Of a stretch of 64,000 bases of DNA, positions 1 through 64,000 are shown piece by piece. The translations under genes were made by a program, and so were the position numbers. The DNA lies in NCBI GenBank assembly GCA_030710605.1, contig CP092884.1, positions 18,643,483-18,707,482 on the forward strand. Reading direction: 5' to 3'. The DNA is from Cordylochernes scorpioides. Lineage: Eukaryota > Arthropoda > Arachnida > Pseudoscorpiones > Chernetidae. The notes beneath the pieces were generated by a model. The model saw nothing but the letters and a program-made list of their open reading frames with translations. It did not search any database and was not told the DNA's origin. The stretch's first letter is position 1. Each line of letters starts with the position of its first letter.

Positions 1-577
1 AGCTGATAACAGGGTTGTCTAGAGTGGTCACTATAGACAGGGTGGTGGTCGCTATTGACAGGGTGGTCTGTATAGACAGGTGGATGTATCACACAGCTGA
101 TAACAGGGTTGTCTAGAGTGGTCGCTATAGACAGGGTGGTGGTCGCTATTGACAGGGTGGTCTGTATAGACAGGTGGATGTATCACACAGCTGATAACAG
201 GGTTGCCCAGAGTGGCCGCTATAGACAGGGTGGTCTGTATAGACAGGTGGATGTATCACACAGCTGATAACAGGGTTGCCCAGAGTGGCCGCTATAGACA
301 GGGTGGTCTGTATAGACAGGTGGATGTATCACACAGCTGATAACAGGGTTGCCCAGAGTGGCCGCTATAGACAGGGTGGTCTGTGTAGACAGGTGGATGT
401 ATCACACAACCGATAACAGGGTTGCCCAGAGTGGCCGCTATAGACAGGGTGGTCTGTGTAGACAGGTGGATGTATCACACAGCTGATAACAGGGTTGTCT
501 AAGGTGACCGCTATAGACAGGGTGGTCTGTATAGACAGGTGTATGTAACACACTGCTGATAACAGGGTTGTCTAGAG
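1..577. repeat. 73/94-bp minisatellite, about 8 units
   Basis: Direct tandem repeat whose units begin with agctgataacaggg at 1, 95, 189, 262, 335, 408, 481 and 554 (the last partial). The first two units are 94 bp; the rest are 73 bp and lack a 21-bp internal piece. Inside each unit the word tatagacagggtggt is itself repeated. Short reading frames across the array are products of the periodicity. The following 230 bp (578-806) hold no gene, but 595-640 resembles 18695-18740 inside a Helitron-like element. Confidence 0.95.
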
Positions 578-806
578 GGGGGCGGGCAGGGAGGTCACGT
601 GTTTGCTGGCAGCCAATGGGCGCGCATTCTCTCCGTGAACTTCAGACAAACAGACAGAATAAGGCAAATATATGAGTAGATTAATCACTTCATAATTAAA
701 GTGCCGTGTATATGCAATTATCCCCTCTACATATAGGTATCATTTATGTATGCAATTTTACTCCGAATGTCGATTTTCAAAAATAACAGCTACGTTCCTT
801 AGAAAA

Positions 807-1019
807 TTATCAAAATTTCTAACTATTATAGACGCGCATGATTCTTTTTAAAAATAAACAATTTCTACTGCCCTTACTGCAATGGAAAAATTAATGGGAG
901 GGCCTGGCTCATCAGTGGTGAACCTTCCCATTAATTTTTCCATTGCAGTGAGGGCAGTAGAAATTGTTTATTTTTTAAAAGAATCATACGCGTCTATAAT
1001 AGTTTGGAATTTTGATAAC
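807..1019. repeat. Foldback repeat with ~93-bp arms
   Basis: The segment from 807 to about 902 is nearly the reverse complement of 927-1019; both arms include the word tttctactgccc and a cattgcagt-like word. The 24-bp spacer contains ggctcatcagtggtgaa, which recurs in the tandem repeats at 42920 and 43300 and, reversed and diverged, at about 62505. The transcript could form a long hairpin. Likely a foldback or MITE-type element; no coding capacity. Confidence 0.85.
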
Positions 1020-2059
1020 AGATGGCGCTAATGCATCATTGGATAATTATATATATTTAAGGTAATTGGAAATTTCGCTGGGAAGATATAGATATCTCTA
1101 AATAGAAAAGTACCCTCTGCTATCAAAATAGACGCTAAATCTAAACGCTATATTGTATGGATGTGTTGGATGTTATATAAAGATTTTAACTTTTAAAAAG
1201 CCCAAAATATTTTCACTTTTATTTAGCTTTCAGTATTTCCTTAATCAAAAATATTCACAAATTATAAAAATAAACTCGTTACAAGTTAGCACTGTATACA
1301 TTACGAAATAGTGAATGTTTTCGATAAAGGAAATACCGAAAGATAAATAAAAATGGGAACCAATTTAGAAATATCTAGATGCTTTGCGCGCGGCAATTTG
1401 AAATTTTCTAAGGATAGATATAGATGGCGCTTTGTTTTATAATGTCAATTTTGACGGGAGGGGTAACCTTTTTATATATTTGCTGAATATCATCCTTCTT
1501 TAGATTAGCTGTCTCTTCGATCAATGGCTGGATGCCAACTCTATTCTAACATCAACCAAGGCCTCTAGATACCAGTTTTTCATGAGCCTTGAGGTGACGG
1601 TGGTTAATGAAAACTCTTGATTGTCTTCTCGACTGTACAATCTATATTTATACCTCTTCTTACAAAGAAGACAATCCTAGCAGCAATACTAGCCAATGTA
1701 TAGAAACTAGACTGGCCATCTAGTCTAATCTTTGGTATTATTTGCTCTAAAACATGTAATTCTCAGCAAAAGGGAAAGAAGGTTAAATATCATTTTCGCT
1801 TGGAACTGCATAGAAGAAGGAAGTTAGGGTTAAGGTGAATGACAAGATGAACTCGATATAGGCACCTATTGCTGAAGAGGGACAACATATCACATTTTTA
1901 TCGTATGACGTCATCCACGGATAAATATTTGGACAATATCCCTCCGCTGAGATGTTATCAGTCCGCGGGATGTAGAGCCCTTCTGGGCCAGACAAAGGAA
2001 GATAACGGTCTTTGACGTCAGTCACTTCCTTATCAGAGGTGCCGAGTCTTTCAATTACA
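1020..2059. other. No gene; AT-rich DNA with a weak inverted repeat
   Basis: No supported gene. About 1210-1258 and 1312-1358 are imperfect reverse complements sharing agtatttcctt-type sequence, so a small foldback may lie here. The stretch near 1072-1134 resembles 63527-63600 at the other end of the window. A 93-codon minus-strand frame at 1783-2064 has no recognisable motif and is not called. Confidence 0.5.
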
Positions 2060-2866
2060 CACACTGGAGGCTTGACCTTAGTTCTGCTAGAATCTGAACT
2101 TTTGTTGTTAGAACCAGTTTTATATAACGCTAGATAAAATACACATACTGCAGACTTGTTATTAGTTCTTCTAGAATATGGAATTTTGTTGTTAGAAACA
2201 GTTTGCTATTGCGCTAGAGAAAATACACATACCGCAGACTTGTCCTTAGTTCTGCTAGAATCTGGACTCTTGTTGTTATAGCTAGTTTGTTATAACGCTA
2301 GAGATAAAATGCACATTCTGCAGACTTGTTCTTAGCTCTGATAGAATATAGACTTTTGTTGCTATAAGCAGTTTGCTATTACGCTAGAGGGAGAGAGAAA
2401 ATACACACACTGCAGACTTGTTCTTAGTTCTACTAGAATATGGACTTTTGTTGTTAGAACCAGTTCTCTATAACGCTGAATACACATACTGCAGACTTGT
2501 CCTTAGTTCTTCTAGTATGTGGACTTTTGTTGTCATAACCAGTTTGCTATAACGCTATAGAAAACACACATAGTGCAGACTTGTCCTTAGCCCTGCTAGA
2601 ATATTGACTTTTGTTGTTAGAACCAGTTTGCTATACCGCTAAATACACATACTGCAGACTTGTCCTTAATTCTTCTAGTATGTGGACTTTTGTTGTCATA
2701 ACCAGTTTGCTATAACGCTATAGAAAATACACATAGTGCAGACTTGTCCTTAGTTCTGCTAGAATATTTACTTTTGTTGTTTGAACCAGTTTTCGATAAC
2801 GCTTGAGATAGAAAATACACAAATTGAAGGTTTGACCTTAGTTATGCTAGAATCTGGACTTTGTGG
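2060..2866. repeat. ~80-96-bp minisatellite, about 10 units
   Basis: Tandem units carry gcagacttgt at 2150, 2234, 2330, 2412, 2491, 2574, 2654 and 2738, followed by ttctgctagaat, cttttgttgtta and accagtttgctataacgc. Divergent end units start at about 2060 and 2820. Spacing varies from 79 to 96 bp because of short indels. No coding role is apparent. Confidence 0.9.
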
Positions 2867-4391
2867 CCGATAAATCCATAGCCAAGGTAACGAACGACCT
2901 GCTGAAAAATGGGAGAATGTTGCATCAGCCACATAGACTAATTAGGTCTAGTGTCCCTCTCTCTCCCCTTCTCTTTCTCTCATTAACGCAATGAATTTAT
3001 TGATTAATATATGTTCATTAAAGTAAAACATGCAAAATATATCATATAAATTTAGATTTGGGCGCATATTATTCATCATTTATGTTTCTATTACAATAAA
3101 TTACTTAAAAAGAAAAATTTCTGATTTTCATTACCATCCCTCATAGTTAGTAGGCCATTAAAAGGGTTAAAGTAAAACTATTTATGGTATTTGATAGAGA
3201 ATTGGCACTCAGCAGTTCGGAGAACCGAGGTTTTATCGATTGAAGTGTGTATGAAGAGATGACTGCTCTAAAGGTGACATGGGGAATCCAGAATTTTTAA
3301 ATTAGTTTTCCTATATTATTGATAATATTTGGGCTAAGAAAATAATAAGGGCAGTAAAAATTGTTTGTATTGAACAAAAAATAAATGTTGGCGCTGAATT
3401 AGTTAATATTTATTAAACTATATATATGCAAATATATCTAAGGCTTACTTAAAATAAGAATAAATGCATAAAATATATCTCTAGGAAATTTCTACTTTCT
3501 CTGCTCTATAATATGTATGTGTGCGATAAAAACTACAATAGAGGATGACCTGAAAGTTTACTTCGTTTTAAGTTTTATATTCGAGTTATATATTTCCTCG
3601 AATCTTTCTATCACACGTGTGACTTCAAAGCTGTTCACTAAGTTTACAAAGCTCTGCCAGAAGATCAACGGAATGTGAAAATTAAGACAATAGATCGCTT
3701 GTTTGCAAGCATGCCTAAGAAGCTGGCCATAATCTTAAGGAAGCAAAGTTCCGTTATAATAACACAACCTACCAGAGATTGAGCTTATAATCATTAATTG
3801 CCAAGGAAAGAAAGAGTTTCAACAGAAGACTACATTTACCCCCCGCCGAGGCATTATGATCAAATTCTAAAACGATTAGTCTTGTGCAACCATACCTTTC
3901 TCATTCCTATATGAGGAATAGTGAAAAGCTATTTTTTTTATCTTTGTAAATGTTATACCTATAAATTATCGCTAGATAATTATATAGCTTCTTTTGAATC
4001 TTGTATTCTCTAAGTTAGCACAGATTGAAGGGATTTTTCAACGGTTAGCCTGCTATATGGATAATTATAAGACGCTATAAGATTATAAAACTGACTTGGA
4101 TATGACTTGCATTATTCTTCTGTTGATATATAAGTGGTCGAGGATGTCTATAAACAGAAGCTTTGATAAACTTTATTGGTTTATTTCAGTTCAGAATTAG
4201 AAATTAAATTAATTATTATATACGCCATTTTTGGTAAGGTAGACTTAAAAATCTTTTAAAACATATCCAAAGTAGAAACTATATTATCGAAAGTTAAAAA
4301 CAGACGAGCAACACAATAGGGTTTTCAAACTATATTGATAAAAATAGATATTACACAGAGTAATTATTAATTTGTAATATATATATAACTA
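2867..4391. other. No gene seen
   Basis: AT-rich unique-looking DNA with short microsatellites. No long frame, transposon terminus or RNA gene could be supported on either strand. Confidence 0.5.
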
Positions 4392-5281
4392 CTAGCGGAC
4401 CCGCCCGGCTTCGCCCGGGTTTTACCCGAGTAAAAGTTTGTCTAACGAATTTCTCGATAAAGTGAACATTTTTTTCCCGGTTCCTTGAAAAATACTCGAT
4501 AAGTTGAATAAAATCAATATTAATTGGTTCCCTCGGTAATTGGAAGTTGAAGGAATAGTATCTTGCCTTGGAATTGTATCATTATTCTTGTATGGATGTA
4601 CCCGGCTTCGCCCGGGTTTTACCCGAGTAAAGGTTTGTTTAACGAATATCTCGATAAAGTGAACATTTTTTCCCGGTCCCTTGAAAAATACTCGATAAGT
4701 TAAATAAAATCAATATTAATTGGTTCCCTCGGTAATTGGAAGTTAAAGGAATAGTATCTTGCCTTGGAATTGTATCATTATTCTTGTATGGATGTACCCG
4801 GCTTCGCCCGGGTTTTACCCGAGTAAAGGTTTGTTTAACGAATCTCTCGATAAAGTGAACATTTTTTCCCGGTCCCTTGAAAAAATACTCGATAAGTAGA
4901 ATAAAATCAATATTAATTGGTTCCCTCGGTAATTGGAAGTTAAAGGAATAGTATCTTGCCTTTGAATTGTATCATTATTCTTGTCTCAAATAAATTGCCG
5001 TGTCATCCTGAATTTTGTCTTTCCTAATTTTCTACATTACAAAATCATCGTATCATCATGATAATATTTAGAGCAGATTGTTGAATTATAACAGATAAAT
5101 TAGAATAATTATCTTGATTATTTCTAGGCGAAAAGTTATTTCAAAAATTTTATTTGCTAGAAACCTTCCCAGTACTATACTAAATAACTTCCCAAAGTTT
5201 CATGGCGATCCAATGAGTGGTTTGGTCAGGCATAAAGGACAAACAAACAGACATACATTCATTTTTATATATATAAGAAGA
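4392..5281 (-). mobile_element. Non-autonomous Helitron with triplicated 3' end
   Basis: Read on the minus strand, the element starts with TC followed by a TATATATAAAAATGAATG-type head and ends in CTAG at the left edge. Just inside that is a GC-rich hairpin of the form cccgggcgaagccggg. It sits between host A (4391) and host T (5282), the Helitron insertion rule, with no target duplication. No Rep/helicase frame is present, so it is non-autonomous. The 3'-terminal ~197 bp occurs three times in tandem (hairpins at 4404, 4601 and 4797). Confidence 0.85.
4404..4992 (-). repeat. Three tandem copies of the Helitron 3' module
   Basis: The terminal hairpin cccggcttcgcccggg followed by ttttacccgagtaaa recurs at 4404, 4601 and 4797, with periods of 197 and 196 bp. 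Each copy continues through ttggttccctcggtaattgg and gaattgtatcattattcttg. Only the outermost copy has the CTAG terminus. This looks like successive capture of, or read-through past, the Helitron 3' end. Confidence 0.85.
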
Positions 5282-5527
5282 TATTAACAGTAATTAAACG
5301 TAACAGTAAGAAAATGTTGATTTTAAAATATTTTAATTTTAAAATATTTTAATTTTTTCATATTTTAAATATGTAAATAGAGTCTCTTAAGAAAGACCAC
5401 CTAAAAACATGAATCAACTTGTTTCTCCTGTTGGTGGTCTCTCATTGAAGATTCTAATTGCTATTAAAGAATCTCTAATAGACCTTTAATAAGAGACTGC
5501 CTCTTGGAGAGACGGTGTAGCTACGAA

Positions 5528-6012
5528 ATGGATATTCCCGGCTTCGCCCGTATTTTACCCGAGTAAAGGTTTGTCTAACGAATCTCTCGATAAAGTGAAC
5601 ATTTTTTCCCGGTCCCTTGAAAAATACTCGATAAGTTGAATAAAATCATTATTAATTGGTTCCCTCCGTAATTGGAAGTTAAAGGAATAGTATCTTGCCT
5701 TGGAATTGTATCATTATTCTTGTCTCAAATAAATTGCCGTGTCATCCTGAATTTTGTCTTTCCTAATTTTCTACATTACAAAATCATCGTATCATCATGA
5801 TAATATTTAGAGCAGATTGTTGAATTATAACAGATAAATTAGAATATTTATCTTGATTATATCTAGGCGAAAAGTTATTTCAAAAATTTTATTTGCTAGA
5901 AACCTTCCCAGTACTATACTAAATAACTTCCCAAAGTTTCATGGCGATCCAATGAGTGGTTTGGTCAGGCATAAAGGACAAACAGACATACATTCATTTT
6001 TATATATATAGA
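5528..6012 (-). mobile_element. Helitron fragment lacking the CTAG terminus
   Basis: Nearly identical to 4797-5281: hairpin cccggcttcgcccg, tttacccgagtaaaggtttg, then the same interior, ending at the 5' head with GA (6011-6012) next to host T. The left side stops before the CTAG terminus, so this is a 3'-truncated copy or one end of the neighbouring element split by rearrangement. Confidence 0.75.
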
Positions 6013-6479
6013 TAAATATATTTCTCTATAAAATGAGAGATATCCACGATCTTATATACCGAACTGTTCTTGTAAATAGCGTAAGAGTTATTTGGATGTA
6101 TACACCTGTGTATCACTTTAAATCCGAGAATTCTTCATATTTTTTACGTGGTCTTTGTACGGAAATGGGCGAAAATAAGAGATTAGTTTTAGTATAAAAG
6201 GAACTAATCGCTAATCAGTATATTTTACATTTTAAAACTCACATTCAGCGTAATTAACAGTTAAAATATAAAGTGTCTTTTTTATCCGTGTAGATGTTGT
6301 CCAAGATTGAGATTTCAAAATGACGATCAACTTGTTTGTCGCTGTCTAGATATCTCTGCTGTGGTTAGCTGAATCCCTCCAGCTTACACCGCTGTTCTCT
6401 CTCCTCGCAACATAAGCTTACATTTCACCGAGTAAAAACAAAATTCAAATCTTGTCTTCTGCAGAAATGTTGGCCATTG
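6013..6479. other. No gene seen
   Basis: AT-rich sequence between a Helitron and the TC microsatellite that opens the LINE array. No supported feature. Confidence 0.4.
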
Positions 6480-6569
6480 GCCATTCTCTCTCTCTCTCTC
6501 TCTCTCTGTCACCATAATATTTTATGAACGATGTAATAAAAGTTAATTCAATCTCAATCTCTCTCTCTC
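6480..6569 (+). mobile_element. 3' remnant of a Tx1-like LINE, TC tail
   Basis: A (TC)n run is followed by tttatgaacgatgtaataaa and attcaatctcaatctctc, the same 3' end that closes the unit at about 10300-10365. The next unit begins directly after the TC tail. This is the last ~90 bp of an element otherwise absent, and the first member of the tandem array. Confidence 0.8.
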
Positions 6570-8548
6570 AGCCGTGCGGCCACGCGGCGCGCAAGCTCCG
6601 CGTTCTTATGGGATAGAGAAGAGGCAATGATGATTTGTAACCATTATGGGGTATTTGTTGAAAGCCAAGTATATGGGCTGCAAGCCCGAACAAACCCCAT
6701 GCAAAAAAAGTCTCCGCCAAAATATCGGCTAAAGTTTCAAAATTGGCTGAAACCCATTCTGATTTAAAGAATTACAAAAATGTAAATTTTGAGCCGGCGG
6801 CCGACGGCAAGAATGCAAATTCTCGCCGCAACTGGGCTGACTGCGCGGAACAAGAAGACGAGCTTCTCGGGAACTTTACCACAGTGGGCGCCTCAAAGAA
6901 GAGGCCACATGAATCAGACAACGCCAACTCGGGAACCAAAAAGGGATGCATTCAGCCACCGAGAATCCCTCCCAACAACAGCAGGCCACGAGCTACGCTA
7001 AGACCCAGTAAGGTGCATGAATGCCAGACCACCAGGCAGAATCAGGCTACCTTCCGAGCCAGGTCGGCAGCAGGGCAGGTGTACCAGTGTATCTACCTGG
7101 AATTCTGCCCAGACTTCGCCCAGGAGCAGTACTTCCGGGCGTTGGAAGCCAAGCTGGGCAAGGGCACCGTCTACCAGCTGACGAAGATGGAGGGGCACAT
7201 CCTGGTCGGCCTCTCCAGAGTGCAACTCGCCGACAGGCTGATAGATGAAGGCCTCGCCATCGAGGACGCCACCCTGCGGGCCTTCCCTCTAAGTGGAGGA
7301 CGCTGACCTCGTCGCTGCACTACGACCTTACGGACAGGTCACGTCCATCATCCAGAAGATGATGCAGCTCGAAGACTCCTGCTGGGCCGATGCTCGTCGG
7401 GAGGCCTTCATCACTCTGAGAGACGGGATAAAGCTCTCCCAGATACCTGCCAGACTGAATGTCAAATCCAAGGGAATGGTCACACACATCTATGTGACCT
7501 ACGGCATCAAGTGCTCCCTGTGCCTTAAGCATGGACACAAACGCGCAAACTGTCCGCGTAAAACTGGTGTCCAGGAAGTAAAGCTGGTGCTCCCTGTGGA
7601 TGTTCGTGCTGCACGCACACAAGGCTGGACCAAGCCGCCCTCCACCTCGAACACCATGCTGGCTGCAGCACCAACTCCAGCTGCATCAGCAGCCCTACCT
7701 GCAGCACCTACACCTGCTGCTGTGGACCCAGCCCCACCTCCATCAAGGGCATCCAATGCTCAGCAGGAGGACCTGACCCCCAAGCCAAATCCCATAACGA
7801 GCGCTCTAAAAAATCTGGAGCCGAAAACATCAACGAAAAAAAAGGCAGGGCCCGGTGTCGAGGCCTCCCTCATCCAACTCCGCTCTCTCAACACCAGCTG
7901 CGGAATTGTCTGCACCCATCAAGCAGACCCCCCCCCCCCCCCCCTCAACACTCTCCAGCCATGCCGCGCCTTCGCCCGGGGCGAACTTCCCTGTCCGGCC
8001 CTACGAGACTCCAGCCCCCGAGCTTCCTGTTCCGGCGCCGAGCACCAGCCAGTTGCTGTCACGACCAGAGCCCTTCTCGACCAATGCTGAGCCATCTGCG
8101 GCTCCTGAGGAGGAGAACCAAGACATGACTGATAAAGTAGAGAATATTTTCATAGAGCTTAACGCTGATTCTATTTTGGCCCCTCTCTATGATGAGGTTG
8201 ATGATGATGAAGTAGTGGCCGCGGTTATACACCGCTCTGACAGAGAAGCACTCCCCGATGCACTCTCTTATGAAAACAAGAAATTTCTGTACGAATTCCT
8301 CGGCGATGCAATTGAGCACGTTGGGGCAAAAACCCCTCCATAAGCACGGGCCTTTCCGAACTCAGGGCGGCCTTGAACATTTGACATAGTCTAGACATCC
8401 CTTCAGAGAAGGCTGATGTAAATATTTATTAATTTTTATATATATTTTACTCTCTTTTATAAATATGTAATATAATATTTTTTTCTTGGTACTATATAAT
8501 TTTATATGAGCGATCAATAAAAGTTGTTTCAATCTCAATCTCTCTCTC
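6570..8548 (+). mobile_element. Tx1-like LINE unit A, ORF1 only
   Basis: The unit starts with the GC-rich hairpin head gccgtgcggccacgcgg shared by units at 8549, 10366, 36712 and 41087. It ends with aataaaagttgtttcaatct plus a TC tail that abuts the next head. It encodes a zinc-knuckle ORF1 followed by an acidic C-terminal segment and 3' UTR, with no endonuclease or reverse transcriptase. Its length (~1.98 kb) is close to that of units B and E, pointing to a non-autonomous lineage rather than random truncation. Confidence 0.8.
6627..8343 (+). pseudogene. LINE ORF1 protein (zinc knuckle), frameshifted
   Basis: Degraded ORF1 of unit A. The order is: an N-terminal leader (NHYGVFVESQ, compare NPFGVLAESQ in units C and D), a WAD-containing linker, a conserved module with GQVYQCIYLEFCPDF and YQLTKMEGHILVGLS, a second module with ALRPYGQVTS, one CCHC knuckle (CSLCLKHGHKRANC), a proline/alanine-rich linker, and an acidic C-terminus ending FLGDAIEHVG. 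The frame changes at about 7290 and in the C-run near 7928-7944, and the leader is out of frame, so no intact protein is made. ORF1 proteins of this kind bind LINE RNA. The acidic C-terminus is shared with units B and E but not seen in the ORF2-bearing unit D. Confidence 0.8.
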
Positions 8549-10365
8549 GGCCGTGCGGCCACGCGGCGCGCGAGCTCCCGTTTTCTTATGATGGAGAGCC
8601 GTGTGCTTCCAATATTTAATCCCTTCCAGGTATTGGAGGATAGCCCTGCCACTGGGGCAGAAGATAGCATGATTCTCGACGAGAATGAACACTCGGTTAT
8701 CGAGTTATCAGGGAATAATGAATTCCCAATTGAAATGTCAAATTTACATTAGAAACAATCGGCGTAAAAGAATTCAAATTTTATTGTGTCGAAAAACAAA
8801 GAAAATGTAAATTGGGCTGACCAAGTTGAATCTTCTGAAAAAGAATCGACTTTTCAAGGTGGCAAAACGCTAAATCCTCGAAAAGGAAAAATCAAGCATC
8901 TCCACTTCAACCGTCAAAAGTTGCGAAGGCTGCGCCTCTCGCAGCCATATCACCTCAACAAGTAACCAGGACTAAAAGAGATCCTGTAACGGCTATTAAA
9001 AACAGCAGACAGCAGCAAGACCTCGTCAAGGCTAGGTCGGCAGCTGCGACGTTCGACCAGTGCTGCCTCGTCGAGTGGAGCGCGGACTTCCATCCAGTCC
9101 AATACATTATGGCGCTTGAACAGTTGCTGGGAAAGTCTTCAGTGTACCAGCTGATGAAGATGTCCGGCCAGGTATTGGTCGGGCTGGCCAGCGTCGACTT
9201 GGCGGAGCGCCTGTTTGAGGAGGGCCTCACCATCGGAACCATCCTCCTGAAAGCCTTCTCATATAGGCAAAAAAACAGAAAAAATTGTAGTGGGGAACCT
9301 CCCACTTGCCATAAGGGACGATGACGTCATCGCAGCGCTGCGGCCCTACTGCAGGGTTGTTTCCTTTACCCACGAAGTCGTGTCCAGTGGCGGTTACACC
9401 TGGACTACCGGCAACAGGGAGGCCTTCGTCCTTCTAAATGAAGGACGCAAACTCCACCAACTCCCTGCCAAGTTGGTATTCATCTCTAAAGGAGAGTCCA
9501 CACCCGCCTACATCACCTACGGCGTTAGGTGTAGCAAATGCCATCGTCAAGGGCATCAGAGAGCCATCTGCCCCATAGGAATTAATGGATGACGCCATTA
9601 AGACCTACGGCAGGGCCCGGTGTCGAGGCCTCCCTCCTCCAAGCACATGCCCTCCAACAACTCCGCCCTCTCAACACCAGCTGCGGAATCGTCTGCACCC
9701 ATCAAGCAGACCAACTCAACACCCTCTAGCCCTGCCGCGTCTTCGCCCGGGGCGAACATCCCTGTCCATCCCCAGGAGACTCCAACTCCTGAACCTCCTT
9801 TTCCGGCGCCGAGCACCAGCCAGTTGCTGCCACGACCCTTCCTGACCATTATTGATGCAACAGCGGCTCCCAAGAAAACGACCCATAATAAGACTGCCTT
9901 ATCCATCCAGTCTTCTACCTCCATGACCCAACCCATGCAGCCTCTTCAGGAATCTCGGGAGATCCTCATAGGGCGCGTGGAGGGACTTTTTGACAAATGA
10001 ACGCTGATTCATTCCTATATCCCCTCTATGAGGAGGTTTGTATGTTTGAAGTAGTGCACGCGGTCCTATAACAGCATGTGACGGATGTACTCTCCGAGAC
10101 ACTCTCGACAGAAAACAAGATAATTCTGCGATATTTCCTCAACATGGCAATTGAACATGTTGGGGACAAAGACCCATTTATACCCAAGGGCCTACCGAAT
10201 TCAGGATGTCTTGTGGCCCTTGATCTAAAACAATGAAGCCTGTTTAGATTTCATTATGTATATTCATCCTTGTTATTATTATTACTTTCTTTGGTTTTCA
10301 TCTGTCACGATAATATTTTATGAACGTTGTAATAAAAGTTGATTCAATCTCAATCTCTCTCTCTC
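8549..10365 (+). mobile_element. Tx1-like LINE unit B, ORF1 only
   Basis: Begins with GGCCGTGCGGCCACG at 8549 immediately after unit A's TC tail and ends with gttgattcaatctcaatctc and a TC tail at 10365, which touches unit C. It contains only ORF1 and a 3' UTR. The head-to-tail junctions at 8548/8549 and 10365/10366 lack any other DNA between units. Confidence 0.8.
8588..10200 (+). pseudogene. LINE ORF1 protein of unit B, decayed
   Basis: Starts with ATG at 8588 and a leader containing FNPFQVLEDSPATG. Recognisable pieces follow in several frames: SAAATFDQCCLVEWSADFHPVQY-type sequence around 9035-9105, YQLMKMSGQVLVGLASVDLA (9145-9205), AALRPYCRVVSF (9330-9370), the knuckle CSKCHRQGHQRAIC near 9535-9575, a proline/serine linker, and an acidic C-terminal tail running to about 10200 (FLNMAIEHVGDK). 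Frame changes near 8750, 9300, 9590 and 10000 show it is dead. It is closer to unit E than to A or D, e.g. the shared QCC...EW...FHPV segment. Confidence 0.75.
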
Positions 10366-11532
10366 GGCCGTGCGGCCACGCGGCGCGCGAGCTCCGCGTT
10401 TCTTTGGGTCTGAGATGGAGAATGTGGAATTGAATAAACCCTTTGAGGTACTGGCTAAAAGCCAAGAGAATGGCCTGCAAGCTCATGCCAACCTCATCAA
10501 AATCGGTCAAGTCTCCGCCGAGGAATCACCAATTGAATCTGAAATGCCTGAAAGTCATTCAGATTCAAAAAATGACAAGCATGCAAATACTAAGCCGGCG
10601 ACGGACGGCGGACATGCAAATTCTTGCCGCAATTGGGCTGATTGCCCGGAAAAAGAAGACCAGCTTATCGAGATACAAGATCTGGGCTTCACCAAAGTGG
10701 GCGGCTCCAAGAAGAGGCCGCATGACTCTGATAACGCCACAGGCAAGTCTTCGACGAGCTGGGCTGACCTCGTCAAGCAAGGAAAACAATTCTCGATGGA
10801 GGAGCAAGATGATGGCTTCATCCTCATCAACCATGAGCGCAAGAGGCCAGCTGAAGCGGCGGCAGAACGGCAGAGCAAAAGAAGCCGCTTCCATCCTGGT
10901 GCCACCAAGCCTACTGTTTCACCCCCTGCGAAAAAGTCCCGAGTGCGGAGGTGCACCAAAACTCTGCACAAACAGGTAGACTTCAGAGCCAAGTCGGCGG
11001 CCGGTCAGGTAGATCAATGTGTCTACCTGGAATTCTCGCCAGAATTCAGCCAGGCGCAGTACTCCATGGCGCTGGAGGCGAAGCTGGGAAAAGGCTGCGT
11101 GTACCAGCTGAGCAAGATGGAGGGGCACATCCTAGTCGGCCTCTCCAGCGTGCAGCTCGCAGAGAGGCTCATCGAGGAGGGCCTGGACATTGAAGAGGCC
11201 ACTCTGAGAGCCTTTCCCTTGAGGAAGAAGGCTGAGCAGATAGCCGTAGGCAACGTGCCGTTCTTTGTAACGGACGCCGACCTTATCGCGGCGCTCAAGC
11301 CTTACGGCCAGGTGACCTCCATCGTCCAGCAAATGATGGAGCTGGCAATTCCTGCTGGGCTGACGCTCGACGGGAAGCCTTTATCACTCTGAACGACGGA
11401 GTTATGCTCTCCCAGATTCCTGCCCGGCTGCAAATCAAGACCAAGGGAATCATCACGCCAGTCTACGTGAGCTACGGGATCCGCTGTTCCCTCTGCCACA
11501 GGCAAGGACACAAGCGGGTCAACTGTCCACAA
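10366..11532 (+). mobile_element. Tx1-like LINE unit C, 3'-truncated
   Basis: Head GGCCGTGCGGCCACG at 10366 directly after unit B's TC tail. It runs through ORF1 to just past the zinc knuckle and then stops at about 11532, where the sequence becomes unrelated AT-rich DNA. TPRT normally truncates 5' ends, so the missing 3' end implies later deletion or replacement. Confidence 0.75.
10415..11532 (+). pseudogene. LINE ORF1 protein, longest intact frame of the array
   Basis: ATG at 10415 opens about 325 codons in one frame to a stop at 11390. Order: leader NKPFEVLAKSQENGLQAH; two WAD-containing linker repeats (CRNWADCPEKEDQL and TSWADLVKQGKQF), of which units A and D have only the first; the module VDQCVYLEFSPEFSQ and VYQLSKMEGHILVGLSSVQL; then FFVTDADLIAALKPYGQV. 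A frameshift at about 11345 moves the rest (AFITLNDG, then CSLCHRQGHKRVNC at about 11485-11525) into another frame before truncation. It is an RNA-binding ORF1-type protein by family resemblance; I cannot say whether the extra WAD repeat is ancestral. Confidence 0.8.
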
Positions 11533-11749
11533 AACTGTCCACTGAAAACCTTTAGTTTTTAAAACTTCATTTACAGGCAATCTATGTTGAGAGATTAATA
11601 TACCTGATATCAATGCTACTACTACGAATTTCAACTGAAAAATAATTTTGTAATTATTAAATATCATCATGAAATGAATGATATTTGATGATTGATGGTG
11701 AACTTTATCTTAGTAGTGCTAGTACCCCAACTCTTATTTTTTCTTTTTT

Positions 11750-11872
11750 TCAAAAACCTTCCCGGGGATATACCTAATATTTTTCCAAATGTTCACGGCG
11801 ATTGGATGTATGGTGTTTAAATCTATCGAGTACAGACAGACACGCATTCATTTATATATAGAGAGAGATTTG
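11750..11872 (-). mobile_element. Helitron 5'-end fragment
   Basis: Contains aaaccttcccggggata, aatgttcacggcgattgg and acagacagacacgcattcat followed by tatatatagagagaga, matching the 5' head of the other Helitrons read on the minus strand. No hairpin/CTAG terminus is found nearby, so this is a decayed end. Confidence 0.6.
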
Positions 11873-11955
11873 AAACTTGGAGAATTGGCATTGCAATTAA
11901 CACCTTTTCCCATTTTAATCTCTCGCTTCAATTTTAATATTCAAAATTAGATATA

Positions 11956-12608
11956 TGTGATAAGATCCTGTCGACTCTCGCTATAAGCTGTGGTAATGAG
12001 AGATCCTGTCGACTTAACTGTGATAAGATCCAGTCGACTTATCTGTGATGAGGGATCCTGTCGACTCTCGCTATAGCTGTAGTAAGCGAGGGTCAAACCT
12101 GTAGTAACCGAGAGGGACAGTCAGGGCGTGGAGAGTTTTCCAGTACCTCTCTGCACCTTGTAGGACCTTTAACAGTTCTCACAGAGTACAGGCAGTCGTG
12201 GTCGAGACAGAGTGGAAAGCTTGGGAATGTCCACACCAAAATACGAAGAGACACAGTTGTAGTAGGAAAGTTCCATGAACAGATAAAAGTCGAGCTAAGA
12301 GCAAGATGGAGTTAGAATATTTCTTACTGTTTTACATGGTCGATGAGGTGGACCTGGCTGCAACCAACAAGGGCTCACGCCCACGGTGAAGTGACTGTCT
12401 GAGTAGGGCTAAAACCGAGGTTTTTTATATACCATTCCCAAGGAGGGGGGGGGGGGGAGATGTGAGAATTTGGACTTTGAACGTCTGCGGCATTCTGCAC
12501 CCTTTGACCTTGATGGCAACGACTTGCCAAGGTTGTTGATTTCTCTCTCGATTTCAGACGTTTTTGAACTTCTCAATCTTGCTTTAACTCAGCTCTTAAT
12601 CTATTACA
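11956..12608 (-). repeat. Gypsy 3' LTR
   Basis: Pairs with 17155-17811. On the plus strand it opens with a subterminal array of gatcctgtcgac words, passes ggtttttatataccatt, a run of about 14 G followed by gatgtgagaatttgg, and ends ctattaca. The copies differ by small indels, including the number of gatcctgtcgac subrepeats. Confidence 0.85.
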
Positions 12609-14737
12609 GTTTTATTTATTCATCCTCAGTTTGTACAAAGTACATTACATATGGTGATGCAATGACACATGTCAATCATGCGTATTATTATTTATATATG
12701 TGTTTCTATATACAACATGACAATCTTGTTATAAGTATTATACAATATAGGGTTGTTGGTTTAAATTATTATAGATGAGCCCCGGGAGTGAAAGGGTTTA
12801 TCCGGGTTTAAACGGGTAAAGCCTCTCTAACACAGGTAAGTAATTAAAATTTATTTTAATTAATTTAAACTGTGAGGGTTAAAAAGGGCTATAACAAGAT
12901 GTTTTGTTTGGATATATCTGCTGGATATAATTATAAAAATACAACTTATGTTTAATTTAAAAGTTATGATTCATTATAAAAGAGACATTTAGATAAAACT
13001 TTTGTTTGATAAAAAATAATGATGATAAAAAATAAAATGATGTTCTAAGAGATTGTTGGCGGGCGTTGGAAAGGGTTAGGGGTTAAAGAATATGCAATTG
13101 TAAGTATTACACATGCAATCAAATACCTAGATCCAGGTGCAAAGCGAGGATATTGACTTGAGCGTCTTCCTAGGCAATGTTTCACCTGTGATCCTGTATA
13201 AGGTTACAGTGCTTTGTCACAATTGTAGGGTTATTGGATTGAAAAGTTGTTGAAGAAAAAGTTGTTCATTAATATGATTGTGAAAGGGGTGAAATGGAGT
13301 CATACGTTAAGTAGAATTGTTGTAGCGACAGTAGGTGATCTGACTTGACTTAAAATCAAAGGTTGATTGTGATCCGCTAGAGCTAAAAAAAATTGTGAGT
13401 TGTGAACGCTTTGTGTTTGCGTTGGTGATTTGTGCTCTGCGGATGATTGAAGCAAACTTTTGAAACGTGTTCAGGCCAGAAGTTGGGATTTTTAAATCTG
13501 GGGAACTGTGTTCAAGGAGTTTGTTGAAATTACGAAATCAAAAAATTTTCAATCAGTACTGTCGTCTTTCTACGTTGATGTGAAGTAATGACTGAGAATA
13601 TAGGAGTGTAAAGTACACTGAAGTGGTTAGAGAAATAGATTGTTGTATGCCCGAAAGTTAATGATAACATAGTAATTTTATATAAAGGTATAAAAACAAA
13701 TATAAAATGAATAAGAATACAGAAATATCATTGTGGTTGAATAAAGTTTAAGTTGACAAAATCAAACATACAATATATATATAAGTAATAATAATGAAGA
13801 ATTAAAGTGATTTTTGACAAAAAATAAATGTTTTGCGATACTGAAATAATATTATGAAAAATAAAAGTAGAATTGATTTTTTTAAAATATGTTGGATTAG
13901 AAACTTGTGATTATATAATTGAAAGGTAAAAAATAAAATTTAAAATATTTTATACAAAATATAGAATATAGTTAAAGATTATTACAATGAGTAGATGAAG
14001 GTTTAGTATTTCTTCTAAAAAGAAGTTACAAATGTGGTGTGTAACTTTTATAAATCGAAAATTGAGAAGCGCAATTTATTGCTTGGATTGGTTACTAAAA
14101 TGTTGTGTATTGTGATCTCAATTTAACATGTAAAATGTTTGATATGTAGAAAAAAATAGAGATTTACACAGGATTAAAATATCAAAATGTTCAATTTAAG
14201 GTAGGTCTTGTTCAAATTCAAATATCTAAATGTTTAAAAAGGTATGTTAAGACATCGACGGCTAATGTATGGGAAAAAAGGAATGTAGGACTCAGCCCTC
14301 ATTTACTGGAGGACGAGATAGGGGGAGAGTGGTGGTGGATTTATTGACGCGGGATGGTGTCTCGAGATATTTAGTCAATCGTCGCTGGGGCCAACTAGCG
14401 GTATTTTTATGACTCTCTGTCTGGGAATTTGTGAAATTCTCGAGGAAATATAAATGGCTGATGTGAAACACATGTTACACATGGCGGTCATTCCAATATT
14501 TGGCTGACAGCTTTGTGAGCGGGGAGGGAGGCCGTTGTATATTTTTGAAGGGGGAAATATGGGGGTTGTCTACAGCGCACTGGCTTAAATTCCTTCTCTT
14601 CTAGTCTGGATCTGGTGGGTTCAAAAAATCTTTATATTGTGTGAAAGAGAGTAAGTAAGTAATACAGATCCAAATGGGTTGTTGTAGTGAATGTAGATAG
14701 AATAGGTTTTGGAATTTAACGGGAAATTTTCTGGTCG
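12609..14737. other. Gypsy interior without recognisable genes
   Basis: AT-rich sequence downstream of the integrase in element orientation. It could be a long 3' UTR or decayed coding DNA; no frame or motif is supported. Positions 12609-12768 next to the LTR are duplicated, with insertions, at 17812-20340. Confidence 0.5.
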
Positions 14738-15601
14738 TTACATGAGGTTTGTTTTAAAACGATCGATGTTAAATAAATCTGGATATAAATGTAGGAATGG
14801 CTGGGAAGTTTGAGGCGGTATAATTCGGAATAGTTGCGTCTCGAAGATATCTGGAGTCAAATGTTTGAATTCACTGAGATATACATCTTGAGACATTCGC
14901 TGTGGGTTTTGAATAAATCGGGTTTGTGGAGGTGTAATGTACAGAACATTCTCTGTGTAATATTTTAATTTATTGACATGTATAGTGTCACTGCCTCTAT
15001 TGAGAGGTTGATTGGGGCGATCTATTCGAACGACATTGAGTGAGATTATTTAAATTATTGTGTATGGTCCAGTAAAATATGGTGCTAATTTACCTGTGTC
15101 GGGATGTCTATAATTTTTGACCAAAATAAGATCATTCACTTCGAAATGTGGTGTTCTGTGCTGCTTATCAAATGTTTCTTTATCTTTTTTATGCTTAATT
15201 TGGGTACGAGAGCGTGCTATCTCTTGATCTATATTAATTTCGGGGTATGGGTTAAGATGAGTTCTTAGATCTGGGGTGATAACATTGAACATTAAGTAGG
15301 TGGGTGGAAAACTGGTGACAGTATGGGGTGTGTTATTATACGTCTGAGTGACGCGTTTAACTAGTTGAGTCCAGGAAACTTTCGGATTTTCTAGATAAGC
15401 TAGTCTGAGTTTGCCTGTAATGGTGGCATTTAAGCGTTCTATTGAACCGTTTGCTTGTGGGTTATTGCTTGTGGTGAGTAGGGGTTGTATACCATGTGTT
15501 ATTAGAAATTTACGGAATTTGTCTGAGGTAAAAGCGGGCGCTCTATCAGATAACACACGTTTTGGAAATCCTTGTTGTAGTACAGTTCTGAGGGTTTGCA
15601 T
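14738..15601 (-). pseudogene. Gypsy integrase, C-terminal two thirds
   Basis: Minus-strand frame reading MQTLRTVLQQGFPKRVLSDR, then integrase core motifs: SDRAPAFTS (second catalytic aspartate) and the NNPQANGSIER block that carries the catalytic glutamate. A chromodomain-less C-terminal region follows (VNDLILVKNYRHPDTGKL, FTGPYTII). A single TAA stop at 15050-15052 interrupts it. In the same frame it resumes (IISLNVVRIDRPNQPL, DTIHVNKLKYY) and runs to a stop at 14738. The HHCC zinc-binding region and first aspartate are missing on the upstream side. The integrase inserts retroelement cDNA into chromosomes; this copy is broken. Confidence 0.85.
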
Positions 15602-17154
15602 GTACGTTAGGGTACTGGTTTACTGGTTAAACTCCCTTTGAGAGTGGTGAAAGCTTGTTGGTAGTTTTATGGTCTATTTGAAAGATGTAGTTTTTTCGGT
15701 GTTCGTAAGTGTTGTGTTTCGACGTTGTTGCGGACTTAGTAAAAAAATGTTATTCAATGATGTCAGGTTTAGATGTGAGTAAAAGTGCGACTTTCGACGT
15801 GGACACGCTTTGGAGTGAGTTGTGTCACAGGCATGAAGGCGTCTTTGTGGCCTGTTAAGTGAGAAAAATTGTTGTGATGCGCTGTGTGACACGAGTGAGT
15901 AAATTGAATGGAAAGGTGTCACGTGAAGTCTTTGTTTTTGGTACAGCATCTAACTTGTTTCACCATGAATAACAAATTTACTAGTCATGGGTGGTGGTTG
16001 TATAAAACACATCGAGATATTTTGGCTGTTAGTGGATGTGGCACGTTTAGTGGCGACGATATGGAGCTTGTGTGGCTCGAGATTGATTTGTTGCTAAGTC
16101 GCGCTCTAATAGATGGTGGCCAATTGTAGAAAGTGATGGGGGAGTGTGTTTAAGTTTGTTGAGAGATATGTGTGGATGATTAATATTTATGCAGGTAAAA
16201 GGAAAGGACGAGGGAGTGAAACTATGTTGGATTTTTAACTTGTTTTGGGGAAGGACAGTTACTTTTCTAGTTGTGATTTTGAAGATATTGTATCTTTCGA
16301 TTTTTTGCAATTTAAAAAAAAAATGCGCTTCACCTATGTTTATTAAAATTTGAATATATTTTTTAAATCGTTGATTATGGTAGTGCGAAAATTATCCTTG
16401 TAAAATGGCAATGGCGTGATAGTGACATATAATTTGAATGGGGTTTTTACATAAAATAGTGAACATAACAATGATTTTTGCAAAGTTTTGAGTATTTGAT
16501 TAAGAAATATGTGTTTTTGTATAAAAATAAGATATTAAGGTTAACACACAAATAAATTTAGAATTATGATTCGAGTAATTTGAAAAATAATGATTTTTTT
16601 TTAAATGTAAAATTGAAAGTAGTGACTTAAAATTTATAAGTTGCTTAAAATAAAGTAAAAAATTGAAAATGAGGGTGTACAAGATTTAAAATTTGAATTG
16701 AAATGAAATAAAAATGGTAAAAATTGATTTAAAATGATTACAGTGAAAATAAACATTAAATTTATGAAAAATCAAGTTATGAGCATGAGAGGAAAGTTAG
16801 GAAGGTTTTTTAAAACTCAGTTTTCATGATTGTTCAGTCAGGAGACTTGGTCAGTCAGGAAGACGTTTAATGTAGAGCCTGTAGATTCTGTTTGGCGATG
16901 GTAGCATGTCGCCTGGAATATGGTTACGTTGTAAGGCCGAAAGGGGAAACTTCTCGCCGGCTTAGTTTGCGGGATTTTCGGCTGTGTCGTTGGGGGGTTG
17001 ACAGCTTGCTCCTGAAATATAGTCTCTTGTTGGGGGAGAGATTGCTCGATCGTTTTGTTGGAATGGCGGGTTGGTTCCTCCATCTTTGCTCTTTCTCGCT
17101 TCTATCTGAACAGGCTTCTTACCTTCTTCGTTGTGGTCATCCTGTCGGCTTTTC
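15602..17154. other. Gypsy interior, no recognisable gag or RT
   Basis: Upstream of the integrase in element orientation. Minus-strand frames at 15674-15949 and 16838-17083 are proline/glutamine/serine-rich and could be gag or leader remnants, but no zinc knuckle, protease or RT motif is visible. The interval is too short for a full gag-pol, so a large deletion is inferred. Confidence 0.45.
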
Positions 17155-17811
17155 TGTGATAAGATCCTGTCGACTCTCGCTATAAGCTGTGGTAATGAGA
17201 GATCCTGTCGACTTAACTGTGATAAGATCCTGTCGACTTAACTGCGATAAGATCCAGTCGACTTATCTGTGATGAGGTATCCTGTCGACTCTCGCTATAG
17301 CTGTAGTAACCGAGAGGGACAGTCAGGGCGTGGAGAGTTTTCCAGTACCTCTCTGCACCTTGTAGGACCTTTAACAGTTCTCACAGAGTACAGGCAGTCG
17401 TTGTCGAGTCAGAGTGGAAAGCTTGGGAATGTCCACACACCAAAATACGAAGAGACACAGTTGTAGTAGGAAAGTTCCGTGAACAGATAAAAGTCGAGCT
17501 AAGAGCAAGATAGAGTTAGAATATTTCTTACTGTTTTACATGGTCGATGAGATGGACCTGGCTGCAACCAACAAGGGCTCACGCCGACGGTGAAGTGACT
17601 GTCTGAGTAGGGCTAAAACCGAGGTTTTTTATATACCATTCCCGAGGAGGGGGGGGGGGGAGATGTGAGAATTTGGACTTTGAACGTCTGCGGCATTCTG
17701 CACCCTTTGACCTCGATGGCAACGACTTGCCAAGGTTGTTGGATTTCTCTCTCGATTTTAGACGTTTTGAACTTCTCAATCTTTCTTTAACTCAGCTCTT
17801 AATCTATTACA
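17155..17811 (-). repeat. Gypsy 5' LTR
   Basis: Direct repeat of 11956-12608 with one additional gatcctgtcgac subunit. It is followed on the right by sequence equal to that following the other LTR (gttttatttattcatcct), which shows it is joined to the 3' internal end of another copy. Confidence 0.85.
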
Positions 17812-17819
17812 TAGTTTTA

Positions 17820-18448
17820 CTAGCGGATGTACCCGGCTTCGCCCAGGTTTTTCTCGAGGGAATGTTTGTAGTCTGGTAATAAGAAAATATACTACACCTA
17901 AACACTATCAGAGAAAAGAGAAACCACGGAAGGTGAACAGAAAATGCTTACAATGGATGTATATGTTTACGATATCAAGTTAAATAAAAACAAAGGTAAA
18001 ATTTGCATATGTTGGTCACTATAAATTTGTATATTTGTTAGGCGAAATTAGAAACATGATAAAACAATTGGGTATTTAAAAACAAATGTAGAAATAAAAG
18101 TTGAAAAATAATAAACAATGTTAAAGATTATGTGTGAATATGTGAGAAAGATGTAATATCGTTGTTGTTTTTTAGATTGAGATTATTAGCTAGTATGTAA
18201 AAAAATTAACTCTGTTGATTTTTATTTTTGTATTTATATATAAATAGAATTAACTCTGTTGATTTTTTTGTATTTAATCGATAACAGCGAAGTTACGCAT
18301 GTTAATGTTAGGAAATATATTTTGATGTTAAGCAAAACCTGCTCCATCTCGTTTTACATAAATGTTGAAAATTTGGTTGAAATTGATGCATTGTAACGAA
18401 AGTTTTTAGTGATGTCCACTTATGAAATTTCCATTTTATTAATATAGA
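17820..18448 (-). mobile_element. Helitron, 629 bp, boundaries proven by an empty site
   Basis: Begins CTAGCGGATGTACCCGG at 17820, with hairpin sequence cccggcttcgcccag just inside, and ends GA at 18448 (TC read on the minus strand). Host A at 17819 and T at 18449 are adjacent in the duplicated sequence at 12614/12615 (gttttA|Tttattcatc), so the empty site is seen directly. No coding capacity; insertion without target duplication. Confidence 0.92.
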
Positions 18449-18919
18449 TTTATTCATCCTCAGTTTGTACAAAGTACATTACATATGGTGATGCAATGAC
18501 ACATGTCAATCATGCGTATAATTATTTATATATGTGTTTCTATATACAACATGACAATCTTGTTATGATCATTAACATTATCTAATGATAATAATAATTA
18601 TTATTATCATTATTATTATTATTATATTATTATTATTATCAACATATATAGTCACGACCGTCATGGGCCGGCCGGTTCTGTCACGGATGCGCGCGCACAG
18701 GGAGGTCACGTGCTCGCCGGCAGCCAACGGGCGCGCGCCGCCGGCATTACGTCATAGATTATAAACACAAGGTAATAAGGCCAAATAAAAAAATAGTGTG
18801 TGATAAGGCACAATTTGGATTATCTACTTATATAATTGCCTTATTCTCTCTGTGTGAAGTTCACTGGGTGAAGTTCACGGATAGATTTTGGTCAGAATGG
18901 ATAAAATAAAAAAAAAGTG

Positions 18920-18991
18920 TCAAAGGATGGGAATCGATCCCACGACCTTCCGCTTACCGGGCAGATGCCATGACCACTAGGCTACCCTGGA
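18920..18991 (-). tRNA. tRNA-like gene, apparent anticodon GGT, inside a Helitron module
   Basis: On the minus strand a 72-nt cloverleaf can be drawn: acceptor arms TCCAGGG and CCTTTGA (6 of 7 pairs, one G-U), D arm starting GCCT, anticodon stem TCTGC/GCGGA, a seven-base loop with central GGT, T stem GTGGG/CCCAT. The A box (TAGCCTAGTGG) and B box (GGATCGATTCC) are near consensus, and a run of eight T follows close downstream, as for a pol III terminator. Base 33 is C rather than T, which is abnormal. It may be a tRNA-Thr-derived promoter captured by the mobile element rather than a working tRNA. Confidence 0.65.
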
Positions 18992-19273
18992 CATATTTTT
19001 CCGTTCACATTTTTATTTTTATATTTTCAAGACACACACAGTTTGGGGCGGGACGTTTCACAAGAGAGACATCCACGGCGCCAATTTATAATTGTAACGA
19101 ATAGTATTTTAATTAAAACATTTTTAAAATATATACGCACTCGGGTAAAACCCGGAAGTTGCCCGGGCCATTCGTCTAGTTATATATAGTCACGACCGTC
19201 TTTCCTCATCGGCTGCCTCTGTCACGGATAATATACAGTTATCATCGTCATGCGTTCTTAATTCTGTCACCGT

Positions 19274-19343
19274 TTGCTTTTGGTTCAGTGGTAGAATGCT
19301 CGCCTGCCACGCGGGCGGCCCGGGTTCGATTCCCGGCCGATGT
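19274..19343 (+). tRNA. tRNA-Gly(GCC) pseudogene inside a Helitron module
   Basis: The stretch from ggttcagtggtagaatg to gttcgattcccgg matches metazoan tRNA-Gly. D stem GTTC/GAAT, anticodon stem CTCGC/GCGGG with loop CTGCCAC (anticodon GCC), and T stem CCGGG/CCCGG are all intact. The perfect B box GGTTCGATTCC is present and a run of T follows at about 19345. The 5' acceptor strand (about ttgcttt) does not pair with the 3' strand ccgatgt, so a mature tRNA is unlikely. It is best read as a tRNA-Gly-derived pol III unit carried by the element. Confidence 0.7.
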
Positions 19344-19495
19344 ATTTTTTTACAATTTTTAAAACTCATTTATATATTATACAATAATGACATTTCACGG
19401 CGCCAATTTATAATTGTAACGAATAGTATTTGAATCAAAACATTCAATCGGGTAAAACACGGGCGTTGCCCGGGTCATTCGGCTAGTTATAAGTA

Positions 19496-20308
19496 TCTAT
19501 ATATATAAAATTGAATGTCTGTGTGTCTGTGTGTGTGTCTGTGTGTGTGTCCTCTATGGATTCAAAAACCATACATCCAATCGCCGTGAAAATTTGGGAT
19601 ATTATTAGGCATATCCCCGGAAAGGTTTACGAAAAATAATTTCTTGAATATCTTTAATATCCTTAGAGTTATTTGCAGATTTGTAGCTTTAACTCGCAAG
19701 CCATTGAGACGGAGATAGGCTTAGGTTTGCTGCTCCTGATGACCTTGGGTCTGCCCCACCCCGTGAGAGAATGGATTCGCCCGGCCGCCGGCCGACAGTC
19801 CAAGTACCCACCGACCAATCAGGGCAGAGTTGGTGACACAGCTATGCCAAGTAGACAAGAAAAAAAAGCCTCGCGGGAGCTTGCCCAAGATGACCTCCGG
19901 GAACTTCGTCCATCTTCCATAAACGACCATGAATTTATTCAACCTTATCGAGTATTTTTCAAGGGACCGGGAAAAAATGTTCACTAGATAAAACGATTAT
20001 TTTGTAATGTAGAAAATTAGGAAAGACAAAATTCAGAATGACACGGCACACGGGGACCGGGAAAAAATGATCACTTTATCAGTTTCAAATTATCAAAATA
20101 TATCTATTTCTTTTTATAAGTTTATAGAGAATTGTTTTAACAAATGTTCGTTAGACAGACCTTTACTCGGGTACCGATTAATATTGATTTTATTCAACTT
20201 ATCGAGTATTTTTCAAGGGACCGGGAAAAAATGTTCACTTTATCGAGAGATTCGTTAAACAAACCTTTACTCGGGTAAAACACGGGCGAAGCCGGGTACA
20301 TCCGCTAG
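19496..20308 (+). mobile_element. Helitron, 813 bp, boundaries proven by an empty site
   Basis: Starts TCTATATATATAAAATTG at 19496 and ends with a cacgggcgaagccggg hairpin and CTAG at 20305-20308. Flanks are A (19495) and T (20309). The duplicated host sequence at 12730-12745 reads ttataagta then ttatacaatataggg with nothing between, the exact empty site. A few short frames exist but no Rep/helicase. Confidence 0.92.
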
Positions 20309-20386
20309 TTATACAATATAGGGTTGTTGGTTTAAATTACCATTGAAGTTTCGCTCCCTCATTGTATTCACAAACACTAAAACCCT

Positions 20387-22035
20387 AGGTATAAGAAATT
20401 ATAATTTAAAACTACTCAATAAAGAAAAACCGATGGTTATGATTACTGAAGTTAACGACTTAATTGACAAATTAAAACCAAAGAAATCTCCCGGAATAGA
20501 CAACATCTCTAACAACATGATAAGGCACACTAAACAATTTATAGCTCCTATATTGGTGAAACTATTTCAAAAATGTTTAGACCTACAATACTATCCTGCT
20601 GAATGGAAAAGAGCAGAGGCATTAATTATTCCGAAACCTGGAAAAACAGATTTTAATAACTACAAAAATTATAGACCTTTATGTCTTAATTCAAACATTT
20701 CTTAAATATTTGAAAAAATAATTAATAATAGAATAATAAAATATTATGAAGATTTTAATCTACTAAGTGATCGACAACATGGCTTTAGAAGATCGAAATC
20801 TACTATTACTGCACTAACTGAGATAAAAAAAATTGCGTTAGAACATAAAACAAGAGAATATGCAGCAATAATTGCAGTGGATATTAGTGCAGCGTTTGAT
20901 AATGCATGGTGGCCGGCCTTGATGAAAAGACTAGATGAAGATGGTGTGCAGGCTTCAATGATAAAACTTCTACAATCATACTTTGATAATAGAATATTAA
21001 GACTTAGATATTCTTCAACTGAAATTAATAAGAAACTAAGTAAAGGATGTCCACAGGGAGGACCACTGTCTCCCACATTATGGAATATTCTTATTAATGA
21101 GATACTGAATAATAATCTGGATGATAACTGTGAAACAATAGGATATGCAGATGATATTACGTTAATATGTTGGAATAAAACTCCTGAACAACTAAGAAAG
21201 ACAATAGATAACGTATTAAGAAAAATCAATGAGTGGTGTGAAAGTCGTAAATTAAAATTGTCAGATGAAAAAACAAAAATATTATATTTATATAAATGCA
21301 ATAGCGATATAATAGTATCAGGTAGCAAGTTAATTAAACCGGTTGAAGAACTTAAGATCCTAGGAGTGACTATTAAAAATCACCGAGTCAGAAGCAAACT
21401 GGACTTTACGCCTCACGTTAATGAAACAATCATAAAAGTAACTAGATACCTATTTGGCCTGACAAAGAAAGCATGGGGTCTAGACTTTAGACGAAGACTG
21501 ATACTGTATAAGACATTATATCGAAGTACAATTACATACGGTTATCCAATATGGTATCCATTCATAAAAAAAAAAGTCTAAGGACAAACTAAATTCTCTT
21601 CAATATAATATTTTAAAACATTGTATACAGGCCTGCAGTACAACATCATCGGATTGTACACACATACTTGCACAAGTCCCCAAACTTACTGAATATATTG
21701 AATCTAACATGTTGAAAACCGAAATAAATTACAATCGATTTGACTCTTCAAGTAGGAATATAATTTCTAATTATATAAGGGAAAAATTGCAGAAATACTA
21801 TGAGAAGACTAACACAATTTTCAAGTCCTTCTTTACTGATTCCCAAATACCCAAATATGTCAAGCCAAATTTTTACAACGTTCAATTTTTTACTGGACAC
21901 TGTAACTTTAGATCATATTTGTACAAGGTCAGAAAGACGGATTCGCCTAAATGCTCATGTGGTGCAGAAGAAGAAAATCCTGTACATATTCTAACGGACT
22001 GTCGACTTGTAGAGGACTTGAGAGTCAAAAATTAA
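20387..22035 (+). pseudogene. R1-like reverse transcriptase, broken
   Basis: RT palm motifs are clear: KPKKSPGIDNI, ALIIPKPGK, a GFRRSKSTITAL block, motif A VDISAAFDNAWWP (aspartate present), GCPQGGPLSPTLWN, and YADD at about 21145-21156. Downstream comes ILGVTIKNH and the thumb region. After a frameshift at about 21580, the C-terminal zinc-like segment CSCGAEEENPVHILTDC follows (near 21955-22005). One in-frame stop lies at 20703-20705. The DxxxAFDNAWWP form and GCPQG pattern point to the R1/LOA part of the I superfamily. The endonuclease half is missing, so it cannot move itself. Confidence 0.85.
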
Positions 22036-22380
22036 ATAAATATAAATTGTCTAAATCAAATAGTTAATGATAGATATATGTATATAAATTTTAATAGATT
22101 TTGTAGAATGTTTTTTAGTAATAGATAGCCTGGGCTGTAATAAATGGTAAATAGTTATATGCTGTAAATAGCTCTAAATTTCTGTTCTTAACTGTGATAT
22201 TCACTAATATTCATTATAGGGTAATTAAGTAGTTAACTAACTGACAAATACGTTAATAATTTCTATTATAATAACGAAAATCATATCAATAATTACTGTA
22301 AAAGCTCCCAAACTTGTGTATGCATGCAAATATCCAAGACGGATATCGCGTGCTTTGTAAATGATAATAGATAATAAATA
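20387..22380 (+). mobile_element. R1-like LINE, 5'-truncated, with a 26-bp target duplication
   Basis: The 26 bases at 20361-20386 (starting attgtattcacaaac and ending aaaaccct) recur exactly at 22381-22406 and bracket an RT-coding segment. That is a target-site duplication from TPRT. The element is cut at its 5' end inside ORF2 and ends in an AT-rich tail with gataatagataataaata. The host sequence is not rDNA. Confidence 0.88.
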
Positions 22381-22406
22381 ATTGTATTCACAAACACTAA
22401 AACCCT

Positions 22407-22849
22407 TTATAAAGAAAGTTTTTTTCACTGGTTTAATTCAATTTATTGTAATTTTTTAATTTTTTCTTCAGTGTTTTTTGCGGAATTTGGTTTTCTCGTT
22501 TTTTCTGAGGTTTATTTTTCCTTCCAAGCTATGTTAATTTCTGTCATTAAATTAATATTCCTTATTGTTAGTAGCTTTATAGTGTGTTGAATTTGATATT
22601 TTTATTAGTGATAGCTATGTAGCTGAATTTGGTGTTTAAAAGCTCTTTCACCGATTTGTGTTTGTTTGATATTCTGTTAAATTATTGTTATTTCAGGGCA
22701 CGCAAAAAGTCAGTTTGCAGCCTAAAACTGAATATTTCTATATAAATACATTTATTTCAATAATCTATCAGCATTCACAAGTATTTAGAGCATATTCCCA
22801 GTATTTATTGTAGGCTGATATCTATATTTGGTAAAATATTCTGGGGTAC
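22407..22849. other. No gene seen
   Basis: T-rich sequence between the R1-like LINE and the Gypsy LTR. The last four bases (GTAC, 22846-22849) are the target duplication of the next element. Confidence 0.5.
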
Positions 22850-23289
22850 TGACAAAATTTACTATTACGGATTAACACACAAATTGCAATTTACTAGGGC
22901 CTAAATTAAAGTAACTTAACACAGAGAAATCGTATACACTCAGAAATACAACACAATACAGAAAAGGGCGTAAATAAAACAACTATATTATGGTTTTAAC
23001 AAAACCAATACTCGTCTTTTATTGCAGTGCTGATAAGGATCGGACCGAGGTCGCACAGGTATGCTAGGAGATCACCAGAAAAGCACACAGAGAACGCTTT
23101 AAACGTCTCTACGCGATCGCTCCTCCTCGACTCCTCGCATCCCGTTGCAACCCTCTTTTATGTACAACCATGGCCACATCCGTCCAATGAGAATGCGTGG
23201 GAGAACAGTTCATTTAACAAATAAACAACATTCTTTCAACAAAAACTGAGATAAGATAGAACTGCATATGTTTGTCAAATAATTTAGCA
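22850..23289 (-). repeat. Gypsy 3' LTR
   Basis: 440-bp LTR from TGACAAAATTTACTATTACG to AATTTAGCA. It contains tgataaggatcggaccgagg and ttccgatttatgt-free AT-rich flanks. Its partner is the split repeat at 25267-25579 plus 28349-28483. Confidence 0.85.
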
Positions 23290-23732
23290 AAAGGTATCTT
23301 TCCAAAAAAAAAAGAAGGAAAAAAAACCTAACCAATCTCCCAAATATTCTAATTGTGCCGTAAGGAAAACCTCCCACTGTTTGGAGGGAAATGTTCACGG
23401 GAGCCATGTTATAATGATTACAAAAAAAAATAATAATAAAGAGAGGAGAAGTAGGGATCCGGATCGATCCTTAAAGGCGCCTTCCATCTTGTTCCTCCCA
23501 AAAGAAACTTCTAAAAAAAATCTGCGCAAACTTGTGAGTTACCATGAGTGATTACCAAGAAGAAGCACACACATATATAATATGCTCTAGTAGACAGATT
23601 TTATGGAGGGACCAATAAGCTCTCATCTGGGATTGGCTGAGCATGTTAGGTAGAGACATTGGGAACTGACAAACGCTCACTTGATAAGAAATCGAACGGT
23701 CCAATTCCATTCAGTTCTCTCAAATCCAAGAG

Positions 23733-24311
23733 TTAAAATCTCTTCTTAACATCTGTTTCTAAACGCTTAATCCTATCGACCTGTACAACTTTCACATCGT
23801 GCATGTTGACCCTTCGTACTCTGAAGTTAAACTCGGAGACCCTAGCTTCCACACGGAAAGGTTCATAGAAGTTGGAGTAAACTTCACTATTAGGAACAGC
23901 CGAAACTTTGGTAAAAGGTGGCCTAGGATTCATAAGCTTTTTAACAGAATTACCTGACATGAATTGTCTAGTAATTTCCCTTTCTCTCCGCATTGCCCTC
24001 AACCTCTCGGCCCAAGTTGGCTTTCTAAAACTATTAACAGACCCAGCGCAACACTCACAGTTTATGTTAAACACAGTAGGTGGCAACTTTGCAGCCTCGT
24101 TTTCAATGTGCATCACTGATTTATCATCTAAGGAGCTTGAAGCCATTGGTCTATGTGCACTAGCAACGCAGCTGATGTCTACATAATTTCCCAGCTCACT
24201 GCCGTTTTTGCTACCAACTCTACAGGTTTTGACACTTATAAGTGTCTGCTCGTGGCCTGTTACTGCCACTATACATAAATTTTCAAGTGCATGGTCCCAA
24301 TTCTCTTTCAA
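23733..24311 (-). pseudogene. Gypsy pol C-terminal fragment fused after a deletion
   Basis: A 192-codon frame. Its end (NFRVRRVNMHDVKVVQVDRI) resembles the terminal piece of Gypsy integrases, where a hydrophobic HVDRIK-type motif closes the protein. The first part is not recognised and may be a join between protease-proximal sequence and this tail. RT and the integrase core are absent, so no enzymatic function is expected. Confidence 0.5.
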
Positions 24312-24317
24312 GATCTT

Positions 24318-24788
24318 TCACTTTTCAGAATCAATAATACTGAATTGGCTTCCTATATCATATAACAGGTGCCACATATTGCCGTTCATATTCTTCTTAA
24401 CTATTGGCAGATTTCCAAACTGATCTCCGCCATATAAACGTATGTTCAAAATCTCAGCATTATCAAGAGTATTTCGGTTGGAAAACATAGAAGGCTGCCT
24501 TGAGCAATTACTAGCTATATGTCCTAAATTACACTCAGGTGGACTCAGCTTGATTTCGCCCAACAATTTAGTCAGTCTTTCTATCTTACCCCTAAGGTCT
24601 TTAATACGCTGCTCATTTTCGTGTTTCATTCTGTTTACACTGGCATTAAGCATCTTCATCTCGCGCTTAATGCTATTTATTTCTTCAACCCCTTCTACTG
24701 AACATACCCCTTTCATAAAGCTGCAACACTGACTGCTTTGTCTATTGATTACTGCGAACAACAGCCTCTCTATACTTTTCGAACACAT
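24318..24788 (-). pseudogene. Gypsy gag C-terminus and protease start
   Basis: A predicted coiled-coil (about residues 35-95: KREMKMLNASVNRMKHENEQ and following) precedes a degraded zinc knuckle (ECNLGHIASNC, with the first cysteine apparently lost). A protease-like segment follows with LYDIGSQFSIID at residues 141-152, matching the DTGA/DSGA active site with isoleucine in place of threonine/serine. The substitution at the catalytic motif and lack of RT mean it is not active. Confidence 0.6.
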
Positions 24789-24912
24789 TTTCGAGGAATA
24801 TTTCGAACACTAGGCTATCGTCGAATCTGTATTTTATTTTATTTCTAATGACCAAGGATCTTTCTTTAATAGCCATAGGACTTTTCCCCTACTCTCTGCT
24901 TGAGACTTTCTA

Positions 24913-25179
24913 TTAATTTAAGGCATTCCCTAATACAATGCTCTTTTTAGGGTACAATATGTTCAGTTTACTAACAATACTTTTAAAACTGCTATCTATA
25001 CGGATACCCTTCTCCTCTAAGCTCAACCTGACTTCAGGGGATAGAGCCTCGAACATGAGCAGTGCCTTCACCTCGGGATCCCATTTGCCTACTCGAGCTT
25101 TGCGCTCGACTTCCCGAATAAAAGACTCGAGATCAGCCCCATTAAACACTAACAAGTTGAGCATAGAATTCGCAAACAT
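24913..25179 (-). pseudogene. Gypsy gag N-terminal fragment
   Basis: An 88-codon frame with LLVFNGADLESFIREVERKA and WDPEVKALLMFEALSPEVR, the pattern of retrotransposon gag/capsid domains (an LxxFNG-type opening, then an aromatic residue and helical leucines). It starts close to the right LTR, where gag should begin. It stops well short of a full capsid, and the following 120 bp contain several stops. Confidence 0.6.
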
Positions 25180-26814
25180 GATGGAGTAAAGAAAAAAAAC
25201 ACTTAAACAAAGAAAAACCTCACGTTAAAAATTACAGGAATTTACACGTGTAAACACCAGTAATCCTGACAAAATTTACAATACGGATTAACACACAAAG
25301 TGCAATTTACTAGGGCCTAAATTAAAAGTAACTTAACACAGAGAAAACGCGTACACTCAGAAATACAACGCAATACAAAAAATGGCGTAAATGGCACTCG
25401 ATAAGTTTTAACATAGCCAATACTTATATTTTATTGCAGTGCTGATAAGGATCGGACCGAGGTCACACAGGTATGCTAGGAGATCACCAGAAAAGCACAC
25501 AGAGAACGCTTTAAACGTCTCCACGCGATCACTCCTCCTCGACTCATCGCATTCCGTTGCAACCCTCTTTTATGTATTACTAGACGAATGACCCGGCTTC
25601 GCCCGAGAATTTCCCCGAGTGCAATTTTCTTTATACTGAAAGTACATCAATAATAAATAGTAGAAGTGCCATAGAATAGCAATACAGAAGTAACATAAAC
25701 TACAGGCAAAAAGTGTGTGTGATGGCAAAAATTGTATTATATTAGTGTTTAGGTATTCGAGTTAATTATTTTTTTTAAATCCATTCAGTTGTCTCAAAAT
25801 CAATATAGTTTAAATAGATGGCAGCTTTTCCATCCAACCCCCGAAGTACCCACCCCAGCGCATTAACCCTTGAAATTGCCTGAGTTGAGTGAGTGACTGC
25901 GATGGATCTTGACTGCGATGCCCATAAGAATAAGTAAAAATGGGCTTATAAAAAAATTAATCCAAAATACTGGCATGTAAATATTTTTCTGTAAAAAATA
26001 AAAGAGCACATGGAAATTAGGCAAACATATGTGTTTGATAATGACTGCGACTGCATTTCAAACGGTTTTTTTTTTTAAGATAAAAAAAAACAAAGGCTAG
26101 AACAAAAATTGATAAAAAATATGAAAGCCATTATTTACATACAGTAACGCTAATTTTGTAAAGTTTTTTTAAATTGCATTGTGTGCACTTACCGTAACTA
26201 AGTAATATAAATTTCTCCCTCAATACTTTTGTAAAAAGAGTAACACTCATATATAAAAATATATTTTTAAAAAAGTGAACTTGAAAAAAATGCAGACCAC
26301 TCATTGGTCGCTTAATTGGCCTGATGTTGTTACTTCGTCTCGTATTTACTCCGCGTAAAAAAAAAAAGTTCTTCAAATGAAAAAAAAATGGCCATAAATA
26401 CTAACCAAAATGTAGCCGAAAATTTTCCTCATGTTTATAAAAAAGCGACATGCAAAATTTGGTACCAATTGGTTTTGTAGTTTTTGTGTTTATCGCGAAA
26501 CAGATAACGGAAATATCTTTATTTACGCGGCTGCTAACCAAAATGAATGATTTTTGAGCCCCGATGGACGCATAAAGCGGAATATAGATAAAGCACAGAA
26601 AGTAGTTGTTGAGAATCCGGGCTAATTGGCCACAAAAATGGGTCTTCTAGCCCTACTATGGCTGCAGGTCGCGAACTGGTGGGAAGGGATCCAAGGGTCT
26701 GGCAGTGGAGGTGTCATCGCAGGGGGGAGAAGCTGGAGAGGTCAGGGAAACAGCGCCTTGATGGGTGAGAAGCCAGGATGGAGGACTGTTGAGGAGGCAG
26801 GAGGTCCTGGAAGC

Positions 26815-28134
26815 CTAGAATTTGAGGGCTCTAAGCTTCAAGGTGGGGCAGCTGGAGGCTCTCGCCTCGTGCTTGTATGGGAGGCCCTTGGCACAGCAGT
26901 TGGTGCACTTGGAAGTTTACCGGTCAGCAGCAGAGGGGCAGGAACGGCCTTCATGGCTACCTTCACCGCAGTGGAAGCACCTGGGATCTCTGGTGCATTG
27001 GGCAGAGTTGTGGCCGAAGCCACAACAGCGGAAGCAGATGCGTGCGCGGATGGACTCCTCGAAGTTGAGGATCACTCCATCTACCACGATCCTTCCGCGG
27101 TTGCCCAGAGCTCTGAAGGTGTTGAGGTCCACCTCGACGAAGGCGGTGCAGGTCCCGTTTCTGGGTGCAGAACGGTGCGCAACGCGCACCACCTTGTCCC
27201 CAGGTAGTTGGCTAACAGCGGGAGTCCCCAACAGCGTCTCTTCAATGGTGGAGTTGGACGTTTCCACCTCCACTTTGAAGAGGCAGATGCGAGGCAGGAG
27301 CACCTTCTGCTGGCGGATCTTCATTCCCGTTAGCTTGCTGGCCAGGGAGGTTGTCACCTCAGGGATGATGTCGGGATTGCTGGAGTGGAGGACCAGCTTT
27401 CCCTTGGTTCTCAGAGAGGCCCAAACGCCTTGGGGTAGAGTGTGGGCAGCGCGGACAGCCTTGTAGATTTCCCTAGGGTCGGCCTCTGGGTCGTCGGAGA
27501 CGACCACTGTGTGGGCCGCCGATTTCTCACCGTGGAGAACCACTCGGGCGGCCGCAGGCTTGACCACTTGGGCGGCCGCAGGCTTGACCACTTGGGCGGC
27601 CGCAGGCTTGACCACTTGGGCGGCCGCAGGCTTGGAGACGCGGGAAGGCGCAGTTGGACCTTTGAAGTTGGATCTTTTGGCCGGGGGGTTGGGAGCCTCA
27701 GGCTGCTTCCTCTTGGCTGCACCAGGAGCAGGCAGGGTGGAGGCGGGCTTCTTGGCGGGGGGGTCAGCAGGAGAAGGAGTGGCGGGCTTGATGGGGTCAG
27801 TCTGGGAGCTGGTTTCCTTGCAGGAAGGAGCAGGGCAGGTTTGCGTGCCGTGGCAGGCAGTTTTGGGCTTGTTGACCTCCGCAAAATCGTCCAGCTCCGC
27901 GAAGGACTCGAGGGTGAACGTGAGGTTCTCTACCTTGGCTTCAAGAGCCTTGATCAGTTCGGTCCGCGAGGTGATGAAGCGGATCAGGTCCTCATGTAGG
28001 GCTTTCAGGGTAGGATGACGAAAGGGGCTCAGGATGCTGCAGCTGCTTGCGATCACCGTCTCGTTCTCCCTCTCCAGGTCGGCGACGTTCACGATGGGCT
28101 TGTAGGCCGTTTTTTTCCTCTTGGCTGGAGGCAT
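26815..28134 (-). pseudogene. LINE ORF1 (Jockey/I/R1-type gag), one frameshift
   Basis: ATG at 28134 opens MPPAKRKKTAYKPIV and a 405-codon frame. Domains: a basic N-terminus, a leucine-rich helix (about residues 45-80), a long proline/alanine/lysine linker containing four KPAAAQVV-type repeats (about 175-205), and a central fold with RICLFKVEVETSNSTIEETL. Then come CCHC knuckles CFRCCGFGHNSAQC and CFHCGEGSHEGRSC. A frameshift near 26915 displaces the third knuckle (CTNCCAKGLPYKHEARASSC), after which the protein would end at 26815. Three knuckles with this spacing are typical of ORF1 in the Jockey, I and R1 groups, which package LINE RNA. Only one lesion separates it from an intact frame. Confidence 0.82.
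27541..27640 (-). repeat. 24-bp coding minisatellite in ORF1
   Basis: Four tandem copies of a 24-bp unit containing cttgggcggccgcaggc. On the coding strand they encode KPAAAQVV repeats in the linker of the ORF1 protein. The related protein at 52116-52811 has a single copy, so the expansion is specific to this copy. Confidence 0.9.
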
Positions 28135-28487
28135 GTCAAGAGCGGGCGAGCAAGGATTTCCCTATTTAGCTACCTTGAAAAAAAATCAAGAGAAGCTTTT
28201 GACTCCAAGAGTATCTAGGAATCCTTACCACTGGTGGGGGGAATAACTAGACTCGTTGAAGTTATCGAGAGGACTGAACTCGAATCAAAAAAAAGAAAAC
28301 CCTAAAGCACAGAAAACAGACATTGACGTTTATATATAAGAAGAAAGATATATTATAATACAAACATGGCCACATTTGGCCAATGAGAAGGCGTGGGAGA
28401 TCAGTTCACTTAACAAATAAACAACATTCTTCCCACAAAAACTGAGATAAGATAAAACTGCATGTTTGTCAAATAATTTGACAGTAC

Positions 28488-29400
28488 TAGCATAAAAAGT
28501 TTAACTATAACAGTGGCTTTTCGAACACCCGTTCTATAAAACTCATATTAAGAGAAATAATGACGCGCAAGAAGTTTTTAATCGAAACTTGCATGAACTA
28601 CGAGTAATGTAAAAGGTTGAGACGACGCAGACATTCTGGCAAGATGACAATGAGACTACGGCTCAAGTTACCTCTTGGAGAACAGCTGAGATATTAGGAA
28701 AGTCGTGGGAACATAGAAGTGTTGCAGGATGTCAGGGGTGACGTGTGACACCGCGGTATTCTTAAAGTCAGCGCGGGAAGAGATGGTCCGGTCGCAGTGA
28801 CAGTGGGGAAAATCGTCAAGTGGTAGGATAGGTCTAGTTGACATGTATCCTGAAGTTTCTTCGATCGGGCAAGCGGAGGGAGTGTGGTGAGTCCCAAAAG
28901 TTGTAAACACGTTTAAATGGCCGGGGGGAGCCAGTAGCAGAAGACAGGTCAAGGGAACTCGAGGAAGAAGCCACTGTGGGACCTAGAGCCACAAGATTAC
29001 TGTTCATCCACGACTGGGAGTAGGCGTTTAATGGAAGTGAGACAAGACCACACTGACTGGACAGCCCAATGTGAGACAAAAGATCACAAGAGACGACACT
29101 GGAGACGCGTTCCTTATATAGTGCTTATTTGCTTATATTTTATTTGGACTGCTCGGTATCTGCCTCCCAAATAAACAAGCGACGAGAACAGCGGCGGCTA
29201 GCGAGCTTTCGCAACGATGTTAAAATGCAAATAATTAGATTAGTGAAATGCTTGACCATAGGACCTATTGCATAGGTTATTTTCCTCATGAGGGAAGAGA
29301 TGACTTAATAAACGTATAAAGCAGCATGCCAATCTTATCTTATTTTAGTGAGTGATGCGATAGACAACCCACGATATGTTTAAAACACCCCGCAGCCACA
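28488..29400. other. No gene recognised
   Basis: Mixed-composition DNA, GC-richer between 28680 and 29100. Minus-strand frames at 28668-28952 and 28834-29079 have serine/proline-rich content and no motif; they are not called. Confidence 0.4.
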
Positions 29401-29402
29401 TA

Positions 29403-30716
29403 CAGGGTGCGGTAGATAAGTAATGAGACTGCCCGCCGCGCGGCGCCCCAGTCGGTCGCAGTGCGTTCTCTACCTGCAGGTCACGTGGTGTGTGTGGGGG
29501 ATCTGAGCTAACAATAGAACCGGTTCGCAGTCGCGTCGTAGCTCTGGCGCAGTGAGGGTCGAGCTTCGCGTATTACGTTGTTTGTGTGCCCGTGACACAT
29601 GTGAAAACGCTGAAGATGAATCGCTCGATAGAACAGCGGTATGCAATCAAATTTTGCTTTCGCTTGGGCAAAACTGCTTCGGAAACTTTTGCTATGATTA
29701 CGGAGGCCTACAAAGACGCCCTATCAAGAGCTCAAGTGTTCCGGTGGTTTAATGAATTTAAAAACGGGAGGGAATTCGTTGAAGACATGGAACGATCTGG
29801 ACGCCCTTCAACGAGTCGTGTGGATCAAACGGTGGCCAAAGTGAAAGAACTCCTGGACTCCGACCGTCGTTTAAGTCTCAAAATGATCGCCTATGAGGTC
29901 TCCGTGAATAAATTTACGGTTCACCAAATTATTACGCAAGATTTGATGATGAGGAAAGTTTGCGCAAAATTGGTTCCCCGAGTGCTCACCGCCGAACGAA
30001 AGCAACGACGAGTGGACGTTTGCCGTGAGATGTTGAATGAATTGGAAAATAATCCAGACTTTTTAGACAATGTAGTAACAGGCGACGAATCGTGGACATT
30101 CCAATACGACCCGGAGACGAAAGCCCAGAGCTCGGAGTGGCACACACCGGCATCCCCGCGGCCGAAGAAAGCAAGAATGTCAAAGTCCCGAGTCAAGACA
30201 ATGCTGATTGTGTTTTTCGACAAGCGGGGGTTAATTCACAAAGAGTTTTTCGCTCAGGGGAAAACTGTTAATGCCGAATTCTACAAAGAAGTCCTTCGGC
30301 GATTGCACAAAGCCGTTAAACGGAAGCGACAGGACCTTGCTCAACGCTGGCGTCTCCACCACGACACAGCGTCCTCGTGACCTCCTATTTGACCCGAATT
30401 GGAGTTGATGTTCTGCCACAACCACCATACAGCCCTGTCATGAGTCCTCCTGAATTCTTCCTAATTTCGAAAGTAAAAAGATGCCTAAAGGGTCATCGTT
30501 TCGACGATATCCCGAACCTCCTACGTGCTGTCACGAAGGCACTAACTGGGATAACTCCAACGGACTACAGTGGGGCCTATTAAGCTTGGAAAACGCGCTG
30601 GCAAGTTGTGTCGACGCCCAAGGCGAGTTCTTTGAAGAATATTAACGTTTTGTACCAATCGGATCAATAAATTTGTTTTTCTTGACTGAGTCTCATTACT
30701 TATCTACCGCACCCTG
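29403..30716 (+). mobile_element. mariner transposon, 1314 bp, intact inverted ends
   Basis: CAGGGTGCGGTAGATAAGTA at 29403 is mirrored exactly at the right end up to 30716; the inverted repeats are 28 bp and perfect. TA flanks both sides (29401-29402 and 30717-30718). The perfect ends suggest a fairly recent insertion, but the transposase is frameshifted. Confidence 0.95.
29616..30645 (+). pseudogene. mariner transposase, frameshifted, DD34E-like third site
   Basis: ATG at 29616 begins MNRSIEQRYAIKF. Helix-turn-helix N-terminus with FRWFNEFKNGRE and GRPSTS, a second HTH with MIAYEVSVNKFTVHQI, then the catalytic blocks VTGDESW (first Asp, about 30079), HHDTAS (second Asp, about 30358) and YSPVMSPPEFFL (about 30430). 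Mariners normally have Asp in the last block (PCDYF or PPDFF); here it is Glu. Lesions: a frameshift at about 30375 directly after HHDTASS, a TAA at 30581, and a further shift before the expected end GEFFEEY at 30645. It would excise and reinsert mariner DNA at TA if intact; this copy is not functional. Confidence 0.9.
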
Positions 30717-30718
30717 TA

Positions 30719-31199
30719 TGTTTAAATCTACCAAGAGCCATTCACCTCCAAGATGAATTTCTATCCTTACACACTAAGAATGTCACGAAAATGCTTGCCG
30801 CGAGTAGAAACCCTTCACGGCTATCAGAAGTCCTAGATCTGTCTATTATTGAACAAGCGCGGTCTAAATTAACAATTCTACGTGTTTGGCCGATCTCTCT
30901 AAAAATACTATTTATATACAGATATTAACATATATAAAGTCTATTTTTGAAAGAATCTCTATGTCTTCATCCCACAACGTCTTGTATCAGACAAGAAAGC
31001 AGAAGGTGCGGCACAGTGCTGCTCAGAACGGAGACTGCCATTTACAAGAAGTGAGGGGCACGGTACAAGTGCGGCGGTATCGACCTGCCCATCATCAGCC
31101 ACGCCGGGAAATGGAGGAATGCTCCAGCAGGTCATTTGTCACCGCCTTCTTTGGACGGTCTTAACTGCCCTCGTCCCCGCCTTCCCTTCTTTCCTTCCT
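30719..31199. other. No gene recognised
   Basis: A 92-codon plus-strand frame (30886-31164) has no recognisable domain and is probably chance. The 3' part is GC-richer and runs into the tandem repeat. Confidence 0.35.
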
Positions 31200-31735
31200 C
31201 TCTTACGCCTTTACTTACCGGCACAGCCCTAATATTACTTTCCTACCGGCACAGCCCTAATATTACATTCCTACCGGTATATCCCTACGTTATTATCTCT
31301 CTCCACCGGTAGATCCCTACAGCAACATCTCCACCAGTACATCTCTACGGTAATATCTCCACTTGTATATCCCTAAGGTAATATCAACACTGATACATCC
31401 CTATGTTAATATCTCCACCAGTAGAGCCCTATGGTAAAATCATTGGTACCTCCCTACGGTTACATTTCCACCAGTACAACCCTACAGTAGCATCATCGGT
31501 AAAACTCTACGATAACATCTTCACCGTTGCATCGCTATGGTAACATCTCCATCGGTACATCCCTATGGTAACATCACTGGTACATCCCTACGATAATATC
31601 TCCACCGTTACATCGCTATGGTGACATTTCCACCGGTACATCCCTACGGTAACATCACTGGTACATCCCTACGATAATATCTCCACCGTTACATCGCTAT
31701 GGTAACATCTCCACCGGTACATCCCTACTATACAC
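31200..31735. repeat. Short-period satellite (accggtacatccctay-type)
   Basis: Units of about 25-35 bp built on ccaccggtacatccctacgg and taacatctc are tandemly repeated. In the second half there is a longer ~100-bp period (e.g. acatccctacgataatatct at about 31571 and 31666). Units degrade towards the left, where they become cctaccggcacagccctaat. Confidence 0.85.
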
Positions 31736-32383
31736 ACATCACATCCCTATCTCATAACAGCAGATATAGCATACGCATCGAATATTAAGTGCCATTGATG
31801 TGCAAGTATAAAGGGATAATTTTGAATACATAAACATTATATAACTCTTCCAAGTTTTTCTTTATTGAGATTAAAATACAATAGAAATGTCATTTTCAAA
31901 TATAATAATTATCTTAACTTTCAAAAATCTGTAAATATGTATATAAACATGTTGATGTGAGATAAGTAATCACGTCGGATGACTAAAGTTGTGGGGAAGT
32001 GTAGACGGGGGTGGAGAACCACACACAGCAGATCTACGGATTCCATGAGGTCAGACGGAGCAAGCGAAGGTTTAATATTGTAGTTTTTCTTATTGATAAC
32101 CTCAAATCTCAGACACCTCAAAGGATAAGCCTTTATTTAGACAATACAACTAAACTTCAGCGCACTAATATAAAGTATACATGTAATATATACATATAAA
32201 ATATACATAAACAATTGATTAATTACAAGGTTTGAGTAGATGTTTAAAGAAGAAATTAAATGAAAGGACATTGAAATCATGCTTGAATCCACATCCTATC
32301 CAGTAACAATCACAATGAAATAAACACAAATATATGAAAAATAGTACAAAAGTGAATTTGTACTTGGATCAAGTGGATAAATT
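31736..32383. other. No gene seen
   Basis: AT-rich unique-looking DNA between the satellite and the foldback element. Confidence 0.4.
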
Positions 32384-32502
32384 GAGAAAAATGGCATTTC
32401 CTGATCGGCGCAAGCCATCTGTTGGAATAAATATAAGCAAATCGTTGATTTTTTAATTATTCCAGAATTGGCCAAATACCTTTTCTTGATTAATCAAGAA
32501 AA

Positions 32503-32554
32503 GCTAACCACGTACGCGTTTCGGGCTGTTGGCCCTCGTCAGCGTGGTGCAAGC
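32503..32554 (-). ncRNA. Type I hammerhead ribozyme, complete core
   Basis: Minus strand, 5' to 3': stem I strand ACCACG, core CTGACGA, stem II GGGC with loop CAACA and GCCC, core GAA, then A-C-G-C-G-T-A, where A15.1/C15.2 can pair with G16.2/T16.1 and A17 is the cleavage base (GUA triplet), then CGTGGT pairing perfectly with ACCACG, and an outer GCT/AGC helix across a small bulge. All conserved core bases are present. Stem III is only two pairs, but ACGCGT is self-complementary, so two RNAs could build a six-pair helix, as proposed for other minimal type I hammerheads acting as dimers. Self-cleavage is inferred from structure only. Confidence 0.82.
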
Positions 32555-32701
32555 TCTACCTCAACGACCAAAAAAGGTGGTCTTTGGGGGCAGCTTGAAA
32601 AACCATGAAACAGGTATTTAGGCCGGAAGGGCGTGAGAACGCCAAAATTCATGGTTTTTCAAGATGCCCCAAAGACTACCTTTTTTGGTCGTTGAGGTAC
32701 A

Positions 32702-32752
32702 GCTTGCACCATGCTGACGAGGGCCAACAGCCCGAAACGCGTAGGTGGTTAG
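32702..32752 (+). ncRNA. Type I hammerhead ribozyme, second arm
   Basis: Same motif on the plus strand: CTGACGA, GGGC/GCCC stem, GAAACGCGTA with the GUA triplet. Stem I is ACCATG with GGTGGT, leaving a G-G mismatch next to the cleavage site and a U-G pair, so cleavage is probably weaker than in the left arm. Confidence 0.72.
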
Positions 32753-32959
32753 CTTTTCTTGATTAATCAAAAAAAGGTATTTGGCCAATTATGGAATAAT
32801 TAAAAATCAACGATTAGTTTATTATTTATTACGAAAGATGGCGCAAGCCATCAGCAACTTTTGGTTGCACGATCAGAAAATGCCCTTTTTCTCATGCAAA
32901 TATATTTACATAGTTTAGCAATTGCGGTTTTTTTTAACCAAGAGAGAAAATCATAGATA

Positions 32960-33690
32960 TATTTACCGAATTTTATGAATTTAAAATATGAGTTATTACA
33001 ATTTTTATAAACATAAAAAGATTATTGTATTCAATGTTTTCCCGATTTCTGTAGTTCTGGAAGATTGGACATTTAATAAGCAGGTGACTGGAATCCTGTC
33101 TTCTCTCTCCACATAAACACCCTGGATCGTCTATAGCTCCTATTCGAAACAGAAAATCTCCGAAGTTTCCATGATTAGTAACAAATTGCACATCGTAAAA
33201 GTCAAGGGGGGAATATTTTGGGATGCCTGAAGGGAAAAGGAGACGAAAGTGAGCACTAGTATTATATATAGAAAACATATCTATCATTCTGGTTTTCAAA
33301 AAAAAAAAAAACATTCATTATTGAAGGAGAATGTGAACTGAATGTCTTTAGTCTTCTTCACTTAGTTGGTCCTATTCATATTTAATTAGTCTTGATTAGC
33401 TAAAATCAGCCAGGAAAGGCATATCTGCCAAACAGTGGATACAATTTGAGGAAGATGTTTTAAACGATCTAATTGCCCAGAGAATAACTTGATATTGCAT
33501 CAAATTTAATTTTTGTTTACAGCGGTTGTTTATTTGGTAAAACTAAATTTCAGCTCCATATGTTAGAATAGGTCTAATTAGAGTCCTATACAAAATTAAT
33601 ATTTTATTAGAGTTTATACGCTTCTATGTTTACTCATATAAGTTTAATTGTTTAAAGGCGGTAGCTAAAATTTTGTATCCTTTTAGTGCA
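32960..33690 (-). pseudogene. R1-like LINE ORF2 C-terminus fragment
   Basis: On the minus strand, conceptual pieces read LILYRTLIRPILTYGAEI, then IPKYSPLDFYDVQFVTNHGN and CLCGERRQDSSHLLIKC. The order and motifs match the 3' part of the R1-like RT at 20387-22035 (IPKYVKPNFYNVQFFTGHCN, CSCGAEEENPVHILTDC). Stops and shifts separate the blocks. The RT palm is absent; it is a decayed 3' fragment of a related but distinct family. Confidence 0.7.
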
Positions 33691-33886
33691 TTTTGATAAA
33701 ATCTTTTTAAAAAGTATTTTTTTACTAATTATTCTCAATTAAATAACAAAATGTGACGACTCCATTAGCAAAACAGATCCTACAATAGCTGTAGCGGTCA
33801 TATTCACTGCTGACCATTAAAATTGCTACACCAAGAAAGAATCCGAAAAATATAATGCATATGTATTGAACACATATAATGTATAA

Positions 33887-34111
33887 TTAAGGGTAAAATA
33901 TTGTTAAAATTTTCACAAGCAACTTTGCATTATAGTTTATCGGATATCTGTACCCAGTATAGGTTCTTCTGGCTGCAATAACAGATCTAATCCTGCTGGA
34001 CATCGATTCGATTACGGTTTGGATGGCAGTTGCAGGTACATACGGCTTCTGTACAATGTCAAAGTTCATCAATTGAATTGGCTGGAAAAGATTCGACGCG
34101 CCATGGTACAA
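33887..34111 (-). pseudogene. Possible Tc1-like transposase C-terminus
   Basis: The frame includes VIESMSSRIRSVIAARRTYT, which resembles the end of Tc1-family transposases (SMPRRCRAVIAARGGHTxY). No DDE motif is readable upstream and no inverted ends were identified. The call rests on this short match. Confidence 0.35.
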
Positions 34112-34753
34112 GAAGTTGTCAATTGGTGAGAGATCTGGTGATCAAACTACGTGCATCCTGTAGATGTAAGTAGCGAAACCGCTCGGAAGGTTCACTGCTG
34201 ATGATCCAATCCCTCCTAACTTTTTTCACATCCAGTTTAGAGGTTGTATGAATTTATATTTAACGAAAATCAACAAAATTATTATAGCTGCTGATGATTA
34301 TAAGTTAGCATTTTTCACAGAGAGATGACGTTATGTGTTATGTGCAAATAGGATACCTTTAATGCAGTGCAGCAAAGAAAAAACGAAAAATTATTTCTTT
34401 TTTAAATGGAAAGTCATTTATATAGATCGACTTCTATACCAAAGATTCTTCCTCTATTTTTAGCAATGGCTGAACAAAGAGGATGATGGATCAGTTCTAG
34501 AGAACAACGAAAATTGTATGAGAAATACACCCACGACTTTTCATCAGCACTTACAGATTTTTACATAAAACCTCAATATCGGAGATCAAAGTGGAGTGGC
34601 AAGTCGAGGAAGGAAAGGGTGGCTACAGGAAATACCTCCTTGGACGACTGCCTACCATTTCCTGAACTTTTCCTTTCAGCCCTTCACGTCACCACAACTT
34701 TCTTTAATGGTAACTTTGTAAGTGGTCTCCAGCCTTTGACATTTTGTAACATT
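34112..34753. other. No gene recognised
   Basis: An 81-codon plus-strand frame at 34514-34759 shows no motif. Nothing else can be supported. Confidence 0.35.
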
Positions 34754-34754
34754 A

Positions 34755-34800
34755 TCTGAATGACCCGGCTTCGCCCGAGTTCTGCCCGACTAAATGTCAC
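34755..34800 (-). mobile_element. Helitron 3'-end scrap
   Basis: tgaatgacccggcttcgcccgagttct matches the hairpin and subterminal part of the Helitron 3' end (compare 25583). The CTAG is changed and no 5' head is found nearby. Only the first ~45 bp can be aligned. Confidence 0.5.
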
Positions 34801-35008
34801 AAACCAACGAATATTATTTTTTTATTATTATTTTAGTAGTCGCAGTAATGATATATTTTCAATATTTATCCTTAAATTCCTTTTGCACTTCAAAATTCGT
34901 GAATGGCCTATATTTCCATTTGAATAGCCTTTATCTTCATTTACCTATATGTGTATACGGAATTTCTTAGTGATTAATTCAGTAGTTTAGGAGGGGGGGA
35001 GAGAATAC

Positions 35009-35261
35009 CGGCCTAAATACCTGTTTCATGATTTTTCAGAATGTACCAAAAACCAGCTTTTTTGGTCGTTGAGGTACAACTTGCACAACGCTGATGAGCG
35101 CCAACAGCCCGAAACGCGTACTTGGTTAGCTTTTCTTGATTAATAAATAATGGGTATTTGGCCAATTCTGGATAAATTCAAAATTAACGATTAGTTTATA
35201 TTTATTCCATAGATGACGCAAGTCATCAGCAACTTTTAGTTGCACGATCAGGCGATGCCTT
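35009..35261 (+). ncRNA. Single foldback arm with an imperfect hammerhead
   Basis: Same module order as the right arm of 32384-32893. The core CTGATGA (35091), GAAACGCGTA and the GUA triplet are intact. Stem II is GCGC/GCCC with one mismatch, and stem I (ACAACG with CTTGGT) has two mismatches. The ribozyme is probably weakened or inactive. Confidence 0.65.
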
Positions 35262-35458
35262 TTTTTTTAATATAACAAAGAATTGATTCATTTTTTAAAA
35301 ATAATTCGTAAAGGTTAAAGTAACCAACACCTAGCAGTGACATAGTGACAGTAGCTTATTGTAAGGCTGTAATATTATATAGAACATTTTCACTTTTATA
35401 CAATTTCACTTTTGCACTTTATTTTTCCTTATTATATATTTAACAAAAAATAGAGCCT

Positions 35459-36250
35459 ACAAGGGTCACTCTGAAAGTTTTGAAATACAAAAAAAAAAAA
35501 AAACTAATACTATTAGGACACTTTTTTTTCTGAAAATAAATACCATTTTCCAGTATATTTGCATCCTTTGAAAAAGTATTTAATTTTTTCCCCAGTCATC
35601 TGGGCTAATTCCTTCGAGAACCTCTAAATAGCATTCAATGACAGTATCAATACTATAAAATATAATCCCACGAATACTTTCTTTGACTTTTGGAAGTAAA
35701 TGAAAGCCACCGGAAGCAATATCCGGGTTATATGGTGAATATTCAATCAAATGAATTCAATTTTTAAAATCCATTGTTTTTGAAGCTATGTGTGCTGCAT
35801 TGTCTTGGAAGACGAATGATTCTGATTCCAGCATTGGCTGTCTTTCTTTCAATATTTTTATGCCCTCTGAACAAAAAACGTACCTATACCTTTAGGCTCT
35901 TTCTGATTTTTTTCTCTAAGGCTACGGTAGCAACATGACTAAAGAAAAAAATGTTTACTACATTCTTAGGCCGCTTCACTTTTGTTGGTGATTTACATTT
36001 CCGAACTCAAAGACTGAAAATTGATTTTTAGTTCTCTGATCGAACTGATATAGCCATCTTTTATCTCCTGTATAGCAATTTTGAGGGAAATGAGTTGAAC
36101 TTTTGAAGCGTTTCATGGCACTAAGACACTCTTTGATTATTTTATTTTTTTGGTCTTTGATAAGCTCGAAGAGCACCTATCGGCTTCAACGTTTCCTCAC
36201 TTTCAATTCTTCATATATATATTTTAAATATATGATGTGGTTGCTCCAAT
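35459..36250 (-). pseudogene. mariner-type transposase remnant
   Basis: The minus-strand conceptual sequence contains ELKVRKR, FELIKDQKNKIIKECLSAMK, YTGDKRWLYQFDQRTKNQ (first Asp block), FQDNAAHIASK (second Asp block) and IEYSPYNPDIASGGFHLLPK, where the third Asp is replaced. It ends by acaagggtcactctgaaag, a possible inverted end at 35459. Many stops and shifts; an old copy of a family different from the two mariners elsewhere in the window. Confidence 0.7.
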
Positions 36251-36309
36251 TTTCAGTAAAGAGAAGAAAGTTTATGCGGAATAAATTGATGCACTACACG
36301 GGAGGAAGG

Positions 36310-36711
36310 GGGGATTTCAGAGCACTTTACAACAGGTAGAGGACTTATTCGAAAATTTGAATGCTATCACCATCCTCGAACCTATATAAAAACTATTGTA
36401 GGGAGGAGATAGAAGAGACTGTTGTATCCCCTTCTGAAAGGGGGGACATCCTTGAGTTCCTGTCGCCCGGGTAGAGGTCTGCTCTGAAGCAATTCCTCGA
36501 CATGGCAATAGCACATGTCGGAGAGAATTCCATCTACGTGGAACGCCATCTGAGTTCAGGGTGGAATGTGACATCGAACCAGACGACCCTCAGAGTGATT
36601 CATCTGATGTGAATAATTTTTAATATTTTAAATTTTTCTCTCTATATATAATCTTATATGATCGATTAATAAAGTATATATTTATATATTCAATATCAAT
36701 TTCTCTCTCTC
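36310..36711 (+). mobile_element. 3' remnant of an ORF1-only Tx1-like LINE
   Basis: Contains FLDMAIAHVGENS-type coding (about 36490-36530) matching the acidic ORF1 C-terminus of units A, B and E, then gatcgattaataaagtat and a ttctctctct tail at 36711. The next unit's head follows at once. It is the first member of the second tandem array. Confidence 0.7.
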
Positions 36712-36760
36712 GGTCGTGCGGCCACGCGGCGCGCGGGCTCCGCGTTTTTTTGAGTTTGAG

Positions 36761-38145
36761 ATGGAGGCCATGGAGATTACTAACCCCTTTGGGGTATTGG
36801 CTGAAAGCCAAAAGAATGGGCTGCAAGCCCATACGAACCTCACAGAATACCTTCAAGACTCCGCCGAAATATCGGCAAAACATTCAGAAATTGTTGAAAG
36901 CCATTCTGATTCAAACAATCGTAAAGATGCTAATTCTGAGCCGGCGGCGGACATGCAAATTCTCGCCGCAATTGGGCTGATTGCCCGGAACTGGACGACC
37001 AGCTTCCCGATGGCGAAGATGGAATCTTCACCACAGTGGGAGGATCAAAGAAAAGGCCACATGACCCTGACCACGCCAACTCGGGGACGAAAAAAGGCTG
37101 CGACCAAGCACCAAGAATCACTACAAAGAACAGCAGGCCACGAACCACGCAAAGGCCCAGCAAAGTGCACCAATGCCAGACCACCAGGCAGAAGCAGGCA
37201 ACCTTCCGAGCAAGGTCGGCAGCGGGGCAGGCGGACCAATGTGTCTACCTGGAGTTCTGCCCAGACTTCACCCAGGAACAGTATTTCCGGGCGCTGGAAG
37301 CCAAGCTCGGCAAGGGCTCCGTCTACCAGCTAACGTAGATGGAGGGGCAAATTCTGGTCGGCCTCTCCAGTGTCCAGCAAGCCGACAAGCTCGTGGAGGA
37401 TGGGCTGGAGAACGAGGACGCCCTCCTGCGAGCAACACCACTGAAGAAGCGGGCAGAACGGATAGTGATCGGGAACGTTCCTTTCTTCGTTGAAAACCTG
37501 GACCTCGTGGCAGCCCTGCGGCCCTACGGTTAGATAACATCCATCGTCCAGAAAATGATGGAGCTGGGCGAGTCATACTGGGCTGACGCACGGCGTGAGG
37601 CCTTCATCACTCTACGAGACGTGAAGCTCTCACACATCCCAGCCCGTCTCGAAATCAAATCCAAAGGAGTGACTAGCCACGTGTACGACACGTATGGTAT
37701 CAAGTGCTCCTTATGCTATAAGCACGGGCACAAACGTGCCAACTGCCCCCAGAAGACTGGCGTCCAGGAAGCTAACCTGCTTCTACACCTGGATCCCCCC
37801 GCTGGTCCAAATAACGCCGGAGGAAGGCAGCCCTCCTCCTCGAACGCCATGCCTGCTCCAGTACCAACGCCAGCCGCAAGTTCGACATCAACACCTGCTC
37901 CAATCCCAGCTGCATCACCAGCCCCACCTGCAGCTCCTGCACCTGCTCCAGAGATTCTACCTACTGCTTCTGTGGATCCAGTCCCTTCTACATCAAAGCA
38001 GTCCCGTGGTGGCCCTCGGAAGACGCAGAAAAAGTCCAACGTGACCCGGAAGCAGCTCAACAAACTCCTTGAGCGCATTCCCAGCAACATCTTGGACAAG
38101 TCTGGGCTCGAAGGGCTTGAAAGAGAAGAAATATTGGACGGCTAG
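36761..38145 (+). pseudogene. LINE ORF1 of unit D
   Basis: ATG at 36761 opens MEAMEITNPFGVLAESQKNG. After a frame change near 36950 the conserved part reads GQADQCVYLEFCPDFTQEQY, a TAG at 37336, MEGQILVGLSSVQQADKLVE, FFVENLDLVAALRPYG, a TAG at 37531, MMELGESYWADARREAFITL and the knuckle CSLCYKHGHKRANC. A proline/alanine linker follows, then QLNKLLERIPSNILDKSGLE near the end. The C-terminus differs from the acidic tail of units A, B and E. Two stops and one frameshift make it non-functional. Confidence 0.82.
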
Positions 38146-38305
38146 CCTCAGTCCCCGGTCTGAAGAGCCTGAAAAACAAGATCGGGAGCGAACAGATAAC
38201 CGCCCTCAACAATGCTGCCCAGGAGCTGATCGACGCCCTGCCCGACTCCAACTGCGCCCTCTACAAGCGCCTATCGGACGTTCGTGCCCAGACGAGGAGC
38301 GCCCA

Positions 38306-40998
38306 ATGAGCTTCCGTCTGGCATCCATCAACGCCCGCGGGCTCGCCGCTCGCGAGAGGAGCATTGATCTCTGCCACTTCCTGCGTCAACATCGCGTAGA
38401 CGTCGCCTTTGTCCAGGAGACCAACACCTCGTCGCTGGACGCCATACAAAATCTGTGTCTGGGCTACAGCGCCGTCATCGTGCCCCCCCCCCTCAGCCCT
38501 CAGAGGTTCGAGCCTCGCCTGCCTCTTCGCCCCGGGGGTCGCTGTCCTGTGGCAGCGCGTCCTGTGGCCGGGCAATATCTCCATCGTCTCCATCGACGTC
38601 CGTGGCCAGGAAGTGCGTGTGATCAACTGCCACCTATCACACATTCCTCGCGAGAGGCTTGAGCAGATGGAGTCCATCAAGGCAGCCGCGATCCAGGAGG
38701 ACGCCTGGGTGGTGGGCGACCTCAACATCGACGACCAGAGCACGAACGACACGGAATCCGGCTCGGTGGAGGCCCTCACGGAGCTTATGGAACAGACAGC
38801 CCTCGTTGATGTAGCCACCCTCTTTGACGCTGCACACCTTCCAACCAGAGTGGCCAGCTTCAGACGTCGAGTTGACACCGCTCGCTTGGACAGAATTCTC
38901 CTGCCTTCGAAACTCCTGGAGACAGTGACACTGTACAAAACCATCTATTACAGACTCTCTGACCATCGAACTGTCCTCGTCCAGCTGGGTTCGCCTCCTT
39001 TCCCTCGCCAGCCCTGCGTGGCCGCTATGCTTCGTTCGGTGCTGGTGGATGAATATCTGCTGGCAAAAATAGAGAGAACAGCTGAATCTATTGCGGACAT
39101 GTCCAGCGAAGCTTTGTGGATAAGATGGTCGAATATCAAGGCCGAATTCCTGGCGGGGGTAAGATCACTCCATGTCTAAAGCGTCGCCGACGACGACCAC
39201 ATCTCGCGCGCCGGGCGATTTCTACAGGCCAGGCTGGAGGCAGCATCGTCAGCCGCCGATTACCCATCGCTGCCCGACCTTGTGCGTTAGCTTCGCGTCC
39301 GAGGGCCCGCCTGCACGAACATCCGGGATGAGGATGGCAGCATCATCGAGGGCGGGGAGCTGCGACGACGACCATACTCCATCTACCAGCGCCGCTTTGC
39401 CCGTGAACCCAGCGACCCCATCGCCGCCGCTGAGTTCATCCGGGGGACGACCACCCCCCTCACCCTGGAAGAGGATGATCCACTGATCCGCCCTGTTATC
39501 ACCGGCGCAGATATCGCGGCGGCCATCCGCCGACTACCACTCTGAAGGGCTCCCGGGTGGGACGACTTGCCCTGCGAGTTTCTGATCGCCTACGAAGACT
39601 TCTTCGTCGAGGCTCTCAGGCGCGTCTTCGAGGCCTCCAAACTCCGCGGGGCTTTGCCTTCATCGATCAGGCGCAGCACCATCTGCCTCGTCCCCAAGTC
39701 CAACGGCGGCCCTGGGCTCAGCGCCTACAGGCAGATTTCGCTCCCCGCGGCAGACTACTGCGTCCTGGGCAACATCCTCCTCCAGCGTCTGCGGCCCCAT
39801 CTCCCCGTCTTGGTGCCTCGGTGCCAGACATACGCAGTCCCGGGGAGGTCTCCAAGTTGGAACGTGGCGATAATAGCCGACGAGATCCACATGGCTACGA
39901 GGAATGGGTCGGAGCTGGCTGTAAATCGACGGACCTAGAGTCGGCCTTCGACTCCCTGGACCGAAGCTTTCTAGTGTCCCTGATGGTCTCCTTGCGGCTG
40001 TCACCAGCCTACATCGAGTGGTTCCTTCTCCTGAATGCCGGGGCGGATGCGGCGGTACGAGCCGGAGGCCTCCACACAAGGCCCTTCCATCTGCTGAACT
40101 GGGTGAGGCAGGGCTGCGCCGTCAGCGCGGACTTGGCTTCTACCTCGGCGCCGCAGGCTCTTTCGGCTCTGGGAGGCCGTCTCTGAGATTTTGGAGCTGA
40201 ACCACCGAGTGCTGCCGCCCCATCAGCTCTATGTCATCGGGGACTGCAGGTTCCTTCGGCCTCCAGATCTCTTGGTCGCATCACGGTGGGCGGGGTTGCG
40301 CGTTGGTGACATCACCAGCTCTCTTCATCCCTCCCTCTGCGCACCACCCGCGCCACCCTAGCTGACGTCGCGGCACTCACCACTTTCTGCAGCCGGCTTG
40401 CAGAGCAGAACCGGAACCACACCCACCGTGTTGACAACATCGAAAATGCCATTGTGCTGCGCGGGACGGCCACTCCCCTCCAGCGCCTAACCACCCGCAC
40501 TGCCCGAGGCATGCTGGAGCGTCCACGCCTGGCTGCACTTCCCATCACTCAGCTGCTGGGCCGGTGGCTCCCTCACGTCAGCATTCCCATCTCCATCAGC
40601 TGGTCTTCTCTCCGGCGAGGTGCTTACCTGGGGCACAATGCCGATGTTGCTGTGCGGCTGGCCCTGCACGCTCTTCCCCATTCAGTGCATCCGGCCTCAG
40701 CCCGGGAGTCCTGCATGCCTGTGGGTCCGGAGACCTGTCACTGGCCCACCACTACTGGTCCTGTAGGCGGATCAGGCCAGTCATCGTGGAGGCCTTCACC
40801 ATCATCCAGCGTCCCCCTGACCAGCAGAGCTGGATCTTCGGGCATGACCTGGAGGACAACGCCTTGGTCATCATGGCATCTGCCAAGACCCGCATTTACA
40901 AATACTTCCTGGCCCTGGAGTTGCGGGGGGTCCAAGAGGACCCTCTCCTGGTCTGGAGGAGGAACCTATCAAGATGGTGGAGCCTTCTTCACTCATAA
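38306..40998 (+). pseudogene. Tx1-like ORF2: APE endonuclease and reverse transcriptase
   Basis: ATG at 38306 begins MSFRLASINARGLAARERSI. Endonuclease motifs: INARG (Asn), VQETN (Glu), INCHLSHIP, VVGDLNID, LDRILLP and LSDHR (terminal Asp-His). A frameshift sits in the C-run at about 38478-38490. RT blocks follow: GSPGWDDLP(C)EF, ICLVPKSNGGPGLSAYRQIS, CQTYAVPGRS, then after a shift DLESAFDSLD (motif A) and LNWVRQGCAVSADL. The FADD/YADD block is not found near 40200, where sequence seems lost. The C-terminal zinc-like segment CGSGDLSLAHHYWSC lies at about 40728-40770. At least four frame changes; the protein would nick target DNA and prime cDNA synthesis if intact. Confidence 0.85.
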
Positions 40999-41086
40999 AT
41001 CATTGTAAATATTGCCATTATTCTTCATTAATTTTGTAAAACATAATTGACAAGATGTCAATAAAAAGTGTTTCAATCTCTTTCTC

Positions 41087-42838
41087 GGCCGTGCGGCCAC
41101 GCGGCGCGCGAGCTCCGCGTTTTTCGGCGCTGGAGATGATGGTGATAAGTAACCCCTATGTGGTATTAGCGGAGATCAAAGATCACGCCCTACGTGATGG
41201 TGATGTTTCTATAAATAATGCAGTAGAGAACGTCGATTTATTGACGGAAAGGTATCTAGCAATATTTGTTTGAATTTAGAACAATGGGCAAAAATGTAAA
41301 TTCATCCATGTTGAGCAGCGACTATGCAAATCAGGCCGCTGAAAAAAAAAAGTAAAAATTGGGCGGATTACGATGAAGCCGCGGAAAAAAAAGATGGGAA
41401 CTCTGATCTTTTCATCCCAATAACCCGGCAAAAGAGGAAAGGGTCTGACCCAAAAAGCCAGCGGACCAAGATCGTGAAGGGGGGACGCAAGCAGTCCAAA
41501 GTCAACTGGACAGACACAAAGAACATCAAGGGATTCCGTGGCCATCGTCAGGAGCATCAGAGAACGGCAAACGCTGAAAAATGTAGGTCCGCGGTAGCAT
41601 CGTTCGACCAGTGCTGCTATATCGAATGGTGCGTGAAATTCCATCCCGTGCACTATATGAAAGCCGTGTAGAAGATGCTGGGGAAGGGATCATCTACCAG
41701 CTGATGAAAATGTCTGGCCATGTTTTTGTCGGACTGACCAGCATTGAGAAGGTGGAGGAAGGACTCACGATCAACAACACCATTCTCAGGGCATTCCCAT
41801 ATAGAAGAAAGATCGTAATCGGCAACCTGACGATCTCTGTGAAGTAGGAGAACATCGAGGAGCGCATCGACCATACTGCCGGGTTGTCTCCCTAGCCTAT
41901 GAGGTGGTGTCATGTGACGGCTATGCCTGGACGACCGGCAACAGGGAAGCTTTAGTCGTTCTGAATGAAGGACAGGAACTTCACCAGCTTCCTACCAAAC
42001 TGGTGACCATCTCCAAAGGAGAATCTACACCCGCCCACATCACCTTGGGTATAGTAGATGTCGCCGCCAAGGACATCGACGAGCCACCTGCCCCTTGGGG
42101 ATCAATGAGGGACATCATCAGGACACACGGCAGGGCCCGGTGTCGAAACCTCCCTCCTCAAAGCCCATTCCCTCCAATAATTCCGCCTTCCCTACATCAG
42201 CCGAGGATCTATCTGCGCCCAATAGGCAGAACCTGTTACCACCCTCCAGCCCTGCCGCGTCTACGCCTGGGGCAAACATCCTTGTCCAACCTCAAGATGC
42301 TCCGACCCCCGAGCCTCTTGTTCCGGCGCCGAGTACCAGCCAGTTGCCATCACGACCGAAGCGCTCCTGACCAATATTGAGCCATTAGTGGCTACTACAA
42401 AAGAGATCCAAGACATGAATGCACCATCCATTCAGTCTTCTACCCCTGTGACCCAAATCGCGTTTCCCTCTCGGACCCCTCAGGAGAAGAAGCTCGTGGA
42501 GCAGGTAGAAAACCTTTTTGAAGAACTAAACGCTGACCCTCTCCTATTCCCCCTCTATGAGGATGAAGAAGTGGACGCGGTTTTATACCGCCCTGAGAGG
42601 GAGGGACTCCTCGAGCTACTCTCTCCTAGAAGCAAGACCATTCTGCCCGAATTTCTCAACATAGCAATTGAGCGTGTTGGGGACAAAAACTCCGTTATAA
42701 GCAAGGGCCTGTACAAAATCAAGGCGGTTTGTAACATTTGATATATTCCAGACGTCCCTACAGAGAAGGCTTAATTTGAAGTAAATATATACTTTTTATT
42801 TCAAATTTTATATAATTGTATTATAATTTTTATAAATA
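41087..42838 (+). mobile_element. Tx1-like LINE unit E, ORF1 only
   Basis: Head GGCCGTGCGGCCACG at 41087 directly after unit D's TC tail. It has ORF1 with the acidic C-terminus and a 3' UTR but no ORF2, like units A and B. The canonical aataaaag/TC end is not reached; instead the sequence enters the 370-bp tandem repeat at about 42839, so the last bases were lost or replaced. Confidence 0.75.
41136..42741 (+). pseudogene. LINE ORF1 of unit E
   Basis: Leader MMVISNPYVVLAEIKDHALR at 41136, then a linker with KNWADYDEAAEKK. The conserved module FDQCCYIEWCVKFHPVHYMK is followed by a TAG (41669) and YQLMKMSGHVFVGLTSIEKV. The segment EALVVLNEGQELHQLPTKLV comes next, in another frame. The knuckle is ruined: only the final part of the CxxCxxxxHxxxxC pattern can be guessed near 42055. 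A Pro/Ser linker and an intact acidic tail follow: VENLFEELNADPLLFPLYED and FLNIAIERVGDKNS, ending at 42741. Closest to unit B. Confidence 0.75.
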
Positions 42839-43658
42839 TAAAATAAAAGGATTTAAAAGCGCGAATGTTTCTTTTATACATAAAACGAACTTCTGCTGTC
42901 CTTACTGCGATGAAAAAATATATTGGAAGGGCTTGGCTCATCAGTGGTGAACCCTCCCAGCGGTTTCGCCAATTTAATCCACCAGACCGCTTCTCAGAGC
43001 TCTAATACTGTATTGGATCATTCTGCTTTTATATGCTACACTGAAGGATGGAATCTTAGAAATGGTTTTCAAGTAAACTATGGACATAAGCTTATAGGAC
43101 AGTAGAATTACATTCAAATATTGGCTTCGAGCAATGCTCTTCAGCAAACTATAAAGACAAGGTCATTAGGAATAGATTAACACAAAGCAATAACGCGCCA
43201 TCTATACATATAAAATAAAAGGATTTAAAAGCGCGAATGTTTCTTTTATACATAAAACGAACTTCTGCTGTCCTTACTGCGATGAAAAAATATATTGGGA
43301 GGGCTTGGCTCATCAGTGGTGAACCCAGCGGTTTCGCCAATTTAATCCACCAGACCGCTTCTCAGAGCTCTAATACTGTATTGGATCATTCTGCTTTTAT
43401 ATGCTACACTGAAGGATGGAATCTTAGAAATGGTTTTCAAGTAAACTATGGACATAAGCTTATAGGACAGTAGAATTACATTCAAATATTAGCTTCGAGC
43501 AATGCTCTTCAGCAAACTATAAAGACAAGGTCATTAGGAATAGATTAACACAAAGCAATAACGCGCCATCTATACATATAAAATAAAAGGATTTAAAAGC
43601 GCGAATGTTTCTTTTATACATAAAACGAACTTCTGCTGTCCTTACTGCAATGAAAAAA
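42839..43658. repeat. 370-bp tandem repeat, 2.2 copies
   Basis: Copy 1 (42839-43210, 372 bp) and copy 2 (43211-43578, 368 bp) are almost identical; copy 2 lacks a 4-bp cctc-like piece near gtgaaccc. A partial third copy runs to about 43658. Each contains aaaagcgcgaatgtttctt, ggctcatcagtggtgaaccc and agctctaatactgtattgg. The central motif links this repeat to the foldback at 807-1019. Identical 60-78 codon frames in each copy are repeat-derived. Confidence 0.92.
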
Positions 43659-44454
43659 TATATACTTTGCTTTACTTTGCTGTTAAGACTTGAAGTCAAT
43701 AAAGTTGTTGTCAATTGTCTCTCTCATTACCTTTTCGACATTATCATTTGAAGAAACTGTTGATGGCCTTCCCACTCACGTTTGTCACCTTCACAAAAAA
43801 CCGACTTTTCAAGGTTTAAATTCTTTAAACCATCTGAAAATGGTTGCAAATTATGGATGTTCACTAGGAAAAATTCCTGCACTATTCATTTAAAGCAATT
43901 TACATAGTTCAAACCTTCTTTAAAATCATTAATAGATTCCTTTTACGCGAAATTTCTCTCGAGAAATTAGCATTTTAATAAATCAAAATAGAAGAACAGC
44001 TGGTTTGGAATAGCCACTGTCGCCACGCGGTAATGAGTTGGCACATGAAATTTGGCACACCATCTAATGAGAGTATATATTTTATAATTTACCGTTAATT
44101 TTATATAACCGTCGGCCATCCATTTTTTTTTCAAGGCAAAGCTTTCAGAGTAATCTATATATATTGGATGTTGAAAATTATATTTTACTTATATTTCGAG
44201 AGAGAAATTCAAAACGGCTCCCTTTTTCTATTTGATTTTTCTAAGATTCGTTTAATTTTCGGTAAGCATTACAAGGTACCAAGAAAAAATCCAAATTGAA
44301 CAACATAAACAATTGCACAAATATCGAAGAATTCAAAAATATATTTTTTAATAAAATTTTCTAAATAAATATTTTGTGTTATACAAATAAACAATTTTAT
44401 ATTTATATTTATTTTTTTTACTTTCAATCTCTCTCAAGATTTCTTCTCTCTATA
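43659..44454. other. No gene recognised
   Basis: A 67-codon plus-strand frame (43690-43893) has no domain. The remainder is AT-rich DNA. Confidence 0.4.
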
Positions 44455-44460
44455 TCTATA

Positions 44461-44480
44461 TCTATATATATAAAAATGAA

Positions 44481-44511
<31 letters not shown>

Positions 44512-45377
44512 GTGTGTGTGTGTGTGTCCTCTATGGATTCAAAAACCATACATCCAATCGGCGTGAAATTTTGGGATATTATGAGGTGTATCCCCGGAAA
44601 GGTTTACGAAAAAAAATTTCTTGAATATATTGAATATCCTTAGAGTTATTTGCAGATTTGTATATTTAACTCGCAAGCAGCGATACCATTGAGACTGAGA
44701 TAGGCTTAGTTTGCTGCTCCTGATGACCTTGGGTCATTGTGTGAGTCACAGCATGATGCTACAAAAACACTCTCTCTGGGGATTTTACAGCGTCGACAAC
44801 CTGTAAGATTGCCTCTCTCATATATTATACTTTAAACATCTGCTTAATTAAAGCATTTTTCATTTGAAAGAGACTGCTCTCTTAACCCCCTTTAGACAAC
44901 ATTAAATGATATCCCGTGTCGATGATTTTGTAATGTATAGAATTAGGAAAGACAAAATTCAGGATGACACGGCTCACAGGGAACGGTAAAAAATGTTCAC
45001 TTTATCGAGGAAATACAAAATTCGGGATGACACGGCACACAGGGACCGGGAAAAAAATTATCACCTTATCGAGAGATTCACGACCATGATTTTATTCAAC
45101 TTATCGAGTATTTTTCAAGGGACCGGGAAAATATGTTCACTTTATAAAACGATTATTTTGTAATATAGAAAATTAGGAAATACAAAATTCAGGATGACAC
45201 GGCACAAGGGACCGGGAAAAAATGATCACTTTATCGAGAGATTCAAATTTACGAGTTTCAAATCATCAAAATATATCTTTCTTTTTTTATATGTTTATAG
45301 AGAATTGTTTTAACAAATGTTCGTTATACAAACCTTTACTCGGGTAAAACCCGGGCGAAGCCGGGCACATCCGCTAG
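44461..45377 (+). mobile_element. Helitron, 917 bp, inserted in a Helitron head
   Basis: Starts TCTATATATATAAAAATG at 44461 after A, has a (TCTG)n/(TG)n tract, and ends with a cccgggcgaagccggg hairpin and CTAG (45374-45377) before T. It shares most of its interior with 19496-20308, including ccatacatccaatcg and atccccggaaaggtttacga. The interior also contains repeated tatcgag/gggaccgggaaaa blocks from older 3' modules. No Rep/helicase. Confidence 0.88.
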
Positions 45378-45737
45378 TATATATATAAATCAATGTTTGT
45401 ATGTTTGTTTGTTTGTATGTCCGGTATACAAATTCGCAGTAGTTCACTAATTCAAACCAAAATTTCCATACATAGGTTTTTTCACCTATTTTTTTATACG
45501 GGGAAGACGATAGGCTATTTTAAAAAATATATAAATCAATTATTAAATCTATATATTCAAATTATTCTACTTAGCTCACGAACAGCGCCCTCTATCAAGT
45601 ACTAAAAGGTTATAAATAGTTTAAAATCTAAATCTTCTCAATATTTTATTAATAATAGTTCGCTTAATAACACATACGTTTAGAATATTTGATCTAAATC
45701 GAAATATTTATAGACGCTCGCTCAATTTGAAGATTTA

Positions 45738-45990
45738 TATATTTTCATTTTTAGGTATAACTGATCTAATTCGCCGTTTAAAATAATTGCTCTTGAAATA
45801 TTTGGTATGTTTTATTTTTATTTATGTATTTTCATTTTTAGATATAACTGATCTAATTCGCCGTTTAAAATAACTGCTCTTGAAATATTTGGTATGTTTT
45901 ATTTGTTTATGTATTTTCATTTTTAGATATAACTGATCTAATTCGCCGTTTAAAATAACTGCTCTAATTCGAAATATTTGGTATGTTTTA
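45738..45990. repeat. ~86-bp tandem repeat, 3 copies
   Basis: aactgatctaattcgccg occurs at 45759, 45846 and 45931 with surrounding tttaaaataactgctctt and gaaatatttggtatgtttta. Lies inside the interrupted Helitron. Confidence 0.85.
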
Positions 45991-46115
45991 TTTGTGTTCA
46001 CTCTATTTCTATTTATTTAAAGTATTATAATTTCCATGTTTCAAAAACCTATTTCAAAAAGGTCGTTAGAAATATGTAAGGCCTGAAATAGCTTTACATG
46101 CGAATATTTATGATG

Positions 46116-46186
46116 CCAAGCGTAGCTTAATGGTTAGGTGTACGGCTTCGTATTTGCACAACCTTGGTTCGAAACTTAGCCTGGGT
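46116..46186 (+). tRNA. Degenerate tRNA-like sequence
   Basis: A-box-like tagcttaatgg at 46123, B-box-like ggttcgaaact at about 46166, and a run of eight T at about 46188. The T stem is partly kept (CTTGG with CTTAG), but the acceptor and D stems pair poorly and the anticodon arm is expanded. Probably a decayed tRNA-derived promoter inside the older Helitron, comparable to those at 18920 and 19274. Confidence 0.4.
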
Positions 46187-46206
46187 GTTTTTTTTATATA
46201 TATATA

Positions 46207-46553
46207 TGTGATATGATCCTGTCGACTCTTCTGTGATATGATCCTGTCGACTTTCAATGTGACAATATAGTGGTAATAATGTGGTGAGGAGAGAAATAAT
46301 CACACGACGAGTTGGAAGTGGAATCTGGAAGCCATCCGAGAGAGAGAAGTAGCGAGAGGGCTGTCCGCTGAACGACCGTCTTGTGTGGTCACCCCCCGAC
46401 TACCAAAATAGTCCCCAGGTGTTGACGGGCGGGCCCCTTTTGCCGCCCCTTTGGAATGTCGTGATCTCTAAAGTGATGCCCTTTAGCTACCCATCTCTCT
46501 CTGGCTGATTCTAGGTTTGTTTTATTAATCCTGGAAGAGCATATATTATGACA
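46207..46553 (-). repeat. 3' LTR of the non-autonomous element
   Basis: 347 bp, near-identical to 48650-48996. It contains two gatcctgtcgactctt-like units at the start, tcaccccccgactaccaaa and gacgggcgggcccctttt. Confidence 0.9.
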
Positions 46554-48649
46554 TATGGCCCCCGTTGAAGAAGGCTGAACATGGTTTGAGTATACTTAAA
46601 GCTGGAGAAGCCAGGAATAGAGAAAATAATTTTACAGTTGAAATTAGTTAAGGTAATAGTGACATAGTTTTATGTAAATGAAATATTGTATAGTACACAA
46701 GTAAATATTATTTACAAGCAGTTTTACAACACCGGAGAGTTTGACATTTAAGGAAATCTTTGAAAATATCAAGGTTATAAAAGGCTATATACAACAAAAT
46801 CTAATGTACTATATGGGAAATGACATTGAGGAGTGTGAACAAGGAGAAGGGGAGTCACAAACACATGATGAAATTCTGAAGATCATTAAGACTGGGGAAC
46901 TCTACACTTTAAGATATTTTCAGGCGGACATGGCAAGGGGAAACTTGGCATGGACTTTCTATGCTATAGGTGTAGAGTATGAGAAATGAGGTTGAGGTTG
47001 GCAATTGTGTGAGCTCAGGACTGAGGTAAATATAGAACTACATACAATGTTAGAACCTTGGCGAACAGGGCGAGGGGAAACTTGCCCTGGGCCATTCTAC
47101 CTTATCTATGTAGTTACTTGTGTAGCGAGTCCGAGGGGAAAAGTCTCGTGTGTAGGTGAGGAAGTCGAATGGACTTATATTTAATTTGCGGAAACTATGC
47201 GCGCACAGTGCCAAAAATTGGGACGAGGACTGCGTTGTCCGTTACAAGTGACAAGCTGCTCGGACACGAGGTGTTTGAACCGTCGTGGGAGCTTGTGCAA
47301 GGCGATGATTTCGCGGTGGGTTGAACGTAAAACCCATGTCTGCGCGAAATGATGACGGACCGGACAGAATCAGCGACGATGTTTAACGTATCTCCGCGTG
47401 GGAAATATCGGAGGTAGGTTATATCGTGCTGGTTTGGACAAGGGACAAACATAGATTTGAAGACAGGGTCCGTGTGGCGAACGTGTGGCGCGAGAAGAAG
47501 GGGCGAACTGTGTCGCTCGATGCAGATTGTTCAAGTGCGAACAAAAAGGGGTTGATAAATATCTAGCGGTTAGTCAATCTGCACCCTGTGACGAACACGC
47601 CATTGGCTAGATGGTGTGGGTCGGTGGATATGCTAGAGATGAACTACGAAATATATTATCATAAATGAAGGGCGAAGGTTAGGATTTTGAAATGACAATA
47701 TAGAAGTTCGATAATTGATTAATCAATAATTTTCTATAAAGGGGAAGGTAGATAAGAGTCACCAAGGGTTGGCTGTAAGCAAGGCTCACGTGATGGTTGA
47801 AATTCCTCGAGGCCTGACTTACAGGGTGAATTTTGAGTCGTTTAGGGAAATAAATTATTTTTCGTGAGCCGTGCTTACAAGTAGAAGAGGTCATATACAA
47901 ATAGGTATACAAAAGTTTAGGTGCTGGAGGCATATTTTTATAGATAAATTGATTATGAAAAATCTATTGTTAATAGTAAAAATCGTAAAGCATTAATAGG
48001 TAGAATTCCTTCTTTTTTTTTAAAGTTACGTTAAAATGGAAATTATTTAATTAAAATATGACGATTGTTAAATTCTACTGGTAAGGTAACTAATTAAATG
48101 AGTTACAAATATCTAGATAAATAATATGGAGAATAAAATCATTGTTAATAGGCGTGGAGAAAATAAATGGAGCTAATTATGTAAATATTGGGACAATTTA
48201 CAAGGAATGACTTATTTAAAGAATGAATGGTAGGAGTTAAAACAGTTACACTCACGAGTTATGTTGGTTTAGGGCGCAGGTAAGTTCATTGAGCTTTGGG
48301 AGAGTTCTGTCTGTGACACTGTGCGTACCAGTGTTGTACATAACAGTAGCGGCAGGGATATGGCGGAGTCTTGTCCATGATGGTGGAAGGTGTCCTGCTC
48401 TGGCACGGAGATCGTTCTTGGGCAGGTCTAGTGCTGGAAGAAGTGGGCGGCAGCTTCATCTCTGTCGTAGGCGATCACTTCTTCGGGGTAACGGTTCAAA
48501 AGTTGGCGAGGAAGGGGTTGAGGGCTCGAAGAGGAGTGGTTACAGTTGAGTTGGGTTTGGTCGATCATCGTGGCTTGGCTTCTTGTTTCTTCATACTCCG
48601 GTATATGAGGGATTCGCTTCCCGGTCAGGTCTTATCCTGTCGACTCTTC
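46554..48649. other. Interior of the non-autonomous LTR element, no genes
   Basis: Frames at 46741-46989 (+) and 47195-47452 (-) are short and lack motifs. 48289-48620 is GC-richer and may be the 5' leader in minus orientation. No capsid, protease, RT or integrase sequence is visible. Confidence 0.5.
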
Positions 48650-48996
48650 TGTGATATGATCCTGTCGACTCTTCTGTGATATGATCCTGTCGACTTTCAA
48701 TGTGACAATATAATGGTAATAATGTGGTGAGGAGAGAAATAATCACACGACGAGTTGGAAGAGGAATCTGGAAGCCATCCGAGAGAGAGAGGTAGCGAGA
48801 GGGCTGTCCGCTGAACGGCCGTCTTGTGTGGTCACCCCCCGACTACCAAAATAGTCCCCAGGTGTTGACGGGCGGGCCCCTTTTGTCGCCCCTTTGGAAT
48901 GTCGTGATCTCTAAAGTGACGCCCTTTAGCTACCCATCTCTCTCTGGCTGATTCTAGGTTTGTTTTATTAATCCTGGAAGAGCATATTTTATGACA
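48650..48996 (-). repeat. 5' LTR of the non-autonomous element
   Basis: 347 bp, partner of 46207-46553. An additional partial gatcctgtcgac-type unit lies just outside its left edge (48634-48649). Confidence 0.9.
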
Positions 48997-49007
48997 TATA
49001 TATATTA

Positions 49008-50754
49008 TTGAAGCAAAGGGAAACAAAGCAAGAGGTCGAAGAGTTTCAAAGGTCTGCCACCGAGATTATGGAAGAGGCGAAAATGAACTTAAGAGGGTGG
49101 AAGTATTCCTTTGATGATACCTCAAGAGAAGAGCCTTTAACCAGAGTTTTGGGGATCGTCTGGAACAAAAGGGAAGATACATTAAAATGTGAATTCCCTG
49201 AAAAGGTGAGCCTTCCCTCAAGATTAACAAAACGAATAGTGCTGTTAGTGGTTTAGCGAATATTTGATCCACTTGGATTTTGTGCTCCAGTACTCGTAGC
49301 ACCAAAATTATTGCTGCAGCGATCTTGGGATTTAAAAATAGGGTGGGATGCACCATTGCCTGAAAGTATGGCTCGTGAGTTTAAAACTTGGTGTGAGCAA
49401 ATGAAATTCATTGATTTAATAGGGATACCTAGATATATGTGGAATGATACTGTGTTCCCCACAGAAATTCACATCTTTTGTGACGCCAGTCAAGTGGCTT
49501 ATGGGGCAGTCGCCTATTTAAGGAGTGATGTGGATGGAAGATGTAATACAACTTTGATATGGAGTAAAGCAAGATTTGCGCCAATAAGAAGGATTACAAT
49601 CCCTCCACTGGAATTGATGGTCATGATACTGGGATCTAGATTGGCCAACTCTATTCACAATGCTCTGAAAAGAAAATGTAAAATAACTCTTTGGTCTGAT
49701 TCATCTACGGCCTTGAGCTGGATAAAGAGAGATATAGAATGGCGGGTTTTTGTAAGAAACAGGGTTAAAGAAATTCAGTCTACTACCAATTTGAACGATT
49801 GGAGGTTCATACCAGGACACTTGAACCCAGCTGATCTTTTGTCTCGAGGATGCTCTCCATGCCAGTTTGTGCGAAGTAGATGGTGGGAGGGCCCCGGGTG
49901 GTTGAAAGAACCTAAAAAATCATGGCCTAAATCGGAGCCTACGATAGATCAGCAGGAAATATGTTCTGAGGAGAAGATTGTGAATACAAATATTAATTTA
50001 AACGTAGATTGTAAGGATTGGTTGTTGAAAAGATCTGACTATCATCTCAACATCAGAATAATGTCTTATGTTTTAAGATTCATAGGGAAACTTAAAAAGC
50101 AGTTCACAGAAAAAGGTCCTTTGACAGTGTCTGAGTTGGAATTTGCAGAAAAGAGACTTGTTGGGGTGATTCAAGAGATGGTGTCTATAGAGAGATTGAG
50201 TTCTATCAAGGGTTTGAAGATCTTTAAGAACTCTGAGGGCCTATGGTGTGTTGAAAGTAAACTTTTGCATGGGCAAGTCCCAGAAGAGTTCAAAACTCCA
50301 GCCATTCTGCCTGGAGGTCATCCCTTTGTGGAACAACTAGTTTGGGAAATGCACACAAAAAAGGGTCATGCAGGAGTTTAATTTATTTTGTCAACATTAA
50401 GGGAAAATTTTTGGATAATCAGGGGAAGAAAAACTATAAAGAAAATCATTAGTAAGTGCATAGTTTGTAAAAGGTTCAAGGAAAAGGCTCTGCAAAGACC
50501 AATGACAGCTCTGCCTGCGAGTAGAATTGGACTTGGAAAACCTTTCCAAAATACTGGAGTTGATTTATTGGGACCTCTTTATTTGAAAGATGGCAGAAAG
50601 GTGTGGGTAGCCGCCTATACTTGCGCGGTCTATCGCGCCATACCTTTGGAATTGGTTGAGAATTTAGAGGCAGGAGCCTTCATGATGGCCCTCCATGGAT
50701 TTATTGGTCGAAGATTTAATTTTGACTATTTCTTTGTCAAAATTGGTAGGAGTA
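49008..50754 (+). pseudogene. BEL/Pao pol: RT end, RNase H, integrase start
   Basis: One frame runs from the LTR boundary to 50754, broken only by TAG at 49254 and TAA at 50379. Blocks: FQRSATEIMEEAKMNLRGWK (end of RT), the Pao-type segment IFDPLGFCAPVLVAPKLLLQ, RNase H motifs EIHIFCDASQVAYGAVAY (Asp), PPLELMVMILGSRLA (Glu) and LWSDSSTALSWIK (Asp), and FIPGHLNPADLLSRGC. Then come the integrase HHCC finger (MHTKKGH with CIVC) and the start of the integrase core (GVDLLGPLY). Gag, protease and the RT active site lie outside, lost on the left; the integrase core ends where an LTR-like sequence begins. Only two stops suggest moderate age. Confidence 0.9.
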
Positions 50755-51207
50755 TGTTGGAAATGATTCAGGAAGACGGCTCTAGATGGCGCGCGCCAAG
50801 GGATGCGCCACAGAGTCCGTCCACGTGACCTTATACGACTATAAAAGTCGCGGCGAAAAAGGTATGAGTTCGGGGGAGAGTAAGAGTGTGGAGATTGGGA
50901 GAGAAAGGGGAATAGTAAAGATTGGAGTGCGCTGAGCCTAATAGAAGTCAGGGAACTCGAGCTCAAGTGAAAAGGCCTGATAAGTTTATAAGAAGCCTGA
51001 AGATAAAATTAAAGGTAAAGAAGATAGTTAAAGAAGACTGAAGTAGAGAAAAGGGCTGTTAAAGAAGCTGAAGCAAGCTTGCCCTAATAGAACGGGATTG
51101 ACCAGATTTAAATTAGTTCATTTTTTTGTATGATTACCATATGTAGAATAAAAACTATATGTTTAAAGATCATCAAATCCGGCTGGTCATTTCCTACCAG
51201 AATAACA
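50755..51207 (+). repeat. Probable solo LTR with TATA box and polyA signal
   Basis: Begins TGTTGGAAATG and ends AGAATAACA, inverted TGTT/AACA ends. It contains a tataaaag box at about 50842 after a GC-rich stretch and AATAAA at about 51149, the U3-R-U5 order of an LTR in plus orientation. It interrupts the BEL/Pao integrase. No clear target duplication was found, so the exact edges are uncertain. Confidence 0.5.
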
Positions 51208-51344
51208 CCAGCCTATCGCTACAGTAATTATTACAATAGTTAGAAAAAACAAGGATTATTTAAATTATTCATTAGTTTATTCATTTGCCTATTATTTAAT
51301 TTCTGAATTCTATTTCTTTTTTACAGCGGTAAACAATGGAAAAA

Positions 51345-52830
51345 ATACTGACTGACTGACTGACTTTCGATTCCGGGCTAATTGTCCAAAAATAGGCATG
51401 GACTTCTAGCCCTCTCTTCATGGCTCTTCATGGCTGCAGACGCGATGTCAGGTGGCAAGGGATCCTAGGATCTGGCGGCAGGAGATGTCTCGCAGGGATG
51501 GTGGAAACGTTGGGCAAGCAGGGGAACAGCGCCAGGGAGCAGAGGGGCAGGAGTCTTGCATAGGCCAGGAATCCAGTAAAAGGTGGCGGGTGGAATTGGA
51601 GGCAGAAGGTTCTTGAAGCCTAGAACTTGAGGGCCCTAGACTTCAGGATGGGGCAGCTTGAGGCTCTCGCCTCGTGCTTGTCTGGGAGGCCCTTTGAGCA
51701 GTAGTTTGCACATTTGGAAGTGCGCTGATCAGCAATGGATGGGCAGGCGCGGCCTTCATGGCCGTCTTCACCGCAGTGGAAGCACTTAGGAGCTCTGGTG
51801 CATTGGGCAGAGTTGTGGCCGAAGCCACAACAGCGGAAGCAGACGCGGACGCGGATGGACTCCTCGAAGTTGAGGATCACTCCATCCACCACGATTCTTC
51901 CGCGAACGCCCAGGGCTCTAAAGGTCTTGATGTCCACCTCGATGAAGGCGGTGCAGGTCCCGTTTCTGCAGGCGCCACGCGCACCACTTTTTCCCCAGGG
52001 AGTTTGCTAACAGCAGCGGTTTCCAGGAAGGTCTCCTCGATTGTGGAGTTGGATGTTTCCTCATCCACTTTGAAGAGGCAGATTCTTGGCAGGATCTCCT
52101 TCTGCTGGCGGACCTTCATTGCTGGCCAGGGAGGACCAGCTTCCCCTTGGTGCGCAGGGAGGCCCAAACGCCTTGGGGGAGAGAATGGGCAGCGCGGACA
52201 GCTTTAAGTATCTCCCTAGGGTCAGCCTGTGGGTGATCAGAGATGACCACTGTGTGGGCCACCGATTTTTTCCCATGGAGGACCACTTGGGCGGCCGCAG
52301 GCTTGGAGACGCGGGAAGGCGCAGGTTTTGTAGGACCTTTCAGGGTAGATCTTTTTGCAGGCGGGTTGGGAGCCTCAGGCTGCTTCCTTTTGGTTGAAGC
52401 AGGAGCAGGCAAGGTGTAGGCAGGCTTCTTGGCAGGGAGGGCAGCAGGAGAAGGAGTGGCAGGCTTGGTGGGGTCAGTCTGGGAGCTGGTTTCCTTGCAG
52501 GAAGGAGCAGGGCAGGTTTGAGTGCCGCGGCAAGCAGTCTTGGGCTTGTTGGCCTCCTCAATTTCGTCCAGCTCTGCGAAGGACTCGAGGGTGTCAGTGA
52601 GGTTCTCTACTTCGACAGCGAGGGCCTTGATTATATCAGTCCGCGAGGCGATGTAGCGGATCAGGTCCTCGTGCAGGGTTTTCAGGGCAGGATGGCCAAT
52701 GGAACCCAAGATGCTGCAGTTGCGTGAGATCACCATCTCATCTTCCCTCTCCAGGTCGGCGACGTTCACGATGGGCTTGTAGGCCTTCTTTTTCTTCTTG
52801 GCAGGAGGCATGTCAAGAGCGGGAATGCAA
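51345..52830 (-). mobile_element. ORF1-only LINE, copy 2, with (CTGA)n tail
   Basis: Related throughout to 26590-28160. On the minus strand: ORF1, the same 3' UTR, the same end caattagcccgg, then a tetranucleotide tail (GTCA repeats, ctgactgactga on the plus strand at 51345-51360). A simple-repeat tail directly after the 3' UTR is how TPRT elements end, so the absence of ORF2 is not a 3' truncation. Confidence 0.75.
51620..52811 (-). pseudogene. LINE ORF1 (three zinc knuckles), copy 2
   Basis: MPPAKKKKKAYKPIVNVADL at 52811 opens 231 codons similar to the protein at 28134. One KPAAAQVV unit replaces the four in copy 1. An internal deletion of about 25 residues near 52120 removes the segment between KGKLVL and RQQK and shifts the frame. 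The rest (RICLFKVDEETSNSTIEET, then TFRALGVRGRIVVDGVILNF, knuckles CFRCCGFGHNSAQC, CFHCGEDGHEGRAC and CANYCSKGLPDKHEARASSC) continues in other frames to a stop at 51620. All three knuckles remain. Confidence 0.82.
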
Positions 52831-53422
52831 AGATGTAACCAGGTAGAGAGCTAGCTGGCAACCAAAAACTGATGAAATATTGGAAAAAAGTTTATTCGAT
52901 TACATCTTATATTTACAACACAACGTTGTCGAATCTATCTATTTCTAACATTATTAAAAATATATAACAACAGTGTAGATAATGTCTTGCCAAAGTGTTC
53001 TCTAATACTAGCACTGGGTACATTTCTGCATTTAAAGATAAATAGGTTAATCTATTGGTCACACAAATAACCGAGACATTTATGAGTTGGTTTATTTTTT
53101 ATATTTATAATTTTAAACTTTTATATATCTAACTGGAGATGCGATACACACAGCGCGAGAAATTAAAGGTTAAACACTGATTTTACACAAAACATAGCTT
53201 CTTTACATTTAAATGTTGAATACATAAAATTTTACATTTAATTTTTTTAAATATTACCAATTTATGACGAATGTTTTTAATGTTTTTTATTTATTTTATT
53301 TTATTTCAATTTAAAGCGCTATGTCCCCCAAGGGACACTTGCGCTGTCATACATGTATGCCTTTACATTTGTCTATACATATATATACAATTAAATAAAT
53401 TAAAATCCTCTGGAGTAACTTG
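52831..53422. other. No gene seen
   Basis: AT-rich DNA between the LINE and the large inverted repeat. No feature supported. Confidence 0.4.
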
Positions 53423-54315
53423 ATAAAGAAAGAAAAATCAAAGATAAGGAGGATAAGTTTCTTTTATGAACAAATGATCAAGCTTTCGGGCACAAAGTCG
53501 CCCTTCTACAGGAATAAAATTATACAAAATCAAGATTCGTCTATATATATACAAATATTTAGCATAAATAATAAATAAATATTAGAAAATAGAGAGATAA
53601 CATTTAAGTTTTATGTCTGATGTACGAATCAGGTAAATCAAGTGAGAGTCTCGTGTCTCGAGTGTAAGGCCTTAACAAATTATTTTTAAGAGATAAAATT
53701 TATATTTTATGTGTGATATACAAAATAAATAATAAGAGAAATGTGAATATAATAGCATCAATAGGCACATTGATATTCCGGATCTTTATAACGAAATATT
53801 TTCATAAGCTGTTAATACAACAACTTATTGATTTTTAACTAGCAGATTATACCAAATATTAGCATATTCACATTTCTCTTATTATTTATTTTGTATATCA
53901 CACATAAAATATAAATTTTATCTCTTAAAAATAATTTGTTAAGGCCTTACACTCGAGACACGAGACTCTCACTTGATTTACCTGATTCGTACATCAGACA
54001 TAAAACTTAAATGTTATAAATGAAGAAAATTGTACCATTTTTTCCTGTGGAAGGGCCGCTTACGCCCGAAAGCTAGAAACGTTTTTCCCAATAAAAGAAA
54101 CTCATCCTTTTTGATTCTATGCGTATTACATTAAATGTTATCTCTCTATTTTCTAATATTTATTTATTATTTATGCTAAATATTTGTATATATATAGACG
54201 AATCTTGATTTTGTATACTTTTATTCCTGTAGAAGGGCGACTTTGTGCCCGAAAGCTTGATCATTTGTTCATAAAAGAAACTTATCCTCCTTATCTTTGA
54301 TTTTTCTTTCTTTAT
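53423..54315. repeat. Large inverted repeat with hammerhead-like cores
   Basis: 53423-53750 is the reverse complement of 53864-54315 once a 113-bp insert (54018-54130) is set aside; the spacer is 113 bp. Each arm has, near its outer end, a stem-forming block agaagggcgactttgtgccc followed by gaaagc, resembling a hammerhead stem II with GAAA. The preceding bases are CTGTAGA rather than CTGANGA, so the catalytic A6 is missing. The cores read outward, as in the 32384-32893 foldback. Confidence 0.85.
54018..54130 (+). mobile_element. 113-bp insertion with an 11-bp duplication
   Basis: TTAAATGTTAT occurs at 54007-54017 and again at 54131-54141, while the opposite arm has it once. The insert contains its own hammerhead-like block: cctgtggaagggccgcttac, then gcccgaaag. 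A small element thus inserted into a larger element carrying a similar block. Confidence 0.8.
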
Positions 54316-54928
54316 ATATATACAATAATTTTAGGCCGTGAATAGAATAGTCATATGATGTTAAAAATGAAAGAAAAAAAAAAAACGAGAAAGACCTGTG
54401 TACAAAAGAAAGAAGTGTCTGGCAATATGTACAATAAGGATAATATAAAAATCAGTTTCTTAAAAGATATTTGTTGCTATATATTTTAAAATATTTCTAA
54501 AAAAGGCATTGAATTTAATATAGATTTCTTTACTGGAAATAAAAACACTTGGATCTGTTACTATTGTTTTTAATTTTTTTTTTTCAATGTTTGCTATTAT
54601 ATAAAATTTGATTTATTACTCTGTTTAGTTTTTTTTTCTTTCAAACTTTGTTGTAAATATCTGGATACAATTTTCTCTAAAATATCTACTTTGATTTTAT
54701 ATAACGTAAATAAATAATGTAATTTTTGCACCGAGCATATATAAGCATATATTTTTCGAGTCAATTTTAAAATTTATATATTTACTATTTTAAAGGGTCA
54801 CCTTCCAATTGCCATTTTTATATTCGACAACTTTGTTACGTAACTAAACGTGATTTCGGGAGCATTTGAAAACTAATATAAGCAAAGGCAGAGAATGGGA
54901 AATTTTTAAGACTTAATCATTGCTTATT
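54316..54928. other. Upstream region of the PPTC7-like gene
   Basis: AT-rich non-coding DNA. It probably includes the promoter and 5' UTR of the gene beginning at 54929, but no TATA box or initiator can be assigned with confidence. Confidence 0.35.
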
Positions 54929-55163
54929 ATGTACGCTCTTGGAAGGCACATAACTCGATTTATTGTGGGTATACAAAATGCCTTAAACTCTGACAGTGTA
55001 AGTGTTGTAAGAAGAAAGCATGAAAGAGATTTAAGATTTTTAACTGTAAGCACTGGATTTCCGAAAGATTGGAATGGATTCAATTCGCCTTCAATACTAA
55101 AACGTGGTCAATTCGGGGATGATGCTTGCTTTATTGCAAAATACAAGAATGCGGATGTATTAG
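54929..55163 (+). CDS. PPTC7: PPTC7-like protein phosphatase, first coding exon
   Basis: MYALGRHITRFIVGIQNALN opens the exon. It continues with FLTVSTGFPKDWNGF, SILKRGQFGDDACFIAKYKN and ADVLG, closely matching the start of PPTC7 proteins (LVTASCGFGKDF, KKGACYGDDACF, ADVLG). GDDACF carries acidic metal-ligand residues of the PP2C fold. PPTC7 is a mitochondrial matrix PP2C-type Ser/Thr phosphatase linked to coenzyme Q synthesis and mitophagy control; the basic hydrophobic N-terminus fits a targeting peptide. ATG 54929 was chosen because an upstream ATG in frame is absent. The exon ends after 78 codons plus one base, before GTAAGT, so the intron is phase 1, splitting the codon after LG. The next exon (VADGVGGW) is not found to the right, so the first intron exceeds about 8.8 kb or the gene is broken. 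Confidence 0.85.
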
Positions 55164-55169
55164 GTAAGT
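55164..55169 (+). promoter_or_regulatory. 5' splice site GTAAGT
   Basis: The exon ends ...gtattag and GTAAGT follows, the consensus metazoan donor. Reading through would meet TAA within two codons, consistent with an exon edge. Confidence 0.85.
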
Positions 55170-55670
55170 AATGCAAGTTTTTAAAATTTGCATGTAAAAT
55201 AGGATTATTTTTAAAAACACTTGTGTAAATACTGTACAAAAGTGTCCATTCATTGTTTGGTTATAGTCTTGGATAAGTACCAATTAAATGGCAAGTTTTC
55301 AAACATTATTCTACCAGAGTAGTTAAAACCAAGCAAAACTGTAAAACAAAGAAAATTTAGAATGCATAAACATAGACTTGGCAATAAGGAAGCAGAGTAA
55401 ACTGTGTTTAGCTAACAACTTCTTGTTGATGTAAAAAGCGTATTTCTTGATTGGCTGACGGGAGCATTTGTCAGAATGATGGTGGTGGCATTTCTTTCCT
55501 CTTCTGATCTACACAGCATTCATGATAGCGTCTGAACAATGGGAATTAATGAGGAATAATGACTCATTGACTAAATGATATGAAAATATTTTGAAGAAAT
55601 TACTTGTACTCTATAAAATAACTTTATATATAATTTAAGCACATGATAAAGCACAATTTGGATTATAGAT

Positions 55671-55855
55671 TATAATAAAAGAAAATAAGACCTAATCCAA
55701 ATAATTTATTAGTGTGTGACGTTTTGGCAACAACATTGTCACCATCATCAGACAAAAGAATGAAAAAAAAAAATCTGATGATGGTGACAATGTTGTTGCT
55801 GAAACGTCGCACACTAATAAATTATTTGGATTAGGTCTTATTTTCTTTTATTATA
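55671..55855. repeat. 82-bp foldback with hammerhead-like cores
   Basis: 55671-55752 and 55774-55855 are inverted copies around a 21-bp A-rich spacer. Right arm (plus): CTGATGA, a stem GGTGACAA/TTGTTGCT with G-U pairs, GAAAC and a GTC triplet. Left arm (minus): the same with GGTGACAA/TTGTTGCC, but AAAAC in place of GAAAC. The 5' strand of stem I is missing in the right arm, so neither is a complete ribozyme. Confidence 0.75.
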
Positions 55856-57129
55856 ATTTAAGTACAATTCATATTTAAAATATTTTATAGAATGTAAAAA
55901 ATGTAAAATCACATTGGCCATCTTTATTAAAGTAATTTTAAATAGCCCAAATTGTTGTTTTGACATACAAATTAACATTTAGCCAAGATATTTTAGTTAA
56001 TCTTTGGATTAAATGGCTCTGCTTTCGAATCTATTGGAGTCTCATTCATTTGCATCAACCAAGTCAAAAATAACAAACAACTTGAATTGACCTAACTTAA
56101 ATGATTTTAGGTACAATTTGGATTATAGATTTGAAACAAACACAAGGTAATGCACCAAATCCAAATAAATACTATGTGACATTTCGATAACAGCATTGTT
56201 AACAAATAACACACTATATATTTAAATTTGGTCATGTATGATTGACTTTTTTTTTTCACTTGCAGAGACTCTGTGGTAATCTATGTATAAGAAATTTCGG
56301 GAGAGTCTTCGACATTTGGCCCAATCTGAGACTAAGCCTCTCATTGGTCGTGACGTCACGGTGACGCGCGATGTAAACAAAGATTATGATTGGTTCATTG
56401 TTTTTTTTTTTTTAAACAAGATTTAATTATTAATATTTTAAATACCTGTGATTAATTTTATATTGTCACTATATTTATAAAGGACTTTTTATTTTTATTA
56501 TTTTATATTAGCAATTTTTTAATTGTTTTAGCGCTAACGTAAACAAAGAAGTACTGGCGTAATACGTTCCAACGGTGGCAGCTATTTGAATATCTTAAGA
56601 TGTCAAAGTATTTATTGATGACGTCAGTACGACAATTATCAACAAACCAACTATCTACAGCTAGAGAATATTGAAAAAGCAAGCTATGAAACATATATGA
56701 TGATTTCACAAATAGAAAGTAATTTTAGTTGAGTATTTTCATTGATTAATTCAATTAAAATCAAATAATAAATTATTTCTTCACCACAATATGTTATTTA
56801 TTCTTCTTCTTTCTTATCTCAAAGCCATGATAATCATGGTGGGTAGTTAGCGACTGCTTTTACAGTAGTAAACGCACCACATGTCTACACATGTGAAAAG
56901 CAGTTCGACTTTGCACTTACAAATATGCCAGAGCCCCGTTTGGTTACTTGCACTCGCTGGAATATTATATTACTATATTTCTAATTAAATTTATTATACT
57001 TGGAACACATTTTAGCATTTTTACAATTTATAAATGTAATTTCACCAGATGCCGCGAGAGGCGCTGCTTGCGAGTGAAAGTAGAAAATTTGCAAATAAAA
57101 TTGCAAAGAATATTTATTTCAAATCGAAT

Positions 57130-57230
57130 TCAAACCAGAAATCTTCCCAGTAGTATATAGTAAATATAACTTCCTAAAGTTTCACGGCGATTGGATAATC
57201 TTACCTTTTAAAAACATTCATCGTGTGAAC
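57130..57230 (-). mobile_element. Helitron 5'-end fragment
   Basis: accagaaatcttcccagtag, cctaaagtttcacggcgatt and aaacattcatcg align with the subterminal 5' part of the Helitrons at 4392 and 5528 (ccttcccagtactatactaa, aagtttcatggcgatcc). No terminus is readable. Confidence 0.5.
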
Positions 57231-57635
57231 AAACTAACATTCAACGTGTAAACAAACCAAGTGTTAAATATTAACCAATCAAATTCATTTATCGCCGCGA
57301 CCAGTGCTGCGCTCAAGCGGTAAAAGGCTGGAACTATCGCTTTTTGGTTTTTTATTTTTTTTAAAAAGCGCATTAACTTTTTTAGTTTTTTGAATAGCCT
57401 ATATGTTAAACGAAATCTTCAGCTACCTACATGCGAAATTTCATAATGATTGATCCAGTAGATTTTGCGCTACGCGATAACAAACATCGATTTTGGATTT
57501 CATTTTTATAGATATAAGGATTGAAATGTGTGAGGTTTTAAGTTAGTTATTAGGCTATAATACATATAATTTTTCGTTTTTTAATATCAACACCAGACCT
57601 TTTTTTTTCTATTTATTAATATTTTTTTCACATTA

Positions 57636-57907
57636 ACAGCGTATTTACACAAACTTTGCCTTAAATACCCATTTCTTGATTTCTCAGGAAGCCTCTGGGA
57701 CCAAATTTTGATTGTAAAGGTACAGCCTGCACCATGCTGACGAGGGCCAACAGCCCAAAATGAGTATGTGGTTGGCCTTTCTTGATTTCTCAAGGAATTG
57801 GGTTGGCCAAATAACACAGAACAAGTTAAATAAACATTTAGTTAATATTTGTTTCTCTAGATGGTGCTCTGCCATCTTAAATGCTCATGTGAGCCGTCAG
57901 GATATGA
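57636..57907 (+). ncRNA. Foldback arm with a dead hammerhead
   Basis: Same module as at 32702 and 35009. CTGACGA at 57737 and the GGGC/GCCC stem are kept, but GAAA has become AAAA and ACGCGTA has become ATGAGTA. The essential G12 is lost, so self-cleavage is not expected. Confidence 0.6.
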
Positions 57908-58708
57908 CTTTTGTTTTTAATATAATATCAGGTAACCTTTTTACTTAAACCGACTATATAATTCATCACCTCTCTTATTCAACCAATATTTCACTCATCT
58001 GTCTATTTATTTTAATTAATTATAATTCAACGTCGACTTTAATTCAACTGAAAATTCTGAACCTTTCAAGTGTTGAATTAAAGAGAAGTTAGACTATTTT
58101 AAGATATATTTTATTAGAGATGACATGGCTTGTAAGTGGCAAACATTGAGGTGGGAAGGAATGGTATTAACAATTGTAGGCCTCTTGTAGATGTATGAGT
58201 ATCTAACAAGCTAATCTCCCTCAGTAGTTAAACCAGTGAGTGAACACAAATAACAAGTTGATGGAGAACTTGAATTAAACTTGTTTTCATTAGTTGGTGC
58301 TATGTACTTGCTGGGGGAAAGCTAAAAATGTCAGCCCAATTGAATTAACCCTATAATTATAATTATAATTATAATTAGAAATATATTTTGTTTACTAAAA
58401 CATTGTACATGTTAACTTATTTCTTAATATTTGTAATTTTAAATAATCAATTCGAAAATCAAAACATTTATTCAGATCGAAGGTTCAAATTTTTGCTAAA
58501 TAAATTTGAAACTATTTAAAATTTGTAAAATAATAATTAATTAATTAATTAATTTTAAACTAATAATTTACTTAACACTATCAACATTTATCAATAGTAT
58601 GACATAACCTATAAACTCAGTTTCTCAACTTTTGTGTCAATCTAACAATTAATCAATCAATCATAGTTTACGATAATGAAATATCAGTGTACAATTATTT
58701 ACCTTTAT

Positions 58709-58952
58709 TGTTGTAGTTGTTGTAAATGACGAATCTAAGCACTCCACATTTTCACTACAGACACAGCTGACGATACTTTAACCACACGTGTGAACTTGTA
58801 TTATGACGCTTTCTTGTTTTTCCAACGCCAAGAACGTTCGAGAAAGACGAAGACAGAGACAAGCATGCGCCGATTCAATGCGCCTAATTCTCTAGCGCTG
58901 CGCGCGCAGCACTCTCGTTCGGTGACTCATCGTAACGTTACCGGGCGTTACA
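58709..58952 (-). repeat. Possible solo Gypsy LTR
   Basis: Read on the minus strand it begins TGTAACGCCCGGTAACG and ends TTTACAACA or a few bases later, a TG...CA segment of about 244 bp that is GC-richer than its surroundings, with a gctgcgcgcgcagc palindrome. Many Gypsy LTRs start TGTAACG. No partner LTR, internal sequence or convincing target duplication was found. Confidence 0.35.
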
Positions 58953-59115
58953 CTTTTTCATAAGTGACTCCCAGCCGCAACCTAATTTAAGACGTTGTCA
59001 CGTCAAAAAAAACAAAACAAAATAAAACAGATAATTTAAATTCAAATAGCAGGTATAAAGGTAAGAGATACAAAATATTTCACTCGGATTAAAATTTATG
59101 TACAAAGATTCCTCT

Positions 59116-59978
59116 TCATTTACAACGGTGATTCAGCGCGCATACTCCATGCAATCCCATTTTGCACCCAGAACAAATAGTTCTGGATTTTCTTTTCTCT
59201 CCTCGAATCCTACACTCAACGCACTGTCGTTCCTTTTTCTCGGTCAATTTTTCCAATTGAATATTGCTGCTGGTGGTTGCTGATGAAGTAGATCCCTTGA
59301 TAGTGCCCTCTACAAGGCTATTTATCACTGAGACCTGGTATTTCTGCCTGGTCAGCTTGGGAGAATCACTTGAATGTTGACTGTATAGGATGTAGGAGTT
59401 CAGAAGAGCTCTGTGTATTATGTTTATGACAACCTTTCTGTGATGTTTACGGCCCTTTCTCTCATCCATATAGCAGTGCATCATCATATCACTCAGGTCA
59501 ACACCGCCCATGTATTTATCATAGACGGTTTTGACCTGAGGATATAAATGATGGGGGTCTCTTGAACTACCAGGTTTGGTCTCTGAAACGGCATCACAAT
59601 AGGTGCTCAGGAAGTTTATTGATTTTCGTTTAGCTTTTTCTTTGTATGCTGCTGCTAGCTGCATATCACTTTTCATATAGATGACTTCATCTACATGTAG
59701 GGAGGCTCTTTTCAAAGTTTTGGGGTAGCCTCTACGATTGGACCGTATAGTTCCAGTCAGATAGGTCTGTTTACCAGCTAGGTCTTTGGCAAGGTCCACA
59801 CTGGTGAAGAAGTTATCCATTACAACATGATAACCCCTTCCTATCATATTTTTGAGGAATTATGGTCACCATATTCACTCCCAGTTGGAGTGGAAATGTC
59901 TAAATCTTCTGTAGAATTGGAAGTGAGTTCATCAGAGCTAAGTTGATAAATTTCAGTTTCTTCACCACTTTCTGACAT
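59116..59978 (-). pseudogene. piggyBac transposase, middle deleted
   Basis: ATG at 59978 starts MSESGEETEIYQLSSDELTS, an acidic N-terminus usual for piggyBac. After about 41 residues it jumps out of frame into MIGRGYHVVMDNFFTSVDLA at 59847, which holds a catalytic Asp (VVMDNFFTS). Then come TYLTGTIRSNRRGYPK, KYMGGVDLSDMMMHCYMDER (another conserved Asp region) and a C-terminal cysteine-rich finger CVECRIRGEKRK to CSGCKMGLHGVCALNH. About 250-300 residues carrying the earlier catalytic Asp are missing. The enzyme would mobilise DNA at TTAA; this one cannot. Confidence 0.9.
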
Positions 59979-60192
59979 CGCTATATAAAGATTGGGATAA
60001 GTAGAATCAGATATTTTCTTACAGCAAAAGTTAAATTATAGACTATAGTAACTAGAGGAAACAAGAGAATACGAAAATGCGGTAAAAAAAATTGCCCTAA
60101 CCCCACTTTTTTACCGCGTCGATGAATCGTGGCAATGGCCGTTGTGCGAACCTAGGCTAAAGTCGATAGATCGTTGCGTGGCGCGTAAAGGG
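59116..60192 (-). mobile_element. piggyBac transposon, internally deleted
   Basis: The right edge reads CGCGTAAAGGG then TTAA (60193-60196), i.e. CCCTTTACGCG at a TTAA site on the minus strand, a piggyBac-type terminus. The left terminus is not identified. The N-terminal piece of the transposase (59978 leftward) is fused to the C-terminal half by a large deletion. Confidence 0.75.
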
Positions 60193-60196
60193 TTAA

Positions 60197-61058
60197 AGGA
60201 AGTTGGGTGATTTCATCACAACATTTCATTGCAGGTGGACATTTTTCTAAGATAGCCAAATATACAATTAAAATAATAATTTTAGAAAGTATTTTTGTAA
60301 TCAATTTTAATTAATAATGTGAATTGATGCCATTTGGAGGTTTTTTTTTTTCAGAATATTTCATGTTTAACTTTTAATGATGGATAAAATTGCATTAATA
60401 CATGTTTGAACAAAGGAAAATTACAAATACTATTTTAATCTATGTGAATAAATTCAATGGGAAGAAAATGAATAAATTTAGCAAGTGAATAAAAGGATAA
60501 GGAATTTATTTTACTCTTTAAGACACCGTAACTAGCGGCCACTTAAGTTAGGCTAAAATTGTCGAGTAGAGTAAACAATCGTGTGCGGACATGTCAGGGT
60601 CTATATTCCCCGATGCATTGTAACACTTTTAAGCACGGGTACATACACCAACTATGGTCTCTGTGTCCAGCATACCAAAGTATTGTATTTTATCAATAAA
60701 TTTGTATTTTAACAAGAATTATCTAATGTTGTTGAAATTTGACTTTAAAAATCTGTCGAATTATCAATAGTGTCAAATTATCATTAGGTTGAATTATTTG
60801 TTATTTGATAAGCTGGAGGTCGGGGCATTAAAATATGGTCGAAAAGTGTGTGTCCATTTATAGGATGTCGAATTAATGAGGTTATGCTTTATAATAAGAA
60901 TGCTCTTATTTCACTAATGTGTCACTTTTTGACATCTGGTGTATTAAAAGAATCCTCAAGATCAAATTGACATTGGAAAATCTATAAAGTAATCAAAAGG
61001 AAATGGAAGCTTTTATGACTGATTCATGAGATCATCTATTTACCATACTGGAGGGATA
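60197..61058. other. No gene seen
   Basis: AT-rich intergenic or intronic DNA between the piggyBac and mariner copies. Nothing supported. Confidence 0.4.
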
Positions 61059-61060
61059 TA

Positions 61061-62308
61061 TTGGGAGTACAAATAGGTTTTGAGGGATTTGCAAAAGAAG
61101 CCACAACAAATATTATATAAATAGCATCAGACCTTTTAAGGTGTCATGTTAAGGCTTCATCATTTCCCCAAAAAAATCAAAAGGAGTCTTTTCACTCAAG
61201 TGTAAGGAACATTTTTTTGGTGCTCTAACCATGTCAACCTTTGTGCCAACAAAACACAATTTGCAGGAAGCGCTGCTTTTTTGTTTTAATTTGAAGAAAA
61301 GTGCAGCTGATGACATCGATTGCTGTGTGAGGCATATGGGGAACATGCTCTATCAATAAAAGCATGTGAGTACTGGTTTCGGCATTTCAAAAGTGGCGAT
61401 TTTGACACCAGAGACAAAGAATGCGGAGGGAGGCCAATAAAGTTCGAAGACACTGAGTTAGAGGCTTTATTAGACGAAGATTCAAGCCAAACTCAAGAGG
61501 AGCTCGCTGAAACCTTGGGAGTGACTCAACAAGAGATTTCGAACCGTCTCAAGGTCATGGGTATGGTGCAAAAACAAGGAAATTGGGTTCCATATGAACT
61601 TAAACCAGGAAACATCGAGCGCCGTATTTGCACTTGCGAACTACTGCTCAAAAGACAAAATCGGAAGGGTTTTTTTGCATCGAATCGTGACGGGGGACGA
61701 AAAGTGGATTCACTACGACAACCCAAAGCGCAGAACGGCCAAACCGAATATTCATGGCAAGAAGCTAATGCTGTGTTTCTGGTGGGATCAGCTCGGAGTG
61801 ATCTACTATGAGCTACTTCAGCCTAAAGAAACCATTACTGGAGAACGTTACCAACAACAATTGATGCGATTAAGCCGAGCATTGAAGATCAAACGCCCAC
61901 TATATACCAAAAGACATGACAAGGTGATCTATCAGCACGACAACGCTCAGCCACATGTTGCAAAAGTTGTCAAGGAGACTTTGGAGGTGCTTCAATTGGA
62001 TGTCCTACCCCACCCGCTGTATTCACCAGACATTGCTCCTTCAGACTACCACATGTTCCGTTCGATGACACATGGCCTGGCCGAGCAGCACTTTACTTCT
62101 TACGAAGAGGCGAAAAATTGGGTCGATGTTTGGATCGCCTCAAAAGACAAGGAATTTTTTCAACACAGAATCCGTATGCTGCCTGAAAGATGGGAAAAAG
62201 TCGTAGCTAAAGATAGACAATACTTCGAATGAAATATATTGTACTGATTTCTCTGAATAAAGCTTCGAATTTATAAAAAAATCCCTCAAAACTTATTTGT
62301 ACGCCTAA
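61061..62308 (+). mobile_element. mariner transposon, mellifera type, 1248 bp
   Basis: The left end ttgggagtacaaataggttt and the reverse complement of the right end (ttaggcgtacaaataagttt) are imperfect inverted repeats extending through tgagggattt. TA flanks at 61059-61060 and 62309-62310. Divergent ends and a frameshifted transposase indicate an old insertion. Confidence 0.92.
61231..62232 (+). pseudogene. mariner transposase (mellifera subfamily), frameshifted
   Basis: ATG 61231 begins MSTFVPTKHNLQEALLFCFN. After a shift near 61310: EAYGEHALSIKACEYWFRHF, QTQEELAETLGVTQQEISNR (HTH) and QGNWVPYELKPGN. After a shift in the T-run at about 61670: VTGDEKWIHYDNPKRR (first Asp), YQHDNAQPHVAK (second Asp) and YSPDIAPSDYHMFRSMTHGL (third Asp), ending RQYFE at 62232. 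The DD34D triad is intact, but about 11 residues after NPKRR usual in the subfamily are missing. Two frameshifts inactivate it. Confidence 0.92.
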
Positions 62309-62314
62309 TACATC

Positions 62315-62545
62315 TTGAAGAATAAAGGGAGGAGTTGGAAGGATTGGTTAAATAATCTAATAGAATGGTGTGGAATTAAAGATATGGGGAGAGTTGCACA
62401 GAGCAGGATGAAGTGGCATTTCATGAAGAACTTTGTTATCAAGATGGCTGTACTACATGATGATAAATCTCATAGACAGGGAGGGTTCGTTCACCCTTGA
62501 TGTATGAGCCAGGCCCGCCCATTATTTTTATCCTTACACTAGGGA
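62315..62545 (+). pseudogene. LINE ORF2 C-terminus and 3' UTR (RTE-like)
   Basis: The frame RSWKDWLNNLIEWCGIKDMG, then RVAQSRMKWHFMKN, resembles the C-terminal end of RTE-type or related ORF2 proteins (RPRKRWLDDVKEW...AQDRxxWR). It is followed by gggagggttcgttcaccctt and atgagccaggcccgcccatt, a 3' UTR motif whose reverse complement recurs at about 890-935 and 42920-42960. Only ~60 codons remain. Confidence 0.55.
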
Positions 62546-62750
62546 AGTTGAATTTGGTATATTTTTCATAAGGAAACTACACTCTAAAATCTAGCATAAA
62601 TTTCTAACTAAAGTCTAACAGTATTTTTAAATCTTGGTCAAATTACCTACCTTAATTAACAGAATCTAATTCAACATAGACTTGAAGCACCTATCCCTTG
62701 GTCTGTTGAATCGAAGAGGTTGGACTACAAAGGCCTTAAATATACATTCA

Positions 62751-62830
62751 CTAGCCGAATGACCCGGGCAACGCCTGTGTTTTACCCGATTGAATGTTTT
62801 GATACTATTTGTTACAATTATAAATTGGCG
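62751..62830 (-). mobile_element. Helitron 3'-end fragment of the tRNA-module type
   Basis: A then CTAGCCGAATGACCCGGGCA, then ttttacccgattgaatg and ttacaattataaattggcg, the reverse complement of the end of the modules at 18651-19179 and 19189-19486. It is cut at 62830 by the MITE that follows. Confidence 0.75.
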
Positions 62831-63144
62831 CCTTAAATAAATGCATATGTTAGTTAATAACTATAGCCTATGTGCTTTATCTGTCTATGTACTGTTGGCT
62901 TCCGTAGGCGTCTCTTACTGGGAAAAAGAAAGAGAGGATTCCATTTGGTTATTAACTAATACAGTCGAACTTGGATAATTCGAACCCCAAGGGACCATAA
63001 AAAAATTCGAATTAAAGATTTTAAATTATTTATATAGGAAATTCTAGGGACCAAGATAAATATTCGAATTAAAGAGGTTTTCGAATTAAAGAAGTTAGAA
63101 TTATCCAAGTTCTACTGTATATCTGTATATGCATTTATTTAAGG
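62831..63144. mobile_element. MITE with ~31-bp inverted ends, itself interrupted
   Basis: The left end CCTTAAATAAATGCATATG plus ttagttaataac is mirrored by gttattaactaat...atatgcatttatttaagg on the right. The right inverted repeat is split by the pogo-like MITE at 62962-63117. Removing that insert restores the match. No coding capacity. Confidence 0.8.
62962..63117. mobile_element. pogo/Tigger-like MITE, 156 bp
   Basis: CAGTCGAACTTGGATAATTC at the left and the reverse complement of the right end (CAGTAGAACTTGGATAATTC) are inverted repeats of the pogo/Tigger kind. TA flanks at 62960-62961 and 63118-63119. The interior has several ttcgaattaaag words. It sits inside the right inverted repeat of the 62831-63144 MITE. 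Confidence 0.85.
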
Positions 63145-64000
63145 AGCGACCCACTCCAACACAATAGTTACAAAAACGAAAAAGCGAGTGGGGGGGGGGG
63201 CAAAGGTGGCGTGATCGTAGCCAACCAATAGGAGGGCGCCATTCCAAAAAAAAAGCAATCGGTGACAGAGATGAAAAAGAATTGATGACGCTCGTAACTG
63301 TATATAGAATGAGGTAATCTCCATTATAGGCATCAACCATTCTTACCATGTTGTAAACACTCAAAATCAATTTTAGTGAGCTTGGAATATTTATCTTGCA
63401 AATGTAAACATGTGCAGAACTGCCTGCACATTATCTAAGATATGTTAAAATGAAGATAATGTTGGTACGTCTTGGTTATTATCCTATAATGCCCACCTCT
63501 TCTTGTTAGGGCTCATTTAGTTTATAGATGGAAATTTTGCCGGGAGGATATTGATCTAAAGAGACAAAGGTTGCCTCTCCCGTCAAAATAGACATCAAAA
63601 CCAGACACCATCTAGTTTAGCCTTACATTTAGTTAAGTTAACAAGCTTTTCTAATGCTTCAAAATCCATATTATATAAGACCTTCTCTTTTTTTCATGGA
63701 TGTTGACCATCATGGAAATTGTCTTCTTTCTTATCTTCATGACTGGATGAAGTAGAATGCACCTGTCTTTGTCATTAAGACTAGGAGCACTACTCAGTAG
63801 CAGGCCAACTTAGCTCCAATATGAAATGGCCATCTCAGACATGAGGAACAGATGCCATGTGCAGCCTCTCCTAATATGAGTACAGACATGAAAGTATGTG
63901 TTTAGAAACTTAGTTACGCTCTTCAAACAAAAAAATCGGTTTGTTATTATAGTTTTATAAATTAATCAACATATATTTGACACTCTTCACATGCAAAATC
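63145..64000. other. No gene seen
   Basis: Includes a G-run at 63189-63200 and a repeat-like stretch at 63527-63600 that resembles 1072-1134. No coding exon of PPTC7 was recognised. Confidence 0.4.

Follow-up and report, generated by a model that had tools for sequence, protein, structure and literature searches.

How does a short stretch of non-coding DNA come to carry two hammerhead ribozyme (HHR) motifs that face outward from the arms of a foldback? The question is raised by a locus in the window, the whole 64,000-nt stretch of a Cordylochernes scorpioides contig analyzed here, for which an earlier note had described one foldback element at 32384..32893 with outward-facing ribozymes in both arms, and had taken it for a non-autonomous relative of Penelope-like elements (PLEs). 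Judging from the sequence comparisons set out below, the locus probably arose when PLE machinery, with both target strands acting as primers, inserted a non-coding HHR element resembling animal retrozymes in a single event.

The foldback is a head-to-head pair of unit copies

The two main arms of the inverted repeat, 32450-32589 and 32667-32806, are 140 nt long and 96% complementary. Shorter inverted arms lie outside them, and the outer terminal repeats of 25 nt match at 92%. As both arms also match a descriptor of type I HHRs, a foldback with outward-facing motifs in both arms is indeed present. Its limits are wider than had been given: the real span is 32336-32896, with a tail on one side and a 9-bp repeat at the ends. 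Moreover, the unit also stands alone in the window, and the foldback thus consists of two head-to-head unit copies rather than one element with ribozymes in its terminal repeats. Each arm being a copy of the other, the pair is a single event rather than two. The features of the locus and the further copies in the window are:

32336..32896, no strand: whole insertion of two head-to-head HHR-unit copies (inverted repeats, nhmmer, tail and flanking repeat)
32327..32335, plus: left target-site duplication CAAATATAT (exact 9-bp repeat abutting the insertion end)
32897..32905, plus: right target-site duplication CAAATATAT (exact 9-bp repeat abutting the insertion end)
32336..32646, minus: left unit copy, 3' end at 32336 (nhmmer, tail and flanking repeat)
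32336..32382, minus: tail of 47 nt, left copy only (matches sequence after the unit in other genomic copies)
32499..32564, minus: left-arm type I HHR including outer stem I (strict descriptor; 97.3 bits with a covariance model built from it)
32626..32647, no strand: head-to-head 5' junction, leader GTTCTCACGC on either side (sequence; leader in other copies)
32648..32896, plus: right unit copy, 5' shortened and without tail (nhmmer, tail and flanking repeat)
32692..32757, plus: right-arm type I HHR, predicted cleavage 32743/32744, one stem I mismatch (descriptor; 95 bits with a model built from it)
32837..32852, plus: 3' hairpin 1, GATGGC-GCAA-GCCATC (compensatory change in the 35-kb copy)
32854..32868, plus: 3' hairpin 2, GCAAC-TTTTG-GTTGC (pairing compared among window copies)
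35004..35280, plus: single unit copy, HHR stems I and II mismatched (nhmmer, 8.1e-88)
57652..57933, plus: single unit copy, with the leader included about 57581-57923 (nhmmer; HHR core GAA changed to AAA)

Four copies are found in the window by nhmmer, at 32629-32371 on the minus strand and at 32646-32904, 35004-35280, and 57652-57933 on the plus strand (all E <1e-79). Hairpin 1 is common to three of them, and its pairing is kept in the 35-kb copy by a change from G-C to A-U. Hairpin 2 is paired in two copies, retains two of five pairs in the 57-kb copy, and is deleted from the left copy. The tail sequence is also found 3' of the unit elsewhere in the genome, e.g., in L014, L019, L026, and L034. 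The flanking repeat CAAATATAT was sought only after this 47-nt tail had been recognized, and at least 9 nt were shared by 5 of 5000 random pairs of 18-nt window stretches. With the element limits of the earlier note, the best direct repeat in the flanks was 5 nt long. Around the single copies at 35 and 57 kb, no flanking direct repeat longer than 5 nt was detected.

Inside 32336-32896, there is no reading frame of at least 110 aa, and a frame combining reverse transcriptase (RT) with GIY-YIG is absent from the element. With respect to SINEs, which have a Pol III promoter of tRNA, 7SL, or 5S type, the Rfam search of the element gave no match that reached the gathering score. Elsewhere in the window, tRNA matches above this score lie at 18919-18991 (minus) and 19281-19336 (plus). 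Pfam matches were obtained for six of the ten window frames searched, with integrase, RT, and transposase or peptidase domains of the mariner, Pao, and piggyBac types; these transposon remains occupy 15050-15619, 20706-21578, 29556-30377, 49257-50378, 59116-59859, and 61314-61808. When folded computationally, the left copy (32336-32646) gives an elongated rod tipped by the HHR (-77.6 kcal/mol over 263 nt, a value without shuffle control). The 5' end of this copy repeats, inverted and imperfectly, the segment that follows the HHR.

The genome holds many copies of the unit and two further HHR families

The unit is non-coding and about 310-350 nt long. In the 2.62-Gb assembly searched (24 contigs), its 30-nt HHR core has 1186 exact occurrences, and the reversed control has 0. 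The 30-base core is absent from IMG/VR, and a 21-base part of it is absent from IMG/VR and the GTDB contigs. For this family (family 1), we read 48 of the first 59 places among the 100 core matches listed, all on contig C1; the other 11 places were skipped without a fixed rule, so that intact cores and a single contig are overrepresented. Three couples of loci in it (L029/L030, L043/L044, and L047/L048) look like duplicated segments, and matches overlapping the focal copy by more than 60% were dropped, e.g., in L002. A single unit is present in 27 of these 48 loci. Neighbors within 150 nt are head-to-head in 17 instances (16 loci), tandem in six, and tail-to-tail in one (L041), in which a head-to-head pair is apparently nested in another copy. 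Additionally, 5'-shortened copies occur. Up to 150 nt upstream of the core in L034 and L035, a family 1 copy adjoins a fragment of the second HHR family described below, a junction that is perhaps a template switch.

Outward-facing cores 150-180 nt apart are found at 121 places in the genome, with 0 for the reversed control. Among the 50 distinct outward-facing pairs listed, 43 belong, as judged by eye, to a second HHR family with a unit of 319 nt. We analyzed 30 of the 50 listed places, 24 of the second family (L049-L063 and L066-L074) and six of family 1 (L064, L065, and L075-L078). The arms of the second-family pairs range from about 0.25 to 3.6 units, and tandem units are present in L049, L053, L062, L063, and L066. 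The clearest case is the pair at L053:702-2199, inserted in a TA repeat, where 2.6 units on the left directly abut 2.1 units on the right and the arms are 100% complementary over 638 nt. A third family, related to that of the window, has the stem II GCGC/GCGC and occurs in tandem at L049:2515-3148 and as an outward-facing pair at L055:2993-3405.

Both arms carry the layout of a type I HHR

In both arms, CUGANGA, GAA, and NUH are placed between three stems, with the motif open at stem I, as in type I HHRs. The left motif on the minus strand reads ACCACG-CTGACGA-GGGC-CAACA-GCCC-GAA-ACGCGT-A-CGTGGT. All six stem I pairs (ACCACG with CGTGGT) are formed, in line with the earlier reading of a stem without mismatch; the inner paired stems span 32507-32548, and cleavage is predicted between 32513 and 32512. 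The right motif on the plus strand has the same core, and its stem I, ACCATG/GGTGGT, forms five of six pairs with a G-G mismatch adjoining the cleavage site. We also agree that the stem III sequence ACGCGT is self-complementary; two pairs are possible within one molecule. Small HHR variants of PLEs reportedly cleave as dimers and have a tiny self-complementary stem III.

On both strands of the window, the two arm motifs are the sole matches to a strict descriptor that comprises the core, a paired stem II, the closing pairs of stem III, and at least five of six stem I pairs. In 128 Mb of sequence simulated with a first-order Markov model and read on both strands, the descriptor matched 13 times, corresponding to 0.0065 per 64 kb. 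An Infernal search of the element with Rfam, which had been suggested as a check, gave no hammerhead match at E up to 10, and Rfam hammerheads were found in none of 16 other loci at E up to 0.5. HH9 matches a related family in L049 only, with 31.3 and 25.3 bits, below the gathering score of 52. Folding of the minimal motifs is not clearly better than that of shuffles (z -0.73 for the left, -2.02 for the right, and a further value of -0.26). The four window copies have an outer stem I in common, including one compensatory change from U-A to C-G, and their consensus fold is a rod with the HHR at the tip and an unfavorable covariation term (+2.06); pair counts from these copies are four rows and hence weak.

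With the four window HHRs as its only input, a covariance model (R1) recovers the third family with a best E of 4.6e-18 and the second with 8.5e-8 in a search that covered 8 of 81 sequences, and nothing in the window besides the four copies falls below E 0.67. The stems differ between families (stem I ACCACG/CGTGGT, TCCACG/CGTGGA, and CCTAGA/TCTAGG; stem II GGGC/GCCC and GCGC/GCGC) and are conserved through compensatory changes. Because a window-built model finds two families with different stems, the type I HHR reading is supported. Altogether, the loci and the window contain 75 fully paired HHR instances, 20 of them distinct; cross-family alignments were misaligned at stem III and left out of the counts. 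Covariation in stem I was assessed in 44 distinct family 1 copies. Most pairs stay within the range of the shuffles, one outer pair exceeds it (equaled by 11 of 2000 shuffles), and two more do so weakly (26 and 35 of 2000).

By their sequences, the HHRs of the 35-kb and 57-kb copies, two of the four in the window, are decayed, and that of the 57-kb copy, with AAA for GAA in the core, is predicted to be inactive. The motifs might even be vestigial throughout, the unit moving as a structured RNA recognized by a PLE while its ribozyme is idle. We regard this as rather unlikely, although it would be compatible with insertion by PLE machinery. HHR mutants were without effect on insertion in vitro (PMC11167929), the right arm carries its stem I mismatch, and of the 44 distinct family 1 copies, which had been selected for an intact core, no more than 16 have stem I paired at all six positions. 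However, core and paired stems are kept in three families with different stems, and the model of one family finds the other two with the E-values given above. Activity of the ribozyme is presumed in the insertion favored here.

Arm ends cluster at two sites and pairs tend to carry one tail

In the 24 loci of the second family, the outer ends of the arms cluster at two sites of the unit, A (u32-39) and B (u303-319 or 1-9), which are 36 nt apart and whose ranges were fixed after the ends had been seen. One arm ends at A and the other at B in 18 of the 24 loci, while both end at A in one (L057, with a composite right arm) and at B in another (L069); the remaining four (L049, L067, L068, and L073) have one end elsewhere. 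With an equal chance of A and B for each end, at least 18 mixed loci among 20 would arise with a probability of about 0.0002. The ends of the six family 1 pairs (L064, L065, and L075-L078) are unscored, and L075, L077, and L078 looked decayed. For family 1, the ruler stops at the end of the tail, and many matches ending there do not alone prove site A. By its sequence, the window pair fits the second-family pattern, with its head-to-head order, a tail on one arm, and a short duplication.

A flanking direct repeat with a score of at least 10 is present in 15 of the 24 second-family loci versus 76 of 552 mismatched flank pairs. The other nine loci score below 10, and 144 of the 552 control pairs reach at least 8. 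Many of the loci above the threshold are located in TA repeats, in which such matches arise easily. In L050, L052, L058, L060, L070, and L071, the matches are 14-17 nt long with one mismatch and are not plain TA runs; part of this sequence may belong to the element end.

These ends bear on the class of the element. Foldback and MITE DNA transposons have long inverted arms, as does this locus, and its outer terminal repeats of 25 nt would suit a transposon of that type in whose terminal inverted repeats HHR motifs had arisen by chance. Yet the arms end at unequal positions of the unit, arm lengths in the second family run from about 0.25 to 3.6 units, and fixed symmetrical terminal repeats are lacking in the window pair and in the 18 mixed loci. 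Family 1 moreover includes the 27 single loci as well as tandem and 5'-shortened copies, and we find such a DNA transposon scarcely credible.

The 5' junctions are asymmetric in the 18 loci examined, with 0-11 shared bases or a short filler; gaps of 25 nt and 21 nt occur at the junctions of L049 and L061. Divergence over tiles has a median of 0.6% between sister arms (44 tile pairs, 23 of them from the multi-unit loci L053, L062, L063, and L066) versus 6.9% between loci. The sister arm is the nearest of all loci in only 4 of 22 cases, perhaps because old arms are closer to young near-consensus copies. Derived variants were used after this nearest-neighbor test had come out mostly negative. Their sharing between sister arms is higher than the average over other loci in all 24 cases, and it is higher than with any other arm in 7 of the 24. 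Sister-arm likeness and shared derived variants are as expected if each pair stems from one event with one RNA source.

Penelope-like elements of this genome show the same arrangement

PLE-type GIY-YIG endonuclease domains are abundant in the assembly, with 146 matches among 150 scored (17015 candidates). Neighbors less than 6 kb apart among the 146 matches are outward-facing in 11 cases, inward-facing in 0, and tandem in 0. At L080:681-5636, in a 32-nt minisatellite, both arms of a head-to-head pair encode RT with a C-terminal GIY-YIG domain and are 99% complementary. An HHR-like motif, recognized neither by Rfam nor by R1, lies 3' of the right-arm frame, and its left-arm counterpart has a changed core. 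L079:1-6401 is a palindrome of about 3 kb or more per arm whose ends are not reached and whose frame starts with a GIY-YIG domain; we take this frame to be perhaps a PLE with permuted domains. The HHR units have no match to L080 at E up to 1 and only 22-27-nt matches to L079 (E 0.14-0.39), and neither of these two PLE-type loci, the ones read, yielded a PLE whose ends resemble the unit. The 12-base stretch GCGTGAGAACGC, common to the window junction and L080, was considered as proof of kinship and rejected, as it belongs to the window-family leader.

Of the proposed relation to PLEs, the link to Penelope is strengthened by the tail on one copy, the short duplication, and the head-to-head pairs. 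Descent is not borne out by L079 and L080, the two PLE loci read. As far as these sequences go, the evidence is for mobilization by a PLE, not descent from one.

Perfect palindromes such as L079, with about 100% complementarity over some 3 kb, would be in keeping with an inverted duplication at the DNA level after insertion, by an error of replication or repair, or with a foldback artifact of sequencing or assembly. For the HHR pairs, we consider either origin very improbable, since direct repeats lie at the ends, arm lengths and ends are unequal, and divergence between sister arms amounts to 4-15% in many pairs.

Priming from both target strands would account for the pairs

In the insertion by PLE machinery that we favor, a PLE protein would make slightly staggered cuts in the two strands of an AT-rich target. 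Each of the exposed 3' ends would then prime reverse transcription inside the HHR RNA, the internal sites being A, the far end of the tail, and B, just before the tail. The two cDNAs would run toward each other and their free ends would join, often sharing few bases. In the resulting pair of copies, the 5' ends would meet and the 3' ends would point outward; one side would have a tail, and a duplication of the target would flank the pair. Copy order, tail, duplication, and asymmetric junctions would all be explained by two starts primed from the target, one on each strand and at two sites. As the templates cross the HHR cleavage site and some second-family arms are multi-unit, the RNA was presumably uncut, and either uncleaved multimers or circles could have served.

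Self-priming, in which one cDNA folds back and is copied, would also produce a head-to-head pair. The junction in the window lies in a short palindrome-like leader, GGCGTGAGAACGCC, and in the accessible part of PMC3846280, palindromes at PLE junctions of Adineta vaga are read as self-priming, there on an antisense template. However, self-priming predicts equal arm ends, and the outer ends differ in the 18 mixed second-family loci and in the window pair. Direct repeats at the ends (15 of 24 second-family loci) likewise speak against it, and the asymmetric junctions fit the joining of two cDNAs. We consequently judge self-priming improbable for these elements.

With priming from both target strands, one feature would go beyond published PLE behavior: the tendency toward one tail is, on our analysis, not explained by the PLE of PMC11167929, which uses the same start sites on both strands. 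A more general reading, to which we give slightly less than an even chance, is that PLE proteins insert animal HHR circles by two-sided target-primed reverse transcription. A single RNA, or two of the same kind, would be copied from either end of a cut, with a different start site in use at each, and a head-to-head pair with one tail would result. If true, the two-sided scheme would explain PLE inverted repeats without self-priming or antisense templates.

Comparison with retrozymes, DNA transposons, and Penelope-like elements

Metazoan non-LTR retrozymes were described by Cervera and de la Pena (2020; PMC7229834), who proposed PLEs as their mobilizers; in the accessible part of that paper, the candidacy is presented as strong, on the basis of shared features and co-occurrence. 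The element in the window agrees with the retrozymes as described there in its non-coding unit within 150-450 bp, one type I HHR, and many copies, as well as in target duplications of more than 4 bp and a weak stem III. Tandem copies, which the retrozymes have, occur here in places, but in the family 1 sample they are fewer than copies that are single or head-to-head. The word "inverted" is absent from the main text of that paper as available. Whereas PMC7229834, in the same part, suggests PLE mobilization from shared features and co-occurrence, the insertion signature points to it here. Within the portions of the papers accessible, a literature search (including PMC7761336, PMC8969392, PMC12910113, and PMC8490949; two key PLE papers of 2014 and 2021 lay outside it) returned neither head-to-head retrozymes nor a PLE tail on HHR elements. 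Unlike foldback or MITE transposons, the loci read have no shared symmetrical ends, and their arms are copies of a unit that occurs alone.

The closest parallels are with PLEs. The accessible part of PMC3846280 describes PLEs with inverted pLTRs, most often head-to-head and with a 31-bp tail on one, reports duplications of 8-10 bp in some copies and none in others, and proposes self-priming on an antisense template. The PLE protein PAc cleaves and extends both strands and starts inside the RNA, at sites alike on both strands, and the PLE tail of 30-40 bp is the stretch between two start sites (PMC11167929). The tails found here measure 47 nt in the window pair and about 36 nt in the second family. 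Head-to-head inverted copies, a one-sided tail, a short duplication, an AT-rich target, and an HHR are common to the PLEs of these two papers, as far as their available text goes, and the elements studied here. Unlike PLEs, the window element is without an RT or endonuclease frame, and its HHR has an outer stem I with an internal loop. The signature of PLE-mediated insertion, i.e., head-to-head order, one tail, and a short duplication, is present in full in the window pair and recurs in the second family, in its mixed A/B ends and flanking repeats. For the movement of animal retrozymes, this signature offers a sequence test for any genome, and paired ribozyme-bearing copies point to how orphan elements may move. 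The A/B end rule also makes the origin of PLE inverted repeats testable, with self-priming and priming from both strands as the two candidates.
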